Shown: in pieces, positions 1 to 64,000 of the stretch
How positions within the stretch are numbered: position 1 is the first letter of the stretch
Layout: every line of letters begins with the position of its first letter
Source of the DNA: a virus
IMG/VR virus record: IMGVR_UViG_3300025070_000024
Coordinates: 16,917-80,916 of that record
Reading direction: 5' to 3' (one strand)
Length of the DNA stretch: 64,000 bases
Notes under the pieces: model-generated
What the model saw: only the letters and a program-made list of their open reading frames with translations
Databases searched by the model: none
Told to the model about the DNA's origin: nothing
Position numbers and translations under genes: made by a program

Positions 1-60
1 TTTAATAAAGCGACTGATTTCAGCTGCAATAGTTGCAGGAGTTTGTTTTTTCTTTCTCAT
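1..60 (-). CDS. Partial hypothetical protein (N-terminus only)
   Basis: An ATG at 60 overlaps the stop of the upstream virion gene in an ATGA junction and opens a frame that runs off the left window edge. Only 20 residues are visible, beginning MRKKKQTPAT, with a basic start. Nothing can be said of its function. Its position downstream of a large virion protein on the same strand suggests it is another virion or late gene. Confidence 0.5.
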   Translation of the reverse strand, partial: MRKKKQTPATIAAEISRFIK

Positions 61-3000
61 GAGATCATTTTCAAGAATTCGGACGCATCAATCTTCATGT
101 CTGTAGCATCGCTAAATACATATGGACTTTCAACTGGCTGACCTGTAATAGGATCAATATAACTTTCAGTAGCACCTTGTGTCAAAACACCTCCGCTTTC
201 ATGCTTCGGGCCTTGAACTTGATACATATTAGATGCTACCTGTTTGTAGTTGCCATTATTAGTAGCCATAGGAGGGTCTTGAGGACTTGCCATCATCATC
301 TCCCCACCTTCAGTTTCATATTGCGGTGCATTCATAGCACCCCCATAGTTAGCAACAGTGTTGTACCCTGCTCCCCGCTCGTTCATTACTGAATTTACTT
401 GCTGAGAATAGTCTGCCAAAGCTCCTCTAACTGCCTCACCTGTTTGCAGATTAGCAGCATTGTCTGCTTCATTTGCAAGACGACGATCCCGACGCTGCTT
501 TACCAACCCTGCGATACCTGCTATTGCCGCAATAGGAGCTGCCCCAGGTATACCTAGCATTAAAGCTCCTGCGCCACCCTTAAGTGCGTTGCCTGCAAAA
601 GTTCCAAAGCCGTCATCTCCACTAGTCATAGTGTCAGCAGCCTTTCCAACTATTTGATTTACTCCAGCTGAAGCAAGATTCTTCAAGCCACCTGCCATTT
701 TTGTGAAATCTGCTATTCCCGTGCCTCCAGGATTCAGTAATTGATTGACGAGCTGAGCACGTCCCTCTTGACCTGCTGCTCCTTTTACATTATCAAGCAT
801 AGAATTTAATCCTCCTGATTGTTGCATCTGATTAAAAATGCCTTCCAAATTTTGAGGGTTCATCGGTGCATTAGAGTTGCCTCCAGGAACTGGAGTAAAC
901 TCAGGAATATTTAGTGCAGGCATAGAAGCATTCATAGAGTTACTAGCTTGATCAGCCATAGAACCCTGAGATCCAAAAGGAGTGCTATTTCCTGCGCTTT
1001 GAGCTTGATCTAAAACTGGCTGCAACAAATCCTGAGAGTAGTTAGCAGTATTGCCTTGAGGATAGCTCAACATTCTGGCATTCATACTTTGCTCTGGCAG
1101 AGGCTGATTGTACTCAGGATTACGAGGGCCAGCTGTATTTTGATTATTTATTGGACCACCAGGATATTGCCCAGTATCATTCATACTGAACAGAGGGAAT
1201 GTGCTAGTGTCTTGATCTTGGAAAGGAAACCCAAAAACACCATTACCTTGAGGATCTCCAGCAGTAGGTTGTGCAGGTCGATTTTGAGCATGGTACGCCA
1301 TGAGCTGCTGCTCATTACTCAACGTTGGGTTATTCATAATGAAGTCCATAGGCAAGTTCATCGCCCGTGGCTGCAAAATATGTTGCTTCAGTCCTTGACC
1401 TAAAGACATACCTGTAGGCACAGCTAAAGTTGTATCACCAAACTGCCCGTAATGCTCTGTAAGCTCTCCTACGTTAGCCGAGGTATCTTGGCTCCCTAAC
1501 ATGCCTAACAGCTCTGACACAGGACTGCCATAATTTGCTTTTGGAGGCGCAACTCGTGGTTTGGTCATCGTACCTCCGAAAAACCCTGTAGGTAGGTTTA
1601 GGTGTTTTTGAAGTGATGGTGGGATATCTAGCTTAGGAGGCGTAACTGGTGATACTGGTGGTTGGGTTTGAAACCTAAGCAACCCATCATTAGTTTTTAA
1701 TCTCATAACACCTTCCATTGCACGTTTACCGGTTAATTTATCTGGATACCCCATACCTCGAACTCCTAAACCAGATCGAACTTCATCCATATACTCTACA
1801 GGGTTTGTATATGCTCCAGCTTGGTTCTGTCCCGGGAATGGACGAATGGGACCATACCGAACTTGTAATTGCTGCAAGTTCTTTGGACTAGAAGCCGAAA
1901 GCTGTGGGACGTTTTCTAAATCGTAGAAATCAAATTGTCCCGTGTTTTTATTATAGTTGATATTCCCTCTGATATTGTCTAAGTCCAGACCGATACCTCT
2001 GTCCCGAAGCTGTCTTACTTGTTTCAGAGCTGATGCATAAGCATCTCTTGTCGGGAGTTCAGGTGCTCCTGGAACTGCTTCTTGTTTTTGCAAGTTCCTC
2101 ATTATAGTTAAGTCATTCTGACTACGTAGTGGAGCTGCTACATTTGGCATATCATCAGCAATCTCGCTAGTCCTGGCTATGAAATCATCAGTTGTTCCAG
2201 AATACCTGCTAGTCGGCAAGACAGCATTAGGATTGCTAAATTCTTGGTGAGGAAATTTTATTGCATAAGGACTATTCTTGAACTCATGTACAGTTCCAAA
2301 ACCTCCCGATCCTAACTGTTCACCAAAGGGTGTTTTAGCATAAAGCTCCGCATCCAATCTATCCGCATGCCCCCAATTAAGACTATTGTTTCTACTAACG
2401 CCTTCCGCAAGTTGATTGAATCCTGCCTCTGGATTCAAGTCCATTCTCATTGGATCAATAGGTTTATTGTAACCGAATAAAAAATGAGGCTTGTCTCCAA
2501 CATTTCTAAATCCCATAGGATTTTTCAGTGCAGGGTTTGCCTTATACAGATTTTTTACTCCAGTAACGCCTGCTTGCTTTAGAGCTTGTCTTGTTCCTGC
2601 TCCTGTTATACTTATTCCAGGTATTGCTCCAAGCGCATTTAATCCTGCACCAATAAAATTACCTTGACTTGCATCCCTTAAAGCATTCTTCCCATAGTTT
2701 ACCCAAGCAGCAGGGTTGACTAAATCATTTGCCACCTGCCCAGCTATAGTACCTTTTCCTTTGGCCTGATCGAACTCTACTTGAGAAGGCATTCCTTCTA
2801 CGCTTGGGTCGAGGATTGTTCTAGCAGTGGTGATTGGGTTAGCTGCCATCTCTAAAAGAGACGGATTGTCCTCTATGATATTGCCGTCTTCATCTACCTC
2901 AAAATCCCCTTGGGATATACGAGGCATTGCATTTAATTGAGACAGTGCATCTGAAGCAGCTAAATTTTGCTGCAGTGCATCTAGACCTCCCGCTCTTTCA

Positions 3001-3212
3001 ATCTGTTGAGCGATTAGTGGGTTGTACCCAGAATTGGTATCAGAAGTAGCTGTTAACGGCTTTAGTGGGTCTGTTTCACCACCAAGTTCATATGTGTAAT
3101 TTTTAGGACGCGGTTTTGCCTTAGAGCGATTTTTGCTCTTAGACTTTAAACCCAACACTACTTCAGCGAGGTTCCTTTTCTCACACCTATGACCGTTAAA
3201 CTTTTTGCTCAT
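57..3212 (-). CDS. Large virion-type protein with protein-kinase-like domain
   Basis: This is a 1051-residue protein. The N-terminal 250 residues are low-complexity and begin with a basic stretch. Residues about 290-440 look like a reduced protein kinase. There is a glycine-rich loop GSGGFGTV near 300-307, then YAIKF near 318-322 with a lysine at the VAIK position, then a segment near 405-420 (GLDLDNIRGN) resembling the HxDxxxxN catalytic loop, and DFYDLEN resembling the metal-binding loop. The histidine of HRD is absent. The region after 550 is rich in Q, N, P and G, and a hydrophobic glycine/alanine segment near 880-905 could cross or insert in a membrane. The position at the end of the late operon suggests a structural or ejected protein. 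Kinase activity is inference, and a pseudokinase is possible. Confidence 0.6.
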   Translation of the reverse strand: MSKKFNGHRCEKRNLAEVVLGLKSKSKNRSKAKPRPKNYTYELGGETDPLKPLTATSDTNSGYNPLIAQQIERAGGLDALQQNLAASDALSQLNAMPRISQGDFEVDEDGNIIEDNPSLLEMAANPITTARTILDPSVEGMPSQVEFDQAKGKGTIAGQVANDLVNPAAWVNYGKNALRDASQGNFIGAGLNALGAIPGISITGAGTRQALKQAGVTGVKNLYKANPALKNPMGFRNVGDKPHFLFGYNKPIDPMRMDLNPEAGFNQLAEGVSRNNSLNWGHADRLDAELYAKTPFGEQLGSGGFGTVHEFKNSPYAIKFPHQEFSNPNAVLPTSRYSGTTDDFIARTSEIADDMPNVAAPLRSQNDLTIMRNLQKQEAVPGAPELPTRDAYASALKQVRQLRDRGIGLDLDNIRGNINYNKNTGQFDFYDLENVPQLSASSPKNLQQLQVRYGPIRPFPGQNQAGAYTNPVEYMDEVRSGLGVRGMGYPDKLTGKRAMEGVMRLKTNDGLLRFQTQPPVSPVTPPKLDIPPSLQKHLNLPTGFFGGTMTKPRVAPPKANYGSPVSELLGMLGSQDTSANVGELTEHYGQFGDTTLAVPTGMSLGQGLKQHILQPRAMNLPMDFIMNNPTLSNEQQLMAYHAQNRPAQPTAGDPQGNGVFGFPFQDQDTSTFPLFSMNDTGQYPGGPINNQNTAGPRNPEYNQPLPEQSMNARMLSYPQGNTANYSQDLLQPVLDQAQSAGNSTPFGSQGSMADQASNSMNASMPALNIPEFTPVPGGNSNAPMNPQNLEGIFNQMQQSGGLNSMLDNVKGAAGQEGRAQLVNQLLNPGGTGIADFTKMAGGLKNLASAGVNQIVGKAADTMTSGDDGFGTFAGNALKGGAGALMLGIPGAAPIAAIAGIAGLVKQRRDRRLANEADNAANLQTGEAVRGALADYSQQVNSVMNERGAGYNTVANYGGAMNAPQYETEGGEMMMASPQDPPMATNNGNYKQVASNMYQVQGPKHESGGVLTQGATESYIDPITGQPVESPYVFSDATDMKIDASEFLKMIS

Positions 3213-3340
3213 CCACTGCAGCTTTCACAATCCTCAGGACTGTCGGTATTACATGTAAGTTCACCACTCTTCAGTTTGTCAGCTGTATCCTTTAATTTCT
3301 TAGGATCCAGAAAAGTCGCTTCTTTCCATTCTTCTTCCAT
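3209..3340 (-). CDS. Small acidic cysteine-containing protein
   Basis: This is a 43-residue frame fitted exactly between its neighbours. Its ATG at 3340 overlaps the upstream stop as TAATG, and its TGA overlaps the next ATG as ATGA. It begins MEEEWKEATF and ends with a short cysteine cluster (CNTDSPEDCESCSG), which could bind a metal. I do not recognise the family. The tight junctions on both sides are the main evidence that it is real. Confidence 0.55.
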   Translation of the reverse strand: MEEEWKEATFLDPKKLKDTADKLKSGELTCNTDSPEDCESCSG

Positions 3341-3534
3341 TACTTCTTCTTTTTACGGGGTTTCACCACAGCCTTCTTAGGCATTTTGCTAGTACTAGTC
3401 TTACCACCGTATCCATATTGAGTCATTACTGAGCTAGGAGTTTTACCTCCGCGTCTCATAGAGCCAAGCATTTTCATAACGACATTTTTTGGGATTCCCC
3501 TTTTCATAAGGGTTTCAGCTTTTTTGTTTTTCAT
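3340..3534 (-). CDS. Small lysine-rich protein
   Basis: This is a 64-residue basic protein beginning MKNKKAETLM and ending in PRKKKK. A longer frame starts upstream, but the ATG at 3534 is chosen because it falls just after the stop of the upstream gene at 3539. It contains a glycine-containing GYGGKTS stretch. Together with its two upstream neighbours it forms a run of small, strongly basic proteins that could bind DNA or be packaged in the head. The function is not known. Confidence 0.6.
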   Translation of the reverse strand: MKNKKAETLMKRGIPKNVVMKMLGSMRRGGKTPSSVMTQYGYGGKTSTSKMPKKAVVKPRKKKK

Positions 3535-3538
3535 GGTA

Positions 3539-3844
3539 TTAACATTTCCAACGTCTACGTGCTTGACGTATACGTGAGTTAGGGTTGTTACGAGTTTTTG
3601 CACTGCTACGTTTGAGTTGTCCCAAAGAGCGAGCACAATATGATTTACGACGTCCTGCAGCCTTACTACCTTTTTTCACTTTTCCAGTTACAGCAGTTTT
3701 TAATTTACTTCCTGGATTTGCTTTACGATATGCCCGGACACCTTTTTTGGTCATCCCTGCACCAGATTTAGTAGGTCTGTAGTTCGCAGATTTTCCTTTC
3801 GTTGTTTTACGAATAGGAGTAGACTTTTTTCGTTTAGCAGGCAT
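3539..3844 (-). CDS. Conserved basic phage protein, DNA-binding-like
   Basis: This is a 101-residue, very K/R-rich protein. Its core (residues 32-75), with the segment ANPGSKLKTAVTGKVKKGSK, then RRKSYCARS and a C-terminal ARRRWKC, matches a small basic protein that I recognise from many tailed phages and some large DNA viruses, where it is usually left uncharacterised. The start overlaps the upstream stop as TAATG. A role in condensing or coating genome DNA is plausible from composition only. Confidence 0.75.
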   Translation of the reverse strand: MPAKRKKSTPIRKTTKGKSANYRPTKSGAGMTKKGVRAYRKANPGSKLKTAVTGKVKKGSKAAGRRKSYCARSLGQLKRSSAKTRNNPNSRIRQARRRWKC

Positions 3845-4017
3845 TACTTCTTCTTCTTTTTACGACGAGTAGTTTTCTTCGCCGTTTTTTTAGAATCCTT
3901 AAAAGCTTTAGAAGTGGGAGCACCTTTAGCTCCTTTTTTGCGCATAGTCTCACCAGACCCTGCCTTAATACGTTTACGCTTAGCGTGAATGTTTGCGTAC
4001 AATCCTTTACGTGCCAT
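3844..4017 (-). CDS. Conserved small basic phage protein
   Basis: This is a 57-residue frame starting MARKGLYANIHAKRKRIKAG, followed by SGETMRKKGAKGAPTSKAF and a lysine/arginine tail. I recognise this pattern as a widespread small phage protein found in marine and other tailed phages, with no assigned function. The stop and the next start share a base (TAATG). It is too short for many gene finders, but the pattern is distinctive. Confidence 0.8.
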   Translation of the reverse strand: MARKGLYANIHAKRKRIKAGSGETMRKKGAKGAPTSKAFKDSKKTAKKTTRRKKKKK

Positions 4018-4019
4018 AG

Positions 4020-4226
4020 TTATTTGTCCATTTGATTACGAGCTAAGAGCAGTTTTATTTCTGCTAAGTCGTCGACTACTTGCTCTAGCTTCTTATCTAC
4101 CTTTTCATTGTTATTCTCTAGAGAATATTGCTGTGCTTTTATAGTCATTACTTCACTATGAAGTTTGACATAAATGCCTACCATACCTATGGCAAGTCCT
4201 ATTATTTCATAATCAGTCAAACTCAT
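4020..4226 (-). CDS. Small membrane-anchored coiled-coil protein
   Basis: This 68-residue protein has one N-terminal hydrophobic helix (residues about 7-22, IIGLAIGMVGIYV) followed by a charged heptad-like helix (residues 30-65). This is the usual shape of small phage inner-membrane proteins near lysis or tail genes, such as spanin-like or holin-accessory proteins. No lipobox is present. The sequence does not tell which role it has. Confidence 0.6.
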   Translation of the reverse strand: MSLTDYEIIGLAIGMVGIYVKLHSEVMTIKAQQYSLENNNEKVDKKLEQVVDDLAEIKLLLARNQMDK

Positions 4227-4256
4227 TGTTGTTGAATATCTATTTTCATGACTACC

Positions 4257-7200
4257 TCACCCCCTAGCAGTAGGTCTAACTTTCGCAGATATATCATACA
4301 AATATAATCCAATACCATCTTGACCGCTATCGCTACTTTTTATATACAATCGAATTACAGCATAGTCAGATTGTATACGCCTTTGCTCATACCACTCCAA
4401 TGTGCTACTAATATTAGTAGTAATCAGCTCCAAGTCTTCAGTCAAAAAAGGAAGAGATCTATCAGCAACAAGATCCCTAAAGCCATTAAAGTGCCAGCGT
4501 TCATGAGTGTGCCGCAAATTGTGTCCTGTAGTAAGACCTTCAGGAACAACTAAGTCGATAAACCCGCTGCAGTGCGTATCTGTATACACCAACGCTTTAG
4601 TGAAGGTATTTTCATAGTGAGTAAATCGCTCTTCTGGAAAAGACACAACACGAGTGTCCCAGTTAAAGCTGCTAAATACTCCTGATTGCCCTATCGGTGA
4701 TGGAGCATCAATTGTAGACTCATGCACTACCCCGTGAAACTTTCCAAAGGTGCCTGCTTGATTGTGAAACTTAGCAGAACGCACTTGTGGAGATAGAGTA
4801 CCATCGATATTAATATTTCGAACGCGCAGAGCATACACAGTATTCAGACCTTCTAACAAAGCTGTACTGTCATAGGTATGTCTACTAACCCACGCTTGGT
4901 TCAAGTAGCTGTAACTAATGAATTCATCTTTAGATTCAATACCTGCATTCTCATTGTACTCATCTTGAGTGTCGATTAGATAGCCTGCACTAAAATCTCC
5001 TGTGTAATCTGCGTTTCTGATTAAGAGTATAACTCTATCGTACCGAGAATCATACGTAGCATGAAGGCCTGGGAAGAATTTGAAAGTATTAGAGGAAGAG
5101 AAAGTTGTATCTAGTTTCAGTTTTTCCTGAAACCAATCTTTCATTCCAGACCTACTAATTTCTTTCAGGTCTGTTCCTGCTAAAGAAAAAACTTTGCGTT
5201 GGTCTGCGTCAACAAAGAAATACCCATGAGGCGTTAAAACACAAGATAGCAGATGTTGTGTGCCTGCATAGCCTTTATCGCTGGGTCGTATCTCTACAGG
5301 TTTTGTAGCCAATATGTCTGATTGACCTAAAGCTAGCTCTCCTGCTGTAGTCGATATCTTCTCCTGACCTTGAGTCATAAATAACCCCCGCTCATGGTGA
5401 ATAATAAGACGATCACCATAACCTTGAAGATTTTCAATCTCGCCACGGTCACGCTGCATATCAAAAAACTCTATGGGCTTAAACGCGATAACGTTTGTAG
5501 ATACTCCTAAAGACCCAATTTCACTACTGCGGACAATCCGATGGGGAAAATTATTTACGAATGTTTGCCCACTGCTAAAGATTCCTACAGGCTGATATAC
5601 ATTTTCTGCATACAACCGTGACGGGTAATCATATAGTTGATCATTACCAGGGCTAGCAGCTCTAAAAACATATTCGTTAGCTGATAGATTGACAGGATTG
5701 TCTAACTCATAGTTCAGATACTCGAACTTAGTGCGACCCTGAACCCTGTAATTGTATACTTGCGAAAGAATACCACGAGTAGAGTCTACGGTTGTGACTC
5801 GATTAGTACTTAGTAAATCAACAAGTTGCGTGGCATTGTTTCCGTTCGCTACAGCATCAACACCTACAGGAGCTGTTAGCCTATGCTTATAGAAACTCCT
5901 TACAATATCCCCAGCAACAAATGTGGTATCTATGCTACCTACATTAACAGATTCCCCATCAATTTGACCCAGCTCTGCAGAAGCTAATTTAGTGTAGGGA
6001 ATCACTCCTGTACACGCTACTAAATCTTGTGCAGCATAATTTTGGTAACAGGTAAATAGATGCTGTTTCAGATTTGTAATCCATATCGGATTCGAAGCCT
6101 GCGCTCCTGTATGTCCTGCAGTTAAGTTGCTGTTGATTCTAAAACCTGTGCCTGGATTCGAGGTGTTCCCTAAGTGCGTACCACTGGTGCTTTTTAAAAA
6201 GTCTTTCCAGTCTGTACTGCTTGTCGAATTCGCATATTCAATGTTAAACCCTATACAAGTCTCACAAAACCTATTGTCAATTTCTAACTCATCATCGATA
6301 GCGTTCGTTTCAACGTATCGGACAGTGCTGACCTTTCTGATTCGTACATTATTAGTAAGACTTACCTGCCTTCCATTCTCAGGAAAGAAAGCTTTGCCTC
6401 CTACCGTAAGGGCATTTGGAGCATTAAGTATATCTGAGTCACCCCAGTAACCATTGTCTGAATTATTAGTTACAAGACCATCTCCTATAAGCCCTACTTC
6501 ACCAGTAGAACTTAAACCATAATCAATCCTATAATCGATGTTTTCAATGTAAGCCGTTTCAGGAAGATTTACTCTAGACCGCAATGCCTCAAAGCAGTAC
6601 ATCCTACCCGTGGTTTCCTTTATCCCCGCAAACCAAGCATCATTATTAAGCTGGTCTGTCGCACTAGATATCGTGTCTATGTCAGAAACTTCTTGAGAAT
6701 TGTACTGAGGCAAGTTCATACCATGAGAACTTGTATAGTCATGGTAATCAGTTACAGTTTCAGCAATGTTAGAGTAGTGATTGTAGCTGCCATGAATCAA
6801 AATACTCTGTCCAATATGCAGACTATTGGTCAAATCTCTTTTAGCATGAAACATTCGTACACCTACGTACCCCGCAGGCATAGGAACATTTGCAAACCGT
6901 ATCCGCACTAAATCTGTAGCATCGCCCAGTATTGGGATTTTGTGATGACGAACTGGCTCACTAGCAAGAGTGTAGTCTGTAATACTGCCGGAGTTATCAG
7001 AAGTATCTTCTACGGTCCATTGCTGAACAGGGAAGTTTGAAGGATACGTTTCTGCAGAGTTTTCCCAGTAACCGCAAACACCTACGCCACTTGTCACACC
7101 AGTAGGAGTGTAAGCACTTGCATCTCCAAAGTACTCATGGGTATTCCGGGTATGGAAATACTTCATACCACTAACAGCTATATCGTTATCGTCTTCGAGA

Positions 7201-8408
7201 TAACTCAGACTAGAGTTTGCTGCTATCAACGATGCATCTGTAGATCGTATAGTGCCAGAAGCTCCTGTTTCTACAGCAGTAAGATGAGGCTGTCCTATTG
7301 ACCTTGGTGGAGACCCAGGAATATGGAAGGCTGGAGTTAGCGAACCGTCCTCACGCACATAGCTAACATAAAAAGCGTATACCTCTCCAGGTTGAAAGGC
7401 AAGTCCTCCAAAATTTAAGTCTTGTTCCTTGTCATTGCCATTGAAGCCTACTGTAGATACACCGTCTTCTGTGTGACCTCCATAGTATGTTTGATACAAT
7501 ACCTGAATACGATTGGCGTACTGCTGAAGATCAGTAACATCTGCAGTTGCAACATTGCCCATGTACAACCGATTTCCTTGTAGAGTCAAGGTTTTAGCTT
7601 GGCTGTAAACAATGTTCTGAACTAGGATTTCATCTAAAGAAATATCTTTTTGTAAGATGCCAGTCAGAGTAATAGTAGTTTCATTACCCTCATAAGGAAA
7701 GAAACCGGTAATGCCTGTGCTGACAGAATCATCATATACCGAAACAAAAGCTGCTGCTATGTAAGAATAATCAGAGTCTAAGTTGCTTAGCTTCAAAGAA
7801 ATAGTTTTCCCAGAATCATAGACGACATATGGTCCATTTAGATTATTGAACTCTAGGTAACTCTGGTCTTCGTAGGCATAAGCAATCGCGATATAGTGAG
7901 TACCAGAATTAAAAAATCCTTGACCGCCTAAAGAGACTTGGTTCTGTTCTATGTAAACAGGGTCGTGCGTAGGGCTGACCAAACTAGGTACAGCAGTGGT
8001 GTCTACATTTAGGTATTTCGGAGGAGAAACATCGTCCGTAAGAATAACAAAAGTTTGCCCAGAAGTAGTTTTAAAAGAGACTGCATCAATAACTGCATCA
8101 TCTGAAAATCCAAACACTCCGCTAGACAAAATTGTAGTCAGCGTCCCAACAACTTTTACTACGTAGTTTGTCGTACTGTCTGGGCGTTTGCAAAAAAGAA
8201 TGATTCCATCGTCAACTAGCCCACAGCCACCTAAGATGTAAAACTTAGGAGCACTATCGTCTGTAACACTTGAGTCATTTGTGAACCCGGCTTCTTGTAG
8301 AAGAGAGTCCATGTGCTCTCCATAAACAAAGTTTACTGCGTCTATGTAGAGACCCTCTGATACTTTGCTAGGATGTACATCCCGCATCATTCCTTTTAGT
8401 GGTCTCAT
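4257..8408 (-). CDS. Large tail nozzle (muzzle/stabilisation) protein
   Basis: This 1383-residue protein opens with a conserved-looking segment (RPLKGMMRDVHPSKVSEG, then YIDAVNFVYGEHMDSLLQEAG). It resembles the start of the large nozzle or tail-stabilisation proteins of crAss-like and other short-tailed Bacteroidota phages, related in design to T7 gp12 and P22 gp10 beta-propellers. The rest is rich in beta-type sequence, with many Y, T, S, G and D, as expected for a propeller. It overlaps the upstream ring/adaptor gene by an ATGA junction and is followed by small membrane and basic proteins. It would form the distal end of the short tail. The family call comes from the N-terminus and context, and the domain layout inside is not resolved. 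Confidence 0.6.
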   Translation of the reverse strand: MRPLKGMMRDVHPSKVSEGLYIDAVNFVYGEHMDSLLQEAGFTNDSSVTDDSAPKFYILGGCGLVDDGIILFCKRPDSTTNYVVKVVGTLTTILSSGVFGFSDDAVIDAVSFKTTSGQTFVILTDDVSPPKYLNVDTTAVPSLVSPTHDPVYIEQNQVSLGGQGFFNSGTHYIAIAYAYEDQSYLEFNNLNGPYVVYDSGKTISLKLSNLDSDYSYIAAAFVSVYDDSVSTGITGFFPYEGNETTITLTGILQKDISLDEILVQNIVYSQAKTLTLQGNRLYMGNVATADVTDLQQYANRIQVLYQTYYGGHTEDGVSTVGFNGNDKEQDLNFGGLAFQPGEVYAFYVSYVREDGSLTPAFHIPGSPPRSIGQPHLTAVETGASGTIRSTDASLIAANSSLSYLEDDNDIAVSGMKYFHTRNTHEYFGDASAYTPTGVTSGVGVCGYWENSAETYPSNFPVQQWTVEDTSDNSGSITDYTLASEPVRHHKIPILGDATDLVRIRFANVPMPAGYVGVRMFHAKRDLTNSLHIGQSILIHGSYNHYSNIAETVTDYHDYTSSHGMNLPQYNSQEVSDIDTISSATDQLNNDAWFAGIKETTGRMYCFEALRSRVNLPETAYIENIDYRIDYGLSSTGEVGLIGDGLVTNNSDNGYWGDSDILNAPNALTVGGKAFFPENGRQVSLTNNVRIRKVSTVRYVETNAIDDELEIDNRFCETCIGFNIEYANSTSSTDWKDFLKSTSGTHLGNTSNPGTGFRINSNLTAGHTGAQASNPIWITNLKQHLFTCYQNYAAQDLVACTGVIPYTKLASAELGQIDGESVNVGSIDTTFVAGDIVRSFYKHRLTAPVGVDAVANGNNATQLVDLLSTNRVTTVDSTRGILSQVYNYRVQGRTKFEYLNYELDNPVNLSANEYVFRAASPGNDQLYDYPSRLYAENVYQPVGIFSSGQTFVNNFPHRIVRSSEIGSLGVSTNVIAFKPIEFFDMQRDRGEIENLQGYGDRLIIHHERGLFMTQGQEKISTTAGELALGQSDILATKPVEIRPSDKGYAGTQHLLSCVLTPHGYFFVDADQRKVFSLAGTDLKEISRSGMKDWFQEKLKLDTTFSSSNTFKFFPGLHATYDSRYDRVILLIRNADYTGDFSAGYLIDTQDEYNENAGIESKDEFISYSYLNQAWVSRHTYDSTALLEGLNTVYALRVRNINIDGTLSPQVRSAKFHNQAGTFGKFHGVVHESTIDAPSPIGQSGVFSSFNWDTRVVSFPEERFTHYENTFTKALVYTDTHCSGFIDLVVPEGLTTGHNLRHTHERWHFNGFRDLVADRSLPFLTEDLELITTNISSTLEWYEQRRIQSDYAVIRLYIKSSDSGQDGIGLYLYDISAKVRPTARG

Positions 8409-9205
8409 CGCATTAGACGTTCTTGAGTGTTATTCCCAATAAAGAAATCGGAGTGGGCATTCAGGTTTGGAACCATGCGCACCCACATATTTTTGAAGCT
8501 TTCCATCTTGTCGATACTCGGATATGCTGCATCGTTCTGAGCTTTCAGGCAGTACTCCCCCCACTTCTGATCCGCTGTCTGCCAATTGAACACAGGATGT
8601 GTGTACCCTCCCATTATCATCTGCCTTAGTATGTACCATTCAAGAGCTTGTTTGTAGTAAATGTTGTCAGGTACTTTAGGGTACCCATCATCACATACTG
8701 GATAGGCTGTAAAGTGAATCTTTATATTTCCTTCTTCGAAAGAAGTCTGAATATAATCAGGGTTAATCACATAATAGTCACCACCTCCATAGCTAGACGC
8801 TTTTATTGTTTTCTGCTGCTTGTATGTATTGTTGCCTAGGGGGTGTTCATTTGCTTGAGTTTGGAATACCGCACCTGTAGTAATTTCAGAGGGCGTGTAT
8901 GGCTGAGGATTTGTAGTGCGTTCAGCATTGGGCAGGTCATATCCTGTAACATCAGACCCGTAATGCAGATGGCTCCCGTTATATTCTACCTGGATAATGT
9001 CTACTAGTTCACAAGGCAGGGGAGAGCGGTGGTTGGAAATAGATACCGTACTTGCTTTCTTTTCTAATCCAGCAGAATACCCAATGTATTCTAAGCCCTC
9101 ACCTATCCACTCAACAGCGTCAATAACCCAATTGTCCGTAGTAGGTTTTAAGTCCCGGAATACTTTGGCAATGACTGCCTTCGACGATACGGTTTTGTAA
9201 ATCAT
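8405..9205 (-). CDS. Ring/adaptor-type tail protein
   Basis: This is a 266-residue protein beginning MIYKTVSSKAVIAKVFRDL and directly upstream of the nozzle gene. In Bacteroidota short-tailed phages the gene before the nozzle encodes a ring or tubular adaptor protein comparable to T7 gp11. The sequence has the mixed helical N-terminus and beta-rich middle of that class, and a helical C-terminus. It would link portal and nozzle. The family assignment rests on context and general resemblance. Confidence 0.55.
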   Translation of the reverse strand: MIYKTVSSKAVIAKVFRDLKPTTDNWVIDAVEWIGEGLEYIGYSAGLEKKASTVSISNHRSPLPCELVDIIQVEYNGSHLHYGSDVTGYDLPNAERTTNPQPYTPSEITTGAVFQTQANEHPLGNNTYKQQKTIKASSYGGGDYYVINPDYIQTSFEEGNIKIHFTAYPVCDDGYPKVPDNIYYKQALEWYILRQMIMGGYTHPVFNWQTADQKWGEYCLKAQNDAAYPSIDKMESFKNMWVRMVPNLNAHSDFFIGNNTQERLMR

Positions 9206-9660
9206 TTTTTAAAATTCAAGTATGCAAACTCATCTTCTCGTAGTTTTTTAACCAATGCTTTTTTATTTCCTGCAGCCCCTGCCGTAGGAGAAAACGTGTA
9301 TACACTCTTGTTCTTTACCATACATCTGTGCTTGTCCCAATTCCATCTGAAGTAGTAATCATCCGTGTAGTAGATAAGCTTGTTTATCCCTTCTTTCTTC
9401 AGCTTGTTAGTTTCATGCCAATCAATTGTGGGCTTATTAAATGACCTAGGAATACGCTTTATGCGGATCGTACCTAATCTATGCCCCATATTAAATACCC
9501 TGCCATCTAAAATAACTTTAGAAAGTTTCTTGTTAAACTCCGAAATGATATGCTTGTACAAAGCATAAGTAACGGGTGTTGTAGGGTTGTTCTTACAATA
9601 AGACTTGTAGGAATCCTTAGTGCTATATCTACTCTCGCAGCTGTACTTCGTCGTTGTCAT
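9202..9660 (-). CDS. Conserved crAss-like-type small virion-block protein
   Basis: This is a 152-residue basic protein. The central block LGTIRIKRIPRSFNKPTIDW, followed by a YYTDDYYFRWNWDKHRC segment, is a pattern I recognise from the morphogenesis blocks of crAss-like and related phages. It sits between ring-type proteins there too. The function is unknown. The start overlaps the end of the upstream gene (9629), and the stop overlaps the next ATG. Confidence 0.6.
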   Translation of the reverse strand: MTTTKYSCESRYSTKDSYKSYCKNNPTTPVTYALYKHIISEFNKKLSKVILDGRVFNMGHRLGTIRIKRIPRSFNKPTIDWHETNKLKKEGINKLIYYTDDYYFRWNWDKHRCMVKNKSVYTFSPTAGAAGNKKALVKKLREDEFAYLNFKK

Positions 9661-10279
9661 CTTGTCTATTCTCTAAACGCATTTCTGTTCCTAGGATACT
9701 TTGGGTGATCCGTTGAACCATGTCCATTGAAATTGGATATTCTTTATCTGCTGTAAAAACAGTAGTACCATCACAGCATGTGTAATTTTCTAACTCTTCT
9801 GGTTGCTCAAAAATGCCTTTTACCAGAATACTTTTAGGCCGAGAGTTGAGCACGTAGATTCTGTCCTTAGTATAGATGTACTGAGGAAGTTTATTGACGT
9901 ACTTATTGTGTTTACCGTACTCGGCTTGAACTGGCGTAGTTCTTTGGAAAGGTTCTTTTGCATCTGCCGTGCCTACAAATGCAAACTCGGAACCGTCATA
10001 AATGCGAACAGGCTTTGGGATAGTCTGTTTAGTACGCCAGACGTCGCACCCAATATCGACAGCAGAGCAACACTCTAAAGCGCTAGAAGCTTCCATATCC
10101 AAACAATCTAAAGATTGTACAAGCTGACTAGGAAGACTGTGATTACGGCGCTGATCTTGCCTTACAAACTGCGCACGGTAGTACCCTACCATAAACTTAA
10201 GACGTTCGCGTAAGACCGCATCATCTCCACGCTCTAGTTGTTCTGCGATATTGTAGATGATTTCGTTTAGCGTTGCCAT
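9629..10279 (-). CDS. Ring/neck-type structural protein
   Basis: This 216-residue protein begins MATLNEIIYNIAEQLERGDD. A helix with the motif KFMVGYYRAQFVRQDQRRN follows near residues 28-46. This helical start, followed by a cysteine-containing beta-rich middle and C-terminal helices, resembles a ring protein of crAss-like phages. It starts inside the end of the holin gene (13-base overlap). It probably forms part of the tail ring stack. Confidence is limited because no catalytic motif is expected. Confidence 0.55.
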   Translation of the reverse strand: MATLNEIIYNIAEQLERGDDAVLRERLKFMVGYYRAQFVRQDQRRNHSLPSQLVQSLDCLDMEASSALECCSAVDIGCDVWRTKQTIPKPVRIYDGSEFAFVGTADAKEPFQRTTPVQAEYGKHNKYVNKLPQYIYTKDRIYVLNSRPKSILVKGIFEQPEELENYTCCDGTTVFTADKEYPISMDMVQRITQSILGTEMRLENRQDDNDEVQLRE

Positions 10280-10719
10280 GGCAATTGATTTTTATCGATA
10301 GTGCGTACCACAAAGTAGCCCCCTATAGAAGTCATAAGAATGGTTTCATACATGTTTACCCAGACCTCACGGATTTCATACTCTACTGCTAAGGTGTCTA
10401 GTAGAATAAAAACAACTAAAAAAAGAACTAAGACCCCTACTATAGCAGGACGGATATTACGAGACAACCAACTTTTGCCCGCAACATCTGATTGCCAACG
10501 TTTAGTTATTTGTTTCTCGCTAACTATGCGCACAGAAGCTTTGAAGAGTTCATTAAACTCTTCTTTATCTCCAGGCGTCAGGCTTGCATCCGAATCTACT
10601 AAGTTCTTTATTACTCCTAGTATTCCGCTGTCAGGCAGTGCATCTGCTACTGACTCAAACAACTTTGGAGATTTCTTCTTAAGCCACGACCCTACTTTGG
10701 TGTCGCGCAATTTTTTCAT
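10267..10719 (-). CDS. Three-helix holin-family protein
   Basis: This is a 150-residue protein. After a soluble helical region, the motif KRWQSDVAGKSWLSRNIRP (residues about 78-96) precedes a strong membrane helix (VGVLVLFLVVFILL), and a second hydrophobic helix follows near 125-140. This is the layout of the Holin_3TMs-type family, in which an R/K-W-D motif and SWLxxxxRP precede the first helix. It would form inner-membrane holes for lysis. The upstream DUF5675 gene may be its lysis partner. Some members of this family have never been shown to cause lysis. Confidence 0.7.
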   Translation of the reverse strand: MKKLRDTKVGSWLKKKSPKLFESVADALPDSGILGVIKNLVDSDASLTPGDKEEFNELFKASVRIVSEKQITKRWQSDVAGKSWLSRNIRPAIVGVLVLFLVVFILLDTLAVEYEIREVWVNMYETILMTSIGGYFVVRTIDKNQLPWQR

Positions 10720-10874
10720 TACAGTCGTACTGTAAAGTTAAACAAAGTCAGTTGATATTGCTTTGAGCCAAAGTCTAATACTAAATCGTATACAGTGACT
10801 TTACCGAGCCTTATTTTGACAATGAACTTATCGCCGTGTTTGTGGGGATTACCCCATGTGTTTGTAACCTTCAT
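10719..10874 (-). CDS. Small hypothetical protein between DUF5675 and holin
   Basis: This is a 51-residue frame. It starts inside the 3' end of the DUF5675 gene (ATG at 10874) and its TAA overlaps the holin ATG as TAATG. It begins MKVTNTWGNPHKHGDKF and ends in alternating hydrophobic residues (QLTLFNFTVRL), suggesting a beta-strand pair. It fills an otherwise empty 129-base gap. I do not recognise a family. Confidence 0.6.
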   Translation of the reverse strand: MKVTNTWGNPHKHGDKFIVKIRLGKVTVYDLVLDFGSKQYQLTLFNFTVRL

Positions 10875-11355
10875 CAAAGTTTTGAATTTCAATTTCTACA
10901 TGCTCTCCCTTTTCTAAGGCTTGAGCGATGGCGGGATAAACAGCATTGTACGCCTGAGTACTGTTGTGCAACTCAAACTCTCCTCCTTGTACCAATGCGG
11001 GTCGGTAGCCTAGCAAAAGGCAACCAGCAGTGTGCTCGTCAGTATTGCCACAATGAACAAGAATGTCAGTAAAGCCTGGGACGTTTTGCAAGTGAAGCAT
11101 ACCCTTGTGGATTTTAAGAAAGCGTGTGCGGTACCGATCATGGAACCCCCCAGTCTGCTTTAAACACACATCATATATGCCTTGAGGTATTCGTGTTTCT
11201 CCATACACTTTAGTCTCTCGATACTCATCCTCGAGAGTAAAGCAGAGAAACTTAAAAACCCTCTTCCCTATCTCGTATGTACTTAAAGTATTCATATACA
11301 AGACACCTAAAGTGCTGTCTCTGTTCGAAGAGATTCGTTGAAGTAAAAGCTTCAT
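10849..11355 (-). CDS. DUF5675 family protein, candidate lysis protein
   Basis: This is a 168-residue protein with the signature of DUF5675. The visible blocks are FTLEDEYRETKVYGETRIP (residues about 39-57), RFLKIHKGMLHLQNVPGF and ILVHCGNTDEHTAGCLLLG near 98-116. The histidine and cysteine in the last block are the kind of conserved residues expected of a small hydrolase or transpeptidase-like fold, but no activity is established for the family to my knowledge. Just downstream lies a holin-like gene and no classical lysozyme or amidase is visible in the window, so a cell-wall role is a reasonable inference. Confidence 0.7.
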   Translation of the reverse strand: MKLLLQRISSNRDSTLGVLYMNTLSTYEIGKRVFKFLCFTLEDEYRETKVYGETRIPQGIYDVCLKQTGGFHDRYRTRFLKIHKGMLHLQNVPGFTDILVHCGNTDEHTAGCLLLGYRPALVQGGEFELHNSTQAYNAVYPAIAQALEKGEHVEIEIQNFDEGYKHMG

Positions 11356-11386
11356 GACGGGGTTATGCTAAAGATAACAGGGAATA

Positions 11387-11653
11387 TTACTCTAAAATAT
11401 CAGTAGGAAGGAAGTCTTCTGCAGGCCAACCAACCTTATTCAGCTCCAGCTTAACTTGATCATAGTCGTATGGACCTAGATATCGGTTTGTTGTTGCGGG
11501 AGTGTAGTTACGGTCATCAGTTTTAATGATGAAGTAAAGCCCGTCACTACGATATGAAAGATTGTCTGATGCCTCCAACACTTTGCTGAAATCAATATCG
11601 TTGAGGTCTAAGGCATCAATAAAGAAATACCTTCTTGTTGCTGGTATAATCAT
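11387..11653 (-). CDS. Small hypothetical protein
   Basis: This is an 88-residue protein beginning MIIPATRRYFFIDALDLNDI. It has alternating hydrophobic and aromatic residues and an acidic C-terminus (EDFLPTDILE). It overlaps the end of the LamG adhesin gene by four bases (ATGA-type junction), so the two are probably co-translated. No family is recognised. It could be a chaperone or minor part of the fibre assembly. Confidence 0.55.
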   Translation of the reverse strand: MIIPATRRYFFIDALDLNDIDFSKVLEASDNLSYRSDGLYFIIKTDDRNYTPATTNRYLGPYDYDQVKLELNKVGWPAEDFLPTDILE

Positions 11654-12651
11654 ATTGCTCCGTACCTATCTACATATGCATCAAAGTTCTGCTCTATCTC
11701 TGTGGCAGACAACACCCTGTTATACATCATTAGCTCATAGGTATTTGTAGACAAAGAATTAGAACTGACCCTTGGATTTCCATTGTATTGAGTGTTCAAT
11801 GGCGACACACCATGATGCCAATATTGACTGCCGTCTTTAATCTGGCTAGTAGTGTCATAAGTCAGGTTTGCACTAGACCCGCTAAGATTACTCATTGACC
11901 CCTGTGATGCGCTGGCAGTAAATGTTTGACCATTAATATAACAGATAAGGTTATTGCTTGAGCTAGAGGTTAAGTCAACGGTCATAGCAACATGGATCTT
12001 AGTGTTGGGCTTTAGTTCGTACTGACTTCGACTACTATTGTAATGGAAGTAAGTTGACATATTACTAGGAGGCTTTAGTCTAACAAGAGAGCCATAGTAA
12101 TTACTATGGTCAAACCCGTAAAGACCATATCTTAGGAGTGTACCTCTGGTAGAGGAAGAATAAGTTTGCCTTCTGCGCCTACTTGCCAATCCACAATATG
12201 CGTCGCTTACTACATACCCCGTGCTTCCATTTTCAGGAAAAGACAAGACAGCCATAAAGGTATATTGGTCCTGATCGTGGGTTTCACTACCACCAGAGGC
12301 CGAACCCGTTCCATAAAAGTAGTCACCTGAAGAAACGCTTATTTCGCCATAGTCATCAACCCCATCAAACTGTATGTAGTTGTCCCCTGCGTTAGGCTCA
12401 GTCGGACCATTGTTAAGGGCCATACTATATCCGTTAGAGCTTATGTCCGTCCATGTACTTGGGTTTGTGGATGAGTTATAACTGTTCTCATCTCCTGCAT
12501 TAAAATGCATCTCCAAGCCACTACTTACATAGTCGGTCAAAGATACAGATGTCGCCTCAGATCCGTTAAACTTCGCAATGCTTGCCTTAGCCGTGCTGTT
12601 AATCTCAGCAATAGAGCTTAGGGCTAAAGAATTTATTTTCTCAATAGCCAT
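11650..12651 (-). CDS. LamG-domain adhesin / fibre protein
   Basis: This is a 333-residue protein. After a short helical N-terminus (MAIEKINSLALSSIAEIN) comes a concanavalin/laminin-G-like domain of about 280 residues. Visible features are the strand with YIQFDGVDDYGEI (residues 90-105), KIHVAMTVDL and LICYINGQTF in the middle, and the family's typical last strand and helix, TYELMMYNRVLSATEIEQNF. LamG domains bind carbohydrate or protein surfaces, so this is probably a receptor-binding or carbohydrate-binding virion protein. It overlaps the previous gene as TAATG. Confidence 0.75.
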   Translation of the reverse strand: MAIEKINSLALSSIAEINSTAKASIAKFNGSEATSVSLTDYVSSGLEMHFNAGDENSYNSSTNPSTWTDISSNGYSMALNNGPTEPNAGDNYIQFDGVDDYGEISVSSGDYFYGTGSASGGSETHDQDQYTFMAVLSFPENGSTGYVVSDAYCGLASRRRRQTYSSSTRGTLLRYGLYGFDHSNYYGSLVRLKPPSNMSTYFHYNSSRSQYELKPNTKIHVAMTVDLTSSSSNNLICYINGQTFTASASQGSMSNLSGSSANLTYDTTSQIKDGSQYWHHGVSPLNTQYNGNPRVSSNSLSTNTYELMMYNRVLSATEIEQNFDAYVDRYGAI

Positions 12652-13796
12652 TATGAAAGCTCTACGTAATCATCAGAAGGATTGAAGTAAATAAGCCCCG
12701 TGCTCAGAGCGTAACCCACTATACGAACTATGTCACCTGTAGTGTAAGAGCTGATGTCATTTGTAATCCCTGCGGCTGTAAGGCTTACATAAAGCGTGTC
12801 TCCTGGAGTGAAGCTATTGCTGAACGAAATGACACCTTTGATAAACATGCCATCGGTTGTAGCACTTGAGCCTAAAGCAATGCCTAACATACCCGCAGTT
12901 GTTGACTCTGCATCAGCATCTGCATTAGCCCATCTTGAGGAAGCAGGAGAACCTGCTGCACCCATATATCTTAACTGCCCAGCAGACATGCTGCTAGCGT
13001 TGCCCCACTTCAGCACCTCTCCTTCGTATGAGTCATTGGAGTACGCAGTATCCCTAGTTTCAACTTTTAGGTAGACGCCGTCTAATATGTACGGATCCCC
13101 TGGTATCGTAGGTGTGTTAGAAATATCTCCGTAATCGATACCGCTGGTATCACCGCTAAATGTTACAGTGTTTGCAGCACCAGAGAATGTAACATCTCCA
13201 GATACATCCAAAGAGCTGGTGTTCAAGTCTACTGCAGGAGCTTGTACGATGTTACTCATCTGCATATCTAGAACCTCAACTGGAGTGCCTGCATTTTCTA
13301 GATACACTTCCAACCTTCCATACGCAGAGTTCTTACCAGACGTATTGTTTAGGTCGTCCTCGGTAATTTTTAAGTAGCTACCATACAACCCAATAGATGC
13401 GCTGTGCAGATTTAATTCAAGTGTACCTGCATCGTCTCTGTCAGCTCCACCAGTGCCTTCTTTATGTCGAATCTTAGTGGTTCCAGAGTTATCTGAGTTT
13501 TCATCTTTTACTAGAAAGTCATCTATGACTTTTTTGTCGAAGATTGCATTAAGATCAGTTACAGTAGCAGCACGACTACTGTTCAGTACAGTACCGCTTT
13601 CGTCTTCTATTCCTCTATAGTCTAGTCCACTAAACACTACCGTAGAGGTAGTAGTATCTGTAATATCAATTCCTACAGAAATTATGCTGTTGTTACTAGC
13701 AGATAGTACACCTCCTCCATCATAAACTAGCCCTGTCCCTACGTCCGCTTTTAGAATAACCAGACCACCCTTGCTGTATATCTGAATAGTTTTCAT
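12651..13796 (-). CDS. Fibre/virion surface protein
   Basis: This 381-residue protein is rich in S, T, G and D. The N-terminal 80 residues hold short beta-repeats (SVGIDITDTTTSTVVFSG). The last 140 residues (from DPYILDGVYLKVETRD) contain GEVLKWGN, AGMLGIALGS and GMFIKGVIS. This arrangement of short strands is typical of phage fibre tips and capsid-decorating domains. It lies inside the adhesin cluster and overlaps both neighbours by a few bases. The exact role is not known. Confidence 0.6.
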   Translation of the reverse strand: MKTIQIYSKGGLVILKADVGTGLVYDGGGVLSASNNSIISVGIDITDTTTSTVVFSGLDYRGIEDESGTVLNSSRAATVTDLNAIFDKKVIDDFLVKDENSDNSGTTKIRHKEGTGGADRDDAGTLELNLHSASIGLYGSYLKITEDDLNNTSGKNSAYGRLEVYLENAGTPVEVLDMQMSNIVQAPAVDLNTSSLDVSGDVTFSGAANTVTFSGDTSGIDYGDISNTPTIPGDPYILDGVYLKVETRDTAYSNDSYEGEVLKWGNASSMSAGQLRYMGAAGSPASSRWANADADAESTTAGMLGIALGSSATTDGMFIKGVISFSNSFTPGDTLYVSLTAAGITNDISSYTTGDIVRIVGYALSTGLIYFNPSDDYVELS

Positions 13797-15358
13797 CCTT
13801 GCTCACACTTTGCTGTTACGGACAGATTTAACAAATAGAATACTGCACTAGGTGCATCAGGAACATAGTAGTCATACTCTATTTCAATTCTAGTTGTAGC
13901 ACTTATTACGTTATTAGCAACTCCTACATCAGTATCCCCAAATTCGTTTTGGTTTGCAAAATCTACTAGTGTAAGCGGTTCTTGGTTAGGTCTCGCATCG
14001 AAGGCTTCAGTAAAACCACCAGAAATTGCAGTGGTGGGACAATTTACCACCCAATTAAAATATTTTGTCTGCAGTACAGTTCCTGAACTGTTTTTCAGCC
14101 TCACCCTCGCAATAAATCCTAAGTTGTGATTTCCTTGGAGAATTCGTGTAAAGCCAATTACAGTAAACGCAGATAGTTTAATTTTTACTAGCCCATCTTG
14201 GAAGGTAGGGTCGCTTGCCCCTCCTGCATATTCAAATCCAAAGAAGCTTCTGTTAGAGCTTGTGGCACCTATGGATTCAAATACATCCCATGCTCCTACA
14301 CCAGGGGTACCATTTGCTGCTGTAAAGAAAAATTCGGTTTGATAGTCTGTACTGCCACTTTGAAGATCTGTAGCATCAGGCCCGCCTGCTGTAGCCCAGT
14401 CATCATTCTGGTAAGCAGTCTGAATCATTTCCACTGCATTAGTGGGGTCTGTAAGACCAGATGAACTTATCACGTATGAGGATGTAGATAGGGATAGATT
14501 TCCTGTGGGGTCGCCTAGGTTTGAGCCAAATCCCCCTAGGAAAATAATGAGGTCAGCAGAACCAACAATGCCGTCGCCGTCAAAGTCACCAATTACTCCG
14601 TTGTCTGGGTTTGTGTATGTAGTCTCTGTTCCTAGCCCAGCCTCAACAACAGCCTGTATCATTTGCTGCAAAATACTCCCAAGGAAATCATCAAAGCTCA
14701 TCGCCTTGTTCCTCTTGTCACCTGTATCGTATATAGGAAGTCTATAGTCTTCTGCGTCGTCTTGAAGGTCTTGTCCTGGAACTGTAGGATATGCATTGGC
14801 AGCTAATCCTATTTCAACCCAGTTATCTTCGCTTTCCCAATCGTCAAGTTCTATTGCGCTGTTTATATCTTCATCAGTAACAGAAACGTTTTCACTGCCT
14901 CCTCCAAGGACGGCACTCGCTCCTCCACTACTATGATCTAGACCAAACGGTTTTGTCTTGTAGACAAAGATTCTGGTTGAAGTGTCAAACCCATAAAATT
15001 GCTCGCTGCCTGTTATTACAGTACCTGTTAACCCAACTACTTCAGTAAAATCTGTTGCTGCATAAGTACCGTCTGCGTTAAAGTCGTATTCTGGAGAGGA
15101 GGTGCTGGTTGTTGGTTCATCGTCCACATCAAGAGTGCTATCAAAAGCACTAACCTCATTGTAAATCTTATCCCCATACAGAACGACTGCTACGTACCCA
15201 TAGCATCTTTTGTTTTCGGGTACAGCATCTCTGTCGGAAAAATTCCGGAAAATACCAAACCCTTTTATACCACCCCCAGAAGTAGCGTCCTTTGACGCAT
15301 CAATAACTGGATAGTCAGAGTTTACATTCTCAATTACATCAGCTAGCTTTATCGGCAT
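13793..15358 (-). CDS. Fibre protein with dockerin/EF-hand-like motif
   Basis: This is a 521-residue protein. Its start (PIKLADVIENVNSDYPVID) matches the start of the 696-residue protein encoded at 18007-20097, so the N-terminus is probably a shared virion-docking module. Near residues 257-280 is a calcium-loop motif of the dockerin type I / EF-hand kind (GDFDGDGIVGSADLIIFLGG), directly after a putative helix. The C-terminal 240 residues are beta-rich. I infer a tail fibre or receptor-binding component. Calcium binding is predicted from the loop residues only. Confidence 0.65.
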   Translation of the reverse strand: MPIKLADVIENVNSDYPVIDASKDATSGGGIKGFGIFRNFSDRDAVPENKRCYGYVAVVLYGDKIYNEVSAFDSTLDVDDEPTTSTSSPEYDFNADGTYAATDFTEVVGLTGTVITGSEQFYGFDTSTRIFVYKTKPFGLDHSSGGASAVLGGGSENVSVTDEDINSAIELDDWESEDNWVEIGLAANAYPTVPGQDLQDDAEDYRLPIYDTGDKRNKAMSFDDFLGSILQQMIQAVVEAGLGTETTYTNPDNGVIGDFDGDGIVGSADLIIFLGGFGSNLGDPTGNLSLSTSSYVISSSGLTDPTNAVEMIQTAYQNDDWATAGGPDATDLQSGSTDYQTEFFFTAANGTPGVGAWDVFESIGATSSNRSFFGFEYAGGASDPTFQDGLVKIKLSAFTVIGFTRILQGNHNLGFIARVRLKNSSGTVLQTKYFNWVVNCPTTAISGGFTEAFDARPNQEPLTLVDFANQNEFGDTDVGVANNVISATTRIEIEYDYYVPDAPSAVFYLLNLSVTAKCEQG

Positions 15359-15722
15359 CTTCTTTCACGATTAAGTAGTCCATAGCTGCAAGCAGAACAT
15401 TAGGCTCAATCGTCAAAGTGCCATCATCTATAAGAGTGACCTTCTTTAAACGGATTTTCTGTTCCGTATTTAAAAGATCCTCTACTTGATCACGAAATGC
15501 CGAAGCATCTTCTTCACTTACTTCTGGCTCTCCCTTCGCATCTGTAGATGCTTTGGTTTTTAGAACTGCGATATGAGTCTCTCGTTGCTCTTCAAATAAC
15601 TCTACTACAGGCTTAAGTTTTGAGATATTCTGAGCGAGCATCCAACTTGTTTTAAGTGGCAGCGTGTTAGTGCTGATTTGCTGGAAGGCACGGAAAACGT
15701 TGATACATTCTTTGAGTAACAT
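15339..15722 (-). CDS. Small helical protein, candidate tail-assembly protein
   Basis: This 127-residue, charged helical protein begins MLLKECINVFRAFQQISTN and has a long coiled-coil-like middle and an acidic C-terminus. The pattern of a helix containing LPLKTSWMLAQN, a central charged helix and a final segment around TIEPNVLLAAMDYLI is shared by small proteins that sit in phage tail gene clusters and are presumed assembly chaperones. It overlaps the downstream fibre gene by 20 bases. The function is inferred from size and context. Confidence 0.55.
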   Translation of the reverse strand: MLLKECINVFRAFQQISTNTLPLKTSWMLAQNISKLKPVVELFEEQRETHIAVLKTKASTDAKGEPEVSEEDASAFRDQVEDLLNTEQKIRLKKVTLIDDGTLTIEPNVLLAAMDYLIVKEDADKAS

Positions 15723-15752
15723 GAATACTATTCTTTGGTATGCTAATATACA

Positions 15753-17996
15753 TCAACCAATGATAACGATGTCAAATGCGTCGCCCGCAGTAGCGGCTGC
15801 AATGTATATCTTCGCCTTTTGAAGATCGTTGGCAATGAACTTGACATATACAATTTCATCACTATCGTTGGTGACTTGTACCAAGATTCTTTTCGTATTC
15901 AGATTGTGCGTTATTTCCGCATAGCCAGCAGTCACATTTGCTTCAGTCCACGCATATGCGTCAGACACAAACTTCTCTGCAATCTTGTTTTCTACAGAAG
16001 CTGCGTGGCTCCAGTTGTTGACTGCCCACACACTAGCACTGTGATCAAAGACAACTTTTGGATACTTATTAGCATCATCGGTAACGTAGCCTTTCTTAAA
16101 TGCTTCAATACCTATGTCAGTAGCCAGCTCTGCAGCATCATCATAGTCAGCATCAAGAGCGTCATCAGCATTACCAAGTGTAATGATGGCGTCTTTCATG
16201 TAGATATTCTCCTGCTGCAGATTGATTATAGTGCCACCACCAAGCACAGTAAAGTCTCCTTTTACAAGCAAGTCACCAGTAGTCAGCTTACCTCTATCAG
16301 CGGTACTTGAGGGAGTGAAGGTGAGATCATTTGTATCAATCTGCACACCGGTTACGGTCTCGCCATTGCCGGCTGTGGTTAGAACCACTTTGTGTGCGTT
16401 AGCATCGGTGCCTTCGGCAACCCCAACGTTAGTAAAAGTCTCTGACGTTAGGTATGTTCCGCTAATATCAGGTATATCATCTGCTGTTAGATCTGCACCT
16501 GCAGTAACCAAACCGTTAGCATCATACGTTATCTTGGTCTTTGTAGCACCTGTGATAGAAGCATTGGCTGTGAGTTTGGCATTGATTTGTGTCTGTATGG
16601 CTGAGGTAACTCCAGCTACATACCCGAGCTCTGCGGATGTAACAGCAGAAACACCAACTTTACCCGATGCATCAGATACCAGCGCTTTGCTTGCAGTAAG
16701 GTTATCACTGACTATCGTTGTAGCACCACCCGTAATGGTAGCTTGCTTGGCGTTGATTTGAGCCTGTATTCCACTCGTCACCCCATCAAGGTACCCAAGC
16801 TCTGTAGCAGTTACATCGGATACTGCAACTTTTCCCGATGCATCAGAAACCAGTGCTAAGCTAGCCCCAAGATTGTCACTAACGATAGTAGTAGCACCAC
16901 CAGTTATTGTGGCTTGCTTAGCATTAATCTGTGCTTGAATGCCGCTAGTTACTCCGTCTAAATGTCCAAGTTCTGTAGCAGTAACGTCTGAAACAGCTAC
17001 TTTTCCAGAGCCGTCAGAAACCAATGCAAGTGATGCTCCCAGGTTGTCGCTAACAATGGTTGTTGCGCCTCCCGTGATAGTTGCTTGCTTACTATTAATC
17101 TGCGCTTGGATACCACTAGTCACCCCATCCAAATATCCTAACTCTGTAGCTGTGACATCAGACACGGCCACCTTTCCAGAAGCATCGGAGACAAGTGCTA
17201 GGCTAGTACCAAGGTTATCAGATACAATGGTAGTTGCACCCCCAGTTATTGTACTTTGAAAACCGGTTAACAGGGGTGGAGTATACGTAAACTCACCAGC
17301 TTCATCATACGTAAGAGTACCAGTTCCAGATGCTGCATTTTGAGTAACATCAAAGTCTGTAAGCTCGATTCCCCCTCCTACACCAAAGTCACCAATATAT
17401 TTATAGCCTTGGATGTAGACTTTGTCGGTACCAGCAATAGACCCAGTCAGCGACGTTGAAGCTCCAAGCGTACCGGATTCGTTTTCGTTAACCCAGTATA
17501 GAATACCTGCCTGGTAATCAAAGTACCACTCTGCGGTATCATTACCCGGCTCAACTTGGAATACCTGTGCTCCCGTACTAGTTCCATTTGTACCTCCAAC
17601 AGTTGTTGCAACAGCGTCGGTGCCATTCCAACCGGCGGGTCCAACATATACTTTGACCAAGTAGTTAGCACCAAACTCCGGTGGAATCCAGTCTGTTTGT
17701 CCTGTTGTCCAGGACCGCTTAAATCCACTAATATTCGTGTTCTGTGCGGCAGACACAGCTGTACATTGTACAGTATCTGCACCAGTGTACAGCTCGACTT
17801 GAGACGTATCCGCACCTGGGGGAGACGTAGGAATACTACCTGCTTCTCTCCACAGCTTATCCGCACGCAACAGCAATGGACTCGCTGTAGCTTCACCAAA
17901 CGGATCTGTATTTTCAGACGTTTCAGTCTTAGCCTTACCAAAAGCTATCTTCTTGATAAGAAGATCTAGTTTCTCTTCAGTAGAAAATGATGACAT
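15753..17996 (-). CDS. Tail fibre protein with four 57-residue repeats
   Basis: This is a 747-residue protein. The N-terminal 200 residues begin MSSFSTEEKLDLLIKKIAFG and look like a fibre-attachment region shared with other marine phage fibres. Residues about 247-474 are four tandem 57-residue repeats with the core ATELGYLDGVTSGIQAQIN, a phrase common in phage fibre shafts. A glycine-rich region follows, and the C-terminal 110 residues (KIAEKFVSDAYAW, then NLNTKRILVQVTND) form a compact beta domain. It is probably a long trimeric fibre for adsorption. Confidence 0.7.
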   Translation of the reverse strand: MSSFSTEEKLDLLIKKIAFGKAKTETSENTDPFGEATASPLLLRADKLWREAGSIPTSPPGADTSQVELYTGADTVQCTAVSAAQNTNISGFKRSWTTGQTDWIPPEFGANYLVKVYVGPAGWNGTDAVATTVGGTNGTSTGAQVFQVEPGNDTAEWYFDYQAGILYWVNENESGTLGASTSLTGSIAGTDKVYIQGYKYIGDFGVGGGIELTDFDVTQNAASGTGTLTYDEAGEFTYTPPLLTGFQSTITGGATTIVSDNLGTSLALVSDASGKVAVSDVTATELGYLDGVTSGIQAQINSKQATITGGATTIVSDNLGASLALVSDGSGKVAVSDVTATELGHLDGVTSGIQAQINAKQATITGGATTIVSDNLGASLALVSDASGKVAVSDVTATELGYLDGVTSGIQAQINAKQATITGGATTIVSDNLTASKALVSDASGKVGVSAVTSAELGYVAGVTSAIQTQINAKLTANASITGATKTKITYDANGLVTAGADLTADDIPDISGTYLTSETFTNVGVAEGTDANAHKVVLTTAGNGETVTGVQIDTNDLTFTPSSTADRGKLTTGDLLVKGDFTVLGGGTIINLQQENIYMKDAIITLGNADDALDADYDDAAELATDIGIEAFKKGYVTDDANKYPKVVFDHSASVWAVNNWSHAASVENKIAEKFVSDAYAWTEANVTAGYAEITHNLNTKRILVQVTNDSDEIVYVKFIANDLQKAKIYIAAATAGDAFDIVIIG
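16575..17258 (-). repeat. Four tandem 171-base coding repeats
   Basis: Four in-frame units cover 17258-17088, 17087-16917, 16916-16746 and 16745-16575. Units 1 to 3 differ at only a few residues (for example A to G and Y to H), while unit 4 is more diverged (VSAVTSAELGYVAG). At the DNA level the units differ at a large share of third codon positions although the protein is nearly the same. They form the shaft of the fibre. Confidence 0.85.
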
Positions 17997-18006
17997 TATT
18001 CAAGTA

Positions 18007-20097
18007 TTAGACAGACCGAAGTCCAAGTTTAGAAACCTTATCTCCGGAATCTAGTTTGATTCTTACATAGATGTGCGAAGCGTACCCCCACCGGCTTGCA
18101 CCTGCGTCAAGAGTAACTTCTCTATCAGTCTCGTTACCATCTAGCACATTAGCTGCGCCATCAGCAACACCCGCTGAAGGTACCCCTTCATCAGTAACTG
18201 CGCTTGATTTAGTGACATGGCAGCTCAACCATCCATTTGTTGCAGAAGCAGCAGTCTCAAGACTATAGTCAGTAGGAGCAGTGCTGGAATCAAATGTCTT
18301 TACTAAAATAGTATCAAATGTACCATTGACAAACAGCTTAATCTTCTGCGCAACATTGTTCGTATCAAGCGCAATCTTAAACGTAGCAAATTGAGAGCCA
18401 CTTCTACCGCTTGTAGTATCCGGATTGTTTGTATCCGCAGGCAAGTAAGCGGTGTTACTGTAGTCTGTACCGCTCACGTGCTGAACCCCGTCTGGCAACA
18501 CCATAGCATCTTTTACATCCAAGTTTAAAGATCCGCTTTGATTGTTGCCAAACTGCCGGCTCCAATCTCCAAGCGCCCCACTAGGATCATTAGTATAGGT
18601 ACTTCCACTAGGTTCTGCTACCCGAATGCCATCTGTAGATCCTACTCCGTTGGAGATGCTATCTTCCATAACCAAACTATCGCTTTCGCTCTGAGTGCGG
18701 TCGCTGAACTGCATTAAGTAAAAAGCAGTGCTGGTATTAAAGTCTTGGTTCGCTAAGTTACCATGCACCGACTTGAAGTCATATCGCGGCCCGTTGCTAC
18801 TGTCAGACAAGTCAGAAATAGCATTCAGGCTTTGAAGCGGTACATCTTTACCAAAGGTGTAATCTGCAAGTCCTGGCGCGACAGACGTGTTGCTTGTTAC
18901 ATCAGGGTGATCTGTGTAGGCAAGGGAGGTGCCTGCAGCAAAGCATCCATGACTATTACCTACCGCCCAGTTAAAGTCTGTAGCGTTATTAGTGGTTGCT
19001 CCGTAAATCTTGGCGTCTGACGGTACTATGTCTACAACCGTGCAGGTAATATTCATAGTAAAGTCATTATTACCGCAGTATTTAATACCACTGCTGTAGT
19101 AATACGCTGCTCCAGAACCGGGAGTAAGGGTGCTTGACATCACCTTACCCTCATTTGACTCGCTGCTAATAGCAATGCTATTTACAGAGTTAGACTCTTG
19201 ATACCACAGCTTGTCGATGTTTGTAGTACCGTCTTCGGTAATTCGAAGTCTGTGGTAACCTACACTAAAGCTGGTTCCTGTATAGCTCCAAGCCAAACTT
19301 GTAACACCGGTGTAGAAATCCTCACCACTACCCGACGTAGGAAACCCTTCAGTCACCTTAGTCAGCGTCAAGTCTGACGTGGTAACAGTATCATCTGAAT
19401 CGTCTGCAGCAAGGGTAGCAGTCACATCATCTAAACTATCTTTAGTCAGCTTAGCTTGGTACTGAACGTTCTTAAGATCTGCAGTAGGTGAAGTAAGCAC
19501 AGTTTGGCTTAAAGCAGTATTACCGTTCCTCCAGTTTACTATGTCTCCTGCGCTAAGACTACCAAGCCCATTTACGGTGTGCGCAGTGTTTGTTACTCTG
19601 TTCTGGTTCGTGCTGGGAGTACTAACCACCCACTCGCTATTAGCTCCTGCTACTTGAGTAGCAAAGGTCTGTGGCGCTGTTGGAACTAAAGCACCCAACG
19701 TTTCATTCAGCTGATCAATAGCATCTACAATTAACGTATTTGCAGTAAACGATGCGATTGCAGGACTATTGTCTATTAAGGTACCGGAAGAAGGACTACC
19801 TAAAGTAGTGCTTCCCGCAGGAATCCAGTTTGTGCCTGCAGGATGGCCCCACTCATTACCAGAGTCGTTATTGCCGGTAATGATGCTATTACCTGTCCCT
19901 TTAAAGATGTAGACCTTGCCAGTATCTTTTGCAACAACGATAGACCCCGTACGTCGGGCATTTACCGGGATTGCAATGAGATGATCATTTGCAAAGTCGT
20001 CTACAATATGCACTCCTGCAACATTATCCCCGACCACATCCACAATCGGGTATGCGGTGTTTTGATTTTCAATTGTATCACCAAATTTAATTGCCAT
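18007..20097 (-). CDS. Fibre/virion protein sharing N-terminal module with the 521-residue fibre
   Basis: This is a 696-residue protein. It begins AIKFGDTIENQNTAYPIVD, closely resembling the 521-residue protein of 13793-15358 in that segment, so both probably dock at the same virion site. The following region has the compact GSIVVAKDTGKVYIFKGTG motif often seen just after the anchor of phage fibres. The rest is S/T/D/N-rich beta sequence. The C-terminal 40 residues (WGYASHIYVRIKLDSGDKVS) may form a tip domain. No enzymatic motif is visible. Confidence 0.6.
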   Translation of the reverse strand: MAIKFGDTIENQNTAYPIVDVVGDNVAGVHIVDDFANDHLIAIPVNARRTGSIVVAKDTGKVYIFKGTGNSIITGNNDSGNEWGHPAGTNWIPAGSTTLGSPSSGTLIDNSPAIASFTANTLIVDAIDQLNETLGALVPTAPQTFATQVAGANSEWVVSTPSTNQNRVTNTAHTVNGLGSLSAGDIVNWRNGNTALSQTVLTSPTADLKNVQYQAKLTKDSLDDVTATLAADDSDDTVTTSDLTLTKVTEGFPTSGSGEDFYTGVTSLAWSYTGTSFSVGYHRLRITEDGTTNIDKLWYQESNSVNSIAISSESNEGKVMSSTLTPGSGAAYYYSSGIKYCGNNDFTMNITCTVVDIVPSDAKIYGATTNNATDFNWAVGNSHGCFAAGTSLAYTDHPDVTSNTSVAPGLADYTFGKDVPLQSLNAISDLSDSSNGPRYDFKSVHGNLANQDFNTSTAFYLMQFSDRTQSESDSLVMEDSISNGVGSTDGIRVAEPSGSTYTNDPSGALGDWSRQFGNNQSGSLNLDVKDAMVLPDGVQHVSGTDYSNTAYLPADTNNPDTTSGRSGSQFATFKIALDTNNVAQKIKLFVNGTFDTILVKTFDSSTAPTDYSLETAASATNGWLSCHVTKSSAVTDEGVPSAGVADGAANVLDGNETDREVTLDAGASRWGYASHIYVRIKLDSGDKVSKLGLRSV

Positions 20098-20100
20098 AGC

Positions 20101-21135
20101 TTATGTAGTAAGAGTGATTGTTAAATCGATATCGTCATCAAATGCTCCGGTCTGGATAGACCTATAAACATTGTAATTTCTTGTGGCAGTTCCTGCTGTT
20201 TGGTTAAACCCACTTCCACCGTTGTCGTATAAGACAAAGCTATCAGTGTAATCGGCAACCCCTAAGCCGCTAGTAGTAGCAGCTATTTCTGTAGCTGTAA
20301 AGATACTCGGAATAATTAAGTAAGTGTACTTAGTAGTATCCGCAGTATTACTGCTGCAAGCAAAGGTAATAGTTTGCGATGGCTCATTAGGGTCAGCGTC
20401 CAAAAGTGTTCTCACTTGGTTGCCTGTGCTAATAAGGGATGCTATATCGCTAACTGTTGCGCTAGTGTTCGCGTAGACATATACAGGATGCCTGTAAATA
20501 ATCTTAGTCTGTTTTGTAATCGGAACTAAGGAACCCGTGCCATCTGTTAGATAACCTAAGGTGTGCGTGACTGTGTACTGCAGTCCATTGCTAGTTAAAG
20601 CACTGCCAGAAGGTGTTATATGGTTGCCTGTAGAAGCATTGTATGGGCTTGAAATATTAGACCAGTTAGGAGTACTGTCAATCAAAGAAGTTCCCTGATT
20701 GTAGTTGTAGGTAACCTCTAGTCCTGCAGTACTGTCTAGGTTTCCAATATTTGAAATAGTATAAATAAAGCCTCCAATAACTCTGTTGTCAAGACCAGTC
20801 TGCACAACATAGTTTTCTCCTTCGATTATATCAGGGAAGTTGGTTGACGACGGAATAACAGATACAATAACTGGCTCTAAGAATGGAGCTAGCAGGTCTT
20901 GAATAATCGTTTCTAAGTTCGTTCCTGCGCTGTATGTAGTTACACCCGCAATAGCATCACCAATAGAGTTGGTGACAACCAAATCAGAACCTAATTCAAA
21001 CGAAGATGCAGAACCGCTAGAGCCAGCACTAACAGAAAGAGATAACCGATTCTCACTAATAGTAACGGTGTTATTACTTTCTGTAATTTTAACCACATTA
21101 GCTATAGGCTGCGTTATGATGATTTTGTTTGCCAT
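20101..21135 (-). CDS. Structural protein of the fibre cluster
   Basis: This 344-residue protein is beta-rich, with many S, T, N and I. It starts ANKIIITQPIANVVKITESN after the methionine. The ATG at 21135 is preferred over the GTG one codon earlier because it makes a TGATG junction with the upstream stop. The middle contains GENYVVQTGLDNRVIGGFIY, and the C-terminus ends in alternating hydrophobics (DIDLTITLTT). It resembles minor tail or fibre-base proteins of marine phages. The role is not established. Confidence 0.55.
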   Translation of the reverse strand: MANKIIITQPIANVVKITESNNTVTISENRLSLSVSAGSSGSASSFELGSDLVVTNSIGDAIAGVTTYSAGTNLETIIQDLLAPFLEPVIVSVIPSSTNFPDIIEGENYVVQTGLDNRVIGGFIYTISNIGNLDSTAGLEVTYNYNQGTSLIDSTPNWSNISSPYNASTGNHITPSGSALTSNGLQYTVTHTLGYLTDGTGSLVPITKQTKIIYRHPVYVYANTSATVSDIASLISTGNQVRTLLDADPNEPSQTITFACSSNTADTTKYTYLIIPSIFTATEIAATTSGLGVADYTDSFVLYDNGGSGFNQTAGTATRNYNVYRSIQTGAFDDDIDLTITLTT

Positions 21136-21518
21136 CACTCAGTAACCTGTGGCTTGACTTTGAATTTCCCTTCAATGATTCTTTCTACGGAAGAGTCACT
21201 GTGCACTAGTTCTAGGTCATACACTCCCTGGTTAAAGGTCATTGCATCAGTAGTACTCGAAGGAATAGTCAGAGTGAACTTGCCGATATCGTCTCCTGAT
21301 TGTGTAGGAATATCGAAGTGAGCTAAATACCCTGTGTCTGCAGTATCGTTACTAGTAGCCCGATACACAAACTCCGTGTCTGTAATATGGTCTTTTACAG
21401 CCATACGCACCCTAGCACCAGTTAAACTGATTCCTGCATTAGAACTGTTCTTATACACAAATGTGACCTCGTGCTGAGATCCCTGCTCTACTATGAAGTT
21501 GTATTTACCAGATGCCAT
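21135..21518 (-). CDS. Conserved small tail/baseplate-type protein
   Basis: This is a 127-residue protein beginning MASGKYNFIVEQGSQHEVTF. The run of motifs (a strand with EQG near residue 12, SLTGARVRMAVKD, FTLTIPSSTTDAM, GVYDLELVHSD and a final IIEGKFKVKPQVT) matches a common phage beta-sandwich protein found in tail and fibre regions of many marine phages. It probably forms part of the fibre base. It is joined to its neighbours by one-base and TGATG overlaps. Confidence 0.65.
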   Translation of the reverse strand: MASGKYNFIVEQGSQHEVTFVYKNSSNAGISLTGARVRMAVKDHITDTEFVYRATSNDTADTGYLAHFDIPTQSGDDIGKFTLTIPSSTTDAMTFNQGVYDLELVHSDSSVERIIEGKFKVKPQVTE

Positions 21519-22744
21519 TACAATACATATTCAAAAACGTTTGGTTTGCCCCTACCGTTATTCTCAATAACTGTATAACCTGGACTACTATTCCAACCAT
21601 TACTCTCTGAGTAAAAGTTGCCTGTAAATAAAGGTGCTACAGCAATTTGGCGGTAGTTTGCTTGATCTACGAGTTTTTCTTCTATAGTAGAGTATACTCT
21701 TTTTCCTTTGCGGGAATGCCAATGGCCTCCTAACATAACATTGTACATACCCTGCTTTCCATGCTCCCAAAAAGCCTTACCTAAATCACCTTTAGATATG
21801 TTGTAATGATTGTGGGTAAGCAGGTAGAATATACCGTCTACTTCTATTCCTAAAAGTAAAGGATGATGCTCAATATTTAAAGCAGTGTTTTCTTGCAGCA
21901 TATAAGCAAGAAGTGACGCCACAGAACCTTGAGGGTCTCCAGTTAGTTTTGGGCTTGTCCTGTCGTGGTTTCCACTAACTATAGCAACCCTGACGGCATT
22001 ATTTAAACTGGTCAAAAAGCGTTTGAGGATCGTATACGCTGTAATCACTATGTGCGAACCGTATCCATCCTTTTCTAACTCTTTCCAAGTTGATTCGTGG
22101 TTAATACCAGTAAAGGATTCTATAAAATCTCCTAGCAAGCATACCGTAACCTTCTTGTATTTGTGAGTATTTACGTTAGTAGCAACCTCTTGTAGTCGTG
22201 ACACTACATCCTTAGTACTGAAGCTAGGGGTATTCCCTATAGCGTCTACTTGTGCACCTATGTGAAAGTCGCTAAGAACAAGCACACACTCGTTTGTACC
22301 TGGTTGAGTGTAAATCTGAAAACCATCTACACTGGTATTCAAGTCCTCTTTGATTCTTGCCCAATCAACAGTTGACACTTTGGGCGTTAAGTGAACTTTT
22401 ACCTGATAGAAGGTTTTAGAACCTGTTTTTGTCGGAGCATCCCAACTGTTACAGGTATAGCGTTCTACTTCCCAAACATTTAAGTCTACTTTAAAGTGCT
22501 TTATAGCTTTATCTAAAGAGTCTATTTGCTCCGGTCCCTTGTAGGTCAGTACAGCATCTTTAGAAGATAGTGATTTACCTGTACAGGATTTAGGGCCGTT
22601 GCGTAACTCTCCTATTTTTCTACGTAAAGTTCGGTGACTTAAAGAAAGGGTATCATAATCTAGCAGAATAGTAGACGCAATCTCTGAATGAGATTTTTCT
22701 GAATACCTGTTACAGTAGTCGGCTATTATTTCTTCTAAGCTCAT
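21518..22744 (-). CDS. Calcineurin-like metallophosphoesterase with HTH-like N-terminus
   Basis: This is a 408-residue protein. The first 50 residues are helical with an HTH-like arrangement. A metallophosphoesterase domain covers about 150-400, with all signature blocks in order: SDFHIG (D159, H161), LGDFIES (D206), SGNHD (about 257-261), LLTHNHY and GGHWH (about 338-342). The enzyme would bind two metal ions and hydrolyse phosphomonoesters or phosphodiesters, of nucleic acid, nucleotide or protein. It overlaps its neighbours by ATGA and one-base junctions, inside the fibre gene run, which is unusual for an enzyme. The substrate cannot be read from sequence. Confidence 0.85.
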   Translation of the reverse strand: MSLEEIIADYCNRYSEKSHSEIASTILLDYDTLSLSHRTLRRKIGELRNGPKSCTGKSLSSKDAVLTYKGPEQIDSLDKAIKHFKVDLNVWEVERYTCNSWDAPTKTGSKTFYQVKVHLTPKVSTVDWARIKEDLNTSVDGFQIYTQPGTNECVLVLSDFHIGAQVDAIGNTPSFSTKDVVSRLQEVATNVNTHKYKKVTVCLLGDFIESFTGINHESTWKELEKDGYGSHIVITAYTILKRFLTSLNNAVRVAIVSGNHDRTSPKLTGDPQGSVASLLAYMLQENTALNIEHHPLLLGIEVDGIFYLLTHNHYNISKGDLGKAFWEHGKQGMYNVMLGGHWHSRKGKRVYSTIEEKLVDQANYRQIAVAPLFTGNFYSESNGWNSSPGYTVIENNGRGKPNVFEYVL

Positions 22745-24444
22745 GCTTCAGAAATACTATACCTTATTTTGATTCGGTCTACAGGAAGAGTAGACCACAA
22801 TATATTATTCCTAGCAAAAGTCCAAGAACCTGTACCTAGAGAAGACGACGTTGCTGTAGTAATGAAATTAGTTTGATTCAGTTCTAGCGTAGGGAACAGA
22901 TCAATTTCGTAGTCTGAAGCTGTAATGCCTTCATTAGCAGTAAACGTAATCGTTATTGTCTCTGCAGCATCGTCTGGATCCCAATGGTTAGGGGACACTG
23001 ACAAGGATCCAACAGTAGCTAAATCCACCGGGGTGTCAGATACAGCTTCAAAATATATAAGATTACTTACTCGTTGGGATACCCAGCTAGTTTTAAAATA
23101 CAAATCTCTGTCTACAGTAGCAGGTAGTGTTACTGCAGTAGAACTCATAAATCCACCGTTGTCAGGTACAGAAATGGAAATGGTTTCGCTGACTTCAGGA
23201 ACCCCACTAAAATCTGAAGATGTGTAACCCTCTACCTTAATGGTGCTGTTATATACCTGAGAATACAGGCTGTAATAGATAAAGCCGGATGACGCAGGCT
23301 CATTCAACCGGAAGTTTACTACGTCAGACGGCTCAAAATCTACAGTAGTAGTAGTAGTACTATTAACCCAAACACTTGCTGCAGAAAGAGTAGCGGTTTG
23401 ATTCGATGTAGGTAGAGTAAGAGTATTCTTTGCCTCTAGGACATAAAATACCAATGCTACTGTACTATCAAAGTCGTCAGACAGATTGACGCTAGAAACA
23501 TATGTGCCATTTGCTTGAAGCGAAGTAAAGTCTAGACTGTGTGTAGAGACAGTGGAGCCATTTGACACCAGAACCTTTGCAGTAAGATCTGCTAATCCTT
23601 TCTTTTGCCCAGAATAGCTAGGGCCACTGCTAAGTGTTTGGAAGCTGTAATCAGTGGTTACAGGGGATATAGAAAACCCTACTTGATTATTAGGAATGAG
23701 CGGATTGTACTCAGATGTGTATAGCGTAACATTCAAGTGTTTAGCCGCACCTAAGCGAAAATCATAGGTTCTCCCTTGGTGAAGCAGGGTGTCAGCAACC
23801 GCGAGAAGGCCATCATTATTTAAATCTCCTAATGGAACATCTGGGAATGTTGTAACCAACCCTACAGAATCAGATGACTCTAGAGTTCCTAACGAATATG
23901 GTGACTCGCTGTACCCTAGCTTAACGGCTTGAGTGATAGCACCAGCTAATGCTGTAGTCACGGTGATTACTCCTGAATATGTATTCGGTATAGTAAAGGA
24001 GAAATCAGCATCATTATCCTCGGCATTTACTAAAACAATATTTGATGCAGAGTCTCCATATTGAGTGCTGATTACTGCATTAACCTCATATCCTGTTATT
24101 GGAGATAAGTCAGAAACACCGATAACCTCAAACGTTATAGTTCCCCCAGGAGAATATGTTGCTGTAGTGTTTTGGTATGTAGTAAAATTACCATCATAGT
24201 ACACCACATCGTAAGTGACGACAGGAGGGGTGTAGTCATCAAAGCCTGGATCTTCGGGGTCGTCTACATAGCCGTTTTTAGCTGTGTAGAGGAGGGTATT
24301 AATAAAGAAATCTTGCTTATCACAATCCCTATGCAGATCATACTCTGCCTTAGCAATATAGATTGCAGATGCGCCTGAGAAGTACTCATCTAGAGCAACA
24401 TTCAGGTCTGTAGTAGTATCGTAGTCAGCAGGTAAGAAAAACAT
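22741..24444 (-). CDS. Fibre-cluster virion protein with dockerin-like motif
   Basis: This is a 567-residue protein beginning MFFLPADYDTTTDL. The ATG at 24444 is chosen because it overlaps the upstream TAA as TAATG. A GDLNNDGLLAVADTLLHQG motif near residues 200-218 has the spacing of a dockerin or EF-hand calcium loop. The rest is beta-sandwich-like and may contain two or three Ig-like domains. A virion surface or adhesin role is inferred from composition and neighbours. Confidence 0.55.
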   Translation of the reverse strand: MFFLPADYDTTTDLNVALDEYFSGASAIYIAKAEYDLHRDCDKQDFFINTLLYTAKNGYVDDPEDPGFDDYTPPVVTYDVVYYDGNFTTYQNTTATYSPGGTITFEVIGVSDLSPITGYEVNAVISTQYGDSASNIVLVNAEDNDADFSFTIPNTYSGVITVTTALAGAITQAVKLGYSESPYSLGTLESSDSVGLVTTFPDVPLGDLNNDGLLAVADTLLHQGRTYDFRLGAAKHLNVTLYTSEYNPLIPNNQVGFSISPVTTDYSFQTLSSGPSYSGQKKGLADLTAKVLVSNGSTVSTHSLDFTSLQANGTYVSSVNLSDDFDSTVALVFYVLEAKNTLTLPTSNQTATLSAASVWVNSTTTTTVDFEPSDVVNFRLNEPASSGFIYYSLYSQVYNSTIKVEGYTSSDFSGVPEVSETISISVPDNGGFMSSTAVTLPATVDRDLYFKTSWVSQRVSNLIYFEAVSDTPVDLATVGSLSVSPNHWDPDDAAETITITFTANEGITASDYEIDLFPTLELNQTNFITTATSSSLGTGSWTFARNNILWSTLPVDRIKIRYSISEA

Positions 24445-25043
24445 TAAGAACAGCCGCAAATACAGGTGCAAGAACTTCCGGTACAGATGTTAGACATCAA
24501 TGTGACTTTTCGTTCTGCTGCTGTATAACGGGCTGCATTAACATCAAGTTGTGCACCTGTTCTAAGTGACACTAGCTCTTGCAGTGTCTGTAATTGCTGG
24601 GTCTCTTTACACTTATCGCATGAACTAGCTAAATAAGTGTCGAGCTTGGTAGAGATGCACGTATCTATAGTAGCTAAGTACAAAGTGTACTCGTCAAAAC
24701 TATAGGTAGTGCCTCCAAATGAGTAGTCAACTTGAAAACGATAAAGACCGTCCGGAAACGTACTGGTAGTTATCGAGGGAACTTTGGACGGAGTAATCTC
24801 TAACGGATTACCCCAAGGTTGGGCTAGAACATAATTGTATCCTGCATTAGATACAATCGCTTGTTCCTCAGCAGCATTTGCTCCTGTAGAAGTGTCTAAC
24901 AGAGTTTCTTCCTCAGGAACAGTATGTCGACTTGGAGTATTGACCTTAAGAAGTAAATCTTCACGTGCCGTGGCGTTAGGGGTGTGATCCTGTAATTGGA
25001 ACACACCCCCGACAACCTTAATTCTCCAATATCCTGTAGCCAT
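24444..25043 (-). CDS. Structural protein with C-terminal cysteine clusters
   Basis: This is a 199-residue protein. The N-terminal half is a beta-type domain starting MATGYWRIKVVGGVFQLQDH. The C-terminal half is helical, with CDKCKETQQLQTLQELV near residue 145 and a last segment with six cysteines (CTGSSCTCICGCS). The cysteines suggest disulfides or a metal site in an assembled virion part. I do not recognise a named family. It lies between two fibre-cluster proteins. Confidence 0.5.
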   Translation of the reverse strand: MATGYWRIKVVGGVFQLQDHTPNATAREDLLLKVNTPSRHTVPEEETLLDTSTGANAAEEQAIVSNAGYNYVLAQPWGNPLEITPSKVPSITTSTFPDGLYRFQVDYSFGGTTYSFDEYTLYLATIDTCISTKLDTYLASSCDKCKETQQLQTLQELVSLRTGAQLDVNAARYTAAERKVTLMSNICTGSSCTCICGCS

Positions 25044-25053
25044 AGTTTAAGGC

Positions 25054-25863
25054 TTATGCCAAGAAGGTATCCAACGTACCGTTCAAAGTAGTGTTAGAAG
25101 CAAGGGTATACAAAACAATCTCGTGAATGTCTGTACGGTCCCCATGCGTCTGCTCTACAAACAAACAAGTCCGATCGTATGTATAGGCTCCAGTAACAAC
25201 TGCAGGCTTTACTACGTTGGGTCCAGCAATGTTAGTCACACCTTGAATAGGAAGAGCAGCTTGAACTTCGGCATTTACATCAGCTGCAGTACCAATAGTA
25301 AACTCAGCTGGAGTAGCGTTAGTAACAGCACTAGATGCATCATTAGCTGCACCTCGCATATTAACGTTCAAAGGCATTGTGATTTGAATCACAGTAGTAG
25401 CACCACCCTTCTCAGCAGCTTCAACATCTTTGAAGATATCACGCTTAGAAGCATTGATGGCAATAACTAACTGATCAACAGCAGCAGCGTCATTAGCTGC
25501 TCCTACTGCTTCAAAAGTCGCAATAGTAAACTTCTCACGGCCTTCAGTAACATTAATCAGCTTAATGTATGCAGAACCATCAGCTTCAATCTTAGGAGTA
25601 ACCTCCAGGATTTGCTGAGTGCCATTATTGTGATCTTCAATTGTAGATGATTTTACATCTGCTCCTTTAAAAAGCAAAGAGCTTCCTTCACCAGTTTGAA
25701 ACTGAAAAGTTTTAGCTGCAGAATCAGCAGCATTAATAGCAGGCCATGGTGCACTGCTAACAGTAGCAGTACCATCAACAAAAGCGACAAGTTTACCGGG
25801 ATCTACAGTTGTAGCAGTGGCGGCGGCGTCATTAGAGACGAGAACAGTCTTAGTATGAGACAT
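25054..25863 (-). CDS. Alanine-rich virion protein
   Basis: This 269-residue, Ala/Thr/Asp-rich protein of moderate complexity begins MSHTKTVLVSNDAAATATTV. Sequence blocks GREKFTIATFEAVGAANDAA and DQLVIAINASKRDIFKDVEA suggest a mixed alpha/beta fold. It lies close downstream of capsid and ring genes, where abundant decoration, tail or auxiliary capsid proteins are found. No motif decides between these. The shared style of its start with the next protein (MSFTETTLVV) suggests related roles. Confidence 0.5.
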   Translation of the reverse strand: MSHTKTVLVSNDAAATATTVDPGKLVAFVDGTATVSSAPWPAINAADSAAKTFQFQTGEGSSLLFKGADVKSSTIEDHNNGTQQILEVTPKIEADGSAYIKLINVTEGREKFTIATFEAVGAANDAAAVDQLVIAINASKRDIFKDVEAAEKGGATTVIQITMPLNVNMRGAANDASSAVTNATPAEFTIGTAADVNAEVQAALPIQGVTNIAGPNVVKPAVVTGAYTYDRTCLFVEQTHGDRTDIHEIVLYTLASNTTLNGTLDTFLA

Positions 25864-25895
25864 TTGTATGTATTAAAGAATTAGAGAATTGTCAA

Positions 25896-27074
25896 TTATG
25901 CGACTGTTGCTGCAGTATCTGTAGCTGCAGTTGATACGTTACCAGAAGTATCTGTAATAGTGGCGGTCGCAGTAAGCGTTACAGACGCAGCATAGCTATC
26001 GGCGGTTACGCCAGTATTTATTACACGAGCAGTAGTCGCATCAACAGCTACATTAATAGTAACATCTGCTTCTGAACCACTGCTGCTCAGTACAATTGTA
26101 CCGTTAGCTGCATCAGAGGCAAATGAGCCAGCAAGCGATACGAAGATTGCATCTGCATCACTAACATCATAAGTACTAGCAGAAGTCCCTTCCGCATCAC
26201 TTGCAAATGCAACTGAAGTAAACGCGGCCGGAGCAGTTAAGTCAACCACTGCACTGCCGAACATCTCTTCTAGCACCTCAAGTAAGTTGCTGTCACCTTC
26301 GTCATCAGCAATACAGATCCGCACGACTTCGTTCACTTTGCGGCGATTTGGAAGTGATTTTTCAATTTCGACAGTATAGATGCTGTAGTCAAGCCCTGTG
26401 CCAGTAGCAGAAGCAGGCACTACAATTGGAAACTCGTATTGATTGTAAGCACCCGCACTGATATATGCACGAGTCTCCAAATCAATGACATTTGATTGTT
26501 GGCCTAAGCGCCCATTGTTATCGCCAGAGACACTAACAGTTAAAGCGTCGTCACCAGTTACAACTACATCGCTTCCACGAGGAGTCACTGTGATAGCAAC
26601 GTCTGATCCACTAACAGCCATTGTTACGTTCTTAAAACGCTCTGTATCAGAACGTCCTGCGAAGTTGGCTACTATTTCGGTAGCGTTTTTGCCTGTCACG
26701 CCTAAAACATCGTATAACTCTACGCCGTTTTTTGCTTCTAAACGAATAGAGTTCATGGATGCCACGATATTACCTACTGTAATAACTTGATTAGTACCGG
26801 CATTTGGCTGAGAGAACTTGATATTTTTAATATCACTCCGCAAAAACTCTGTACTACTTAACGTGGCTAAACTTCCATCAGGTTGAGTATGAGCAGCAGT
26901 AAGCTTGATAAGACCATTTAAGGCTCCAGAAGAGTTACCAGCAATAACAGCTCCATCATGCTGCACAAATAGCTTCCCATCAGTAGCCGCATTTGCAACA
27001 CTTGTGGCTAAGCAGTTTGCTGCAGTAGAGTCGATGTCGCCGCGTACAACAAGAGTAGTTTCAGTAAAACTCAT
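25896..27074 (-). CDS. Virion protein with C-terminal Ig-like domain
   Basis: This is a 392-residue protein. Residues 1-280 are an alpha/beta and beta-rich body. From about residue 290 a T/S/D/A-rich domain with ADVTINVAVDATTARVIN and ASVTLTATATITDTSGNV looks like a bacterial Ig-like (cadherin/Big-type) module. Such modules decorate capsid and tail proteins and bind surfaces weakly. It is expressed from the same run as the ring protein upstream, with a TAATG junction. It is probably an exposed head or tail component. Confidence 0.55.
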   Translation of the reverse strand: MSFTETTLVVRGDIDSTAANCLATSVANAATDGKLFVQHDGAVIAGNSSGALNGLIKLTAAHTQPDGSLATLSSTEFLRSDIKNIKFSQPNAGTNQVITVGNIVASMNSIRLEAKNGVELYDVLGVTGKNATEIVANFAGRSDTERFKNVTMAVSGSDVAITVTPRGSDVVVTGDDALTVSVSGDNNGRLGQQSNVIDLETRAYISAGAYNQYEFPIVVPASATGTGLDYSIYTVEIEKSLPNRRKVNEVVRICIADDEGDSNLLEVLEEMFGSAVVDLTAPAAFTSVAFASDAEGTSASTYDVSDADAIFVSLAGSFASDAANGTIVLSSSGSEADVTINVAVDATTARVINTGVTADSYAASVTLTATATITDTSGNVSTAATDTAATVA

Positions 27075-27766
27075 TATTCAGATTTTGATTGTTCAATCGA
27101 ATTTGTTTGGTATCTAGGAGACTCAATAGCCTCTATAATATTCTTTACTGCTAGGTCCACAATCTCTTGGTGAGTGTGGGTTGCAAGCTCGCAATCTAGG
27201 GACGAAGATAGGTTAATCTGTACCGGATTGCGAATATAGTCGACGAATACCGTTTTTAATATATACTTTTCGCCATCCTGGAAGACTCTTATTTCGTCAT
27301 CATGGATGAATCCAGAAGGTGCTACTTTGCTGGGTTTGGCGAAAGGATTCTCTATATGAGAATACATTTGATCTTGCTCTACTATACGAAGTTCCCGCTT
27401 AACTAAACTATCTGACGTGCTAACTGCAGTCTTACAATTATTAGTATGAAACTCTATTCTAGCATTGATTAAAAACATGTAGTCTACCGGAAGGTCGAAG
27501 TTCACAAACTCCAAAGCAGAGTTTGGAACAACGCCATCCGTGTAGTCTACCGTAATAACTAAGCGCAGGTCATCAACACGTTTTTGCAACTTGCTGAATC
27601 CGAGCTTTTTGCTATCAAATACAGGTGCCAAGCGATGCTTTATATATCGATCCTGAGCGCGGTTTAACCAAAAGTCAACCTCTTCAGGAAGGAAGTAATC
27701 GTAAACTGAGGATGCTACCTTTTGCAATCCCTGGTCTACGGCATAGTGCATCTCTTGTACAGTCAT
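27074..27766 (-). CDS. Ring/head-completion protein of the crAss-like type
   Basis: This is a 230-residue protein. The helical start (TVQEMHYAVDQGLQKVASS), the segment FLPEEVDFWLNRAQDRYIKH near residues 25-44, FDLPVDYMFLINARIE in the middle and the near-C-terminal HTHQEIVDLAVKNIIEAIES are a pattern I recognise from neck proteins of Bacteroidota phages. It would join portal and tail rings. Its place two genes after the capsid gene fits. Confidence 0.65.
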   Translation of the reverse strand: MTVQEMHYAVDQGLQKVASSVYDYFLPEEVDFWLNRAQDRYIKHRLAPVFDSKKLGFSKLQKRVDDLRLVITVDYTDGVVPNSALEFVNFDLPVDYMFLINARIEFHTNNCKTAVSTSDSLVKRELRIVEQDQMYSHIENPFAKPSKVAPSGFIHDDEIRVFQDGEKYILKTVFVDYIRNPVQINLSSSLDCELATHTHQEIVDLAVKNIIEAIESPRYQTNSIEQSKSE

Positions 27767-28573
27767 TTATGCGTAAGCCTTTAGTTTGGCTTTTATAGAA
27801 GTTAAAACATTGGAGTTCTTCTTATCCTTCAAAAACAAAATTGCTGCCTCCATAGAGTCTCCTAAAGATACATCTCCGTCGAGTATTGTATTCCCTACTT
27901 TTCTCAATACTTCTGTAGTCAGGCATTCGTTAATCAAAGACGTCAAGTCTAAGTTTTTATCTGTAACGATATCTAGGAAGTACTGAGGGTTGTCCTCAAG
28001 AAGTTCTTCTAACTGCAGCTCCTTCTCCTCAGCTTTTAAGTCTTTTGGTTTGTATCCATAGATAATAAGAACCTTGTCCATACGGTCAGAGTTGTCAGAA
28101 AGCTTGATATACTCCTTGTAAGCACTCTTACGTAAGTCTAAGCCCATCTTAGCCTGCTTCAGCTCTCTGCGGTTATCAGACAAGTAATACTGATGCTTCT
28201 TACTAGCAGACAAGTCTTCTTCATCCTGCACCACATATGGGTGGGCTAAAGCAAATTTGTAGCGAATAAAATCAGCACGGTTCAAAGGGTAGCCCTCTTC
28301 GTCTACTCCAATTTCTAAATCGACACCTCCCATAGGAATTTCCACTGTGAGATTCAGGTAGTAGTCTTTACAGGCTCTACCAAAGTTTGGGTCTTCTGCG
28401 CTTACGCCTAAAACTTCTGGCAGCAACTTTCGCTGTTCCGCAAAAGTCAGACCTCTAATGATATCACCGCTTCCGGTGTAAACAGATCCAATACGACGTT
28501 TGGCTTCGGTGTAAATGTCATCCGGAAGGTTTGTAGGGTTCGGGCGACGGTTAAGTGTAACTATATGTGACAT
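27767..28573 (-). CDS. Hypothetical head/neck-region protein
   Basis: This 268-residue protein starts MSHIVTLNRRPNPTNLPDDI. A longer frame begins upstream in the terminator, so the ATG at 28573 is preferred. The N-terminal third is mixed, and the rest is charged and helical (KKHQYYLSDNRRELKQAKMG, then EEKELQLEELLEDNPQYFLD). It lies between the capsid protein and a ring protein, a place often used by head-completion or assembly proteins. No family is recognised. Confidence 0.55.
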   Translation of the reverse strand: MSHIVTLNRRPNPTNLPDDIYTEAKRRIGSVYTGSGDIIRGLTFAEQRKLLPEVLGVSAEDPNFGRACKDYYLNLTVEIPMGGVDLEIGVDEEGYPLNRADFIRYKFALAHPYVVQDEEDLSASKKHQYYLSDNRRELKQAKMGLDLRKSAYKEYIKLSDNSDRMDKVLIIYGYKPKDLKAEEKELQLEELLEDNPQYFLDIVTDKNLDLTSLINECLTTEVLRKVGNTILDGDVSLGDSMEAAILFLKDKKNSNVLTSIKAKLKAYA

Positions 28574-28604
28574 ATCTATTGTAACTAATGGGTTTCTAGG
28601 AATG

Positions 28605-28640
28605 AAAAAGGGGAGAGGGTACATTTCCCTCCCCCCTTTC
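28605..28640 (-). terminator. Intrinsic terminator after the major capsid gene
   Basis: Read on the minus strand, a run of G's followed by AGGG pairs over a seven-base loop with CCCTCTCCCC to give a stem of about ten pairs with one G-U, followed by TTTTT. It lies 18 bases after the capsid stop and before the next start at 28573. Confidence 0.75.
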
Positions 28641-28658
28641 TCGGTTTTGTAAGTCTAA

Positions 28659-30089
28659 TTAAGACTTAGTGCACTCTAAGTGCAAGCAATTGGTAGCGCG
28701 ACGAATCGCAACACCACACTCCTTCATGAAGTGGACAGAAGATCCGTCAACATCAGTAGCGCGGAGAGCGTTACCACCAAATCCTGGAGGAACACTAGCA
28801 CCTGCAACTGCCCAACGAATCAGCTCACGTCCCTTACGAGAAATGTACTGAACATTCTTCTCTCCATCGTATGTGCTCATATCGAGGAAGATCATCCGAT
28901 AGCTCTCCATAGGGAGACCAGTGACCGGGTGACGATCAGCATTCAACGCACGAGCACCATGGTCAAACAAGGGCAAGTGGCGAACAGTGATGGTATGACC
29001 ATCAATGTGCTGATAAGAAGTAAAGAAGCCACCAAGCTGCAAGTTGCTTCCGCTTCCGCTGATAAAGCTACCTGGGTCAGTGTTCTTAATGTATTGTCCT
29101 GAGCTAATCTCAGACTTCATAGCATTGTCGAACTCTTCCATTCCACCGATACCAGTGAACAGAACGATGTTCATCTGCTGAGCATCGGTAGCTCCATACA
29201 GAGCATCACGAACAACAGACTTCAACTTAGAAGCAGTCAACTGAGAGTATGTATCCACGTTAGGAATCTGCTCAAGCACACCAGAACCAATGGTAATTGG
29301 CTTGCCGTTGTCATCCTTCAAGTGAATAAGTCCGTTAGCATCACGGTTGTACTGGCTGTACCACAGTGCATACTCAGACTCTTCCTTCCAACGCAACATA
29401 TGCTGATACTCCTCAAAGTCGTACCACAAGTTGGTTGAGCGTCCACCAACATTGAACTCGAAGTTCACAACGCGATCAGGCATGTTGCCTTCATACGCAT
29501 AAGACTTACGGATCAAGCTGATTTGGTTACGCATCTTGGAAGGAGCAACCCAATGGCTTTCGTTTCCGCGAGATCCGCTCATTGCAGCTGGAGCATACAA
29601 TTGAACAAACATCTTGTTTACGAAAGTGTCAGAAGCAGCAGTTGCTGCACCATCGGAAGCAACAAGCTGAACGCTATACTCATAGCCGTCGGCTACGGGA
29701 GTAGGGTCATCCATCACACGCACTTGAGTTCCATCAGGAGCCTCCAAGATGTATTGACGCACGAACCAACGCTCAGGGAACGTTAACTTGATCCGGGTGT
29801 GGTTTGCACCTTGACCAGATTGTCCAGTACACTCAACAGCCTTGTTCATACGACCCATAACTGGGTAATCGTACTCAACGTCGTTGATGTATTTAGTAGC
29901 GCCCATGCCTTCAGTTAAAAAGCTAAGCGGGAAACGCTTGTCTTCTTGACCAGAGAGATGAGTGATAACAGGAGACAGCACATCAGGCTGAGTGAGGAGA
30001 GCAGCAGCTAAGCTGTTCTCGTCAGTCATCGAGGAGCTGTTAAAGGTGTCTTCGTATAGACGAAGTTTTTTCAAGTTGTCTGCGGACAT
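28659..30089 (-). CDS. Major capsid protein
   Basis: This is a 476-residue protein. The C-terminal segments (YRMIFLDMSTYDGEKNVQ, ELIRWAVAGASVPPGF, SSVHFMKECGVAIRRATNC) match the C-terminal region of major capsid proteins of crAss-like and related Bacteroidota phages, which have the HK97 fold. Position is classic: terminase, portal, scaffold, capsid. A strong terminator follows, which would allow higher transcript levels for this gene than for the genes behind it. The start is preceded by A/T-rich sequence without a ribosome binding motif. Confidence 0.8.
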   Translation of the reverse strand: MSADNLKKLRLYEDTFNSSSMTDENSLAAALLTQPDVLSPVITHLSGQEDKRFPLSFLTEGMGATKYINDVEYDYPVMGRMNKAVECTGQSGQGANHTRIKLTFPERWFVRQYILEAPDGTQVRVMDDPTPVADGYEYSVQLVASDGAATAASDTFVNKMFVQLYAPAAMSGSRGNESHWVAPSKMRNQISLIRKSYAYEGNMPDRVVNFEFNVGGRSTNLWYDFEEYQHMLRWKEESEYALWYSQYNRDANGLIHLKDDNGKPITIGSGVLEQIPNVDTYSQLTASKLKSVVRDALYGATDAQQMNIVLFTGIGGMEEFDNAMKSEISSGQYIKNTDPGSFISGSGSNLQLGGFFTSYQHIDGHTITVRHLPLFDHGARALNADRHPVTGLPMESYRMIFLDMSTYDGEKNVQYISRKGRELIRWAVAGASVPPGFGGNALRATDVDGSSVHFMKECGVAIRRATNCLHLECTKS

Positions 30090-30109
30090 GTGTAGTAATT
30101 ATATAAAGG

Positions 30110-31222
30110 TTAGAGTAGTTCAGATAAACTGGGCAGCTTATTGCCTTTACTAGAGTTTTGTGTACCACCTTTCATCCGTTTGGAAGCAGGCTGGTTGTTC
30201 TGCAAACGCTTCTTGAGATTCTGAGCCTTTTGAGTTGCTTTAACGCCTTGAACTAACTTGTTCAAGTCAAACTTTTTATAGAGTAAATACTCCATAGCCA
30301 GTTGAGTTTCTAAATCCATTCCTTCTTGATCAAGCATGCGCTGTGTGCGTCCTTGATTGTCTTTGGCATCACTCATCCAAGAATAAAACTTAGACTTGTC
30401 AGATTCAGGAACTGTGAATCCTCGTAGCTCGCCTTGCTTAATAGTATCTTGAATATTGACCCATTGCTGCTGCACTTGTTGCTGATATTGCTCAGCTTCT
30501 TTCCTTTGAGACTCAACCACATTTTTGGCTTGGCGCTCTTGAATGACCTTCAATTTAGACAAACCGCGATTAGCATGTTTTTCTAAAATACCTGCATCAA
30601 TGTAATCTTGAACAGTTTCTGAAATTTCTTCCTCGCTGTAATTCATCATACGCAGATGTTCTTGAACTACTGCACGTTGGGTGCTTACGTCGTCTGCTTC
30701 AATTTCTAGGGAGTTGTAATCCACTGTTGGTGAAGAAGCTTGGAAGTATTTTTTGGGGTCGCCGCCGTTGTAGCGAAACTGCAAATACTCTTGAACATCT
30801 GGAAACTGAGAAAATACAGAGTCTAGTTGCTCTTTTGCCATCTCTCCCGCTACAGTTTGAGTAAACTGTGCTACTCCATCGTAGTCTTCGGTAAAATCGC
30901 CTACTACATCGTAACCCATTTTCTCTTTCAGAACATCGATTACCGTAAGGCTATCTGAAGCATCCTCATCTTCTCGCTCAGATTCGATAGGAGCTTCAGG
31001 TGTGTTTTCTGTGTTATCGACTTTTTCAGGTTCTGAAACTTCTTCAGGTTGTTCCGCAACACTTTCTTCTGATACCTCAGCTTCTGGTAAGGAATTCTCT
31101 GCTTCTTCAGGTACCGATGATTCGGCTGAAACCTCCTGTTCTAACACCGGAGCAGGCGCTTTGTCATCAATAAGGTTATTGAATGACACTTGGCTTAAAT
31201 CAAGCTTTATTTCTTCTGACAT
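30110..31222 (-). CDS. Scaffold-like acidic coiled-coil protein
   Basis: This is a 370-residue protein. The first 100 residues are very acidic and disordered (many E, S, P). The middle and C-terminal half is helical and glutamine-rich with coiled-coil character (QRKEAEQYQQQVQQQWVNI), and the C-terminus is basic (KRLQNNQPASKRMKGGTQ). Acid-rich start, coiled coil and basic end together, between portal and capsid, are what one expects of a head scaffolding protein that binds the capsid shell with its C-terminus. No protease domain is seen. Confidence 0.65.
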   Translation of the reverse strand: MSEEIKLDLSQVSFNNLIDDKAPAPVLEQEVSAESSVPEEAENSLPEAEVSEESVAEQPEEVSEPEKVDNTENTPEAPIESEREDEDASDSLTVIDVLKEKMGYDVVGDFTEDYDGVAQFTQTVAGEMAKEQLDSVFSQFPDVQEYLQFRYNGGDPKKYFQASSPTVDYNSLEIEADDVSTQRAVVQEHLRMMNYSEEEISETVQDYIDAGILEKHANRGLSKLKVIQERQAKNVVESQRKEAEQYQQQVQQQWVNIQDTIKQGELRGFTVPESDKSKFYSWMSDAKDNQGRTQRMLDQEGMDLETQLAMEYLLYKKFDLNKLVQGVKATQKAQNLKKRLQNNQPASKRMKGGTQNSSKGNKLPSLSELL

Positions 31223-31227
31223 CTATA

Positions 31228-31260
31228 CAAAAGTATTATTTATACCAATAATTAGGACAA
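31228..31260 (-). promoter_or_regulatory. Candidate Bacteroidota-type promoter upstream of scaffold
   Basis: On the minus strand the 8-mer TACTTTTG at 31235-31228 fits the Bacteroidota -7 consensus TAnnTTTG, and a TTG at 31260-31258 lies 22 bases upstream, near the expected place of the -33 element. The -7 box ends only five bases before the scaffold ATG, so a transcript from it would be leaderless or nearly so. A chance match is possible in A/T-rich DNA. Confidence 0.35.
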
Positions 31261-31292
31261 CTCTGAATACCTATAAAAACCTGTTTATTATA

Positions 31293-33482
31293 TCAACTTT
31301 TTGAACGCGCAGCGTCTACTTTCTTACGTTCTATTTCTAATCTTTGACGATCAATGTCGTCTCGCCGACCATTCCCATCCGCATCGCTGCTCACTTTAGT
31401 AGCGACTTTCATTCGTTCCACCTCTAGTTTGACCACGCGGTCTTTCTCGTTTTGGTCTGCCTCAAATGCCTGCTGCTGATTCTGAATCTGTTGTTGAGCC
31501 TCAGCTACTTGCTGTTGTTGCTGTTGTTGCATCTCTTGTTGCATCTTCTGAAGCTCTTTTTGCTTTTCGTCTACCTCTTGTAAGAGCTTTTTGACTTTAC
31601 TGAAGTTGTTACTATCAATAATTTCAGCAACTGTTGCTGGTTGCTGACCATTTTGAGCAAACGCCATAGCCAATCCTTTAAGCTGTTGCAGCTTATCCAT
31701 TTCACGACTACTGCTTTTGACAAAGACTCCGTACTCAGACTCTTGATACTCTTCGGGATCGATATTGAGCAAGGCAGTTCTTAAATCGCTCGCGACATAC
31801 GTCATCTTTTTTCCGTCTCTCCAGGCAATCTTGCTTGTGTCTAGCAACCCAGCATACTCACGCTCCATAAAAGCCTCAAACCTTCTAAATATTTCTTCAG
31901 AAATAACTGAAGATTGGAAAATAGCGCGTTCGGTAGTGCCAACGCCGTCTGAAGAATTGACCTGACCCTTACGCTGCCTAGAAACACCGACCATTTCTTC
32001 CCACTCTGTCTTAATGGCTTGAAGAAGCTGGAACTGGGCAGCGATATATTGCCCCAAAGACATATCCAATACTTGGTACTGGTTAAATGTAACCCTCTCT
32101 CTGTTTTTGCCCTCTGCAGTAGAATCAACAAAAGCAAATCCCATGGCATCAGCGTAGTACATGAATTTTTCCTCATCCCAGCCGTGTCGTTTTGGGATAG
32201 TATTCATTTCCATAAGCATAATCTTGTCCTTGTTTTTAGCAATGGACAATTCTAAGCGGTAGTGGAAGACATTGTACAAGACCTGGTAGGCCAAGCCCAT
32301 AGAAATGATAGATATGCTGTCAGAGTGCCTGTTACTGTATACTCTGCCATTGTAGGGCATCTTACACACAGACAAGTTGTTCATTTCGTTGCGTTGCACA
32401 ACATGGGGATTCATACTGACATAAATGTTATTGTCAATTTGATATCCTTCCCAAACCTCATTTACCCAGAAATATTTTATTTCTTGGCCCTCGTCTTTTT
32501 TGTACGTTTCGTCGACCACCATCTCTTGAGGAGATCCCATCTCATCTGTATAGGATAGAATGCCAACTCTAGCAAAACTCTTCCAACAAACATGAAGCAC
32601 TTCCACCATCCGATCACTTTCGTCATCTTCCGGCTTGTTGACGAACATGCTTTGGTGTCCTCCGTAGCCATCTCTATATTTTCCATGAGGAGCTTCTAAA
32701 TTGTCGATGTCTTTAGGAGACAGCACATCGTAAAAACGATCAACTACCTCATTTACACTCATAATCTTGCGACGCACAACCCAATCAGCGTCTTCAATGT
32801 AGTCCGTATCAGGAGACTTCTCATAGTCGATATCCAAGGGGCTTACGACTTGATAGTCCACATCATTCATGCATACATCCTTATAGGTGTAGCATTCACC
32901 GGCAACTAACCAGTCGAAAAACAATTTTTGAATGTTGTCTTCTAGACCGAGCCAGTCAAAAAGATAGTTCAGTGCTTCCTGACCTACAATGGCTCTAGAG
33001 TCTCTGTAGTTAGAAAGAACTTGTTCCTGATAGTTCTTAGGGTCTTCTTCTGGAGCGTCAGGTTCTTCTCCTTTAGCTTTGCTCATCTCTGAAACAAAAA
33101 TCTGTTCCAGATATTCTTGGTACTGCTTCTGCCGATACTGGTCAAATCGTGATTGTATGTCTGCATTGCGAACAACTACTTGGTATGCTTGGGGACGCTT
33201 TGCTTTTTCTCCTAGCAGTAAGTCTACGACAGGCTTTAGGATATTATAATTGCGTAATCGCGCAGGGAAGTTCTTCTTAGCCCAAGCCTCGCTATTGTAG
33301 GGGTTTGTAACATAGTTGTAATCAGACTCCTGAATATTACCGTTGTAAGCCTCGTAATACTTTTGAGTAGTATGTTTGGTGCTACTACTAAATGCAGACC
33401 TATTAATAAAAGCCCTTATAGTGTCTTTAGCCCAATCTTTGGTTTTACGTGATCGGGGGACTTTTTGTTTAGGTATATGCAT
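31293..33482 (-). CDS. Portal protein
   Basis: This is a 729-residue protein, the right size for the portals of crAss-like phages. The N-terminal region has helical and aromatic segments (FPARLRNYNILKPVVDLLLG) typical of the portal wing. Residues about 240-260 carry conserved-looking aromatics, and the C-terminal 90 residues are a glutamine-rich coiled coil (KELQKMQQEMQQQQQQQ) ending in a charged helix, the usual barrel/crown end of portals. It lies directly after terminase. It forms the dodecameric DNA entry ring. The assignment uses size, order and general features rather than a catalytic motif. Confidence 0.75.
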   Translation of the reverse strand: MHIPKQKVPRSRKTKDWAKDTIRAFINRSAFSSSTKHTTQKYYEAYNGNIQESDYNYVTNPYNSEAWAKKNFPARLRNYNILKPVVDLLLGEKAKRPQAYQVVVRNADIQSRFDQYRQKQYQEYLEQIFVSEMSKAKGEEPDAPEEDPKNYQEQVLSNYRDSRAIVGQEALNYLFDWLGLEDNIQKLFFDWLVAGECYTYKDVCMNDVDYQVVSPLDIDYEKSPDTDYIEDADWVVRRKIMSVNEVVDRFYDVLSPKDIDNLEAPHGKYRDGYGGHQSMFVNKPEDDESDRMVEVLHVCWKSFARVGILSYTDEMGSPQEMVVDETYKKDEGQEIKYFWVNEVWEGYQIDNNIYVSMNPHVVQRNEMNNLSVCKMPYNGRVYSNRHSDSISIISMGLAYQVLYNVFHYRLELSIAKNKDKIMLMEMNTIPKRHGWDEEKFMYYADAMGFAFVDSTAEGKNRERVTFNQYQVLDMSLGQYIAAQFQLLQAIKTEWEEMVGVSRQRKGQVNSSDGVGTTERAIFQSSVISEEIFRRFEAFMEREYAGLLDTSKIAWRDGKKMTYVASDLRTALLNIDPEEYQESEYGVFVKSSSREMDKLQQLKGLAMAFAQNGQQPATVAEIIDSNNFSKVKKLLQEVDEKQKELQKMQQEMQQQQQQQVAEAQQQIQNQQQAFEADQNEKDRVVKLEVERMKVATKVSSDADGNGRRDDIDRQRLEIERKKVDAARSKS

Positions 33483-33493
33483 TTTCGGTATTA

Positions 33494-35497
33494 TTAGAAG
33501 AAGTCACGATTAAAAAAGCTGTTGGCGTCATTCTGCTCTGCTTTTTCGACTTCTAAATTAGATAAGTCTTTCAAGTGGAACATACCTACAAGCATTGCAG
33601 ATACCCTGTCAAAGTTACCTCTAGAGTTGTATTTAATTAGTTCGTCTATTAATGCAATATCGTATATATAGTGCAAGTTTAACTTAGCTTCTCCTGTTTC
33701 TGTCTTGCCCCTCTTAGTCTTCAACCAGTCTCGTAAGTACAGCTCTGCTTGGCTTTTACGCTCTTTGCTACCCATGCTCATGCCGTACTTTCTTCCAAGC
33801 TTTTTGATTTTAACATTTTCAGATTTGTCAAAAATCTCAGCTTCTGGCATAAGCATATGTAGTTGCTTTGTACGCTTAGCGTATGGTATTACTTCTCCCC
33901 GGTCATTCTCAAATCCTATACGGGCGTTATAATACTCTGAAAGCAAAAATAGTGAATTATTGTATTCATCCTGAGAATCTGGTCGTCCTACATAAGATGC
34001 TACAATCATATCGTCAGGACTTGAGATAGAATTGACTCTTTTTATTACATAAGCTGCTCCCAAAGAAGTGCCGTAGCCATCTTGTGCATACGGGTCGTGG
34101 ACAATAATGTACAGATCGTCAGGTGTAGATCCTTGCGAGTATGGTGCTTGGTAAATCACTACGCATCCTCGGATATCATCTCCTTTTTGAGCAGGAAACT
34201 TTTCTATAGGGCGCAGCATGTCATCTGGCATAAACTTTAGACCTTTTTTGCCTGTGATTAGTTTGCCTGCAACACCAATATTCCTGTAAGCCCCAGAGCG
34301 CATGAGTTCATTGCGCCATTCTAAAAGTTGAGCAGAAGGAAATATGTTAGAGGTGTGCTGCATAAACGCCTCCTTAGGTGTAAAGGGATACTCTGTAATA
34401 TGCTTATCTAAAACACCTCCGTCTTTTGTGTCTCTCTTAATCTGCTCACGTCGTGCTTCTTCAGCTTGCTTTGCATTCTCGATATTACTGTTGCCCTGGT
34501 TGTCCATGTACCCCACCATGTTTTTGTAGGCTGGAAAAAAGAACCCGCAGTTAGAATGCTCTGAGCCATTGTCCCAAGTATTTTGTACAGGTAAAAGATT
34601 GTATGCTAGAGGGTTATAAAACATTGACTCAAAGTCTATAGTTCCACCAGACATGTCTCCACCAGTACCAAACAAAATCATTTGGCCTGTTGTAATTCCG
34701 CCATCCTCAACTGTCGGCTTAGTTGCCAAAAATGAAGCTTTGAGGTTGTCGAAAGCTCCGCACTCCTCGAATATCACAATGCTTGCATCTTTACCACGAG
34801 CTGCATCAGGGTTGTCTTTAAATGTAATGGCTTCGACTTCGGATTTATAGCCCTTCTCAATAGGCTGCCCACCGACGTACTCTAAAAAGCTAGCCCTTCT
34901 GTGATTCTGCTTATCGACAACTTGTCGTCGCTTGCCCCAGCCGGTATGCTCGTTTAAGAAGTTCATATTGTCGGTAACCATAGCCATGATTCCCTTCGGG
35001 TACAAGTACTTTTTGTCAAACGCACAAAGTAAAGTGTAGCTGTTTCGATCATTATTGAACGTGTTAGCTACTAAAGCAGCATTCTTGTATGAAAATCCCT
35101 TACGTCTAGCTTTACCTACTATCAAATGCCGACCTCCAGACATAAACTCAGGGTCGACAACAGTCGAAAGGTTTAAGCTTTTGTATTTATCTGCAGTAAT
35201 GCCTTCTCTGGCAATGTTTTGCAGCCAAAAGTATTCGTAGTCTCCATCCCAGAAGTTTGGGAAAGCAACAATCTTTTTATTTCCCTTAGCGGTCAGTTTA
35301 ATCTGAACGAAGTTCAGGTAGAAGTAGTGGTGACCGGTAATGGTTGTGTCTCCTACAGTATAGCCGTGGGTACAACGACGAAGTCGTTCGGCCCAGTACT
35401 CATAATGACCTGCGGTTCCTTCTGGCTGGCTACAATAGTACCCATGCTTCAGGAAGTGTTGAGCGTCACGACAAAACTCTTGAGTATTGACCAGCAT
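33494..35497 (-). CDS. terL: Terminase large subunit
   Basis: This is a 667-residue protein. The ATPase motif I is unusual, VGKARRKGFSYK (residues about 128-138), the form seen in crAss-like and other Bacteroidota phage terminases rather than GxxxxGKS. The Walker B is SIVIFEECG (about 240-248). The nuclease half carries acidic residues at IIVHDPYAQDGYG, at RIGFENDRGEV and near NFDRVSAMLV. It pumps DNA into the head and cuts it. It overlaps the presumed small subunit gene by one base and is followed by the portal gene. Confidence 0.85.
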   Translation of the reverse strand: MLVNTQEFCRDAQHFLKHGYYCSQPEGTAGHYEYWAERLRRCTHGYTVGDTTITGHHYFYLNFVQIKLTAKGNKKIVAFPNFWDGDYEYFWLQNIAREGITADKYKSLNLSTVVDPEFMSGGRHLIVGKARRKGFSYKNAALVANTFNNDRNSYTLLCAFDKKYLYPKGIMAMVTDNMNFLNEHTGWGKRRQVVDKQNHRRASFLEYVGGQPIEKGYKSEVEAITFKDNPDAARGKDASIVIFEECGAFDNLKASFLATKPTVEDGGITTGQMILFGTGGDMSGGTIDFESMFYNPLAYNLLPVQNTWDNGSEHSNCGFFFPAYKNMVGYMDNQGNSNIENAKQAEEARREQIKRDTKDGGVLDKHITEYPFTPKEAFMQHTSNIFPSAQLLEWRNELMRSGAYRNIGVAGKLITGKKGLKFMPDDMLRPIEKFPAQKGDDIRGCVVIYQAPYSQGSTPDDLYIIVHDPYAQDGYGTSLGAAYVIKRVNSISSPDDMIVASYVGRPDSQDEYNNSLFLLSEYYNARIGFENDRGEVIPYAKRTKQLHMLMPEAEIFDKSENVKIKKLGRKYGMSMGSKERKSQAELYLRDWLKTKRGKTETGEAKLNLHYIYDIALIDELIKYNSRGNFDRVSAMLVGMFHLKDLSNLEVEKAEQNDANSFFNRDFF

Positions 35498-36060
35498 CAG
35501 TCTTCAAACATTCCTTTTTTACCTCCTCCCTTAATCCGAGTATCACTGGCTTGCTCTTTCTTTATTTTCTCTTCTAGGGTCGAGATGTTGTCTATTACCT
35601 TAGGCAGCTTTTCTCCGATTTCTAGCATTCGTTGCACACTACGCACTAATCCGTCTAAGTCCTCAACTTCATCTTGCTTTAGCTCTCTCTCTATACGTAT
35701 ACGCAATGTGTCAATAAGCCTTGAACTGGTCAACAAACCTTCACGGATCGAGGTCAGTGTTTTAATTGTTGGAGTCTGTGCAAATTTGAGATACTTCTCA
35801 ATGGCTGCTTGCACTTTGAGATCTGGGACGTAGTCCTCCGCCAAACCTAAATCTTTACTTACCCGGATCAACCGCTCGTCAGAAGCATAAATAGCATAAG
35901 GGCTTTTGTGGTCGTGCATAAAATAGATGTACGCCAACTCCCGCACACAACCTTGCTTACTTTGACTTCTGTCACGTTTATACAAAGCTTTGAACTCTGG
36001 TATCAGCTGCACTTCGGGGTCAGGAACGACCTTAAACTTTTCTTCTCTTAGTAAGCGCAT
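35497..36060 (-). CDS. Terminase-small-subunit-like protein
   Basis: This is a 187-residue protein. The segment GCVRELAYIYFMHDHKSPYA and later PTIKTLTSIREGLLTSS, with a C-terminus DTRIKGGGKKGMFED, match a conserved protein next to the large terminase in Bacteroidota phages. It lacks a clear helix-turn-helix, so the small-terminase role is inferred from context. It begins inside the end of the IHF-like gene and ends at the terL start. Confidence 0.6.
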   Translation of the reverse strand: MRLLREEKFKVVPDPEVQLIPEFKALYKRDRSQSKQGCVRELAYIYFMHDHKSPYAIYASDERLIRVSKDLGLAEDYVPDLKVQAAIEKYLKFAQTPTIKTLTSIREGLLTSSRLIDTLRIRIERELKQDEVEDLDGLVRSVQRMLEIGEKLPKVIDNISTLEEKIKKEQASDTRIKGGGKKGMFED

Positions 36061-36265
36061 GATTGAGGTTGTATAAACGCCTAGGTTTCACATAAAACTT
36101 GCCTAAGTATGGCATACGTACTTGAGAAAAGTCTCCCTTCTCCATAGTCTGGCAAAGAAACTTAAACTGGCTCTCTACTATATCCTGAATCTCTACCAGG
36201 CTCCCACCATTCTCCTCTACAATCTCTAAGCAGATTTCTTTTTTTATTTTATTCGTTCTAGCCAT
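36032..36265 (-). CDS. IHF/HU-like DNA-binding protein
   Basis: This 77-residue protein begins MARTNKIKKEICLEIVEENG, with FLCQTMEKGDFSQVRMPYLG and KFYVKPRR near the end. The segment MPYLGKFYVKP is the phage version of the beta-arm region of IHF/HU-type proteins, and short IHF-like genes at this place are a feature of crAss-like phages. It probably bends DNA in packaging or replication. It is about 15 residues shorter than host HU. Confidence 0.65.
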   Translation of the reverse strand: MARTNKIKKEICLEIVEENGGSLVEIQDIVESQFKFLCQTMEKGDFSQVRMPYLGKFYVKPRRLYNLNHALTKRRKV

Positions 36266-36359
36266 ATATAGTATAGTCTAATAAATAGCAAAACTCCCCT
36301 ATAGAAAGTTGACTGTCGTACTGCACACATTGAAGACTCATCAGAGATGCTATACGCAT
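36258..36359 (-). CDS. Very small possible gene
   Basis: An open frame of 33 residues starts at the only in-frame ATG (MRIASLMSLQCVQYDSQL) and ends YTIYG, overlapping the IHF-like start by eight bases. The frame stays open upstream into the neighbouring gene, so a non-ATG start near 36400 is possible. It is the only reading frame that fills the gap between 36265 and 36400. Support is weak. Confidence 0.35.
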   Translation of the reverse strand: MRIASLMSLQCVQYDSQLSIGEFCYLLDYTIYG

Positions 36360-36399
36360 CTCAAAACTCAGAACTACGTCCAGGTCGTACAGCTCATAA

Positions 36400-36747
36400 C
36401 TAAGCTGGTACTTTGGAGTCTGAGAAGATGAACTTAAAGGTAATGGAGTCAAGATCAGAGGGGGGTTTAACAATAGGTATATAGCGGTAGACTCCTTTAG
36501 AATCCTTACCAATAATTTTCTTGTCCTTCAAGCTCTTTACGTAGTTGTTTAATACACTTACGCTTTTGAAGTTCATAGCATCAGAAACATACTTCCTAGA
36601 AGCCATGCTACATGCCACCTCTGGGTCGTACTCTATGAACAACACTAATGAGTCTAACTCCCGTGGAGTCAACCTCAAAATACCATTAAGTAATTCTAAG
36701 TAGTTCCTTAGAAAGTTCTTCTTACTTGTCCGAATACTCAGCTCCAT
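36400..36747 (-). CDS. Winged-helix-like phage protein
   Basis: This is a 115-residue protein beginning MELSIRTSKKNFLRNYLELL, with NGILRLTPRELDSLVLFIEY and then a segment SVLNNYVKSLKDKKIIGKDS that reads like the recognition helix and wing of a winged-helix domain. I associate similar short proteins with the terminase region of Bacteroidota phages, where they may regulate or help packaging. No catalytic residues are seen. It overlaps the upstream gene by 26 bases. Confidence 0.6.
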   Translation of the reverse strand: MELSIRTSKKNFLRNYLELLNGILRLTPRELDSLVLFIEYDPEVACSMASRKYVSDAMNFKSVSVLNNYVKSLKDKKIIGKDSKGVYRYIPIVKPPSDLDSITFKFIFSDSKVPA

Positions 36748-37030
36748 TTTGCTCTTGATATTTTGCTACTCTGTCAATCTTACGATTCAATCTCTTCTTG
36801 AACAGATTCCTCACATTCTTCAGTAGAAGAATACAACACTGGTTCTCGACAGAAAAGTTTTTCTTCTGTAGTTCATACAACCTGTCAATTAACATAGACA
36901 CTACCTCCTCATTGGTAGTTCCAGAGTTGTATGCAGATCCCTGCTTCTCAGTAAACCTTACAGTTTGATACTCAGTCTCAGACTTAAAATTATGTAGTCT
37001 GTATTCGATACCTGGCTTTACAACATCCAT
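36722..37030 (-). CDS. Candidate Acb2/Tad1-hairpin-like protein
   Basis: This 102-residue protein starts at ATG 37030 (MDVVKPGIEYRLHNF). The frame extends to a TTG at 37045, but ATG is preferred. The segment TTNEEVVSMLIDRLYELQ, then SVENQCCILLLKNVRNLF and a basic KKRLNRKIDRV, resembles the helical hairpin of the Acb2 family (TNEEV-LIDRL-ENxxAIxxL-KRxxxR). Acb2 proteins bind cyclic oligonucleotides and so block CBASS defence. Position next to the divergent start of transcription fits an early protein. Homology is judged by eye and is uncertain. Confidence 0.5.
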   Translation of the reverse strand: MDVVKPGIEYRLHNFKSETEYQTVRFTEKQGSAYNSGTTNEEVVSMLIDRLYELQKKNFSVENQCCILLLKNVRNLFKKRLNRKIDRVAKYQEQNGAEYSDK

Positions 37031-37118
37031 AGCAGTTCTGTTCAAGTATAAATATAAAACTTCTATATAATACTACCGCATTGCCTAGGGTCATGTCAGC
37101 TTAGTATAGAGGTTTCTA

Positions 37119-37268
37119 TTATTCTGTGTAAACAAGCTGCGCTATAGTATGGTCTACAAATTCGCCTGAATAGGTGTAAGCCAAAATCAACTCAGAGTCA
37201 TTAGGCAGAGTATACGCAACAAATATTGCCCCCTCTACCACAGCTATCCCCTCTAAAAATTTTAGCAT
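37119..37268 (-). CDS. Small hypothetical protein at the divergent junction
   Basis: This 49-residue frame begins MLKFLEGIAVVEGAIFVAYT and has hydrophobic strands followed by an acidic end. It is the first gene of the leftward block. A longer reading frame exists upstream, but it would run through the divergent region, so the ATG at 37268 is chosen. The sequence TATCTTTG, four bases before the ATG, fits a Bacteroidota -7 box. No family is recognised. Confidence 0.45.
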   Translation of the reverse strand: MLKFLEGIAVVEGAIFVAYTLPNDSELILAYTYSGEFVDHTIAQLVYTE

Positions 37269-37383
37269 GTTCCAAAGATATGAGTTTGAGTACCACCACG
37301 ATTTAACTCCCCCCACCAAAAACGGACAAGAACCACCCCCCTGCTCCGCCTGCAAAGGCAATGACAAACCCAAATTCAACAAC
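37269..37383. promoter_or_regulatory. Divergent promoter region between leftward and rightward blocks
   Basis: This 115-base gap separates the leftward structural block from the rightward early block, so promoters for at least one direction are expected. On the minus strand TATCTTTG fits the TAnnTTTG box, but no good -33 partner is at the right distance. A tract of C's lies near 37310-37345. No clear operator repeat is seen. A longer version of the rightward gene could start at 37267 and would cover this region. Confidence 0.35.
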
Positions 37384-37713
37384 ATGATTGAAATTAATTC
37401 TCTCAGAGCACAGCTCGTCAAAAAGATTGGCGATAACAAGAAGAATGGTCAGAAGTACAAGAAAAACGTTTTCGTTATTCATGCACCGAACCATCCTGCG
37501 CCGGAAGGACTATGCATTATCGATGCCTTTCATACCAAGGCTCTTTACCAAATGATTGGTGAGGCCAAGGTGGACAGGCTGAGACAAGGCGTAAACTTTC
37601 CTGCAGTGCAGCAGACGAATGATGGCGATTGGATGCGCATCACAGTGCGTCCGAAGGTTAACGACCCTAGAAAGTCGTACTTCGACATCACACCCTGCTC
37701 AGCTCCTAAGTGA
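37384..37713 (+). CDS. First early gene, hypothetical protein
   Basis: This 109-residue protein begins MIEINSLRAQLVKKIGDNKK. The central block VFVIHAPNHPAPEGLCIID and the C-terminal MRITVRPKVNDPRKSYFDI suggest an alpha/beta fold. The frame can extend upstream to 37267 with a CSAC motif, but that part lies in the divergent region, so the internal ATG is preferred. A G/C-rich hairpin follows the stop. No family is recognised. Confidence 0.5.
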   Translation: MIEINSLRAQLVKKIGDNKKNGQKYKKNVFVIHAPNHPAPEGLCIIDAFHTKALYQMIGEAKVDRLRQGVNFPAVQQTNDGDWMRITVRPKVNDPRKSYFDITPCSAPK

Positions 37714-37717
37714 TTAC

Positions 37718-37737
37718 GGGGGGCTAACAACCCCCTT
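37718..37737 (+). terminator. Possible terminator hairpin
   Basis: A five-base G run (37719-37723) pairs with a five-base C run (37731-37735) over a CTAACAA loop. The sequence after it (TTAAC) is a poor U tract. It lies five bases after the stop of the first early gene, so it may weaken read-through. Confidence 0.4.
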
Positions 37738-37762
37738 AACGCATCACTATCATCAGCACGAC

Positions 37763-37804
37763 AACACTGCATGCATTCTCATACCAGGGAGTGTGTGCAG
37801 TGTT
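37763..37804. repeat. Inverted repeat in early-block leader
   Basis: AACACTGCA (37763-37771) is the reverse complement of TGCAGTGTT (37796-37804), a nine-pair stem with a 24-base loop. It lies about 65 bases upstream of the next gene (37869) in a 155-base non-coding gap. It could be an operator for a dimeric regulator or an RNA stem. The rest of the gap shows no further clear signal. Confidence 0.45.
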
Positions 37805-37868
37805 TTCAATGAATTTGGGTATTCAACACGACAAAACTTTCATTGATATAAACTTTACAACTACTCTC

Positions 37869-38090
37869 ATGAACATTGAAGCAAGACAAAAACGTGAAGA
37901 GCTATGCTCTACATTACAGCAACAGCATACCACAGCATGGAATGAGTACCACATGTTGGTGCAAGATCTAAAGCAGCACATCCCTTCAGATAAGCAGGAT
38001 GAGGTTATGACTATCGTGAAGCGCATGTGTGATGCACACGGCAAAGTCATGGTAGCTAACCATCGCTACGAGGAAACAATGAAATCTTGA
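37869..38090 (+). CDS. Small coiled-coil protein
   Basis: This is a 73-residue protein beginning MNIEARQKREELCSTLQQQH, predicted all helical with heptad character. The frame extends upstream, but the ATG at 37869 is preferred since the earlier part lies over the inverted repeat. No family is recognised. It precedes the RNA-repair-type pair and may belong to the same transcript. Confidence 0.5.
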   Translation: MNIEARQKREELCSTLQQQHTTAWNEYHMLVQDLKQHIPSDKQDEVMTIVKRMCDAHGKVMVANHRYEETMKS

Positions 38091-38107
38091 ACACAACAAG
38101 CAAGACA

Positions 38108-38698
38108 ATGGGTATAGTATACTTAGGGATATTCCTACCACAGAAATCTATTGACCAGCTATTGGTTCCAATAGACACAAACATCAAGCATCCACACATT
38201 ACCATGAAGTACTATGGTACATGGAATCTTGATAGGCTATCTGAAGAAGATCACAGTAAAGTAGGAATACATACTGAGATACATCCTTGGGCTATGATTA
38301 CCTCTAAGGATATTGATGTCCTTATATGTAGAAGGAGTCATGAAGGGATGGGTGATATGCCGCATGTCACTCTGCGGGCGTCTAATGGTGCTTTGCCTGT
38401 GAACTCTAACAAGTACACAGAAGCATACACTAAGATATTCAAGGCTAGGGTATTCGACTCTAGTCCTCTTGGTGATGCTCAATACGAAGCCCTAGACTTC
38501 TTTGCCAAAGAGCATCCAGATGCTAAAATCTTCAAGTATGGTACTATTTCACCCATTGCCGCAAGGTGGGGTGTATATACTAGCGAAGGTGTTAAGTATC
38601 AACTGCCATCTAAAAGACTGCCAGGCCCAGATACAATAAGTATCCACCATCCAGACAACTGGAGGTGTATCGAGCCTGAGTATGATGCATATGACTAA
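38108..38698 (+). CDS. 2H phosphoesterase-like protein
   Basis: This is a 196-residue protein. Two H-x-T motifs, HITM (in KHPHITMKYYG, residues about 28-36) and HVTL (in MPHVTLRASNGALPVNSN, about 101-118), are spaced as in the 2H phosphoesterase superfamily. The second block with PVNSN resembles cyclic-phosphodiesterase domains that open 2',3'-cyclic phosphates at RNA ends. Two genes downstream lies a polynucleotide kinase-like gene, which supports RNA end-healing. Alternatively it could act on cyclic nucleotides, as the anti-CBASS protein Acb1 does. ATG 38108 is chosen over an upstream TTG. Confidence 0.65.
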   Translation: MGIVYLGIFLPQKSIDQLLVPIDTNIKHPHITMKYYGTWNLDRLSEEDHSKVGIHTEIHPWAMITSKDIDVLICRRSHEGMGDMPHVTLRASNGALPVNSNKYTEAYTKIFKARVFDSSPLGDAQYEALDFFAKEHPDAKIFKYGTISPIAARWGVYTSEGVKYQLPSKRLPGPDTISIHHPDNWRCIEPEYDAYD

Positions 38699-38702
38699 TA
38701 AC

Positions 38703-38912
38703 ATGATTATGAAGAACAACGCTATTCTTACAGCACTAGTCTCTTTTATTACATGTATCTATACATGTACCATTGGACTACTCGTAGGTCTCATCAACTC
38801 TGATGACCTACATCCTGACCCCAACGCAACACTTCTATTGGCTCTCATTGGAGGGCTAATAGTTGTGTGCCTATGGATTGCTTTAGCATCTGCCAACAAC
38901 AAAGAATCTTAA
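38703..38912 (+). CDS. Small two-helix membrane protein
   Basis: This is a 69-residue protein with two hydrophobic helices (ILTALVSFITCIYTCTIGL and LLLALIGGLIVVCLWIAL) around a short acidic loop (NSDDLHPDPN). Several ATGs lie near the start (38682, 38691, 38703), and the last one after the upstream stop is used. It would sit in the host inner membrane. It lies between the 2H and kinase genes, so it is part of the same transcript. The function is unknown. Confidence 0.55.
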   Translation: MIMKNNAILTALVSFITCIYTCTIGLLVGLINSDDLHPDPNATLLLALIGGLIVVCLWIALASANNKES

Positions 38913-38914
38913 TC

Positions 38915-39583
38915 ATGTTAATACATCAAGTAATTATCTTACGAGGTCTGCCCGGTGCCGGTAAAACTACCGTGGCTTCTACCTTAGCATTAGCGTCACG
39001 TGGTACAATATGCTCTGCTGACCAATACATGGTTGACAGCAATGGCGAGTACCACTTCGACCCAAAGCGACTGAAAGATTGTCATAACCTCTGCTTCGAT
39101 AAATTCTGCAAAGAGTTAACCAATGCAGTTCAAGACAAGCATTACGACCTTCGTAATCAGGCGTACACTATCATTGTAGATAACACCAACACTCAGTATT
39201 GGGAGTTCCAGAAGTATATCAACAAAGTAGCGAACGTGAATCTTCTGCTGAAAGAACTCGGCTCTAGCGACAAATTCATTGTTACTCAGCTCATCGTCGA
39301 GAATCCATCAGGATTTCAGTCTACACATGATGTTCCTAGTGCTACTATCGCCGCGATGAAAGACCGGTTTGAGGTTTATTTAGGTCCAGACCATCAGCTT
39401 AGTGACTGTCAGGAAGAACAGGTTCAAGAACATCCACCTTACGAAGAAGACGAGTGTGTAGGGTGTGGCAATTTGTATGATGTCAATGACCCACATTGTG
39501 AATGCACTGATCGCGAGGAGCAAGCTCAGGCTATGATGACCGAAGACATGCAAGATTCTATAGACCCTGACTATGATGAATAA
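38915..39583 (+). CDS. AAA_33-type polynucleotide kinase-like protein with zinc ribbon
   Basis: This is a 222-residue protein. The P-loop GLPGAGKTT is at residues 11-19, then CSADQYMVDSNGEYHFDPKR (about 34-53), and IIVDNTNTQYWEF (about 88-100). This order matches the AAA_33 / N4BP2-like kinases that phosphorylate 5'-OH ends of RNA or DNA. A C-terminal CVGCGNLYDVNDPHCEC cluster forms a putative zinc ribbon. With the 2H protein it could restore broken RNA ends, the 2H protein opening the cyclic phosphate and this kinase adding the 5'-phosphate. No ligase is visible in the window. Other nucleotide kinase roles are possible. Confidence 0.7.
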   Translation: MLIHQVIILRGLPGAGKTTVASTLALASRGTICSADQYMVDSNGEYHFDPKRLKDCHNLCFDKFCKELTNAVQDKHYDLRNQAYTIIVDNTNTQYWEFQKYINKVANVNLLLKELGSSDKFIVTQLIVENPSGFQSTHDVPSATIAAMKDRFEVYLGPDHQLSDCQEEQVQEHPPYEEDECVGCGNLYDVNDPHCECTDREEQAQAMMTEDMQDSIDPDYDE

Positions 39584-39596
39584 GACTCTAACTAAA

Positions 39597-39893
39597 ATGA
39601 GTAGTAGACAGATTCAACACATCTTACGTGATGAGCTTAGGAATCAAAAGCTCAAGCACAGGTCTATGGCATATTTAGCTGACCGGCATCTGTCAGAACT
39701 AAAGAAGTATGCAGCCCTTAAAAACTTTGAGCAAATAGATATTCAATCTCGTTTGCACTCTGAATTTTGCCGAGAGCAACATATATCTAGTGTTGAAATC
39801 ACGCGTTTAGAGAAAGAGCTGAAATATCAGCAACCTGCACCCAACAGAGTTGCTAAGTTTGTGATGAAACTTAAGATGAGGTTTAACCTATAA
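39597..39893 (+). CDS. Small helical hypothetical protein
   Basis: This 98-residue protein beginning MSSRQIQHILRDELRNQKLK is helical and basic with coiled-coil character and a final FVMKLKMRFNL. A longer start at 39573 overlaps the kinase end, and the later ATG is used. It is the last gene before a long non-coding stretch. No family is recognised. Confidence 0.5.
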   Translation: MSSRQIQHILRDELRNQKLKHRSMAYLADRHLSELKKYAALKNFEQIDIQSRLHSEFCREQHISSVEITRLEKELKYQQPAPNRVAKFVMKLKMRFNL

Positions 39894-39930
39894 CATTGTA
39901 TGATGCCTTGCCTAGGCACCTCAATCTTAA

Positions 39931-40144
39931 GTAACACGGGGTTTGACTGTGCCTTGTTACCCAATTCAGTTACTATCTAAAAGTCCTACGCTAATCAATC
40001 GTAGGCATTATTTATCAGTCAAGCAATAGTGTACGTGTTACCGCTTGATGTATAGACCACGTACCTGTCCCAGCTTGGACAGCTTAGTCATAGTTAGAGG
40101 GGGTGTAGCTGTTAGTGACGACTACGGTCTCAGTACACCCCTTC
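39931..40144 (+). ncRNA. Multi-stem structured RNA element with possible pseudoknot
   Basis: Together with the tRNA-like fold this fills the 368-base gap between 39894 and 40261. Stems seen are GTAACA/TGTTAC (39931-39936 and 39955-39960), CCTACG/CGTAGG (39985-39990 and 40000-40005), CTGTCC/GGACAG (40065-40070 and 40077-40082) and an 11-pair stem 40097-40107 with 40134-40144. Two more stems interleave: TCAAGC/GCTTGA (40019-40024 with 40043-40048) and GTACGTG/CACGTAC (40031-40037 with 40058-40064). That is the order of an H-type pseudoknot or a two-state switch. No open frame covers the region convincingly. It could be a leader of the 40262 gene or an independent RNA. Confidence 0.5.
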
Positions 40145-40150
40145 CATTTC

Positions 40151-40232
40151 AGCACAGTCAGGTTTGATAAGCATTTCATTTCATCAGAATGGATTACAAA
40201 ATGCTTATGTGGTTCAATTCCACACTGTGCTC
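40151..40232 (+). ncRNA. tRNA-like structure (non-canonical)
   Basis: A seven-pair acceptor stem AGCACAG/CTGTGCT joins 40151-40157 with 40225-40231. A perfect T arm, TGTGG-TTCAATT-CCACA, covers 40208-40224. Where D and anticodon arms should be, there is no D stem. Instead a nine-pair stem TAAGCATTT/AAATGCTTA (40168-40176 with 40199-40207) carries a shorter inner stem CATT/AATG and a seven-base loop. This resembles the tRNA-like end of tmRNA more than a tRNA. A strongly decayed tRNA (possible anticodon loops ATCAGAA or TCATCAG) is the alternative. CCA is not encoded. Confidence 0.5.
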
Positions 40233-40261
40233 AATCAACTAAAACATCGAATACACACAAG

Positions 40262-40777
40262 ATGGATATCAGCAAAACAAAGTTCATTAAGAACCTAGTG
40301 TTCAAACAGAGAAGCTACATCGAAGGAGGCAAAGTGTCTTACGGTGACAACCAGAGACACATCAACTATCAAGCTTGGCTTCACCTTCCAAACAAGTACA
40401 AGCTCTCAATTATCACTGGCCCTGTTGGGACAGGACTAAAATCTGTTCCTAACGTCTATGAAATTGGGTTCTTCTCTTCACTTCATGGAGAGATGATTAA
40501 GGCACACAAAGAGGTGTACTGTTTCACCAACAAAGAAGGTGTAGAGAAGGAAGTTATTGACTACGATAGCACTGCTGGCTACTTCACTCTTGAAGGGCTT
40601 GAAGAATACCTCGTAGAGATTAGTGGGCGTCCAACTCGTACCATCGAAATGGAGATCGAAGAGGGTTACCTCTGTTCAGTACATAAGACAGAGTTAGAAT
40701 ACTCTACCAATAGCCAAGTAATGGAACGCGTGTGTCCTAAATGCGAACCTGGACTCTTTAAATCTGAAGCCGAGTAA
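40262..40777 (+). CDS. Hypothetical protein with C-terminal zinc-ribbon-like motif
   Basis: This is a 171-residue protein. The ATG at 40262 (MDISKTKFIKNLVFKQRSYI) is preferred over an upstream GTG inside the structured region. The middle has mixed alpha/beta sequence. The C-terminus has a C-x2-H and C-x2-C pair (CSVHKTELE and RVCPKCEPG), a likely zinc ribbon. The long structured region directly upstream may control its expression. No family is recognised. Confidence 0.55.
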   Translation: MDISKTKFIKNLVFKQRSYIEGGKVSYGDNQRHINYQAWLHLPNKYKLSIITGPVGTGLKSVPNVYEIGFFSSLHGEMIKAHKEVYCFTNKEGVEKEVIDYDSTAGYFTLEGLEEYLVEISGRPTRTIEMEIEEGYLCSVHKTELEYSTNSQVMERVCPKCEPGLFKSEAE

Positions 40778-40779
40778 TC

Positions 40780-41244
40780 ATGAAAACTATTAAAGAAGAT
40801 ATCTTTTTAGGATGGACAGCAGGTGAACTAGCTATAACATACAAAAGGGCAGCGCTAGATGGACCAACCATCAAAGCACCTGAGCATACTATCAAACTAC
40901 TACGTAGATGCTACTCAGATACTATTGAGATACGTGAGTCAGCTATATGCATAGGTATATCCCGCGCTAATAGAATACGCTCAGTATTTATAGTAGGGGA
41001 AGGCGGTACAGCCGGATGCGTGATTGACCCTAAGCTAGTATTCAGCAGACTGCTGCTAGAAAACTGCTCTGCCTTTATCTTATCTCACAACCATCCTAGT
41101 GGCAACACAAACCCTAGTATGGCAGATAAGAAATTGACACGTGATTTTCGAGCTTGTGGTAAAGTACTCGACATACCCTTGCTCGACCACATAATAGTCA
41201 CCGACAACTCACACTTCTCGTTTGCTACACACGATATGCTATAA
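40780..41244 (+). CDS. RadC-like JAB/MPN-domain protein
   Basis: This is a 154-residue protein. The JAMM metal motif is intact: SHNHPSGNTNPSMADKKLT, with H104, H106 and the D about ten residues on. It is followed by the family's FRACGKVLDIPLLDHIIV segment. This is the RadC/DUF2466 C-terminal domain without the N-terminal helix-hairpin-helix part. RadC-type proteins are often found on mobile elements and phages. The exact activity (isopeptidase, nuclease or other metalloenzyme) is unsettled. The start is one base after the upstream TAA. Confidence 0.8.
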   Translation: MKTIKEDIFLGWTAGELAITYKRAALDGPTIKAPEHTIKLLRRCYSDTIEIRESAICIGISRANRIRSVFIVGEGGTAGCVIDPKLVFSRLLLENCSAFILSHNHPSGNTNPSMADKKLTRDFRACGKVLDIPLLDHIIVTDNSHFSFATHDML

Positions 41245-41254
41245 CACTATCATC

Positions 41255-41518
41255 ATGCCGCATCCTAAACTCACTCCGACACTCAAGTCCAAGTATCAAA
41301 ACAAATGGTACAAGGCCTTAGTAGACAAGATCCAAAAGGATCCCAATGTTCCAGATTGCGAAAGAGTTCAACTCAAACAAGGGTATATATTCATTTCTCG
41401 TGCTGTAGAACTTGTATTCGAGCACAGCGCAGAAGCACATGCTCTTCTACTAGAACTAAATGAACAGGAACACCTGGATACAGATCCAGATGCTACTCGT
41501 CTTTTTGATCCGCAATAA
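41255..41518 (+). CDS. Small hypothetical protein
   Basis: This is an 87-residue protein beginning MPHPKLTPTLKSKYQNKWYK, helical with an acidic C-terminal part (LNEQEHLDTDPDATRLF). The ATG at 41255 is used because the longer frame overlaps the radC-like end. Its 3' end overlaps the end of a convergent minus-strand gene by 26 bases. No family is recognised. Confidence 0.5.
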   Translation: MPHPKLTPTLKSKYQNKWYKALVDKIQKDPNVPDCERVQLKQGYIFISRAVELVFEHSAEAHALLLELNEQEHLDTDPDATRLFDPQ

Positions 41519-41669
41519 CTCTATTTCGGAGATACGCTAGTTCTTGATGAAGCTCTCCTATCATTTGTATGAGCTTTAAGTTTTGCTGACGCAACTCATC
41601 TATTGTTGATTCCAAATGCTGGATTCTATCCATCATTTTCAGTATAAGTTTCGTCTTCTTAAACATCAT
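41493..41669 (-). CDS. Small minus-strand leucine-zipper-like protein
   Basis: This is a 58-residue frame starting MMFKKTKLILKMMDRIQHLE. It continues with a clean heptad pattern (STIDELRQQNLKLIQMIGEL) to the TAG at 41493. It fills a 190-base gap on the opposite strand from all neighbours. On the minus strand TATTTTTG lies 13 bases before the ATG and fits the -7 consensus. It could be a small regulator or an inhibitor that pairs with another coiled coil. It was too short to show up as a typical gene call. Confidence 0.5.
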   Translation of the reverse strand: MMFKKTKLILKMMDRIQHLESTIDELRQQNLKLIQMIGELHQELAYLRNRVIADQKDE

Positions 41670-41708
41670 TGCAGAGTATTCTCAAAAATACGATAATTAT
41701 AGTAAACT

Positions 41709-41999
41709 ATGACGTCTATACTTCAAACAGCTGAGCGCAAACACATGCATTCTATTGTTCAATCATATGAATCTATCAGAATAAACTTAATATTAGTTTA
41801 CCTCTTGATTTTTCTGTGTCTACTTTCTATGTGCCTGTTTGCCCTTATAAGCAAATCATACACTGCAGATCTGTGTATACAATTCGTACACTCCCTAGGT
41901 TTTTTGTATATTGGTATTCGGTATGCTCATACCCGCATACTGCTGAAAAAAGCAAAAGAACAATATGACGTTGCCTTCGAAACCAGAGGTGTCCTCTGA
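41709..41999 (+). CDS. Small two-helix membrane protein
   Basis: This is a 96-residue protein with two membrane helices (about 26-48, LILVYLLIFLCLLSMCLFAL, and 58-72) and a charged C-terminal tail. The start is divergent from the minus-strand zipper gene across a 39-base A/T-rich gap. It would sit in the inner membrane. Candidate roles are superinfection exclusion or host takeover, but nothing in the sequence decides. Confidence 0.55.
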   Translation: MTSILQTAERKHMHSIVQSYESIRINLILVYLLIFLCLLSMCLFALISKSYTADLCIQFVHSLGFLYIGIRYAHTRILLKKAKEQYDVAFETRGVL

Positions 42000-42132
42000 A
42001 CCAGTACGAATTTATACTTACTTCCGCAGCGGAGTAGAATTGATTAGCCCCTCTCTGAATATTTCTTTATCCAGGAATGATGGGCATCAACAAGTAACTT
42101 ACATAGAGTACAACTATGATGAACCCTCCTGA
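41965..42132 (+). CDS. Small hypothetical protein bridging two genes
   Basis: This is a 55-residue frame. It starts within the 3' end of the membrane protein gene (ATG 41965) and ends within the start of the next gene. It begins MTLPSKPEVSSEPVRIYTYF and is beta-like. It fills a 116-base gap. The overlaps of 35 and 17 bases are larger than usual here, which lowers confidence. Confidence 0.45.
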   Translation: MTLPSKPEVSSEPVRIYTYFRSGVELISPSLNISLSRNDGHQQVTYIEYNYDEPS

Positions 42133-42388
42133 TGACCCAGAGCTTAAGCTCTATAGTGGCGACGTATTTTTAACGATATGCGTTGTACACACAAAGACAG
42201 AAGCTTCTTCTATAGAAGAACTAGAGCAAGACACTCTAAAAGCTGTCAGACGTTTGCTTTCTCCTGATAGTTCAGAGATTGCTAGCATCAACATAGAGTT
42301 AGAAGACTCTGATTTAATGCAAGTCAATCGCGAGCCAGACTGGTGGGATAAAGTTGATGAGGCTAGGGATCATCTTAAAAATAAATAA
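42116..42388 (+). CDS. Small acidic hypothetical protein
   Basis: This is a 90-residue acidic protein beginning MMNPPDDPELKLYSGDVFLT. It has a helix rich in E and L (SSIEELEQDTLKAVRRLL) and an acidic second half, and may be a single alpha/beta domain. No family is recognised. It is followed five bases later by another small gene. Confidence 0.5.
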   Translation: MMNPPDDPELKLYSGDVFLTICVVHTKTEASSIEELEQDTLKAVRRLLSPDSSEIASINIELEDSDLMQVNREPDWWDKVDEARDHLKNK

Positions 42389-42393
42389 TCTAA

Positions 42394-42588
42394 ATGGCTA
42401 CGATTTTTGAAAATGTATTCAAATGTGTAGTAGTGCGAGACAAACAATATCGCACTGCTTTCTATTCTCACACAGCAGAACTAGCTAAGCGAGAAGCACG
42501 TATTTATGTACGTGCAAACAAAGACAAAAACATTACTTATGAAATCACACAGCCTGTACAGGTATTTGTGAATAGGCCATATATCTAA
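42394..42588 (+). CDS. Small basic hypothetical protein
   Basis: This is a 64-residue protein beginning MATIFENVFKCVVVRDKQYR. It has alternating strands and a central helix (AELAKREARIYVRANKD), as in a small beta-alpha-beta fold. It is the last plus-strand gene before a terminator and a convergent minus-strand gene. No family is recognised. Confidence 0.5.
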   Translation: MATIFENVFKCVVVRDKQYRTAFYSHTAELAKREARIYVRANKDKNITYEITQPVQVFVNRPYI

Positions 42589-42598
42589 TATCTATATG

Positions 42599-42659
42599 TA
42601 CTTGCTCATATCAAATAAAGCAGTATATTTGACTGTGTAGTATAGAGTATATGCAAGTA
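42599..42659. repeat. Long imperfect inverted repeat
   Basis: TACTTGC-TC-ATAT (42599-42611) pairs with ATATGCAAGTA (42649-42659), giving 11 pairs with a two-base bulge over a 37-base A/T-rich loop. It lies in a 187-base gap between convergent genes. It could be an RNA stem or a binding site. The 98 bases up to the terminator show nothing further that I can support. Confidence 0.4.
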
Positions 42660-42757
42660 AGAATGTTTTTCCAAAGTACCTCTTGCACTCACAATATAGA
42701 CTTCATATATGTGACGAAAGAGACGTTGTAAGCAGTTTGTTTTATTTGGTTATAGGT

Positions 42758-42785
42758 AAGAGGGCTTCGGCCCTTTTACTTTTTC
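42758..42785 (+). terminator. UUCG-loop terminator
   Basis: The stem AAGAGGGC/GCCCTTTT around a TTCG tetraloop (42758-42777) is followed by a T-rich stretch. It ends the plus-strand run of small genes and overlaps the last bases of the convergent minus-strand gene. Confidence 0.7.
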
Positions 42786-43084
42786 TTCGTGTTTCGGCGA
42801 CGAGATGAGGGTTTTTTCCCCTTCTTCATGCCATTACGAGCACGATTCTTTGACTGTGATTCCATCACAATCTTACCGCCTTTTGTATGGGAGGCATCCT
42901 TTTTATCCTTATTACCATACGTCCCTGCGCGTCTGTTAGCTCTATTAGCAGCGACGCGCTTCTTTACCGCTGATTTTTTCTTCTGGTATTGAGCATCATA
43001 CTTACGCTTCTTTGCGATACTCCTCGCAGTCATGCCACGTTGTTTATACGTGCGCCCTTTACCAGCTAATGAGTTACGTGCCAT
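42776..43084 (-). CDS. Basic phage protein, lone minus-strand gene
   Basis: This is a 102-residue K/R-rich protein. The segment TARSIAKKRKYDAQYQKKK, followed by NRANRRAGTYGNKDKKDASH, TKGGKIVMESQSKNRARNG and a basic end, matches a small phage protein family that I recognise, usually with no function. Its composition suggests DNA or RNA binding or packaging in the head. It is transcribed against its early neighbours and shares their terminator. This placement suggests its own late promoter. Confidence 0.7.
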   Translation of the reverse strand: MARNSLAGKGRTYKQRGMTARSIAKKRKYDAQYQKKKSAVKKRVAANRANRRAGTYGNKDKKDASHTKGGKIVMESQSKNRARNGMKKGKKPSSRRRNTKKK

Positions 43085-43140
43085 GCCCTAAAATTTAATC
43101 AGTACTAATTTAAATCTTTTACCTCTATTTTTTAAGTATC

Positions 43141-43653
43141 ATGAGTAATCAAGCTAAGAACTTTGTTCGTGTAGTATCCCATTCTATTCAATCAGACAAG
43201 AATGGTCGTGAGTATAACCGTGTGACTCTTCAACAGTTGCAGGGTCGTGAAGAGATTGCTGACCCTGAGACAGGCGAAGCACTGGCTGTCATTGGTCCAG
43301 AGATGACTGTCAATATTACTGGATACAAAATCCCGTACTACTTTGAGCTGGATGACCCGAAGGCACGTCCTGATTATGTGTGGAATGCACGTGAAGGGCA
43401 GGCTATTCAAGGTGTCATTGTTCGCACTACGGTAGAGCCATATATGATTGGTGAACGTACTGTCTCTACAGCTACTGTGTTTGTGCAGGGCGATCCAGAC
43501 GGTGCCGACTTTGAGATGCGTAAGTCTCAAGCCTTTGAGCGTAGCGGTCGCACAATTGTACATCTCGGTGCATTGTTTAGTGACGACAGCGTAGTACCTA
43601 CTCGCGGCAATCGCATTGTAGTACCCGTGTCAAACGAGTCTATCGAGATTTGA
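43141..43653 (+). CDS. Hypothetical protein, candidate abundant early DNA-binding protein
   Basis: This is a 170-residue acidic, beta-rich protein. It begins MSNQAKNFVRVVSHSIQSDK and contains YNRVTLQQLQGREEIADPET and RIVVPVSNESIEI. It stands alone: a 56-base A/T-rich leader lies before it and a strong terminator after it. Such monocistronic early genes ahead of the polymerase are often single-strand binding or other abundant proteins, and the sequence is compatible with an OB-like fold. There is no acidic SSB tail. The role is not shown. Confidence 0.45.
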   Translation: MSNQAKNFVRVVSHSIQSDKNGREYNRVTLQQLQGREEIADPETGEALAVIGPEMTVNITGYKIPYYFELDDPKARPDYVWNAREGQAIQGVIVRTTVEPYMIGERTVSTATVFVQGDPDGADFEMRKSQAFERSGRTIVHLGALFSDDSVVPTRGNRIVVPVSNESIEI

Positions 43654-43673
43654 GCACTAAGTAGGTCTTAAGA

Positions 43674-43706
43674 AAGGGGGAGTGGCAAATGCTGCTCCCT
43701 CTTTTT
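43674..43706 (+). terminator. Strong intrinsic terminator
   Basis: GGGAG and CTCCC (43678-43682 and 43695-43699) extend through T-G, G-T and two G-C pairs to an AAAT loop, then CTTTTT follows. It lies 20 bases after the upstream stop and isolates that gene from the polymerase operon. Confidence 0.8.
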
Positions 43707-43731
43707 ATTATCGAGAAGTAAAATATTCAAC

Positions 43732-44064
43732 ATGCCAGTAAAAATACCAACTGAACCTAATGAGGTAGTATACCGTGATAAGAACGGTAGAGAGTTTAGC
43801 ATCGACCAATTAAGCGAAAGCCAGCTCGCGGTAGCACTGTATGATATGTTGCAGAGAAAAGCCAGACATAATCATAAGGTAAATAAGATGTTTGACGTAG
43901 CTGACAAGCTTAGTCAAGTCGTTGTAGCTATCCACAAAGAGCAAGCATCACGCAAGGCTCCTATCACACTAGAGCCTTACTATAAATTGCAATGTGCTGC
44001 AGACCAAGGCACATTGACATGGGTGCAAACCCAAGTAAACCTCGTGATAGAAGAGGATGAGTAA
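43732..44064 (+). CDS. Small hypothetical protein before the polymerase
   Basis: This is a 110-residue protein starting MPVKIPTEPNEVVYRDKNGR, with helices ESQLAVALYDMLQRKARHNH and VADKLSQVVVAIHKE, and an acidic end. It is 13 bases upstream of the polymerase gene and probably co-transcribed with it. No family is recognised. It could be a polymerase accessory. Confidence 0.5.
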   Translation: MPVKIPTEPNEVVYRDKNGREFSIDQLSESQLAVALYDMLQRKARHNHKVNKMFDVADKLSQVVVAIHKEQASRKAPITLEPYYKLQCAADQGTLTWVQTQVNLVIEEDE

Positions 44065-44077
44065 CTAATTTAACGTA

Positions 44078-45973
44078 GTGAAATACGTTATCTACCCTCC
44101 ATCAGTATCTGTCCCTGACTCTACACAGTATGAGCGTATGACATTTAACAATGCGTGTGCTGCATTGCATAGTGCTACATTCTTATACATAGACTTAGAG
44201 ACTACAGGTTTTGATTTTCTCAATGATGATATACTTACTGTACAGATGGCTACCGATCATCTTAATCAGTATGTATTCATCTTGGGAGATGACCTAGATA
44301 TACCTGACTTGATACCTACCCTAGAATCAGCATCTATGCTTGTAGGTCACAACATAAAATTTGATCTCAAGTTTCTACGTCGAGAGCCATACAGCTATTC
44401 AGCTAAGAAGGTGTTCGACACTATGATTGTAGAACAGATACTGGTCAATGGCACTAATCAACGTGCGTCTCTACTAGCTGTGGTTCAACGCTACTGCCAA
44501 GTAGATTTAGATAAATCTGTCCGCGCATCATTTGGCAATACCAATGGGAATGTTATGCTCACTGAACGTCAGATTCTGTATGCTTTAGACGACGTAGTAT
44601 ACCTACCAAGTATACTCACGACGCAGATAGAATCTCTTCAAGAGCACAATCTTATGAAGATTGCTGAACTAGAATGCCATGCTGTCCTCGCCTTCACTGA
44701 GATAGAATACAACGGTCTCAGTATAGATGTAGACCGGTGGAAGAAACAGGTAGAAAGTCTTAAGGTTGAAGCTATACAGCTAGAGATCGATATGAATACT
44801 ATGGTCGACACCGACCCAGTATTTGATTCGGCTCGACATACAACATATCAAACGGATATGTTCTTATCAGATTCTGACGTATCCGGTACACGTATTAACT
44901 GGGAGTCTCCTATGGAAGTGCTCAAAGTATTTCAGTGTATCGATAAGAAGTTAGAATCTTTTGGAGATAGCGAAATCATCAAGATGATGAGCAAGACTAA
45001 GCTCGCACCTATGATGAAGGAGTACCGAGAAAAGTCCAAGAAAGTATCTTCCTTTGGAGATAAGTTCTTGTCTAATATGTGGAGTGATGGCAAGATTCAT
45101 CCTCGATTTATTCAGATCAAAAGGACTGGTCGTGTATCCTGTAAAGAACCTAACATGCAGCAGATACCTGCAGATAACAGCTATCGTAACTGTTTCATCA
45201 CAACGCCAGGTAATGTCTTCGTGTCAGCTGACTACTCTTCCCAAGAGTTATGCATTATAGCGCACGGGTCTAAAGACCCTGTGTTTAATCATGCTTTGCA
45301 GCAGAAGCATGATTTGCATTCTGTATGTGCAGAGCTTGTATTCGGACAGGAATGGAAAGATGCTGCATTAGATGACTGCGCATATTATGCCGGCAAGAAA
45401 AAATGCAGCTGCCCTGAACACAAGAAGCTACGGACTACTGTAAAGAGTATCAACTTTGGACTTGCTTATGGTATGGGGCCGAAGAAGTTATCTGAAACTA
45501 TGAGCATACCTATGAAGGATGCTTCAAGTTTAATAGATAAATACTTCCAAGCTTTTCCAACTATTAAAGAGTTCCTAGATTCACAATCACGTTACGGAGT
45601 ACGTAACGGTTGCATCAAAACATTCGACCCTTGGGGACGTATACGTTGGTTTGACGATTGGTCACCAGGGTATATGGACATGGCAATCAAGGGAAGGATA
45701 GAAAGGATTTCAAAAAACACACCTATTCAAGGTACTGCAGCAGACATGACTAAGCATGCCTTAGTACTTTGCCACAGCTATATCAGAGATAACAACTTCC
45801 CTGCTACTCTCGTCATGACTGTACATGATCAAATAGATACAGTCTGCGCAGAAGAAAATGCAGATGAGTGGGCTGCTATTCTAAAAAAGCTAATGGAAGA
45901 AGCAGCACAACACATAATGGGAAATGACCTACTCAAAGCAGAGGTCGAGATAACAGAAAAATGGAGCAAGTAA
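44078..45973 (+). CDS. Family A DNA polymerase with 3'-5' exonuclease
   Basis: This is a 631-residue protein. The exonuclease motifs are YIDLETTG (residues 37-44), VGHNIKFDLKFL (about 88-99) and YALDDVVYL (about 167-175). The polymerase motifs are motif A ADYSSQELCIIAHGS (about 384-398), motif B RTTVKSINFGLAYG (about 452-465) and motif C MTVHDQID (about 578-585). No 5'-3' exonuclease domain is present. The start is GTG at 44078, which keeps the whole exonuclease domain, and an ATG 20 codons later is less likely. It copies the phage genome. A primase and two helicases follow in the same block. Confidence 0.9.
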   Translation: MKYVIYPPSVSVPDSTQYERMTFNNACAALHSATFLYIDLETTGFDFLNDDILTVQMATDHLNQYVFILGDDLDIPDLIPTLESASMLVGHNIKFDLKFLRREPYSYSAKKVFDTMIVEQILVNGTNQRASLLAVVQRYCQVDLDKSVRASFGNTNGNVMLTERQILYALDDVVYLPSILTTQIESLQEHNLMKIAELECHAVLAFTEIEYNGLSIDVDRWKKQVESLKVEAIQLEIDMNTMVDTDPVFDSARHTTYQTDMFLSDSDVSGTRINWESPMEVLKVFQCIDKKLESFGDSEIIKMMSKTKLAPMMKEYREKSKKVSSFGDKFLSNMWSDGKIHPRFIQIKRTGRVSCKEPNMQQIPADNSYRNCFITTPGNVFVSADYSSQELCIIAHGSKDPVFNHALQQKHDLHSVCAELVFGQEWKDAALDDCAYYAGKKKCSCPEHKKLRTTVKSINFGLAYGMGPKKLSETMSIPMKDASSLIDKYFQAFPTIKEFLDSQSRYGVRNGCIKTFDPWGRIRWFDDWSPGYMDMAIKGRIERISKNTPIQGTAADMTKHALVLCHSYIRDNNFPATLVMTVHDQIDTVCAEENADEWAAILKKLMEEAAQHIMGNDLLKAEVEITEKWSK

Positions 45974-46218
45974 AAACCCGCATAAGAGTACCTAATAAAG
46001 AGTACTACTTGATGAATCAGCAACAGCGTATTAATTACTGGGCTGATTATTTGAACCGATTAACTAGTTACATGGCTATTGAGGAGAGCCTATCTCCCCT
46101 ACAAATTCAACGGATTTCTAACGAGATTCAACACATAACCCAATACCTTAAAGTTTTAAGTAATGCCCCAGCACGTACCCATAAAAGCGGGACCGACCTC
46201 TCGCCAAGCAATGTTTGA
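45961..46218 (+). CDS. Small helical protein
   Basis: This is an 85-residue helical protein beginning MEQVKTRIRVPNKEYYLMNQ. It overlaps the polymerase stop by 13 bases and continues into the next gene by 56 bases. The helices (QQRINYWADYLNRLTSYMA) are amphipathic. No family is recognised. Confidence 0.5.
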   Translation: MEQVKTRIRVPNKEYYLMNQQQRINYWADYLNRLTSYMAIEESLSPLQIQRISNEIQHITQYLKVLSNAPARTHKSGTDLSPSNV

Positions 46219-46921
46219 TGTACCTGTACCTACAGCAACACGTACATATGGACCTATACCTAACGCAGACCTCTACAACTTTGTAGTTAGTCGTATCAAA
46301 GAACAGAACCTCTCTATTACCAATGAATCTTTTGGTACAGATGCGGGAGGACAAGTGATGCTATGCAAGTTGCACATCTCTAGCAATGACCTAGAGATGG
46401 ACCAAATGCTAGCCTTTTGGAATAGCTACAATAAGACTCGTGCAGTAACATTTACTACTGGCAGTGTAGTGCGCGTATGTACAAATGGCATGATGTGGTC
46501 TGATGGAGATATCCAAAGACACAGGCACTACCGGGATCGTTGGCAATCTATTCAAGACGACCTAGGTAAGGCTATCGATAAGATTGAACCTAAGTTCAAG
46601 AAGTGCCAAGCGCTGCGTAAAGAATGGAAGCGTGTGCCTATTGACTATACTAACACCGGCAAGCTTGCAGGGCAGCTATATTTTGACAATATCATTACGC
46701 CTCGTATGCTTAGTGATATCAAGAAAGAGACAACAGAGAGTGAGAACTTCTCATATGTCAATGCCGATGGTGAGCTTCGTGGCAACATGTGGCAGTTCTA
46801 TAACAACTGCACTCAAGCATTGAAGCGTAGTCGTGCCTCTACTTACGGTGAGTACAATGATCGGTTGACTAAGCGGTTGGCTCACGTCACTGGTCATGCC
46901 GACATTGTAATGGGAGACTAA
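46163..46921 (+). CDS. DUF932-like phage protein
   Basis: This is a 252-residue protein. The block VVRVCTNGMMWSDGDIQRHR (residues about 103-122) and the C-terminal NMWQFYNNCTQALKRSRAST match the DUF932 / phage-plasmid protein family found in early regions of many phages and plasmids. The biochemical function of the family is unknown. It lies between the polymerase and the helicase, so a replication or host-takeover role is inferred. Confidence 0.65.
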   Translation: MPQHVPIKAGPTSRQAMFDVPVPTATRTYGPIPNADLYNFVVSRIKEQNLSITNESFGTDAGGQVMLCKLHISSNDLEMDQMLAFWNSYNKTRAVTFTTGSVVRVCTNGMMWSDGDIQRHRHYRDRWQSIQDDLGKAIDKIEPKFKKCQALRKEWKRVPIDYTNTGKLAGQLYFDNIITPRMLSDIKKETTESENFSYVNADGELRGNMWQFYNNCTQALKRSRASTYGEYNDRLTKRLAHVTGHADIVMGD

Positions 46922-46922
46922 G

Positions 46923-47201
46923 ATGGACATCCGTGAACTCTCAACAGTTCAAGCGGCACTGAGTGAGGCCCAGCGTGTAAGTAAAGCACTGACTATTAGT
47001 AGCCAGGATAAGTCTTTCTTCCGCTGGGCTATACTCAAAGGCCCCCACCCAAAGACCTCAAGCAACGAAATATTCTACATACTTGTAGATCTACGCACTC
47101 AATACACCGTATGCTATATACGTGACTTGAACAAGCTTGAGCAGAAGTGTAAGAAGCACAATGTAGATGTAAATAGGATTGTGCTCCAATTCAATACATA
47201 A
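46923..47201 (+). CDS. Small hypothetical protein
   Basis: This is a 92-residue protein beginning MDIRELSTVQAALSEAQRVS, with a helical first half and a beta-rich second half (EIFYILVDLRTQYTVCYIRD). It follows the DUF932 gene with one base between and its TAA overlaps the next ATG. No family is recognised. Confidence 0.5.
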   Translation: MDIRELSTVQAALSEAQRVSKALTISSQDKSFFRWAILKGPHPKTSSNEIFYILVDLRTQYTVCYIRDLNKLEQKCKKHNVDVNRIVLQFNT

Positions 47202-47545
47202 TGGCACACTCTTTTCATCACAGCCAAAGTTCTGCACGAATTCATGGTGGTACACCTGACGACTACTTACCTATCCATAATTGGTTAGATGCAAGTAAAT
47301 CCTCATATGCTGACCACCGACACCGCGCCCTAAGACATCACACTCTTGGAGTCTTTTGGGCAGAAGAACATTTCGGTGTCACAATAACCAACAGTGATGG
47401 CAAAGAAGTTCCAGTTAGGACAATTGCCGAACAGCACATCCGAGAAGATCTCGGACGTATACCTACAGTAAAAGACTGGCTCCAAAACCTACCCAAAGAG
47501 TTCTGGATGACCGGTCGTAAACTACCTCAACATGCTATCAGCTGA
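47201..47545 (+). CDS. DUF6915-like protein
   Basis: This is a 114-residue protein. The motifs RIHGGTPDDYLPIHNWLDAS (residues 13-32), HRALRHHTLGVFWAEEHFG (about 41-59), and RTIAEQHIREDLGRIPTVKD (about 73-92) match the histidine-rich DUF6915 family seen in phages and bacterial mobile elements. The conserved histidines suggest a metal site. The function is unknown. It is joined to both neighbours by overlaps. Confidence 0.7.
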   Translation: MAHSFHHSQSSARIHGGTPDDYLPIHNWLDASKSSYADHRHRALRHHTLGVFWAEEHFGVTITNSDGKEVPVRTIAEQHIREDLGRIPTVKDWLQNLPKEFWMTGRKLPQHAIS

Positions 47546-48026
47546 TATACTTCCAAAAGCACTCAACACTATCATCAATGAATGCTATGCTCTATCTCGT
47601 GTCACACCTACTGACTATCCTGTCATCAAGATTAACTACCACGGTGTAGGTGATTCAGGCGGCATAGAATCAGTTATGTTCCTTACTCCCAAAGGCGCTG
47701 AACTGGCTCACAAGAATGAGATTCCTCCAGTCTTCCCTAGAGAAGAGATGCAGGAATACTACGCTACTACTACGCATACTTATGTATACAATGCAAATGA
47801 GTCTAAAACATGTATTGTTCCTTTAGAGATAGACCTCTGTGATCCTAAAATGTCATCCGGTTGGGCTACCATAGAACAATGGATATACACTAGATTTTCA
47901 CTTTGCGAAGTAAATGACGGGTGTATGGCTGACATTTTCGTTGATCAACCTATGGGAGCTATCTGGGGTACACGTACAGATTTTGTCACTGAAGAGCACG
48001 TTACACAGTTCCGGTATGAAAATTGA
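47532..48026 (+). CDS. DUF6878-like protein
   Basis: This is a 164-residue protein. The N-terminal HGVGDSGGIESV and the later block FSLCEVNDGCMADIFVDQ (residues about 121-138) follow the pattern of DUF6878, where a G-D-S-G segment and a N-D-G segment recur. The family is common in phages and linked to early operons. No activity is known. It overlaps the DUF6915 and helicase genes. Confidence 0.6.
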   Translation: MLSADILPKALNTIINECYALSRVTPTDYPVIKINYHGVGDSGGIESVMFLTPKGAELAHKNEIPPVFPREEMQEYYATTTHTYVYNANESKTCIVPLEIDLCDPKMSSGWATIEQWIYTRFSLCEVNDGCMADIFVDQPMGAIWGTRTDFVTEEHVTQFRYEN

Positions 48027-49260
48027 TTTAAACAAACTTGCAAGACAAAAACAAGTCATCAAAAGGTGGACTGAATCAGGTAGACGTGGAACACTAGAAG
48101 CTGTGACAGGTTTCGGAAAGACTTATGTATCTCTCCTTATCCTAAAAAACCTCCAGGAAAATAAACCAGAAGGTACAGCCTTAGTTATTGTGCCTACTAC
48201 TAACCTTAAAGGTCAATGGGAAGCTGGGTGTCGTAAACTAGGAATTACCAACACTCAGGTAATGGTGATTAACACCGCTGTGAAGACAAGTCATAAGTGT
48301 GATTTGCTTGTACTTGATGAAATTCACAACTATACTTCGAAGATCTTTGGCACCATCTTCGAAATTGTAGACTACAGTTACATCCTTGGATTGACTGCTA
48401 CTCTAGACACTGAAGACCCGCGTTTTTATCTCATTGATGAGTACGCACCTGTCATAGACCGAGTAACTCTAAAAGAAGCTGTCGATAACGGTTACGTATC
48501 GAAGTTTTTGATACTGAACCTCGGTGTACGGATGAATGCCGAAGAAGCTAGTACATACAAAGAAATTGTCGATTCATACTACAAGCACTTTGCTCTATTC
48601 AATAACCGCTACAACATCGCTATGAGTTGTGGCAACAATCGCCAATACTTGCAGGCGTACACCCAGCAACTTAACGGGTGGACAGAGCAAGAGGTGCTGA
48701 ATAAAGCTCGAGCTTGGAGAAAGGCTATGCAAGCTAGAATGACATTCATCTATAACTCTGTAAGCAAGCAAGAAGCTGCTAAAGAAATTATAGATATGTA
48801 TGATGTTCCTATGATAACCTTCAGTCAGAGCGTAAAATTTGCCTCAGAATTAGATAAAAAAACACAGCCTTGGAGCAAGGCATTCCACAGCAAAATCAAC
48901 AAGGCTAAGCGTAAGCAAATCCTTGAAGATTTCTCTGACCCTAAAACAGATACTCACATCATCCATACTGCAAGAGCTTTGGATGAGGGTTTTGATGTGG
49001 ATGGAATTGAATTAGCGATAATTTGCTCAGGTTCTGGAACTCCAAGACAGGATCTTCAACGTACAGGCCGTGCAATCCGTTGGAAAGAAGGAAAGCTCGG
49101 CGTTGTAATAAACCTTTATCTAAAAGATACACAAGATGAAACATGGCTCAGAAAGAGGCAAGCCAAGAGTACAGGAGTGCAGTACGTCAACTCCTTGCAA
49201 GAGATATCACGTCTCATCGGAAACTCTTTATTCCGAAATCCTCATGTTAATCACGGATGA
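48016..49260 (+). CDS. SF2 DNA/RNA helicase
   Basis: This is a 414-residue protein starting MKIDLNKLARQKQV (ATG at 48016). Motifs are motif I AVTGFGKTY (residues 29-37), motif II LDEIHN (about 100-105), motif III LGLTATL, motif V HTARALDEGFDVDG and motif VI QDLQRTGRAIR. A charged helical insertion lies between the two lobes. This is a compact Ssl2/UvsW-like SF2 enzyme, likely for branch migration or unwinding during replication and recombination. It is about 90 residues shorter than T4 UvsW. Confidence 0.85.
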   Translation: MKIDLNKLARQKQVIKRWTESGRRGTLEAVTGFGKTYVSLLILKNLQENKPEGTALVIVPTTNLKGQWEAGCRKLGITNTQVMVINTAVKTSHKCDLLVLDEIHNYTSKIFGTIFEIVDYSYILGLTATLDTEDPRFYLIDEYAPVIDRVTLKEAVDNGYVSKFLILNLGVRMNAEEASTYKEIVDSYYKHFALFNNRYNIAMSCGNNRQYLQAYTQQLNGWTEQEVLNKARAWRKAMQARMTFIYNSVSKQEAAKEIIDMYDVPMITFSQSVKFASELDKKTQPWSKAFHSKINKAKRKQILEDFSDPKTDTHIIHTARALDEGFDVDGIELAIICSGSGTPRQDLQRTGRAIRWKEGKLGVVINLYLKDTQDETWLRKRQAKSTGVQYVNSLQEISRLIGNSLFRNPHVNHG

Positions 49261-49414
49261 TACATGTGAGGTAAATGATTCTGCATGGAGATTTCAATTG
49301 AAACTCCAGGAAGAATTTAAAACAGTAGCTACGTTGAAAGAGGTAAAAAGCGTAGTCCAAGAAGTCTTAGTTAATATGAAAATAGAACAGGTAAGTAATG
49401 GTATTCGCTCTTGA
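49244..49414 (+). CDS. Small helical protein after the helicase
   Basis: This is a 56-residue frame beginning MLITDDTCEVNDSAWRFQLK, with an amphipathic helix (KLQEEFKTVATLKEVKSVVQ). It overlaps the helicase end by 17 bases and the next gene by 17. A longer frame exists, but it lies inside the helicase. No family is recognised. Confidence 0.45.
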   Translation: MLITDDTCEVNDSAWRFQLKLQEEFKTVATLKEVKSVVQEVLVNMKIEQVSNGIRS

Positions 49415-49955
49415 TAAATATGTAGACGTACTAGTGAGTTTAGGCATCAACCCTACTCAGCTATTCTTCTGTCAAATTATTTATGAGCGAAGACATGACT
49501 TGCTATACAAAATCGCTCAAGAAGGATTCTCTTTCCCCAGAGAGTATTTAGACCAACTTGAGTTGATAGGACTTATAGTCAATACTAATCCCTCAGGTGA
49601 CAACACCTTTGCAGACTACTACGAAGTGACAGACAAGTTCGTTAAGGAGTTCTACACTGCTACTAAGCAAGATGGAGAGGAGTTTTGGAAGAAGTATCCT
49701 GCATACTTGAACATCTCAGGCAAAAGCATTCCTGCCAAAGGTGTGAACAAAGAGGAGATGATTAGGTGGTATCACCAAAACATCGGTACAGTTCATAATC
49801 ACAATGAGGTTATGGGTGCTTTAGAGTATGCGGTGAACAAGAAGCTCATCAATCAGCGCATTGACAAGTGGTTAGAATCAGAAGCCTTTGTCGATATATG
49901 GGAAATGATGAAAGACGATACGTCTGAGTCATTACCTCACGAGCGTATCATATGA
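49398..49955 (+). CDS. Replication-block hypothetical protein, possible helicase loader
   Basis: This is a 185-residue helical protein. It begins MVFALDKYVDVLVSLGINPT. A helix-rich middle contains FWKKYPAYLNISGKSIPAKG, and there is a C-terminal region with EEMIRWYHQNIG. Proteins of this size and shape sit directly before DnaB-like helicases in Bacteroidota phages, so a loader or replication-organiser role is inferred from place. No ATPase motif is present. Confidence 0.5.
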   Translation: MVFALDKYVDVLVSLGINPTQLFFCQIIYERRHDLLYKIAQEGFSFPREYLDQLELIGLIVNTNPSGDNTFADYYEVTDKFVKEFYTATKQDGEEFWKKYPAYLNISGKSIPAKGVNKEEMIRWYHQNIGTVHNHNEVMGALEYAVNKKLINQRIDKWLESEAFVDIWEMMKDDTSESLPHERII

Positions 49956-50932
49956 GAAACGACCAGAGTCTGCTAGAAATTACTAGCATGGGATCGGCCT
50001 TGGAAAAAGCAGAGAATAGTATCAAGTCGTACTTGACTGGTACTGTTCCTGTTCTTAAGACAAGGTGGAAGAAAGTAAACAAATCTCTCCTTGGAGGATT
50101 TCAGTTTGGCATGCTCTACGTAATAGCGGGAGCATCAGGACATGGTAAGAGTATGTTTCTTAACAACCTTATCCGAGACTTTACTTCTCCTGCTATCAAT
50201 CCAAGCGACCCCGTGAAAGTCCTGCACTTCACTTTTGAGATGAGTGCAGAGATGGAAATACTACGTAGGGTTTCTGCTTTGAGTAAAGTTGGATTAGATA
50301 AGATGTTGCAAGCAGATGAATCTCTTACAGACATTGAACAAAACGTTGTTCGAGACAAGTTGAGACAAATTGATGAGCCTAATATCTACTTTGTAGAAAG
50401 GCCAGGCAATCGCATGCAAATCTTTGAAGCGATCATGAATTTCTTAGAAGCTAATAAGGGTAGTAGAGTGGTAGTCTGTTTAGACCACACTCTTCTTGTA
50501 AGTCCTATGAGTGGAGAGAATGAGATACAAAGTCTTGCTGAGTTAGGTAAGATGTTTATTCAGATGCGAAAAGAATATGGCATTATGGTCATCTTGCTTT
50601 CTCAGCTCAATGATAAGATTGAAGGCGAGCACAGACGTAATCCAGATTCTCCTGCTCTTCACTACCCAATGAAGACAGATATACATGGTAGCAAGCAGCT
50701 TTACCATGCAGCAGATGTGGTCATGGTACTACACCAACCGCAACTACTAGGATTAGTAAACTATGGAAGAAACAACTTGCCTACTGCTGATTTAGTAGCC
50801 TTGCATTGCCTCAAAAACAGACATGGTCAAGCAAGTATTGTTTTACTCAAAAACAAATTAAGACATGGCACATTCGAAGACTGGGACAACAGTGTCTCAA
50901 ACCGTAACAGTTCGCAACCCCAGTACGGTTAA
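49952..50932 (+). CDS. DnaB-like replicative helicase
   Basis: This is a 326-residue protein. The RecA-like core has Walker A GASGHGKS (residues 60-67), a Walker B VVVCLDHTLLVS (about 174-185), the QL motif MVILLSQLND (about 211-220) and a DnaB-type H4 region with HGSKQLYHAADVVMVL. The N-terminal domain of full DnaB is missing, as is common in phages. It would unwind the fork as a hexamer. It overlaps the upstream gene by ATGA and contains the start of the next one. Confidence 0.85.
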   Translation: MRNDQSLLEITSMGSALEKAENSIKSYLTGTVPVLKTRWKKVNKSLLGGFQFGMLYVIAGASGHGKSMFLNNLIRDFTSPAINPSDPVKVLHFTFEMSAEMEILRRVSALSKVGLDKMLQADESLTDIEQNVVRDKLRQIDEPNIYFVERPGNRMQIFEAIMNFLEANKGSRVVVCLDHTLLVSPMSGENEIQSLAELGKMFIQMRKEYGIMVILLSQLNDKIEGEHRRNPDSPALHYPMKTDIHGSKQLYHAADVVMVLHQPQLLGLVNYGRNNLPTADLVALHCLKNRHGQASIVLLKNKLRHGTFEDWDNSVSNRNSSQPQYG

Positions 50933-51227
50933 AGAGATAGACGTAAACTATGGAGATGTCTTTATCCAATGTTTTACGTGGCAACTCCAGCCAAAAAAAC
51001 ACCTATCTCAGTGCAACTACAAGGCAACTATAATTTTGCCTGATGCACATCTGTCATATTGGAGCAGCGCTGATGAGATTGAGTTCATCAAGCATAAAAG
51101 CTTCACTTTAGGTGACCAAATGAAAAGGGTTGTCAACCAAGATCAGCTAGATTATCTGCGAAAACGTATCTTGACCAGCCTTAGAATGAACTTAGCAAAT
51201 CTTGAAGCACATTGTAAATTATCATGA
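50865..51227 (+). CDS. Small hypothetical protein overlapping the helicase
   Basis: This is a 120-residue protein. It overlaps the helicase end by 68 bases, and no other ATG lies near. It starts MAHSKTGTTVSQTVTVRNPS, is beta-like in the first half (KATIILPDAHLSYW), then helical (DQLDYLRKRILTSLRMNLAN). No family is recognised. The stop overlaps the Sak4-like start as ATGA, supporting reality of the 3' end. Confidence 0.5.
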   Translation: MAHSKTGTTVSQTVTVRNPSTVKEIDVNYGDVFIQCFTWQLQPKKHLSQCNYKATIILPDAHLSYWSSADEIEFIKHKSFTLGDQMKRVVNQDQLDYLRKRILTSLRMNLANLEAHCKLS

Positions 51228-51913
51228 AAGTAGAACCTAAAATAACTGAAGCAGCACAAAGCCCACACAGGTTGTTCCTGTATGGCAAGCCAAAAACAGG
51301 CAAAACCACAAGTGTCTCTAAGCTACCTAGACACCTTATCATTGACACTGAAGTAAAGGGTGAATATGATGGAGAGTTAAAAGGTGGCACTAGCTACTGC
51401 GATGGTGCATATAGTATTGTAGTTGATGGATTACCACGACTACGCGCTACCATGGAGTATGCTAAAGAACACCAGAGTGAAATTGACTTTGTTGTGTTAG
51501 ATACGATTGACCACATTGAACAATGGGTGACTGACGATATATGCGCTAGCCATAAAGTCAAACACATTGGCGACTTACCTCATGGTAAGGGCTGGTCTAT
51601 GATGAAGACTAAGGTGATGCAAATCATCGAAGCCTTTGCGCGTATTAGCAAACACCTTATAGTCATTGGTCATCAAAAAGATGGTCACGGAGAAGGTGAA
51701 ATCCAGGTGGATCAAATCAACCTCACTGGTAAGCTGAAGACTCAAATGTGTTCAGTAATGGATGGCATCGGTAGAGTATATCGTGATGGGGATACCCTCA
51801 TGGTAGACTTCCGAGGTGGCACAAACACCGATGCTGGAACTCGCTTACCTGCCTTAGCAGGAAAGTTTTGCCCCCTTGAATGGTCAACTATTTACCCAGA
51901 TATGATTAAGTAA
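51224..51913 (+). CDS. Sak4-like RecA-fold ATPase
   Basis: This is a 229-residue protein. The P-loop is GKPKTGKTT (residues 21-29). The Walker B is FVVLDTIDHIEQW (about 88-100), a later glycine-rich segment is KHLIVIGHQKDGHGEGE (about 143-159), and the end is FRGGTNTDAGTRLPALAG. This matches AAA_24 / Sak4 proteins, minimal RecA relatives that anneal single strands in phages. The next gene looks like its SSB partner, as in other Sak4 loci. Confidence 0.75.
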   Translation: MKVEPKITEAAQSPHRLFLYGKPKTGKTTSVSKLPRHLIIDTEVKGEYDGELKGGTSYCDGAYSIVVDGLPRLRATMEYAKEHQSEIDFVVLDTIDHIEQWVTDDICASHKVKHIGDLPHGKGWSMMKTKVMQIIEAFARISKHLIVIGHQKDGHGEGEIQVDQINLTGKLKTQMCSVMDGIGRVYRDGDTLMVDFRGGTNTDAGTRLPALAGKFCPLEWSTIYPDMIK

Positions 51914-52530
51914 TGTACGGATTCGACGAAAAAACACCAGAAGCAGGAGGCAGTAACAGACTGCCCGCAGGTATTAATGAAAATGTCTTTCTAAGGGACA
52001 TTCTGTTTGAACCCTTGAAGCCTGACAGCAATGACAATGTCATTCAGTTCTTATTTAGTGACGCTAATGGCGCAACATTTAAGCACCTTGAGTGGCCTCT
52101 TGACTACAACAAGCTTGTGAACCTTGCTAAGGGTTGGAACAAGCCTCAAACAGAAGCTGAGAAATGGGCTAAGGAACAGTTTACCGAACAAGGTCAACGT
52201 GTGCAGCACATCTTAGCATCGTTCATCCCTAAAGACAAGTGTGTCTTTAAGGCAGATAGCTTTGATCAGTTTGCTGCAGGCATCATCAAGCTGTTGGGCA
52301 ATCAACATACTGATAAGCCTGTGCGGTTGAAGATTGTATACAAGAAGAACAGCCAGTATACTTCTTTTCCTAAGAAAGCATACAAGGCTTTCATCCAACC
52401 AATGTCTGAGCCTAACCGCTTGCGCATTGACCCTAAGTACGATATTGTAGATGCTCCTGAACCTGACCAGGAGGATTCATTTACACCTAGTACGGAGTCT
52501 ACTGGAGAACTATCCGGTAAGTCCTGGTAA
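51913..52530 (+). CDS. SSB-like protein partner of Sak4
   Basis: This is a 205-residue protein. An N-terminal region ending in FLFSDANGATFKHLEWPLD (residues about 45-63), a helical middle and an acidic C-terminal tail rich in D, E and P are the layout of phage SSB-type proteins found next to Sak4 ATPases. It would coat single strands and recruit partners through the tail. The tail ends GKSW rather than the usual DDxxF. Confidence 0.5.
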   Translation: MYGFDEKTPEAGGSNRLPAGINENVFLRDILFEPLKPDSNDNVIQFLFSDANGATFKHLEWPLDYNKLVNLAKGWNKPQTEAEKWAKEQFTEQGQRVQHILASFIPKDKCVFKADSFDQFAAGIIKLLGNQHTDKPVRLKIVYKKNSQYTSFPKKAYKAFIQPMSEPNRLRIDPKYDIVDAPEPDQEDSFTPSTESTGELSGKSW

Positions 52531-53576
52531 TGTATGAACTTGCACCAGATATCACAAGGGAGTATATCCTTAATAAGCTTTCTCAAGAGCAGATTATGGA
52601 GCGCTACCTTGGGTGCAAGATTCATTTGAAGAAAAGGTTTTGCTCTCCTTTGCGTGAAGACACCAACCCTAGTTGTGGGTTCTTTTACAATAAGGAGGGC
52701 GACCTGCTCTTCAATGATTTTGCAGGGTTCTTTACTGGAGGCTGCTTCAAGATTGTTATGCATATGCACAACTGCAGTTTCAGAGAAGCCCTGAATCTCA
52801 TAGCCGAAGACTTTGGATTGCTTACAGGTAATCCCGTACCTAAAGAAGAGCATGAAAAAGTAGTGGGTGGCAAGTCCCATACCATGATTGAAGTCAAAAG
52901 ACGTTCATGGGATGATCGCGACCGCAAATACTGGACACAATTTGGTATATCAAAAGCCACTCTAGAACTGTTTCATGTATCTGCAGTAAGCATAGTATGG
53001 GTCAATGGGAAAATCGTTTACGGCGATAAGACCAGCGATCCGGCTTATGCCTACAACTTTGGAGGAGGCAACTACAAAATTTATTTCCCTTTAAGAAGTG
53101 CAAATAGATTTATGTGTAACTGCCAAGTAGTTCAAGGCAGTCATATATTCAGAGATTACCGCAAAGGAGTAGTCCTTACCAAGAGTCTAAAAGACGTCAT
53201 GGTATTTCATGAACTTGGAATTACTGCTGTAGCTCCTCAGTCAGAAACAGTGTATCCTGACTCAAGTTACATGGAGGAGTTGATGTCACTGACCCCACAA
53301 ATAGTAACGGTCTACGACTTTGATAGAGCTGGCGTTACAATGGCTAACTACATACGTAAACAATATGGTATCCCTGCATTGTTCTTTACCAACGGTCGTT
53401 TTGGAACTGAAAACTTTGGAGGCAAGGATATTAGTGACGTAATCAAATACCAAGGAAGAGCTTGGGTAAACCAAGTAGTATCTTCGGCATATGCCAACTA
53501 TTGCAACGGTAACAATACCTCAGTTCATCACTCACGTGAAGATGAGCAACCGGAGACGAGCAACTTACTACACTAG
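52530..53576 (+). CDS. DNA primase with zinc-binding and Toprim domains
   Basis: This is a 348-residue protein. A zinc-type N-terminal domain (RFCSPLREDTNPSCGF near residues 36-51, then DFAGFFTGGCFKIV near 64-77) is like the CHC2 region of primases. The Toprim fold follows, with VLTKSLKDVMVFHELG (about 212-227) and IVTVYDFDRAG (about 254-264). In the first Toprim motif the usual E is replaced by K, as in several phage primases. It makes primers for the polymerase. It overlaps the SSB-like gene by one base. Confidence 0.75.
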   Translation: MYELAPDITREYILNKLSQEQIMERYLGCKIHLKKRFCSPLREDTNPSCGFFYNKEGDLLFNDFAGFFTGGCFKIVMHMHNCSFREALNLIAEDFGLLTGNPVPKEEHEKVVGGKSHTMIEVKRRSWDDRDRKYWTQFGISKATLELFHVSAVSIVWVNGKIVYGDKTSDPAYAYNFGGGNYKIYFPLRSANRFMCNCQVVQGSHIFRDYRKGVVLTKSLKDVMVFHELGITAVAPQSETVYPDSSYMEELMSLTPQIVTVYDFDRAGVTMANYIRKQYGIPALFFTNGRFGTENFGGKDISDVIKYQGRAWVNQVVSSAYANYCNGNNTSVHHSREDEQPETSNLLH

Positions 53577-54075
53577 TAAAGATAAGATTCCAAAGAAGTA
53601 CCAAGATCCAACCTTCGGATATGACCGAAAGGGTAGGCTATGTACTAACGATGGACAGCCAATCATTCGTAACGCAAGGAGTGTAAACACCCCGCGTATG
53701 AAGAAGATTAACGGTCAAGACTTCTATGCTGGTAACACAAGACCAGTCATGCGAGTCAAGATAGTTAATGCAATCAAAGATGCTTTCCGCCCTTACCTTA
53801 GGAAGGTTCGAAAGATTAAATCTTTTCCTGTTAAGCTACACTGTGAGTTTCACGACATGCCTGGTAGAGCAGATTGGGATTTAGACAACAAATGGATTTA
53901 CTGTAAAGTGTTCCAAGACTTGTTGGTTCAAGAAGGAAAGTTGCCTGACGACAACATAAAATTTGTCAGTCAAGCTGCAGCCATGGAGTTTTATCCTGTT
54001 GAAAAAGAGGAAGATAGGAAGTTGGTTTTCCATATAGTAAGTGACGATAGAAATCACTATAGTTTTTATACATGA
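53542..54075 (+). CDS. RusA-like Holliday junction resolvase
   Basis: This is a 177-residue protein starting MSNRRRATYYTSKDK (ATG at 53542, within the end of the primase gene). The family's catalytic block is clear: GRADWDLDNKW (residues about 109-119) followed by KVFQDLLVQEGKLPDDNIKF. The aspartates would bind the metal. RusA cuts four-way junctions after recombination. The N-terminal basic region is longer than in E. coli RusA (120 residues). Confidence 0.8.
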   Translation: MSNRRRATYYTSKDKIPKKYQDPTFGYDRKGRLCTNDGQPIIRNARSVNTPRMKKINGQDFYAGNTRPVMRVKIVNAIKDAFRPYLRKVRKIKSFPVKLHCEFHDMPGRADWDLDNKWIYCKVFQDLLVQEGKLPDDNIKFVSQAAAMEFYPVEKEEDRKLVFHIVSDDRNHYSFYT

Positions 54076-54524
54076 TTAATGTAACAGCACGAATTAAACA
54101 AGGACATTTAGAAGTCCACCAAGAAGCAGAATGGGCAGAAGAGCTTAACAAGCTCAATGGTCGCACAGTAGAGATACTGGTAAGGCCAATCAATTTGCGC
54201 AGCCAAAAACAGAACAAGTACTATTGGGGTACTCTTATCTATATGATTTGGAGTGACTTAGTAAGTAAGGGATGGCGAGCAGATGATTTAGACCCCCTGG
54301 ACTACCAAGGGTCTTTAACTAAGAATCATGTACACGAGTACATGCGATACAAGTTTTTAGAAGCTGACGTATTTAACGCAGTAACAGAAGAAGTAGAGGG
54401 AACAGAATTCCGTTCTACTAAAGGATTGTCTACTACAGAGTTTATGACCTACGTAGAAGACATTAGAGAGTGGGCAGTAACAGCTCTGGATTTAGATATT
54501 CCAGACCCAAATGAAATAGCATGA
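54072..54524 (+). CDS. NinB-like recombination protein
   Basis: This is a 150-residue protein. A beta-rich start (MINVTARIKQGHLEVHQ) precedes the block RSQKQNKYYWGTLIYMIWSD (residues about 43-62) and the C-terminal STTEFMTYVEDIREWAVTA. This follows the pattern of lambda NinB/Orf, which helps load recombinases onto SSB-coated DNA. It overlaps the resolvase by ATGA. Homology is judged from these blocks only. Confidence 0.6.
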   Translation: MINVTARIKQGHLEVHQEAEWAEELNKLNGRTVEILVRPINLRSQKQNKYYWGTLIYMIWSDLVSKGWRADDLDPLDYQGSLTKNHVHEYMRYKFLEADVFNAVTEEVEGTEFRSTKGLSTTEFMTYVEDIREWAVTALDLDIPDPNEIA

Positions 54525-54724
54525 GTAAGATAAAGAATTTCTTTCACGATCAAATCTCTGAGCAGCAGAAGCCTGACACAGAGTATGGAGTAACTAGTAT
54601 GTTAACTGTCCAACGACTCACACAAGAGTATTTGGAGGACAAAATAAATGCCCAAGCATATATACTAGGTGTGATGCTCGAAGTAAAAAACTTTGAGAAC
54701 ATGCATACTCCTACAAAACCATGA
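54521..54724 (+). CDS. Small hypothetical protein
   Basis: This is a 67-residue helical protein beginning MSKIKNFFHDQISEQQKPDT. It overlaps the NinB-like gene and the amidoligase gene by four bases each. The two-helix shape (LTVQRLTQEYLEDKINAQAY) gives no family. It could be an accessory of either neighbour. Confidence 0.5.
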   Translation: MSKIKNFFHDQISEQQKPDTEYGVTSMLTVQRLTQEYLEDKINAQAYILGVMLEVKNFENMHTPTKP

Positions 54725-55671
54725 CTAGAGCTGAGGCTTTTGCAGAGCTACAAGCAGATGCTCCGCATGCACAAGGTTCTCTCTATAGCTATCACTCTGG
54801 TCCTTCAATATGGGAATGTCGACCTACTACTCTATGGAGATTAGGCATTGAAGCAGAGAAAGAAGACTATGATGGTAAAGCAATATGCGAGCAATATCAA
54901 GGATATCAAGAGATGTACTTACCACACTCGTGGAGAGCTGAGCGAGATGGATCCTTACACTATGGTGGGTTTGAGCTAGTAAGCCCTATCTACGATTTAT
55001 TTAGCCCTGAGATACATAACCATATCTACAACCCTGTTTTAGGATTCTTATTGAACTCTGAAACAAGTATTCGTTGTGGTGGTCACATGACTATATCCAA
55101 CCAAGGCAAATCTGGATTAGAACTGTTTACGGCAATAGAACCTTTTGTTCCACTGCTCTATGCTCTCTTTCCTAAAAGAGCTAAGGTTCGCGGCTACGCA
55201 GCCTTTGTAGACAAGGATATGGAGAAGAACAACAAGTACTGTGCATTTCATATTATGTCAGACAAAGTAGAGCTTAGGCTATTCTCAGGAATCAAGTCTC
55301 CAAAGCAATTGTCTTGGAGAATTAACCTATTGAGGATTATAGCTTTAGAGTCTTCTAAGTCTCCAATAACTGCAGATAGAATTTATGAGATGCTACTTGA
55401 CCAGACTTCTAATTTGCACAGACATCTAGCTAAAGTCTACACTAAAAAGTTGGGCGAAAAGATTATGCTAGTACATGCTTATACCAAAGCATACAAGAAA
55501 GAAGGAGTATTCACTTTTACTGAATATTCAAAAATCAAAGCGAAGGTGCCAAAGGGTGTCTTCGATGGGAGAGTACCTGTACTTCCCGCAAAGTCCGTAA
55601 GTAACTCTAACAAACAACAACTGTCATTAGATGTGTGTGATTATATCGAAGAGAGTCCAAGGGAAGCTTGA
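54721..55671 (+). CDS. Amidoligase (ATP-dependent COOH-NH2 ligase-like)
   Basis: This is a 316-residue protein. Motifs of the Amidoligase_2 family appear in order: LGIEAEKED (residues about 41-49), ERDGSLHYGGFELVSP (about 73-88), CGGHMTIS (about 119-126) and FHIMSDKVELRLFSGI with HxxxxxxVExRxFS spacing (about 176-191). These enzymes use ATP to form amide or isopeptide bonds. The next gene is a class II amidotransferase fused to a gamma-glutamylcyclotransferase-like domain, a partner set predicted for this family. The product could be a modified peptide, protein or cell-wall element, but the substrate is not visible. Confidence 0.7.
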   Translation: MTRAEAFAELQADAPHAQGSLYSYHSGPSIWECRPTTLWRLGIEAEKEDYDGKAICEQYQGYQEMYLPHSWRAERDGSLHYGGFELVSPIYDLFSPEIHNHIYNPVLGFLLNSETSIRCGGHMTISNQGKSGLELFTAIEPFVPLLYALFPKRAKVRGYAAFVDKDMEKNNKYCAFHIMSDKVELRLFSGIKSPKQLSWRINLLRIIALESSKSPITADRIYEMLLDQTSNLHRHLAKVYTKKLGEKIMLVHAYTKAYKKEGVFTFTEYSKIKAKVPKGVFDGRVPVLPAKSVSNSNKQQLSLDVCDYIEESPREA

Positions 55672-56599
55672 CTCAGAAATTGCTGCTAAGAGTATTCTGC
55701 TGAACCCTCATGGGTTTGGCATACTCTTGACAGATTCTGGAGAAGTGTACAAAACAATGGACCCACAAGAAGCCTATGATTGGCTTCAAACTGAAAGACC
55801 TTATGTCTTCCATGCCAGGTTAGCAACTGTTGGTCCAGTTAACATGGACAACACTCAACCTATCAAAATCAATGAGAGGTGTTGGCTGTTCCATAATGGT
55901 ACAGTCCAAACTCCTCGTAGTTGGGATACTTCTATGAGTGACAGCAGATTCGTGGCTGAAACGCTGCGTAGTATTTCAGGCCATAGTTGGAGAGATATCT
56001 TGAGTCTTACTGATTCTCGGTTCCTAACTTCTTTGAGTACTAAGCAAGGGGTTCGTACCAGTGTTACAGGTAAGTGGTTCAAGCGAAATGATATTTTCTT
56101 TAGCAAAGAGAATGTGCTGAAAGGCGAGCTTGTAGCTGTGTATGGTACACTAAGACGGGGATATGGTAATAACCATTATCTAAACAACGCTCAGTATCTA
56201 GGTACAGGAAAGACCAAAGACAAACTCAGAATGATTTGCGAAGGCATTCCATTTGTCTTATCCGGAGACCATGAAGATGGTGATCATCTTAAGGTAGAAG
56301 TCTATCTTGTTCCTAAGGAGAGTATGCCTAACATAGATAGGCTAGAAAGCCATCCAGAATGGTACCAGCGAAAGAAGACTACTGTTTACTTAGATGGTAG
56401 TATACCTGTAGAATCTTGGCTGTATTTCAACGATCAGCATAGTCCTGAGAACCTTGCTTTTTACAATGATTTTGCAGACTACAAGCAGCCAGATCCGATT
56501 ATGTCTTCTGACAACTTCATGTTTGATGAACATGAAAACAAATACTTTGACCTAAATGCAGGTGAGTATGTAAACGACGCTCAAATCAAAATGTTTTGA
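55631..56599 (+). CDS. Class II glutamine amidotransferase fused to AIG2/GGACT-like domain
   Basis: This is a 322-residue protein. The N-terminal domain (1-155) starts with catalytic Cys2 (MCVIIS) and has FHARLATVGPVNMDNTQP (about 58-75) and LFHNGTVQ (about 86-93), as in Ntn-type glutamine amidotransferases that free ammonia from glutamine. The C-terminal domain (from about 165) has VAVYGTLRRGYGNNHYL (about 170-186) and IDRLESHPEWYQRK (about 235-248), as in AIG2/gamma-glutamylamine cyclotransferases. It overlaps the amidoligase by 41 bases. The two domains are usually separate proteins, so the fusion is notable. Confidence 0.75.
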   Translation: MCVIISKRVQGKLDSEIAAKSILLNPHGFGILLTDSGEVYKTMDPQEAYDWLQTERPYVFHARLATVGPVNMDNTQPIKINERCWLFHNGTVQTPRSWDTSMSDSRFVAETLRSISGHSWRDILSLTDSRFLTSLSTKQGVRTSVTGKWFKRNDIFFSKENVLKGELVAVYGTLRRGYGNNHYLNNAQYLGTGKTKDKLRMICEGIPFVLSGDHEDGDHLKVEVYLVPKESMPNIDRLESHPEWYQRKKTTVYLDGSIPVESWLYFNDQHSPENLAFYNDFADYKQPDPIMSSDNFMFDEHENKYFDLNAGEYVNDAQIKMF

Positions 56600-56880
56600 G
56601 TAAGAAGAAGAAGGGAAGAGCACAAGTATTTCTTGTTACCTACCAAGCTGTATTTGTAGGTAGCGATACTTGGCATGGCACTGTTAGCGTCAGCGGTACT
56701 GATGATGAAAGCTCTACATCTATAGAAAAGAAAGCAAGAAATCAAATTCACTCTATCTTGAGGAACAGATTCAAACTAACTGTAGACGAAATGCCTGAAG
56801 GCACATACCTTAAAACCTCTGACAGAATTACTGCGGAGTTAGAAAACGGAACATATGATCCAACAGAATCAAAAGATTGA
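56596..56880 (+). CDS. Small hypothetical protein with TTG start
   Basis: This is a 94-residue protein beginning SKKKKGRAQVFLVTYQAVFV after a TTG. The TTG overlaps the upstream TGA as TTGA and no ATG is present until residue 66, so TTG is the best start. The beta strands are followed by a helix (SIEKKARNQIHSILRNRF). It sits at the end of the amidoligase cassette and shares a TGATG junction with the nuclease. No family is recognised. Confidence 0.5.
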   Translation: MSKKKKGRAQVFLVTYQAVFVGSDTWHGTVSVSGTDDESSTSIEKKARNQIHSILRNRFKLTVDEMPEGTYLKTSDRITAELENGTYDPTESKD

Positions 56881-57884
56881 TGGACTACTTTGATATACCT
56901 GCTATCAGTAACAGCTCATTAAACTACATCGACCCTAATGCGGGAGGTAGTCCTAAGATGTTCAAGATGTACATGGATGGAAACCTGGAAAGTTACAGCT
57001 CTTCTGGATTCGAACTAGGTACTCTTGTTCATCAGCTCATCTTAGAGCCTGAAACTATCGACATGGAGCCTACAAATGTTCCAGGGCCGAAAGTGAAGGA
57101 GCTTATAGATAAGTTCATGAGCATGCTGAGTATGGACCATGCGGGGTTAGAGAATGAGTATTCGCTAGAAGATTTCTTCAACGAGTACAATGTAGAAGAC
57201 TTGCTTATAGATTTCTATAAAAGTCGTTCTCTCGAAAGCAAAATTAATACTCTGCTGAAAGAGGGGTCGTCGTACTGGTCAGACTTGTGTATGCTGAAGG
57301 ACAAGACTCTGGTTAGTCCTGAGGTATTTCATCAAGTCCACAATTGCTACGATGGTATTCAATCTAATGACCTTGCTAACTTCTTACTCCTTGGAGGAGA
57401 AGATAGCGAGTTTACAGAAGCTCGTAATGAGATTGAAATTACTTGGAAAGAAGAATGGCATGTTGGATTAGATGAACCCCCAGTTCCTTTGAACATGAAG
57501 TCTAAGGTTGACAGAGTGCTTATCAATGAAAATGATAAGTCTATTACTCTAGTCGATTTAAAGACTACTCGTACTCCGCTAGGTAGATTTCAAGAGACTC
57601 TTGAGAAATACAACTACCACAGGCAGATGGCTTTCTACCAGTTTGCTCTGTCATATGCTTTTCCAGGATATACTTTAAAGAATGTATACATCGTTGCTGT
57701 ACAGACTAATAAGCAATACCCCTGCGAAGTCTTTCATATTCATGACAGCTATCTAGAACTCGGATGGCATCAAGCATGTCAGTTGATTAACAGAATATGC
57801 TTGCATACTCAATCAGGTAATTGGTCTAGAAGCCAAGAGAGTCTATTGGGTGGTGCTATAGAATTAGCTTTGGAAGATGAGTAA
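56880..57884 (+). CDS. RecE/Cas4-like PD-(D/E)XK exonuclease
   Basis: This is a 334-residue protein starting MDYFDIPAISNSSLNYI. Motifs are GTLVHQLILEPE (about 49-60), a KSKVDRVLI strand followed by ITLVDLKTTRT (residues about 222-232) with the D-x-K core, and a helix with RQMAFYQFALS. This is the fold of phage RecE-type and Cas4-like exonucleases, which resect 5' ends for annealing proteins. The Sak4 and SSB genes lie 4-5 kb upstream. The ATG makes a TGATG junction, better than the TTG one codon earlier. Confidence 0.75.
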   Translation: MDYFDIPAISNSSLNYIDPNAGGSPKMFKMYMDGNLESYSSSGFELGTLVHQLILEPETIDMEPTNVPGPKVKELIDKFMSMLSMDHAGLENEYSLEDFFNEYNVEDLLIDFYKSRSLESKINTLLKEGSSYWSDLCMLKDKTLVSPEVFHQVHNCYDGIQSNDLANFLLLGGEDSEFTEARNEIEITWKEEWHVGLDEPPVPLNMKSKVDRVLINENDKSITLVDLKTTRTPLGRFQETLEKYNYHRQMAFYQFALSYAFPGYTLKNVYIVAVQTNKQYPCEVFHIHDSYLELGWHQACQLINRICLHTQSGNWSRSQESLLGGAIELALEDE

Positions 57885-58560
57885 CACATATGAGCATGTA
57901 GTCGGTCCTGGTTGGTCGGAACATCTGAACACAGAGTTCCAGTCTTCTTACATGAACAAGCTTCGAGATAAAATTGATATCTGTTACACCTTCAGTACAG
58001 TATTTCCTGAGCAAAAAAACATCTTTAGGGCTTATCGCAAAACTGATTTCGATAAGGTCAAAGTTTTGATTCTAGGACAAGACCCCTATCATGATGGAGC
58101 GGCTACAGGTTTAGCCTTTGATGTAGGTAGTAGCACTAAAATAAATCCGTCTTTGCGCAACATAAAGAAAGAGGTATACAATAGTGTTGGAGCAGAAATA
58201 TCAGGTGGTAATCTAGAACCCTGGGCTGACCAAGGAGTATTCCTATTGAATACTATTCTAACAGTAGACAAGGGTTCTCCTAAGTCACACGACGGTTATG
58301 GTTGGGAAAAATTCATTGCAGCTACATTGAGCGCATTGAGTTTTAGAAAGGCAGAGTTACCTCTAGTAGTTATGCTTTGGGGTAAAGCTTCTCAAGTGTA
58401 TGAGAAGTTCTTTACGATGCCTCACCATCTGATACTCAAAGCTCCTCATCCTGCCGCTGAAGCATATGCTGGTGGTAAGGCTGGTTACTTTGGATGTGAT
58501 CATTTTAAAAAAGCTAATGATTGGCTTTCTAAACATGATACGACTACCATAGATTGGTAA
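57877..58560 (+). CDS. ung: Uracil-DNA glycosylase, family 1
   Basis: This is a 227-residue protein. The water-activating loop is intact: LGQDPYHDGAATGLAFDV (GQDPYH at residues 67-72, with catalytic D69), then PWADQGVFLLNTILTV and the leucine-loop motif APHPAAEAYAGG (HP near 192) in place of the usual HPSPLS. The size is close to E. coli UNG (229). It removes uracil from DNA. It suggests that the genome itself does not use dU. It overlaps the nuclease gene by eight bases and is followed by a tRNA. Confidence 0.9.
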   Translation: MSNTYEHVVGPGWSEHLNTEFQSSYMNKLRDKIDICYTFSTVFPEQKNIFRAYRKTDFDKVKVLILGQDPYHDGAATGLAFDVGSSTKINPSLRNIKKEVYNSVGAEISGGNLEPWADQGVFLLNTILTVDKGSPKSHDGYGWEKFIAATLSALSFRKAELPLVVMLWGKASQVYEKFFTMPHHLILKAPHPAAEAYAGGKAGYFGCDHFKKANDWLSKHDTTTIDW

Positions 58561-58567
58561 TCGGGTA

Positions 58568-58653
58568 GGCTGAGTGGTGGAATTGGTAGACACGACAGAC
58601 TTAAAATCTGTTGAGCCGAATGGTTCGTGCGGGTTCGAGTCCCGCCTCAGCTA
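58568..58653 (+). tRNA. tRNA-Leu (UAA anticodon)
   Basis: Acceptor GGCTGAG/CTCAGCT (first pair G-U) joins 58568-58574 with 58646-58652. The D arm is GTG/CAC. The anticodon arm ACAGA-CTTAAAA-TCTGT carries TAA. A long variable arm typical of Leu tRNAs and a T arm GCGGG-TTCGAGT-CCCGC follow. The length is 86 bases, with no encoded CCA. Confidence 0.9.
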
Positions 58654-58668
58654 CAAAAACTTGAAACA

Positions 58669-59046
58669 ATGAGAATATTAGTTACGTTTATTTTTTTGGT
58701 ACTACTATCGTCCTGCTCACTGCAGCACATAAACCGAGCGCCTTGCCCAGCTTATGTGGAGAACGCTGTGCCTGCAGGGACATATGATTACAATGGTCCT
58801 TATGAGTGTGGAGTTTGGTATGAAAACCGATACTGTTGGGTATGGTCCTCTACAAATAAAGACGATGCCTTAGATCTGTGGAACAGAATTACTGGCAGAC
58901 CTATGTATTTTGAAATACAGGGTAGCTTTCGATATTCTGTAACAGCCAAGGACGGATTTAAATACTACTTTTGGAGATACGAATCTACAGAGTATATAGT
59001 TACTGCTGAGCGTCCTCGAAAAGACTGGAATACAGTACCCATATGA
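58669..59046 (+). CDS. Phage lipoprotein
   Basis: This is a 125-residue protein. The start MRILVTFIFLVLLSSCSLQH is a lipoprotein signal with the lipobox LSSC, so the mature protein would be lipidated at that cysteine. Several more cysteines and many aromatic residues follow (ECGVWYENRYCWVWSS). It sits between the two tRNA genes and overlaps the next lipoprotein as ATGA. Candidate roles are outer-membrane surface exclusion or a lysis (spanin-like) function. No family is recognised. Confidence 0.65.
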   Translation: MRILVTFIFLVLLSSCSLQHINRAPCPAYVENAVPAGTYDYNGPYECGVWYENRYCWVWSSTNKDDALDLWNRITGRPMYFEIQGSFRYSVTAKDGFKYYFWRYESTEYIVTAERPRKDWNTVPI

Positions 59047-59336
59047 GCTTCAATAGACTGCTAGCATATACCTGTTTAGCCTTAATAGGGATTATGATTC
59101 TTGGGGCTTTGATTGGATGTGAATGTGTCGATCAAAACTACAGGACTGCACCCTGTGATATTTACAAGATTGTAAACGATTCTACGTTAGAATTCGTAGA
59201 GCAGAGGTGGGTACAAGAAAATTGTGGATGCGATGATTTACTACAGAGGTTTGAGCTAATGTCACAAGATCCCTCTACGTGTATTATCTGTGAACACCCT
59301 TATGGTAAATGCCCTCTTTACAGCAGTTGCAACTAG
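59043..59336 (+). CDS. Second small lipoprotein, cysteine-rich
   Basis: This is a 97-residue protein. The signal MSFNRLLAYTCLALIGIMIL is followed by the lipobox-like LIGC near residue 26. The mature part has ten or so cysteines arranged in pairs (ENCGCDDLL, TCIICEHPYGKCPLYSSC), suggesting disulfides or metal binding outside the cytoplasm. It overlaps the upstream lipoprotein and ends 14 bases before a strong terminator. The function is unknown. Confidence 0.6.
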   Translation: MSFNRLLAYTCLALIGIMILGALIGCECVDQNYRTAPCDIYKIVNDSTLEFVEQRWVQENCGCDDLLQRFELMSQDPSTCIICEHPYGKCPLYSSCN

Positions 59337-59350
59337 AGGATATATAAATA

Positions 59351-59381
59351 AAAAAGAGAGCTTATTTCAGCTCTCTTTTTT
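59351..59381. terminator. Bidirectional intrinsic terminator
   Basis: A twelve-pair stem AAAAAGAGAGCT/AGCTCTCTTTTT with a TATTTC loop has A's before and T's after it, so it can stop transcription from both sides. It ends the plus-strand block before the second tRNA and could also stop the minus-strand run from the giant gene. Confidence 0.85.
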
Positions 59382-59382
59382 C

Positions 59383-59455
59383 GCGCTTGTAGCTCAGTGG
59401 TTAGAGCATCCGACTCATAATCGGCAGGTCGTAGGTTCAAGTCCTACCAGGCGCA
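59383..59455 (+). tRNA. tRNA with CAU anticodon (Met or Ile2)
   Basis: Acceptor GCGCTTG/CAGGCGC joins 59383-59389 with 59448-59454. The D arm is GCTC/GAGC, the anticodon arm TCCGA-CTCATAA-TCGGC and the T arm GTAGG-TTCAAGT-CCTAC. Total length is 73 bases. The anticodon CAT could be elongator Met or, after lysidine modification, Ile. It lies two bases after the terminator, and antisense to the end of the minus-strand transcript. Confidence 0.85.
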
Positions 59456-59456
59456 C

Positions 59457-59627
59457 TTAATCTGTAGGTGTCTTACGACGATCAGGAATAATCGCACTTA
59501 TCAGTGTATCAAGATATCCAAATATCTGATTGTCCTTCTCCGTTGGAGTTAAGTTCACAATAATCTTCAGAAATGCCAGCAGACCAATAATCAGTTCTGC
59601 AAGGTTCTCAGTAATAAAGTCTAACAT
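59457..59627 (-). CDS. Conserved small marine-phage protein, membrane-associated
   Basis: This is a 56-residue protein beginning MLDFITENLAELIIGLLAFL, followed by KIIVNLTPTEKDNQIFGYLD and TLISAIIPDR. The hydrophobic first helix and the segment NLTPTEKDNxIFGYLD are a pattern I recognise from small proteins of marine phages that are left unnamed. A holin-like or packaging-associated membrane role is possible. The stop lies two bases from the CAU tRNA on the other strand. Confidence 0.7.
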   Translation of the reverse strand: MLDFITENLAELIIGLLAFLKIIVNLTPTEKDNQIFGYLDTLISAIIPDRRKTPTD

Positions 59628-59650
59628 AGTATAAATGTAAGTGATTAAAA

Positions 59651-59779
59651 TTAACGGCCTTGACCACGGTACTGTTTCTGGTAGTTCTTACTACTCTTAT
59701 TAGAACTCTGCTTAGTCTTTGCGGTAATCCCTGGACGCTTATTGCGTGAGGGTTGATAGTTGGAACTTTGGTTCTTCAT
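59651..59779 (-). CDS. Small basic conserved protein
   Basis: This is a 42-residue protein beginning MKNQSSNYQPSRNKRPGITA and ending SKNYQKQYRGQGR. The ending is a pattern I recognise in very small phage proteins near giant virion genes. It is Q, N, S and K rich and probably disordered. It starts 13 bases after the stop of the giant gene. A role in the virion or as an RNA/DNA binder is possible. Confidence 0.65.
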   Translation of the reverse strand: MKNQSSNYQPSRNKRPGITAKTKQSSNKSSKNYQKQYRGQGR

Positions 59780-59792
59780 ATAATGTTTTTTT

Positions 59793-62700
59793 TTACTGTG
59801 GCTTTGTAGAGATGTTGTACTCCATACGCTGCAATGCATTTCCAGCAGGGAATAACTTTCCTCCATGATGCAGCAGGCGTGACCTTCCTGCATATACACC
59901 TGTCGGAATAGTCGCGTCTCCTGCCATCGTCTGCATAGTAGCTTCTGCAAACTTAAACAAGTCTCCTAAAGTTTCCGTAGTAGGCATTCCTTTTGTGACT
60001 TCCTGATAGCTTCTAGGATTGTAGAAGTAACTAAGGTCATTCTTTAATCTATCTGCGATGTTCATCAAGAAAATGAGCATGCCCTTTGCATCGTCATCTT
60101 CTTCATCATCTAAAGCGACCTTAAAGAAAGCAGCCATCATCATTAAGGACATGTACTGATACAACTTAGCATATGCTTTTCGAGCATTCTCTTCAGTAAC
60201 AGGGTTAGAGAAATCTAACTCCGCATGCCTACGGTATATAGGAATCAACATCTTAGGCAGCTGCGCAAACCATTTGCCTTTCTCTCCCCATATAGAGGGT
60301 ATCATACCCTGCACTTCTCGCTCTAAATGCAAATCATAGATTTTACCTTGGGCTTCTTGAGCAAAACCTTCTGGAACCCAGCTCTTAAATTGCATAAGAG
60401 CCGGACCTAACATAGTCTGTTTCAAGGCAATAGGACTTTGAGGGTCGTAGTTGCCATGAATGTTCATGTTAATTTGGTTGATCTTATTGGTCAGCTTAGT
60501 CCATTCTTTTTCTCCTGGCTTAAAGCCTTCTGCTTGAATAACACCCTTACCATCCATTAACTCCCAAGCATTGCTCTCGCCAATTTTAGTCCCAAGCAAA
60601 GCAGCGATAGTAGCGTGACCATACGTGAAATACTCTGAGCTACGTTGCAGTTCATATACGCCAAAGGCTTTAACAATCTGATCAAACGTAGTCTCGTCGT
60701 CAAGCGGATCATATCGAACCTCCGTAAAGTCTTTCAATACATCAAGACGCAGCATCATGTTCTGAATCTTCTTTGCTGTTTCTGTTTCAGACAACCCAGA
60801 CCTAAGTGTAGCCGTATGCAAAGACATGTGGAGCATAGTTCTAAACGCCTTATCTGCATCACGCTCATCGAAGTCTGTTCTCCTAGCAGCGTGTTGATAC
60901 ACAGCCATCGAGCCAAAGATGTAGTTTGTGAATGCAGCAGGTACGTTCCAACCCATACCACGAGCTTGAGTAAACTTAGTTAGACCTCTGAGAACCTTTC
61001 CTAAATCAACTTTACTGCCTATAGCATTTATCTTGTCTATAACGGGGTCTACAATCTCAATATGCTGCTCCTCAGTTATCCGACCATTCTCTAATCTTTC
61101 ATCTGCTTCTTTTATTATTTCTTCTAGCTCTTTCTTTTTTTGCTTTTCCTCAAGTGTACGAGCGCGTTTTGCACCTACTAAGTACTTCTCGTTCATCTGC
61201 TTAGATTGACCATAAAACTCTCTAATGCTTGCGCTAGCCGCCTTCGTTATGTTTTGTCTAGCATCGCCACTCTCTCGTACATAAGCTAATCCTGTAAGCT
61301 TATTGATTCTCTTTTCTCCCTTACCATTCGTAACAGAGACTCCAACATTATTCAAAGTTGTTTCGGTAATCCTTACAATATCCTCTACCTCATTCTTTGC
61401 CTTATAAGTAGTTGCCATCATGGTAAACTTCTTATACACTTTGTCCATATTGAACTCTTGCTCTTTCAATTCAGTAAACCTCTTCATGAAGTGAACAGGT
61501 ATGTCTCTTCGGAACTCTCCGGTTACAGGATCAATCAGCCGAGCCTCTAACTCTTCATCATTACTTGTAATACTTTCGACAAATCGACTGTGCTGTTTTA
61601 AGACTACTTGCTTAGGACTGATGCTATCCATAGCCATCTTCTTCCTGATAGCAGGTAAAAACAATCCCTGCTCTACAGCATGAATGTTTTCTGCGTAAGT
61701 GTCCAGCGGCAAGCTTGCCATCATCTCCTTAAACTGGGACCGCAAAAAGTTGTAGTACGCTAACGCATCATCTTCCCTTTGCAGATCTTCAAACCTTTCA
61801 TCTAAGAACCCAGTCTCTTTACCCACTACTTTAGGTAGAGGCATATGATACAAAAATTGGTTTTTAGCATTAGCCGGACGCAGCTCTTTGCCACTAAAGT
61901 ATTTATAGTGAGCAGCAGGACTGTTCAAGTTTACCCAAGCAATCTTCTGTGCTTTGCGACTTTCTTTAGCATCTTCGCCTGTCGTATTCATATCGATGAC
62001 ATCAAACGCTGCCACCTTAGCATCAGCATAACGATCCATCAACTTGTCCTGTCTAGCTAGAAGCTCTCTAGTACCAACCTTACCAAACTTCTTTTCCAAC
62101 TGAAGCATGTATGCTGGGTCGTCTTTGCGCGTAACCTCTCGAATGTCTAGGTTGTACAAACGCTCCACATCGATACGATCAGTATGTTCAGTAAGCCACT
62201 CGTAATAGTTCTTCCATCCAGACTCACTGTTTTCAGTAAGAGCCACTGTTCTACGCTTATGCTCTTCAAGACTCCACTTGCCGCTTACAGGACTGATAAT
62301 TTTAGGAGTAGGTTTCCCGTCGGCGTCTAGCTCTACCAGTCCCTCCCAACCATGCTTCTTATAGTAGTCAGTTTTCTTAAACGCAGCACTCAGAATTTCA
62401 TAAGCCTCAACACGCGTAGTATAGTCAGTCTTCTGACCGTCATATGCAACCTTAAGAATATCGTCTAAGAAAGAAAGCTCAATCCTACCTTGACGACCAG
62501 CAGACATCAAGTTGGCCTTGAGGAAATTGATAGCCTCCATAGTCTCAAAGCTGTCGTCCGTGATCTGATCTGCTGTAGGACTACCCGCATACAACTGCTT
62601 AGCGTACTTGCGTAATGCCTCACGAAGGATGTCTAAGTAGTCATCTTGCATCGCATTAGCACGACCCACCAAGTCCCTAACTTTTTCTCGGCTCTCACGG

Positions 62701-64000
62701 TTCAACTTAACCTGTTTAGCAAACCTACTGTAAAACGCAAGAGCAGTCTGAGCACTGAGAATACTCGTCATGTAAGCCTTGTTAGGCATCTTACCTGCCA
62801 TACGATACATAACATTGTCGATGTCCTCAAGCTCTCGCTCAACCATCATCAACACAGACTTTGCGGTTACACTATCATCACTTAGTGCTTCTATGTCTGC
62901 CTTCTCTTTAGCTATCCTTCTATCTATACTTTTCAGCGCACTGTTGTTTCCTGCAAACTTTGCTCGTACAGCTTTAAACTCTTCCATACGAATCTTCTTA
63001 TAAGCAATCATAGAATCTACATTCCGAACGTCTCCCTCTTTACGAGGAGTAAACATTCTTTTTTTAGACTCTACTTTACTTTTTTCAGAATTAATAAAAG
63101 GTACCTTGGCACCCAAAGACCTTGCTCTCTTGCTTATTACAGAAGCTCCTATAGCTGAGATTTCTGTAGCAGCATTAGCACCAAAGGTGAGGTTCATTGC
63201 TTCGAGCATATCAGCTGCAAGCTGTAGGATTTTATTCCATACACTAGTACCTCTAGCTTTAGACAATCTCTCCCCAACCTTACTGTCAACTTTTGCTAGC
63301 TGCTCAGCAAAGCGAGCGTTGGACATCGTTTCCGATAGGAGTTCTTTTATATCTGTCAAGCCATAAAACTTGTCTTGATTCTCCTGCTGGGTAAAAAAGT
63401 TGTAGTCGCTTTGGGCATCTGCATCAAAATCAGACAGACTCTTCTTACGGAATTGTATATCCTTAAATACTCTAGTTCCTCTCAAGAACTTTTGGTATTC
63501 GCTAAACTTCAAACCCATTGCAGCTAGACCTTCTGCGCTTGTAAGCTTCCGCCGCAAAGTTTCAAGCTGCTGCACCTGCTGCTTCACACGCGGATCTTTA
63601 CTAGTGACTGCCCACACAGTATATGCGTGAACCAGCTCATGAGTAAACTCTGCATCTGTAATATCCGCACGAACATCGATAGTATGCGTTTTAGAGTTGT
63701 ACGTAGATGGCGCATTCATATTAGACAGAACACGTATCCGTACTTGCTTTTCTTTTGGAATCATAGACTCCATCAGCATAATCTTCTCTAAAACCGCGTT
63801 TAGCTTTGTCCCGTTACGGTTTACAAAAGCTTCTACAGGACTTTCTTTTACAGGTACTACAACTCGAGTCCTAGGAGAAGCAGAGAAGAGACTGCCATCG
63901 CCATCATCGTCAAAATCCATATTATCATAGTCTGCAGCTTCAGTACCTGTAATTAATGAATCTGTAGTTTTGTCCTCACCTTCAGTACCAAAAGCTTTTT
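59793..64000 (-). CDS. Giant polyvalent virion/ejection protein (C-terminal part), with HExxH motif
   Basis: At least 1401 residues are visible, because the frame has no stop up to the right edge (first whole codon at 63998), although an ATG lies at 63920. Counted from that ATG, a zinc-protease motif HELVH sits at about 94-98 in EFTHELVHAYTVWA. Then come long charged helical regions, a part with AFTNYIFGSMAVYQHAARR, MLGPALMQFKSWVPEGFAQE near 1165-1185 and a hydrophobic helix near 1250. Such multi-domain giant proteins with LPD-type domains are ejected with DNA in several phage groups. The protease may trim itself or host targets. The acidic stretch at the ATG looks like a linker, so the true start is probably beyond the window. 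Confidence 0.65.
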   Translation of the reverse strand, partial: KAFGTEGEDKTTDSLITGTEAADYDNMDFDDDGDGSLFSASPRTRVVVPVKESPVEAFVNRNGTKLNAVLEKIMLMESMIPKEKQVRIRVLSNMNAPSTYNSKTHTIDVRADITDAEFTHELVHAYTVWAVTSKDPRVKQQVQQLETLRRKLTSAEGLAAMGLKFSEYQKFLRGTRVFKDIQFRKKSLSDFDADAQSDYNFFTQQENQDKFYGLTDIKELLSETMSNARFAEQLAKVDSKVGERLSKARGTSVWNKILQLAADMLEAMNLTFGANAATEISAIGASVISKRARSLGAKVPFINSEKSKVESKKRMFTPRKEGDVRNVDSMIAYKKIRMEEFKAVRAKFAGNNSALKSIDRRIAKEKADIEALSDDSVTAKSVLMMVERELEDIDNVMYRMAGKMPNKAYMTSILSAQTALAFYSRFAKQVKLNRESREKVRDLVGRANAMQDDYLDILREALRKYAKQLYAGSPTADQITDDSFETMEAINFLKANLMSAGRQGRIELSFLDDILKVAYDGQKTDYTTRVEAYEILSAAFKKTDYYKKHGWEGLVELDADGKPTPKIISPVSGKWSLEEHKRRTVALTENSESGWKNYYEWLTEHTDRIDVERLYNLDIREVTRKDDPAYMLQLEKKFGKVGTRELLARQDKLMDRYADAKVAAFDVIDMNTTGEDAKESRKAQKIAWVNLNSPAAHYKYFSGKELRPANAKNQFLYHMPLPKVVGKETGFLDERFEDLQREDDALAYYNFLRSQFKEMMASLPLDTYAENIHAVEQGLFLPAIRKKMAMDSISPKQVVLKQHSRFVESITSNDEELEARLIDPVTGEFRRDIPVHFMKRFTELKEQEFNMDKVYKKFTMMATTYKAKNEVEDIVRITETTLNNVGVSVTNGKGEKRINKLTGLAYVRESGDARQNITKAASASIREFYGQSKQMNEKYLVGAKRARTLEEKQKKKELEEIIKEADERLENGRITEEQHIEIVDPVIDKINAIGSKVDLGKVLRGLTKFTQARGMGWNVPAAFTNYIFGSMAVYQHAARRTDFDERDADKAFRTMLHMSLHTATLRSGLSETETAKKIQNMMLRLDVLKDFTEVRYDPLDDETTFDQIVKAFGVYELQRSSEYFTYGHATIAALLGTKIGESNAWELMDGKGVIQAEGFKPGEKEWTKLTNKINQINMNIHGNYDPQSPIALKQTMLGPALMQFKSWVPEGFAQEAQGKIYDLHLEREVQGMIPSIWGEKGKWFAQLPKMLIPIYRRHAELDFSNPVTEENARKAYAKLYQYMSLMMMAAFFKVALDDEEDDDAKGMLIFLMNIADRLKNDLSYFYNPRSYQEVTKGMPTTETLGDLFKFAEATMQTMAGDATIPTGVYAGRSRLLHHGGKLFPAGNALQRMEYNISTKPQ

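What the first reader, a model, noticed from the sequence alone, without database searches (positions are those of the whole stretch)
40151..40232. tRNA-like RNA with acceptor and T arm but a rebuilt middle
A seven-pair acceptor stem and a perfect T arm with a TTCAATT loop are present at canonical spacing from each other, but the D stem is missing and a nine-pair stem replaces the usual D/anticodon region. The layout is that of the tRNA-like end of tmRNA, but closed by a small loop. It is unlike the two normal tRNAs in this window. It could be a mimic recognised by tRNA enzymes, a decoy for tRNA-targeting nucleases, or a processing signal at the end of the structured RNA before it.
Basis: seen in the sequence. 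Interest (0 to 1): 0.75.

Follow-up and report, generated by a model that had tools for sequence, protein, structure and literature searches.

The report
Phage tRNA mimic lacking an anticodon
A crAss-like virus of bacteria carries a small RNA shaped like a transfer RNA but with no anticodon, usually placed just behind another folded RNA or just in front of a gene, so it probably tells the cell's tRNA-cutting enzymes where to cut the viral transcript.

Summary
The element is real. ARAGORN and Rfam do not recognise it. A descriptor scan of the window finds only this and the two true tRNAs, and nothing in 30 randomised windows.

Related crAss-like phages carry six further distinct copies. Helix sequences differ but pairing is kept (119 of 119 counted pairs); all keep GG and a TTCRATT T loop. 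The nine-pair stem shrinks to a 7-bp hairpin in one copy and is absent in another. No copy has a plausible anticodon.

Four of seven copies lie 3' of the same ~200-nt double-pseudoknot RNA ('X', also uncatalogued), one 3' of another non-coding stretch, two alone between genes. Four end 17-30 nt before an ATG.

Best explanation: a cis-acting RNase P/RNase Z processing site, working like mascRNA at the MALAT1 3' end or plant mitochondrial t-elements. Cleavage itself is inferred. It is not a tRNA or tmRNA. An anticodon-nuclease decoy is unlikely; a trans-acting mimic is not excluded.

The parts
40151..40232 (+). anticodon-less tRNA-like element (acceptor, mini D arm, plain stem, T arm, discriminator C)
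   Evidence: fold z -3.79; descriptor scan; conserved pairing in relatives
40151..40157 (+). acceptor stem 5' strand AGCACAG, pairs with 40225-40231
   Evidence: sequence; pairing kept in all seven elements over 6 pairs, three different sequences
40158..40167 (+). mini D arm TCA-GGTT-TGA with the GG that in tRNA meets the T loop
   Evidence: D-arm pairs kept in six elements
40168..40207 (+). nine-pair stem and apical loop in place of the anticodon arm; no conserved 7-nt loop
40208..40224 (+). T arm TGTGG-TTCAATT-CCACA
   Evidence: sequence; T loop TTCRATT in all seven elements
40225..40231 (+). acceptor stem 3' strand CTGTGCT; no CCA encoded, as in the window's own two tRNAs
39938..40141 (+). 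RNA X: ~200-nt structured RNA directly upstream. PK1 39938-39940/39960-39962 and 39945-39949/39967-39971; PK2 40020-40024/40043-40047 and 40032-40037/40058-40063; hairpin 40066-40070/40077-40081; 3' hairpin 40101-40106/40135-40140
   Evidence: homologues in L007, L006, L107, L102, L104 with covarying helices
40233..40261 (+). A-rich leader between the element and the next start codon
   Evidence: sequence
40262..40777 (+). 171-aa ORF of unknown function downstream (MDISK...), conserved in L006 and L007
39573..39893 (+). 106-aa ORF of unknown function upstream

Best explanation
The element is a cis-acting, anticodon-less tRNA mimic that works as a processing site in a long early transcript of a crAss-like phage. 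Step 1 (shown by sequence and comparison): the RNA forms an acceptor/T-arm stack with a reduced D arm carrying GG, that is, a tRNA-like elbow with a plain stem in place of the anticodon arm. Step 2 (inferred): host RNase P cuts before 40151 and host RNase Z cuts after about 40232, as for a CCA-less pre-tRNA. Step 3 (inferred): this gives RNA X a defined 3' end, releases an ~82-nt tRNA-like RNA, and leaves the downstream mRNA with a ~30-nt A-rich leader. It works like mascRNA at the 3' end of MALAT1 and like plant mitochondrial t-elements; it is not shown to be related to either by descent.
For: Seven distinct elements keep acceptor and T pairing, GG and TTCRATT, while the anticodon-arm equivalent ranges from 9-bp stem to a 7-bp hairpin to nothing. 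RNase P binds the T-arm/acceptor stack of any RNA that shows one and measures from the elbow (PMC4919913); mascRNA and menRNA, with a reduced D arm and two Gs at the elbow, are cut by RNase P and RNase Z (PMC11693755). Four elements follow RNA X (window, L104, L006 TLD2, L102), one follows another non-coding stretch (L106), two stand between protein genes (L006 TLD1, L103 mini). Four end 17-30 nt before an ATG. Where X lacks the element it is followed by a T run (L007) or another RNA (L107). Acceptor and discriminator bases differ between copies (A1-U72/C73 in the window, G1-C72/U73 in TLD2), arguing against one synthetase as reader.
Against: No RNA data: neither expression nor any cut was observed. 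The upstream X is absent in two copies and the spacing to X is ~80 nt in L102. No encoded CCA except perhaps L102, and RNase P of some bacteria prefers RCCA. In L102, L104 and L106 the T-arm and 3' acceptor sequence was part of the search pattern. Free-energy minima of the L006 TLD1 and L106 elements do not give the full cruciform.
Confidence: 0.6

Rival explanations
1. Uncleaved 3' domain of X: X and the tRNA-like end act as one RNA, the mimic protecting the 3' end or bringing X to tRNA-binding partners, in a layout reminiscent of tmRNA.
For: X is followed by such an element in four phages, two of them with a different element or spacing. X carries two pseudoknots.
Against: X occurs without the element in L007 and L107, and the element occurs without X in L006 TLD1, L106 and L103 mini. 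No tag reading frame or tmRNA match.
Confidence: 0.12
2. Trans-acting mimic: the released tRNA-like RNA titrates or misleads host tRNA-maturation enzymes or a defence system that senses the tRNA elbow or acceptor.
For: Elbow and acceptor are kept while the anticodon is lost. The element is exchanged among distant phages (93% identical between window and L104 while terminases are ~43% identical).
Against: Recurrent placement between X and gene starts points to a cis role. An anticodon-nuclease decoy needs an anticodon loop, which no copy has.
Confidence: 0.12
3. Cis-regulatory leader of the 171-aa gene (control of translation or mRNA stability by a tRNA-binding protein), without cleavage.
For: Four copies end 17-30 nt before an ATG; L006 keeps the element before the same gene.
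Against: The downstream genes differ (171-aa gene, unrelated ORFs in L104 and L106). L006 TLD2 and L102 are not directly before an ORF. L007 keeps the gene without the element.
Confidence: 0.08
4. Decaying relic of a tRNA or tmRNA gene.
For: A Crassvirales relative, phi14:2, carries a tmRNA-like gene, so raw material exists.
Against: Pairing is kept through sequence change and loops diverge more than stems; a relic would not recur in seven forms behind or before the same kinds of neighbours.
Confidence: 0.05
5. Chance fold.
For: None found.
Against: 0 of 200 shuffles as stable, 0 descriptor hits in 30 random windows, conserved relatives.
Confidence: 0.01

Closest known systems
mascRNA / menRNA (3' ends of human MALAT1 and MEN-beta)
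   Same: tRNA-like cruciform directly 3' of another non-coding RNA; reduced D arm with two Gs; longer stem instead of the anticodon arm; no linker bases at the four-way junction; acceptor and T arm kept (PMC11693755).
   Different: Phage, not eukaryote; no Rfam match to that family; processing not shown; occurs in variants down to acceptor + T arm only.
t-elements of plant mitochondria
   Same: tRNA-like structures punctuating transcripts; known ones are cut by RNase P and RNase Z, CCA-tailed and not aminoacylated (PMC11658184).
   Different: Here in a DNA phage, and often behind a dedicated structured RNA; processing and tailing not tested.
tmRNA tRNA-like domain
   Same: Acceptor and T arm, GG in a D loop, a plain stem instead of the anticodon arm.
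   Different: Closed by a small loop; no message domain, no tag, no G3-U70; has a mini D stem.
Phage RNAs cut by host RNase P (M3 RNA, C4 antisense RNA)
   Same: Phage non-tRNA transcripts processed by host RNase P (PMC11143913).
   Different: No sequence comparison made here; those were found singly, not as a tRNA-like family exchanged between phages.
GOLLD / ROOL large phage RNAs
   Same: As a comparison for X only: structured non-coding RNAs of phages, often near tRNA genes (own knowledge; cryo-EM paper listed).
   Different: X is only ~200 nt and matches no Rfam family.

Membership tests
tRNA | anticodon stem with 7-nt loop and anticodon | tested here: not met
   middle stem has no conserved 7-nt loop; it has a 3-nt loop in L006 TLD2 and is absent in L103 mini
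tRNA | match to tRNA models | tested here: not met
   ARAGORN and Rfam RF00005 do not call it in the window
tRNA | acceptor/T-arm stack with T loop and GG of the D loop | tested here: met
tmRNA | message domain with tag reading frame between the two halves of the acceptor | tested here: not met
   the acceptor closes on 82 nt; no ARAGORN tmRNA call, no Rfam RF00023 match
tmRNA | G3-U70 pair for alanine charging | tested here: not met
   position 3-70 is C-G in the window
mascRNA/menRNA | linker-free cruciform with reduced D arm, GG, long plain stem and T arm, 3' of a non-coding RNA | tested here: met
   searches compared with PMC11693755; a resemblance in architecture, not descent
mascRNA/menRNA | sequence/structure match to the Rfam family | tested here: not met
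   no match at E up to 10
mascRNA/menRNA | cut by RNase P and RNase Z, CCA added, not charged | not testable with these tools
   needs in vitro cleavage or RNA-end mapping
t-element (RNase P/RNase Z punctuation site) | tRNA-like structure at transcript boundaries between genes | tested here: met
   positions between genes or between X and a gene in all seven copies
t-element (RNase P/RNase Z punctuation site) | cleavage at the 5' and 3' ends of the tRNA-like fold | not testable with these tools
   no RNA data held

The most novel reading that the evidence does not exclude
A horizontally exchanged family of phage-encoded, anticodon-less tRNA mimics acts in trans, or as the functional 3' domain of RNA X, to divert host tRNA-maturation or tRNA-sensing machinery during early infection, rather than only marking cut sites.
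Probability: 0.22. Interest if true: 0.85.

Novelty: new variant of a known kind. Interest (0 to 1): 0.62.

Why it matters
I found no report of a dedicated family of anticodon-less tRNA mimics in DNA phages (open-licence literature only). It would be a phage parallel to mascRNA and t-elements, presumably reached independently. The natural size series, from a full cruciform down to acceptor plus T arm, makes the minimal needs of bacterial RNase P and RNase Z testable on natural substrates. It also marks arrays of uncatalogued structured RNAs (X and its neighbours) in crAss-like phages.

Tried and rejected
Blastn of the region against GenBank phages: no match; tblastn of the 171-aa neighbour: none. 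Rfam at relaxed thresholds on the window element: only chance matches, all on the other strand. On L006 TLD2 and L102: weak tRNA-Sec scores below gathering (24.7 and 15.1 bits against 47), which use another acceptor partner or force mismatches; not taken as membership. X plus element as a permuted or split tmRNA, because X starts GGGGTTTGACTG, rather like the start of tmRNA: rejected, since the acceptor closes on itself. Element as an N-terminal extension of the 171-aa protein (frame open in the window): rejected by the in-frame stop in L006 and by indels. Alternative genetic code suspected from ORF-free stretches in relatives: they are giant ORFs cut by locus ends. L105, found by the same T-arm pattern, is not a clear member (no middle stem; 25 bits, E 0.01, largely the searched motif). 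The pair statistic on the three closest copies alone is not significant (161 of 500 shuffles reach it); support comes from the divergent elements. X pattern in bacterial genomes: none. Terminase-based relatives (40 loci, many too short to hold the region) gave no further copies. Sigma-70 promoter and terminator scans were uninformative.

Full report
Observation. The 82-nt stretch 40151-40232 lies in a 368-nt gap between a 106-aa ORF (39573-39893) and a 171-aa ORF (40262-40777). The D stem is reduced, not missing: TCA/TGA around GGTT. No unpaired base separates the four helices. The RNA folds at -25.3 kcal/mol against -14.8 for shuffles (z -3.79). The minimum-energy fold borrows one T-stem pair for the acceptor; with the T arm enforced the cruciform with the D stem costs 1.8 kcal/mol more. 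A plain descriptor finds it and the two true tRNAs in the window, and nothing in 30 randomised windows. ARAGORN and Rfam call only the two true tRNAs; at E up to 10 Rfam gives no tRNA, tmRNA or mascRNA match here.

Where it lies. The window is part of an 80,916-base virus record. Its portal protein matches Crassvirales phages at about 34% identity. The element sits in a variable island of rightward genes next to the leftward structural-gene block. Directly upstream is a ~200-nt structured RNA, here called X.

Relatives. Four records carry an identical copy. Six further distinct elements were found. L006 TLD1 is in the same gene gap, 78% identical. L006 TLD2 follows an X copy inserted in the 3' end of the 171-aa gene, with only a 7-bp hairpin as middle stem. 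L104/L112 follows X. L106/L103/L108 follows a different non-coding stretch. L102 follows X with about 80 nt between, has a 4-bp D stem (ACTT-TGGT-AAGT) and ends CTGTGC-ACCA. L103 'mini' has acceptor AAGTATGA/TCATACTT, linker ATGGTTAACAA and T arm AGAGG-TTCGATT-CCTCT, and no middle stem. L104, L106 and L102 were found by a pattern covering only the T arm and the 3' acceptor strand, so their 5' acceptor strand, D arm and middle stem are independent observations. TLD2 and mini were recognised by their T arm plus acceptor, so for those two these helices are not independent. L105, found with the same pattern, lacks a clear middle stem and is left out. A covariance model built from the window, L104 and L006 TLD1 retrieves L106/L108 (39.2 bits, E 3e-6) and L102 (34.4 bits, E 5e-5) from 1.29 Mb; L105 scores 25 bits, mini 20.9 bits, and TLD2 is not retrieved. 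The T arm used in the pattern search accounts for much of these scores, perhaps 25 bits judging by L105.

Covariation. In a hand alignment by structure, all 119 sequence-pair cells are standard pairs, with 28 further pair types; shuffling 3' strands among elements gives a mean of 81.5 and a maximum of 104 in 5000 trials. For the five most different elements it is 83 of 83 against a mean of 52. Shuffles ignore relatedness and the alignment was made by structure, so this is strong but not a formal probability. The three closest copies alone are not significant. GG lies in the loop of the small D arm in six elements and in the linker of mini, and the T loop is TTCRATT in all seven.

RNA X. X homologues occur in L007 (92.6% identical over 203 nt), L006, L107, L102 and, for the 3' two thirds, L104. 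Two H-type pseudoknots and two hairpins are kept while sequences change: PK2 stem 2 is TACGTG/CACGTA, CAAGTG/CACTTG, CAATCG/CGATTG or GTACGT/GCGTAC. X moves: it lies before the element in the window, inside the 3' end of the 171-aa gene in L006, and near tRNA genes in L007. In L007 it is followed by a T run and in L107 by another RNA, without the tRNA-like element. The terminase of L104's phage is about 43% identical to the window's while the elements are 93% identical, so these modules are exchanged between phages or very strongly conserved.

Mechanism. The constant parts are the acceptor/T stack, the T loop and GG, the features read by RNase P and RNase Z (PMC4919913; PMC11693755). The variable or absent part is what stands in for the anticodon arm. 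Positions are 3' of structured RNAs and, in four copies, 17-30 nt before an ATG. I therefore think the element is a processing site: RNase P at 40150/40151 trims X, RNase Z after 40232 frees a short A-rich leader for the 171-aa gene. Shown: fold, conservation, positions. Inferred: both cleavages and their use. Charging is unlikely: no anticodon, A1-U72 with C73 in the window but G1-C72 with U73 in TLD2, no G3-U70, so no shared identity. An anticodon-nuclease decoy is likewise unlikely. A trans-acting role and an uncleaved X-element RNA remain possible.

Comparison. The layout is that of mascRNA/menRNA: an RNA followed by a linker-free tRNA-like cruciform with a shrunken D arm (PMC11693755). 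The gene-punctuating copies resemble plant mitochondrial t-elements, which are cut, CCA-tailed and not charged (PMC11658184). It is not a tRNA, tmRNA or Rfam mascRNA member by the tests listed. Phage RNAs cut by host RNase P are known (M3 RNA, C4 RNA; PMC11143913), so the kind is known and this is a new variant. Paper searches returned no description of such elements in phages, within an open-licence library only.

Noticed in passing
window 39938-40141; L007 4332-4533; L006 5393-5585; L107 about 304-510 minus; L102 about 9220-9446 minus; L104: RNA X: a mobile ~200-nt RNA with two covarying pseudoknots, absent from Rfam, found in at least six phage lineages at different gene positions.
   Followed up: partly
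L006 5645-5935; L107 about 60-300 minus; L052 about 4440-4784 minus; L007 3727-3774: Further structured non-coding RNAs recur in arrays beside X in these phages (for example an RNA with TATAGTGCGGTGTTTCGCCGTGCTGCC).
   Followed up: no
L118 4031-4502 (Cellulophaga phage phi14:2, NC_021806): A cultured Crassvirales phage carries what looks like a complete tmRNA gene (ARAGORN tag GSSVQKLAMVA, Rfam 46.0 bits against gathering 47, G3-U70 present), not in its annotation.
   Followed up: partly
L118 1760-1849 (phi14:2): A tRNA-like sequence with D arm, long variable arm and T arm but an imperfect acceptor, not called by ARAGORN.
   Followed up: no
window 40262-40777; L006 5001-5393; L007 5001-5459: The 3' end of the 171-aa gene is an insertion spot: replaced by an X-tRNA-like-RNA cassette in L006 and running into a tRNA-Met in L007.
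   Followed up: partly
window 40780-41244: RadC-like JAB-domain protein encoded just downstream.
   Followed up: no
L105 3500-4100: A different phage with several degenerate tRNA-like pieces in a row, one sharing 21 nt of T arm and acceptor with the window element.
   Followed up: partly
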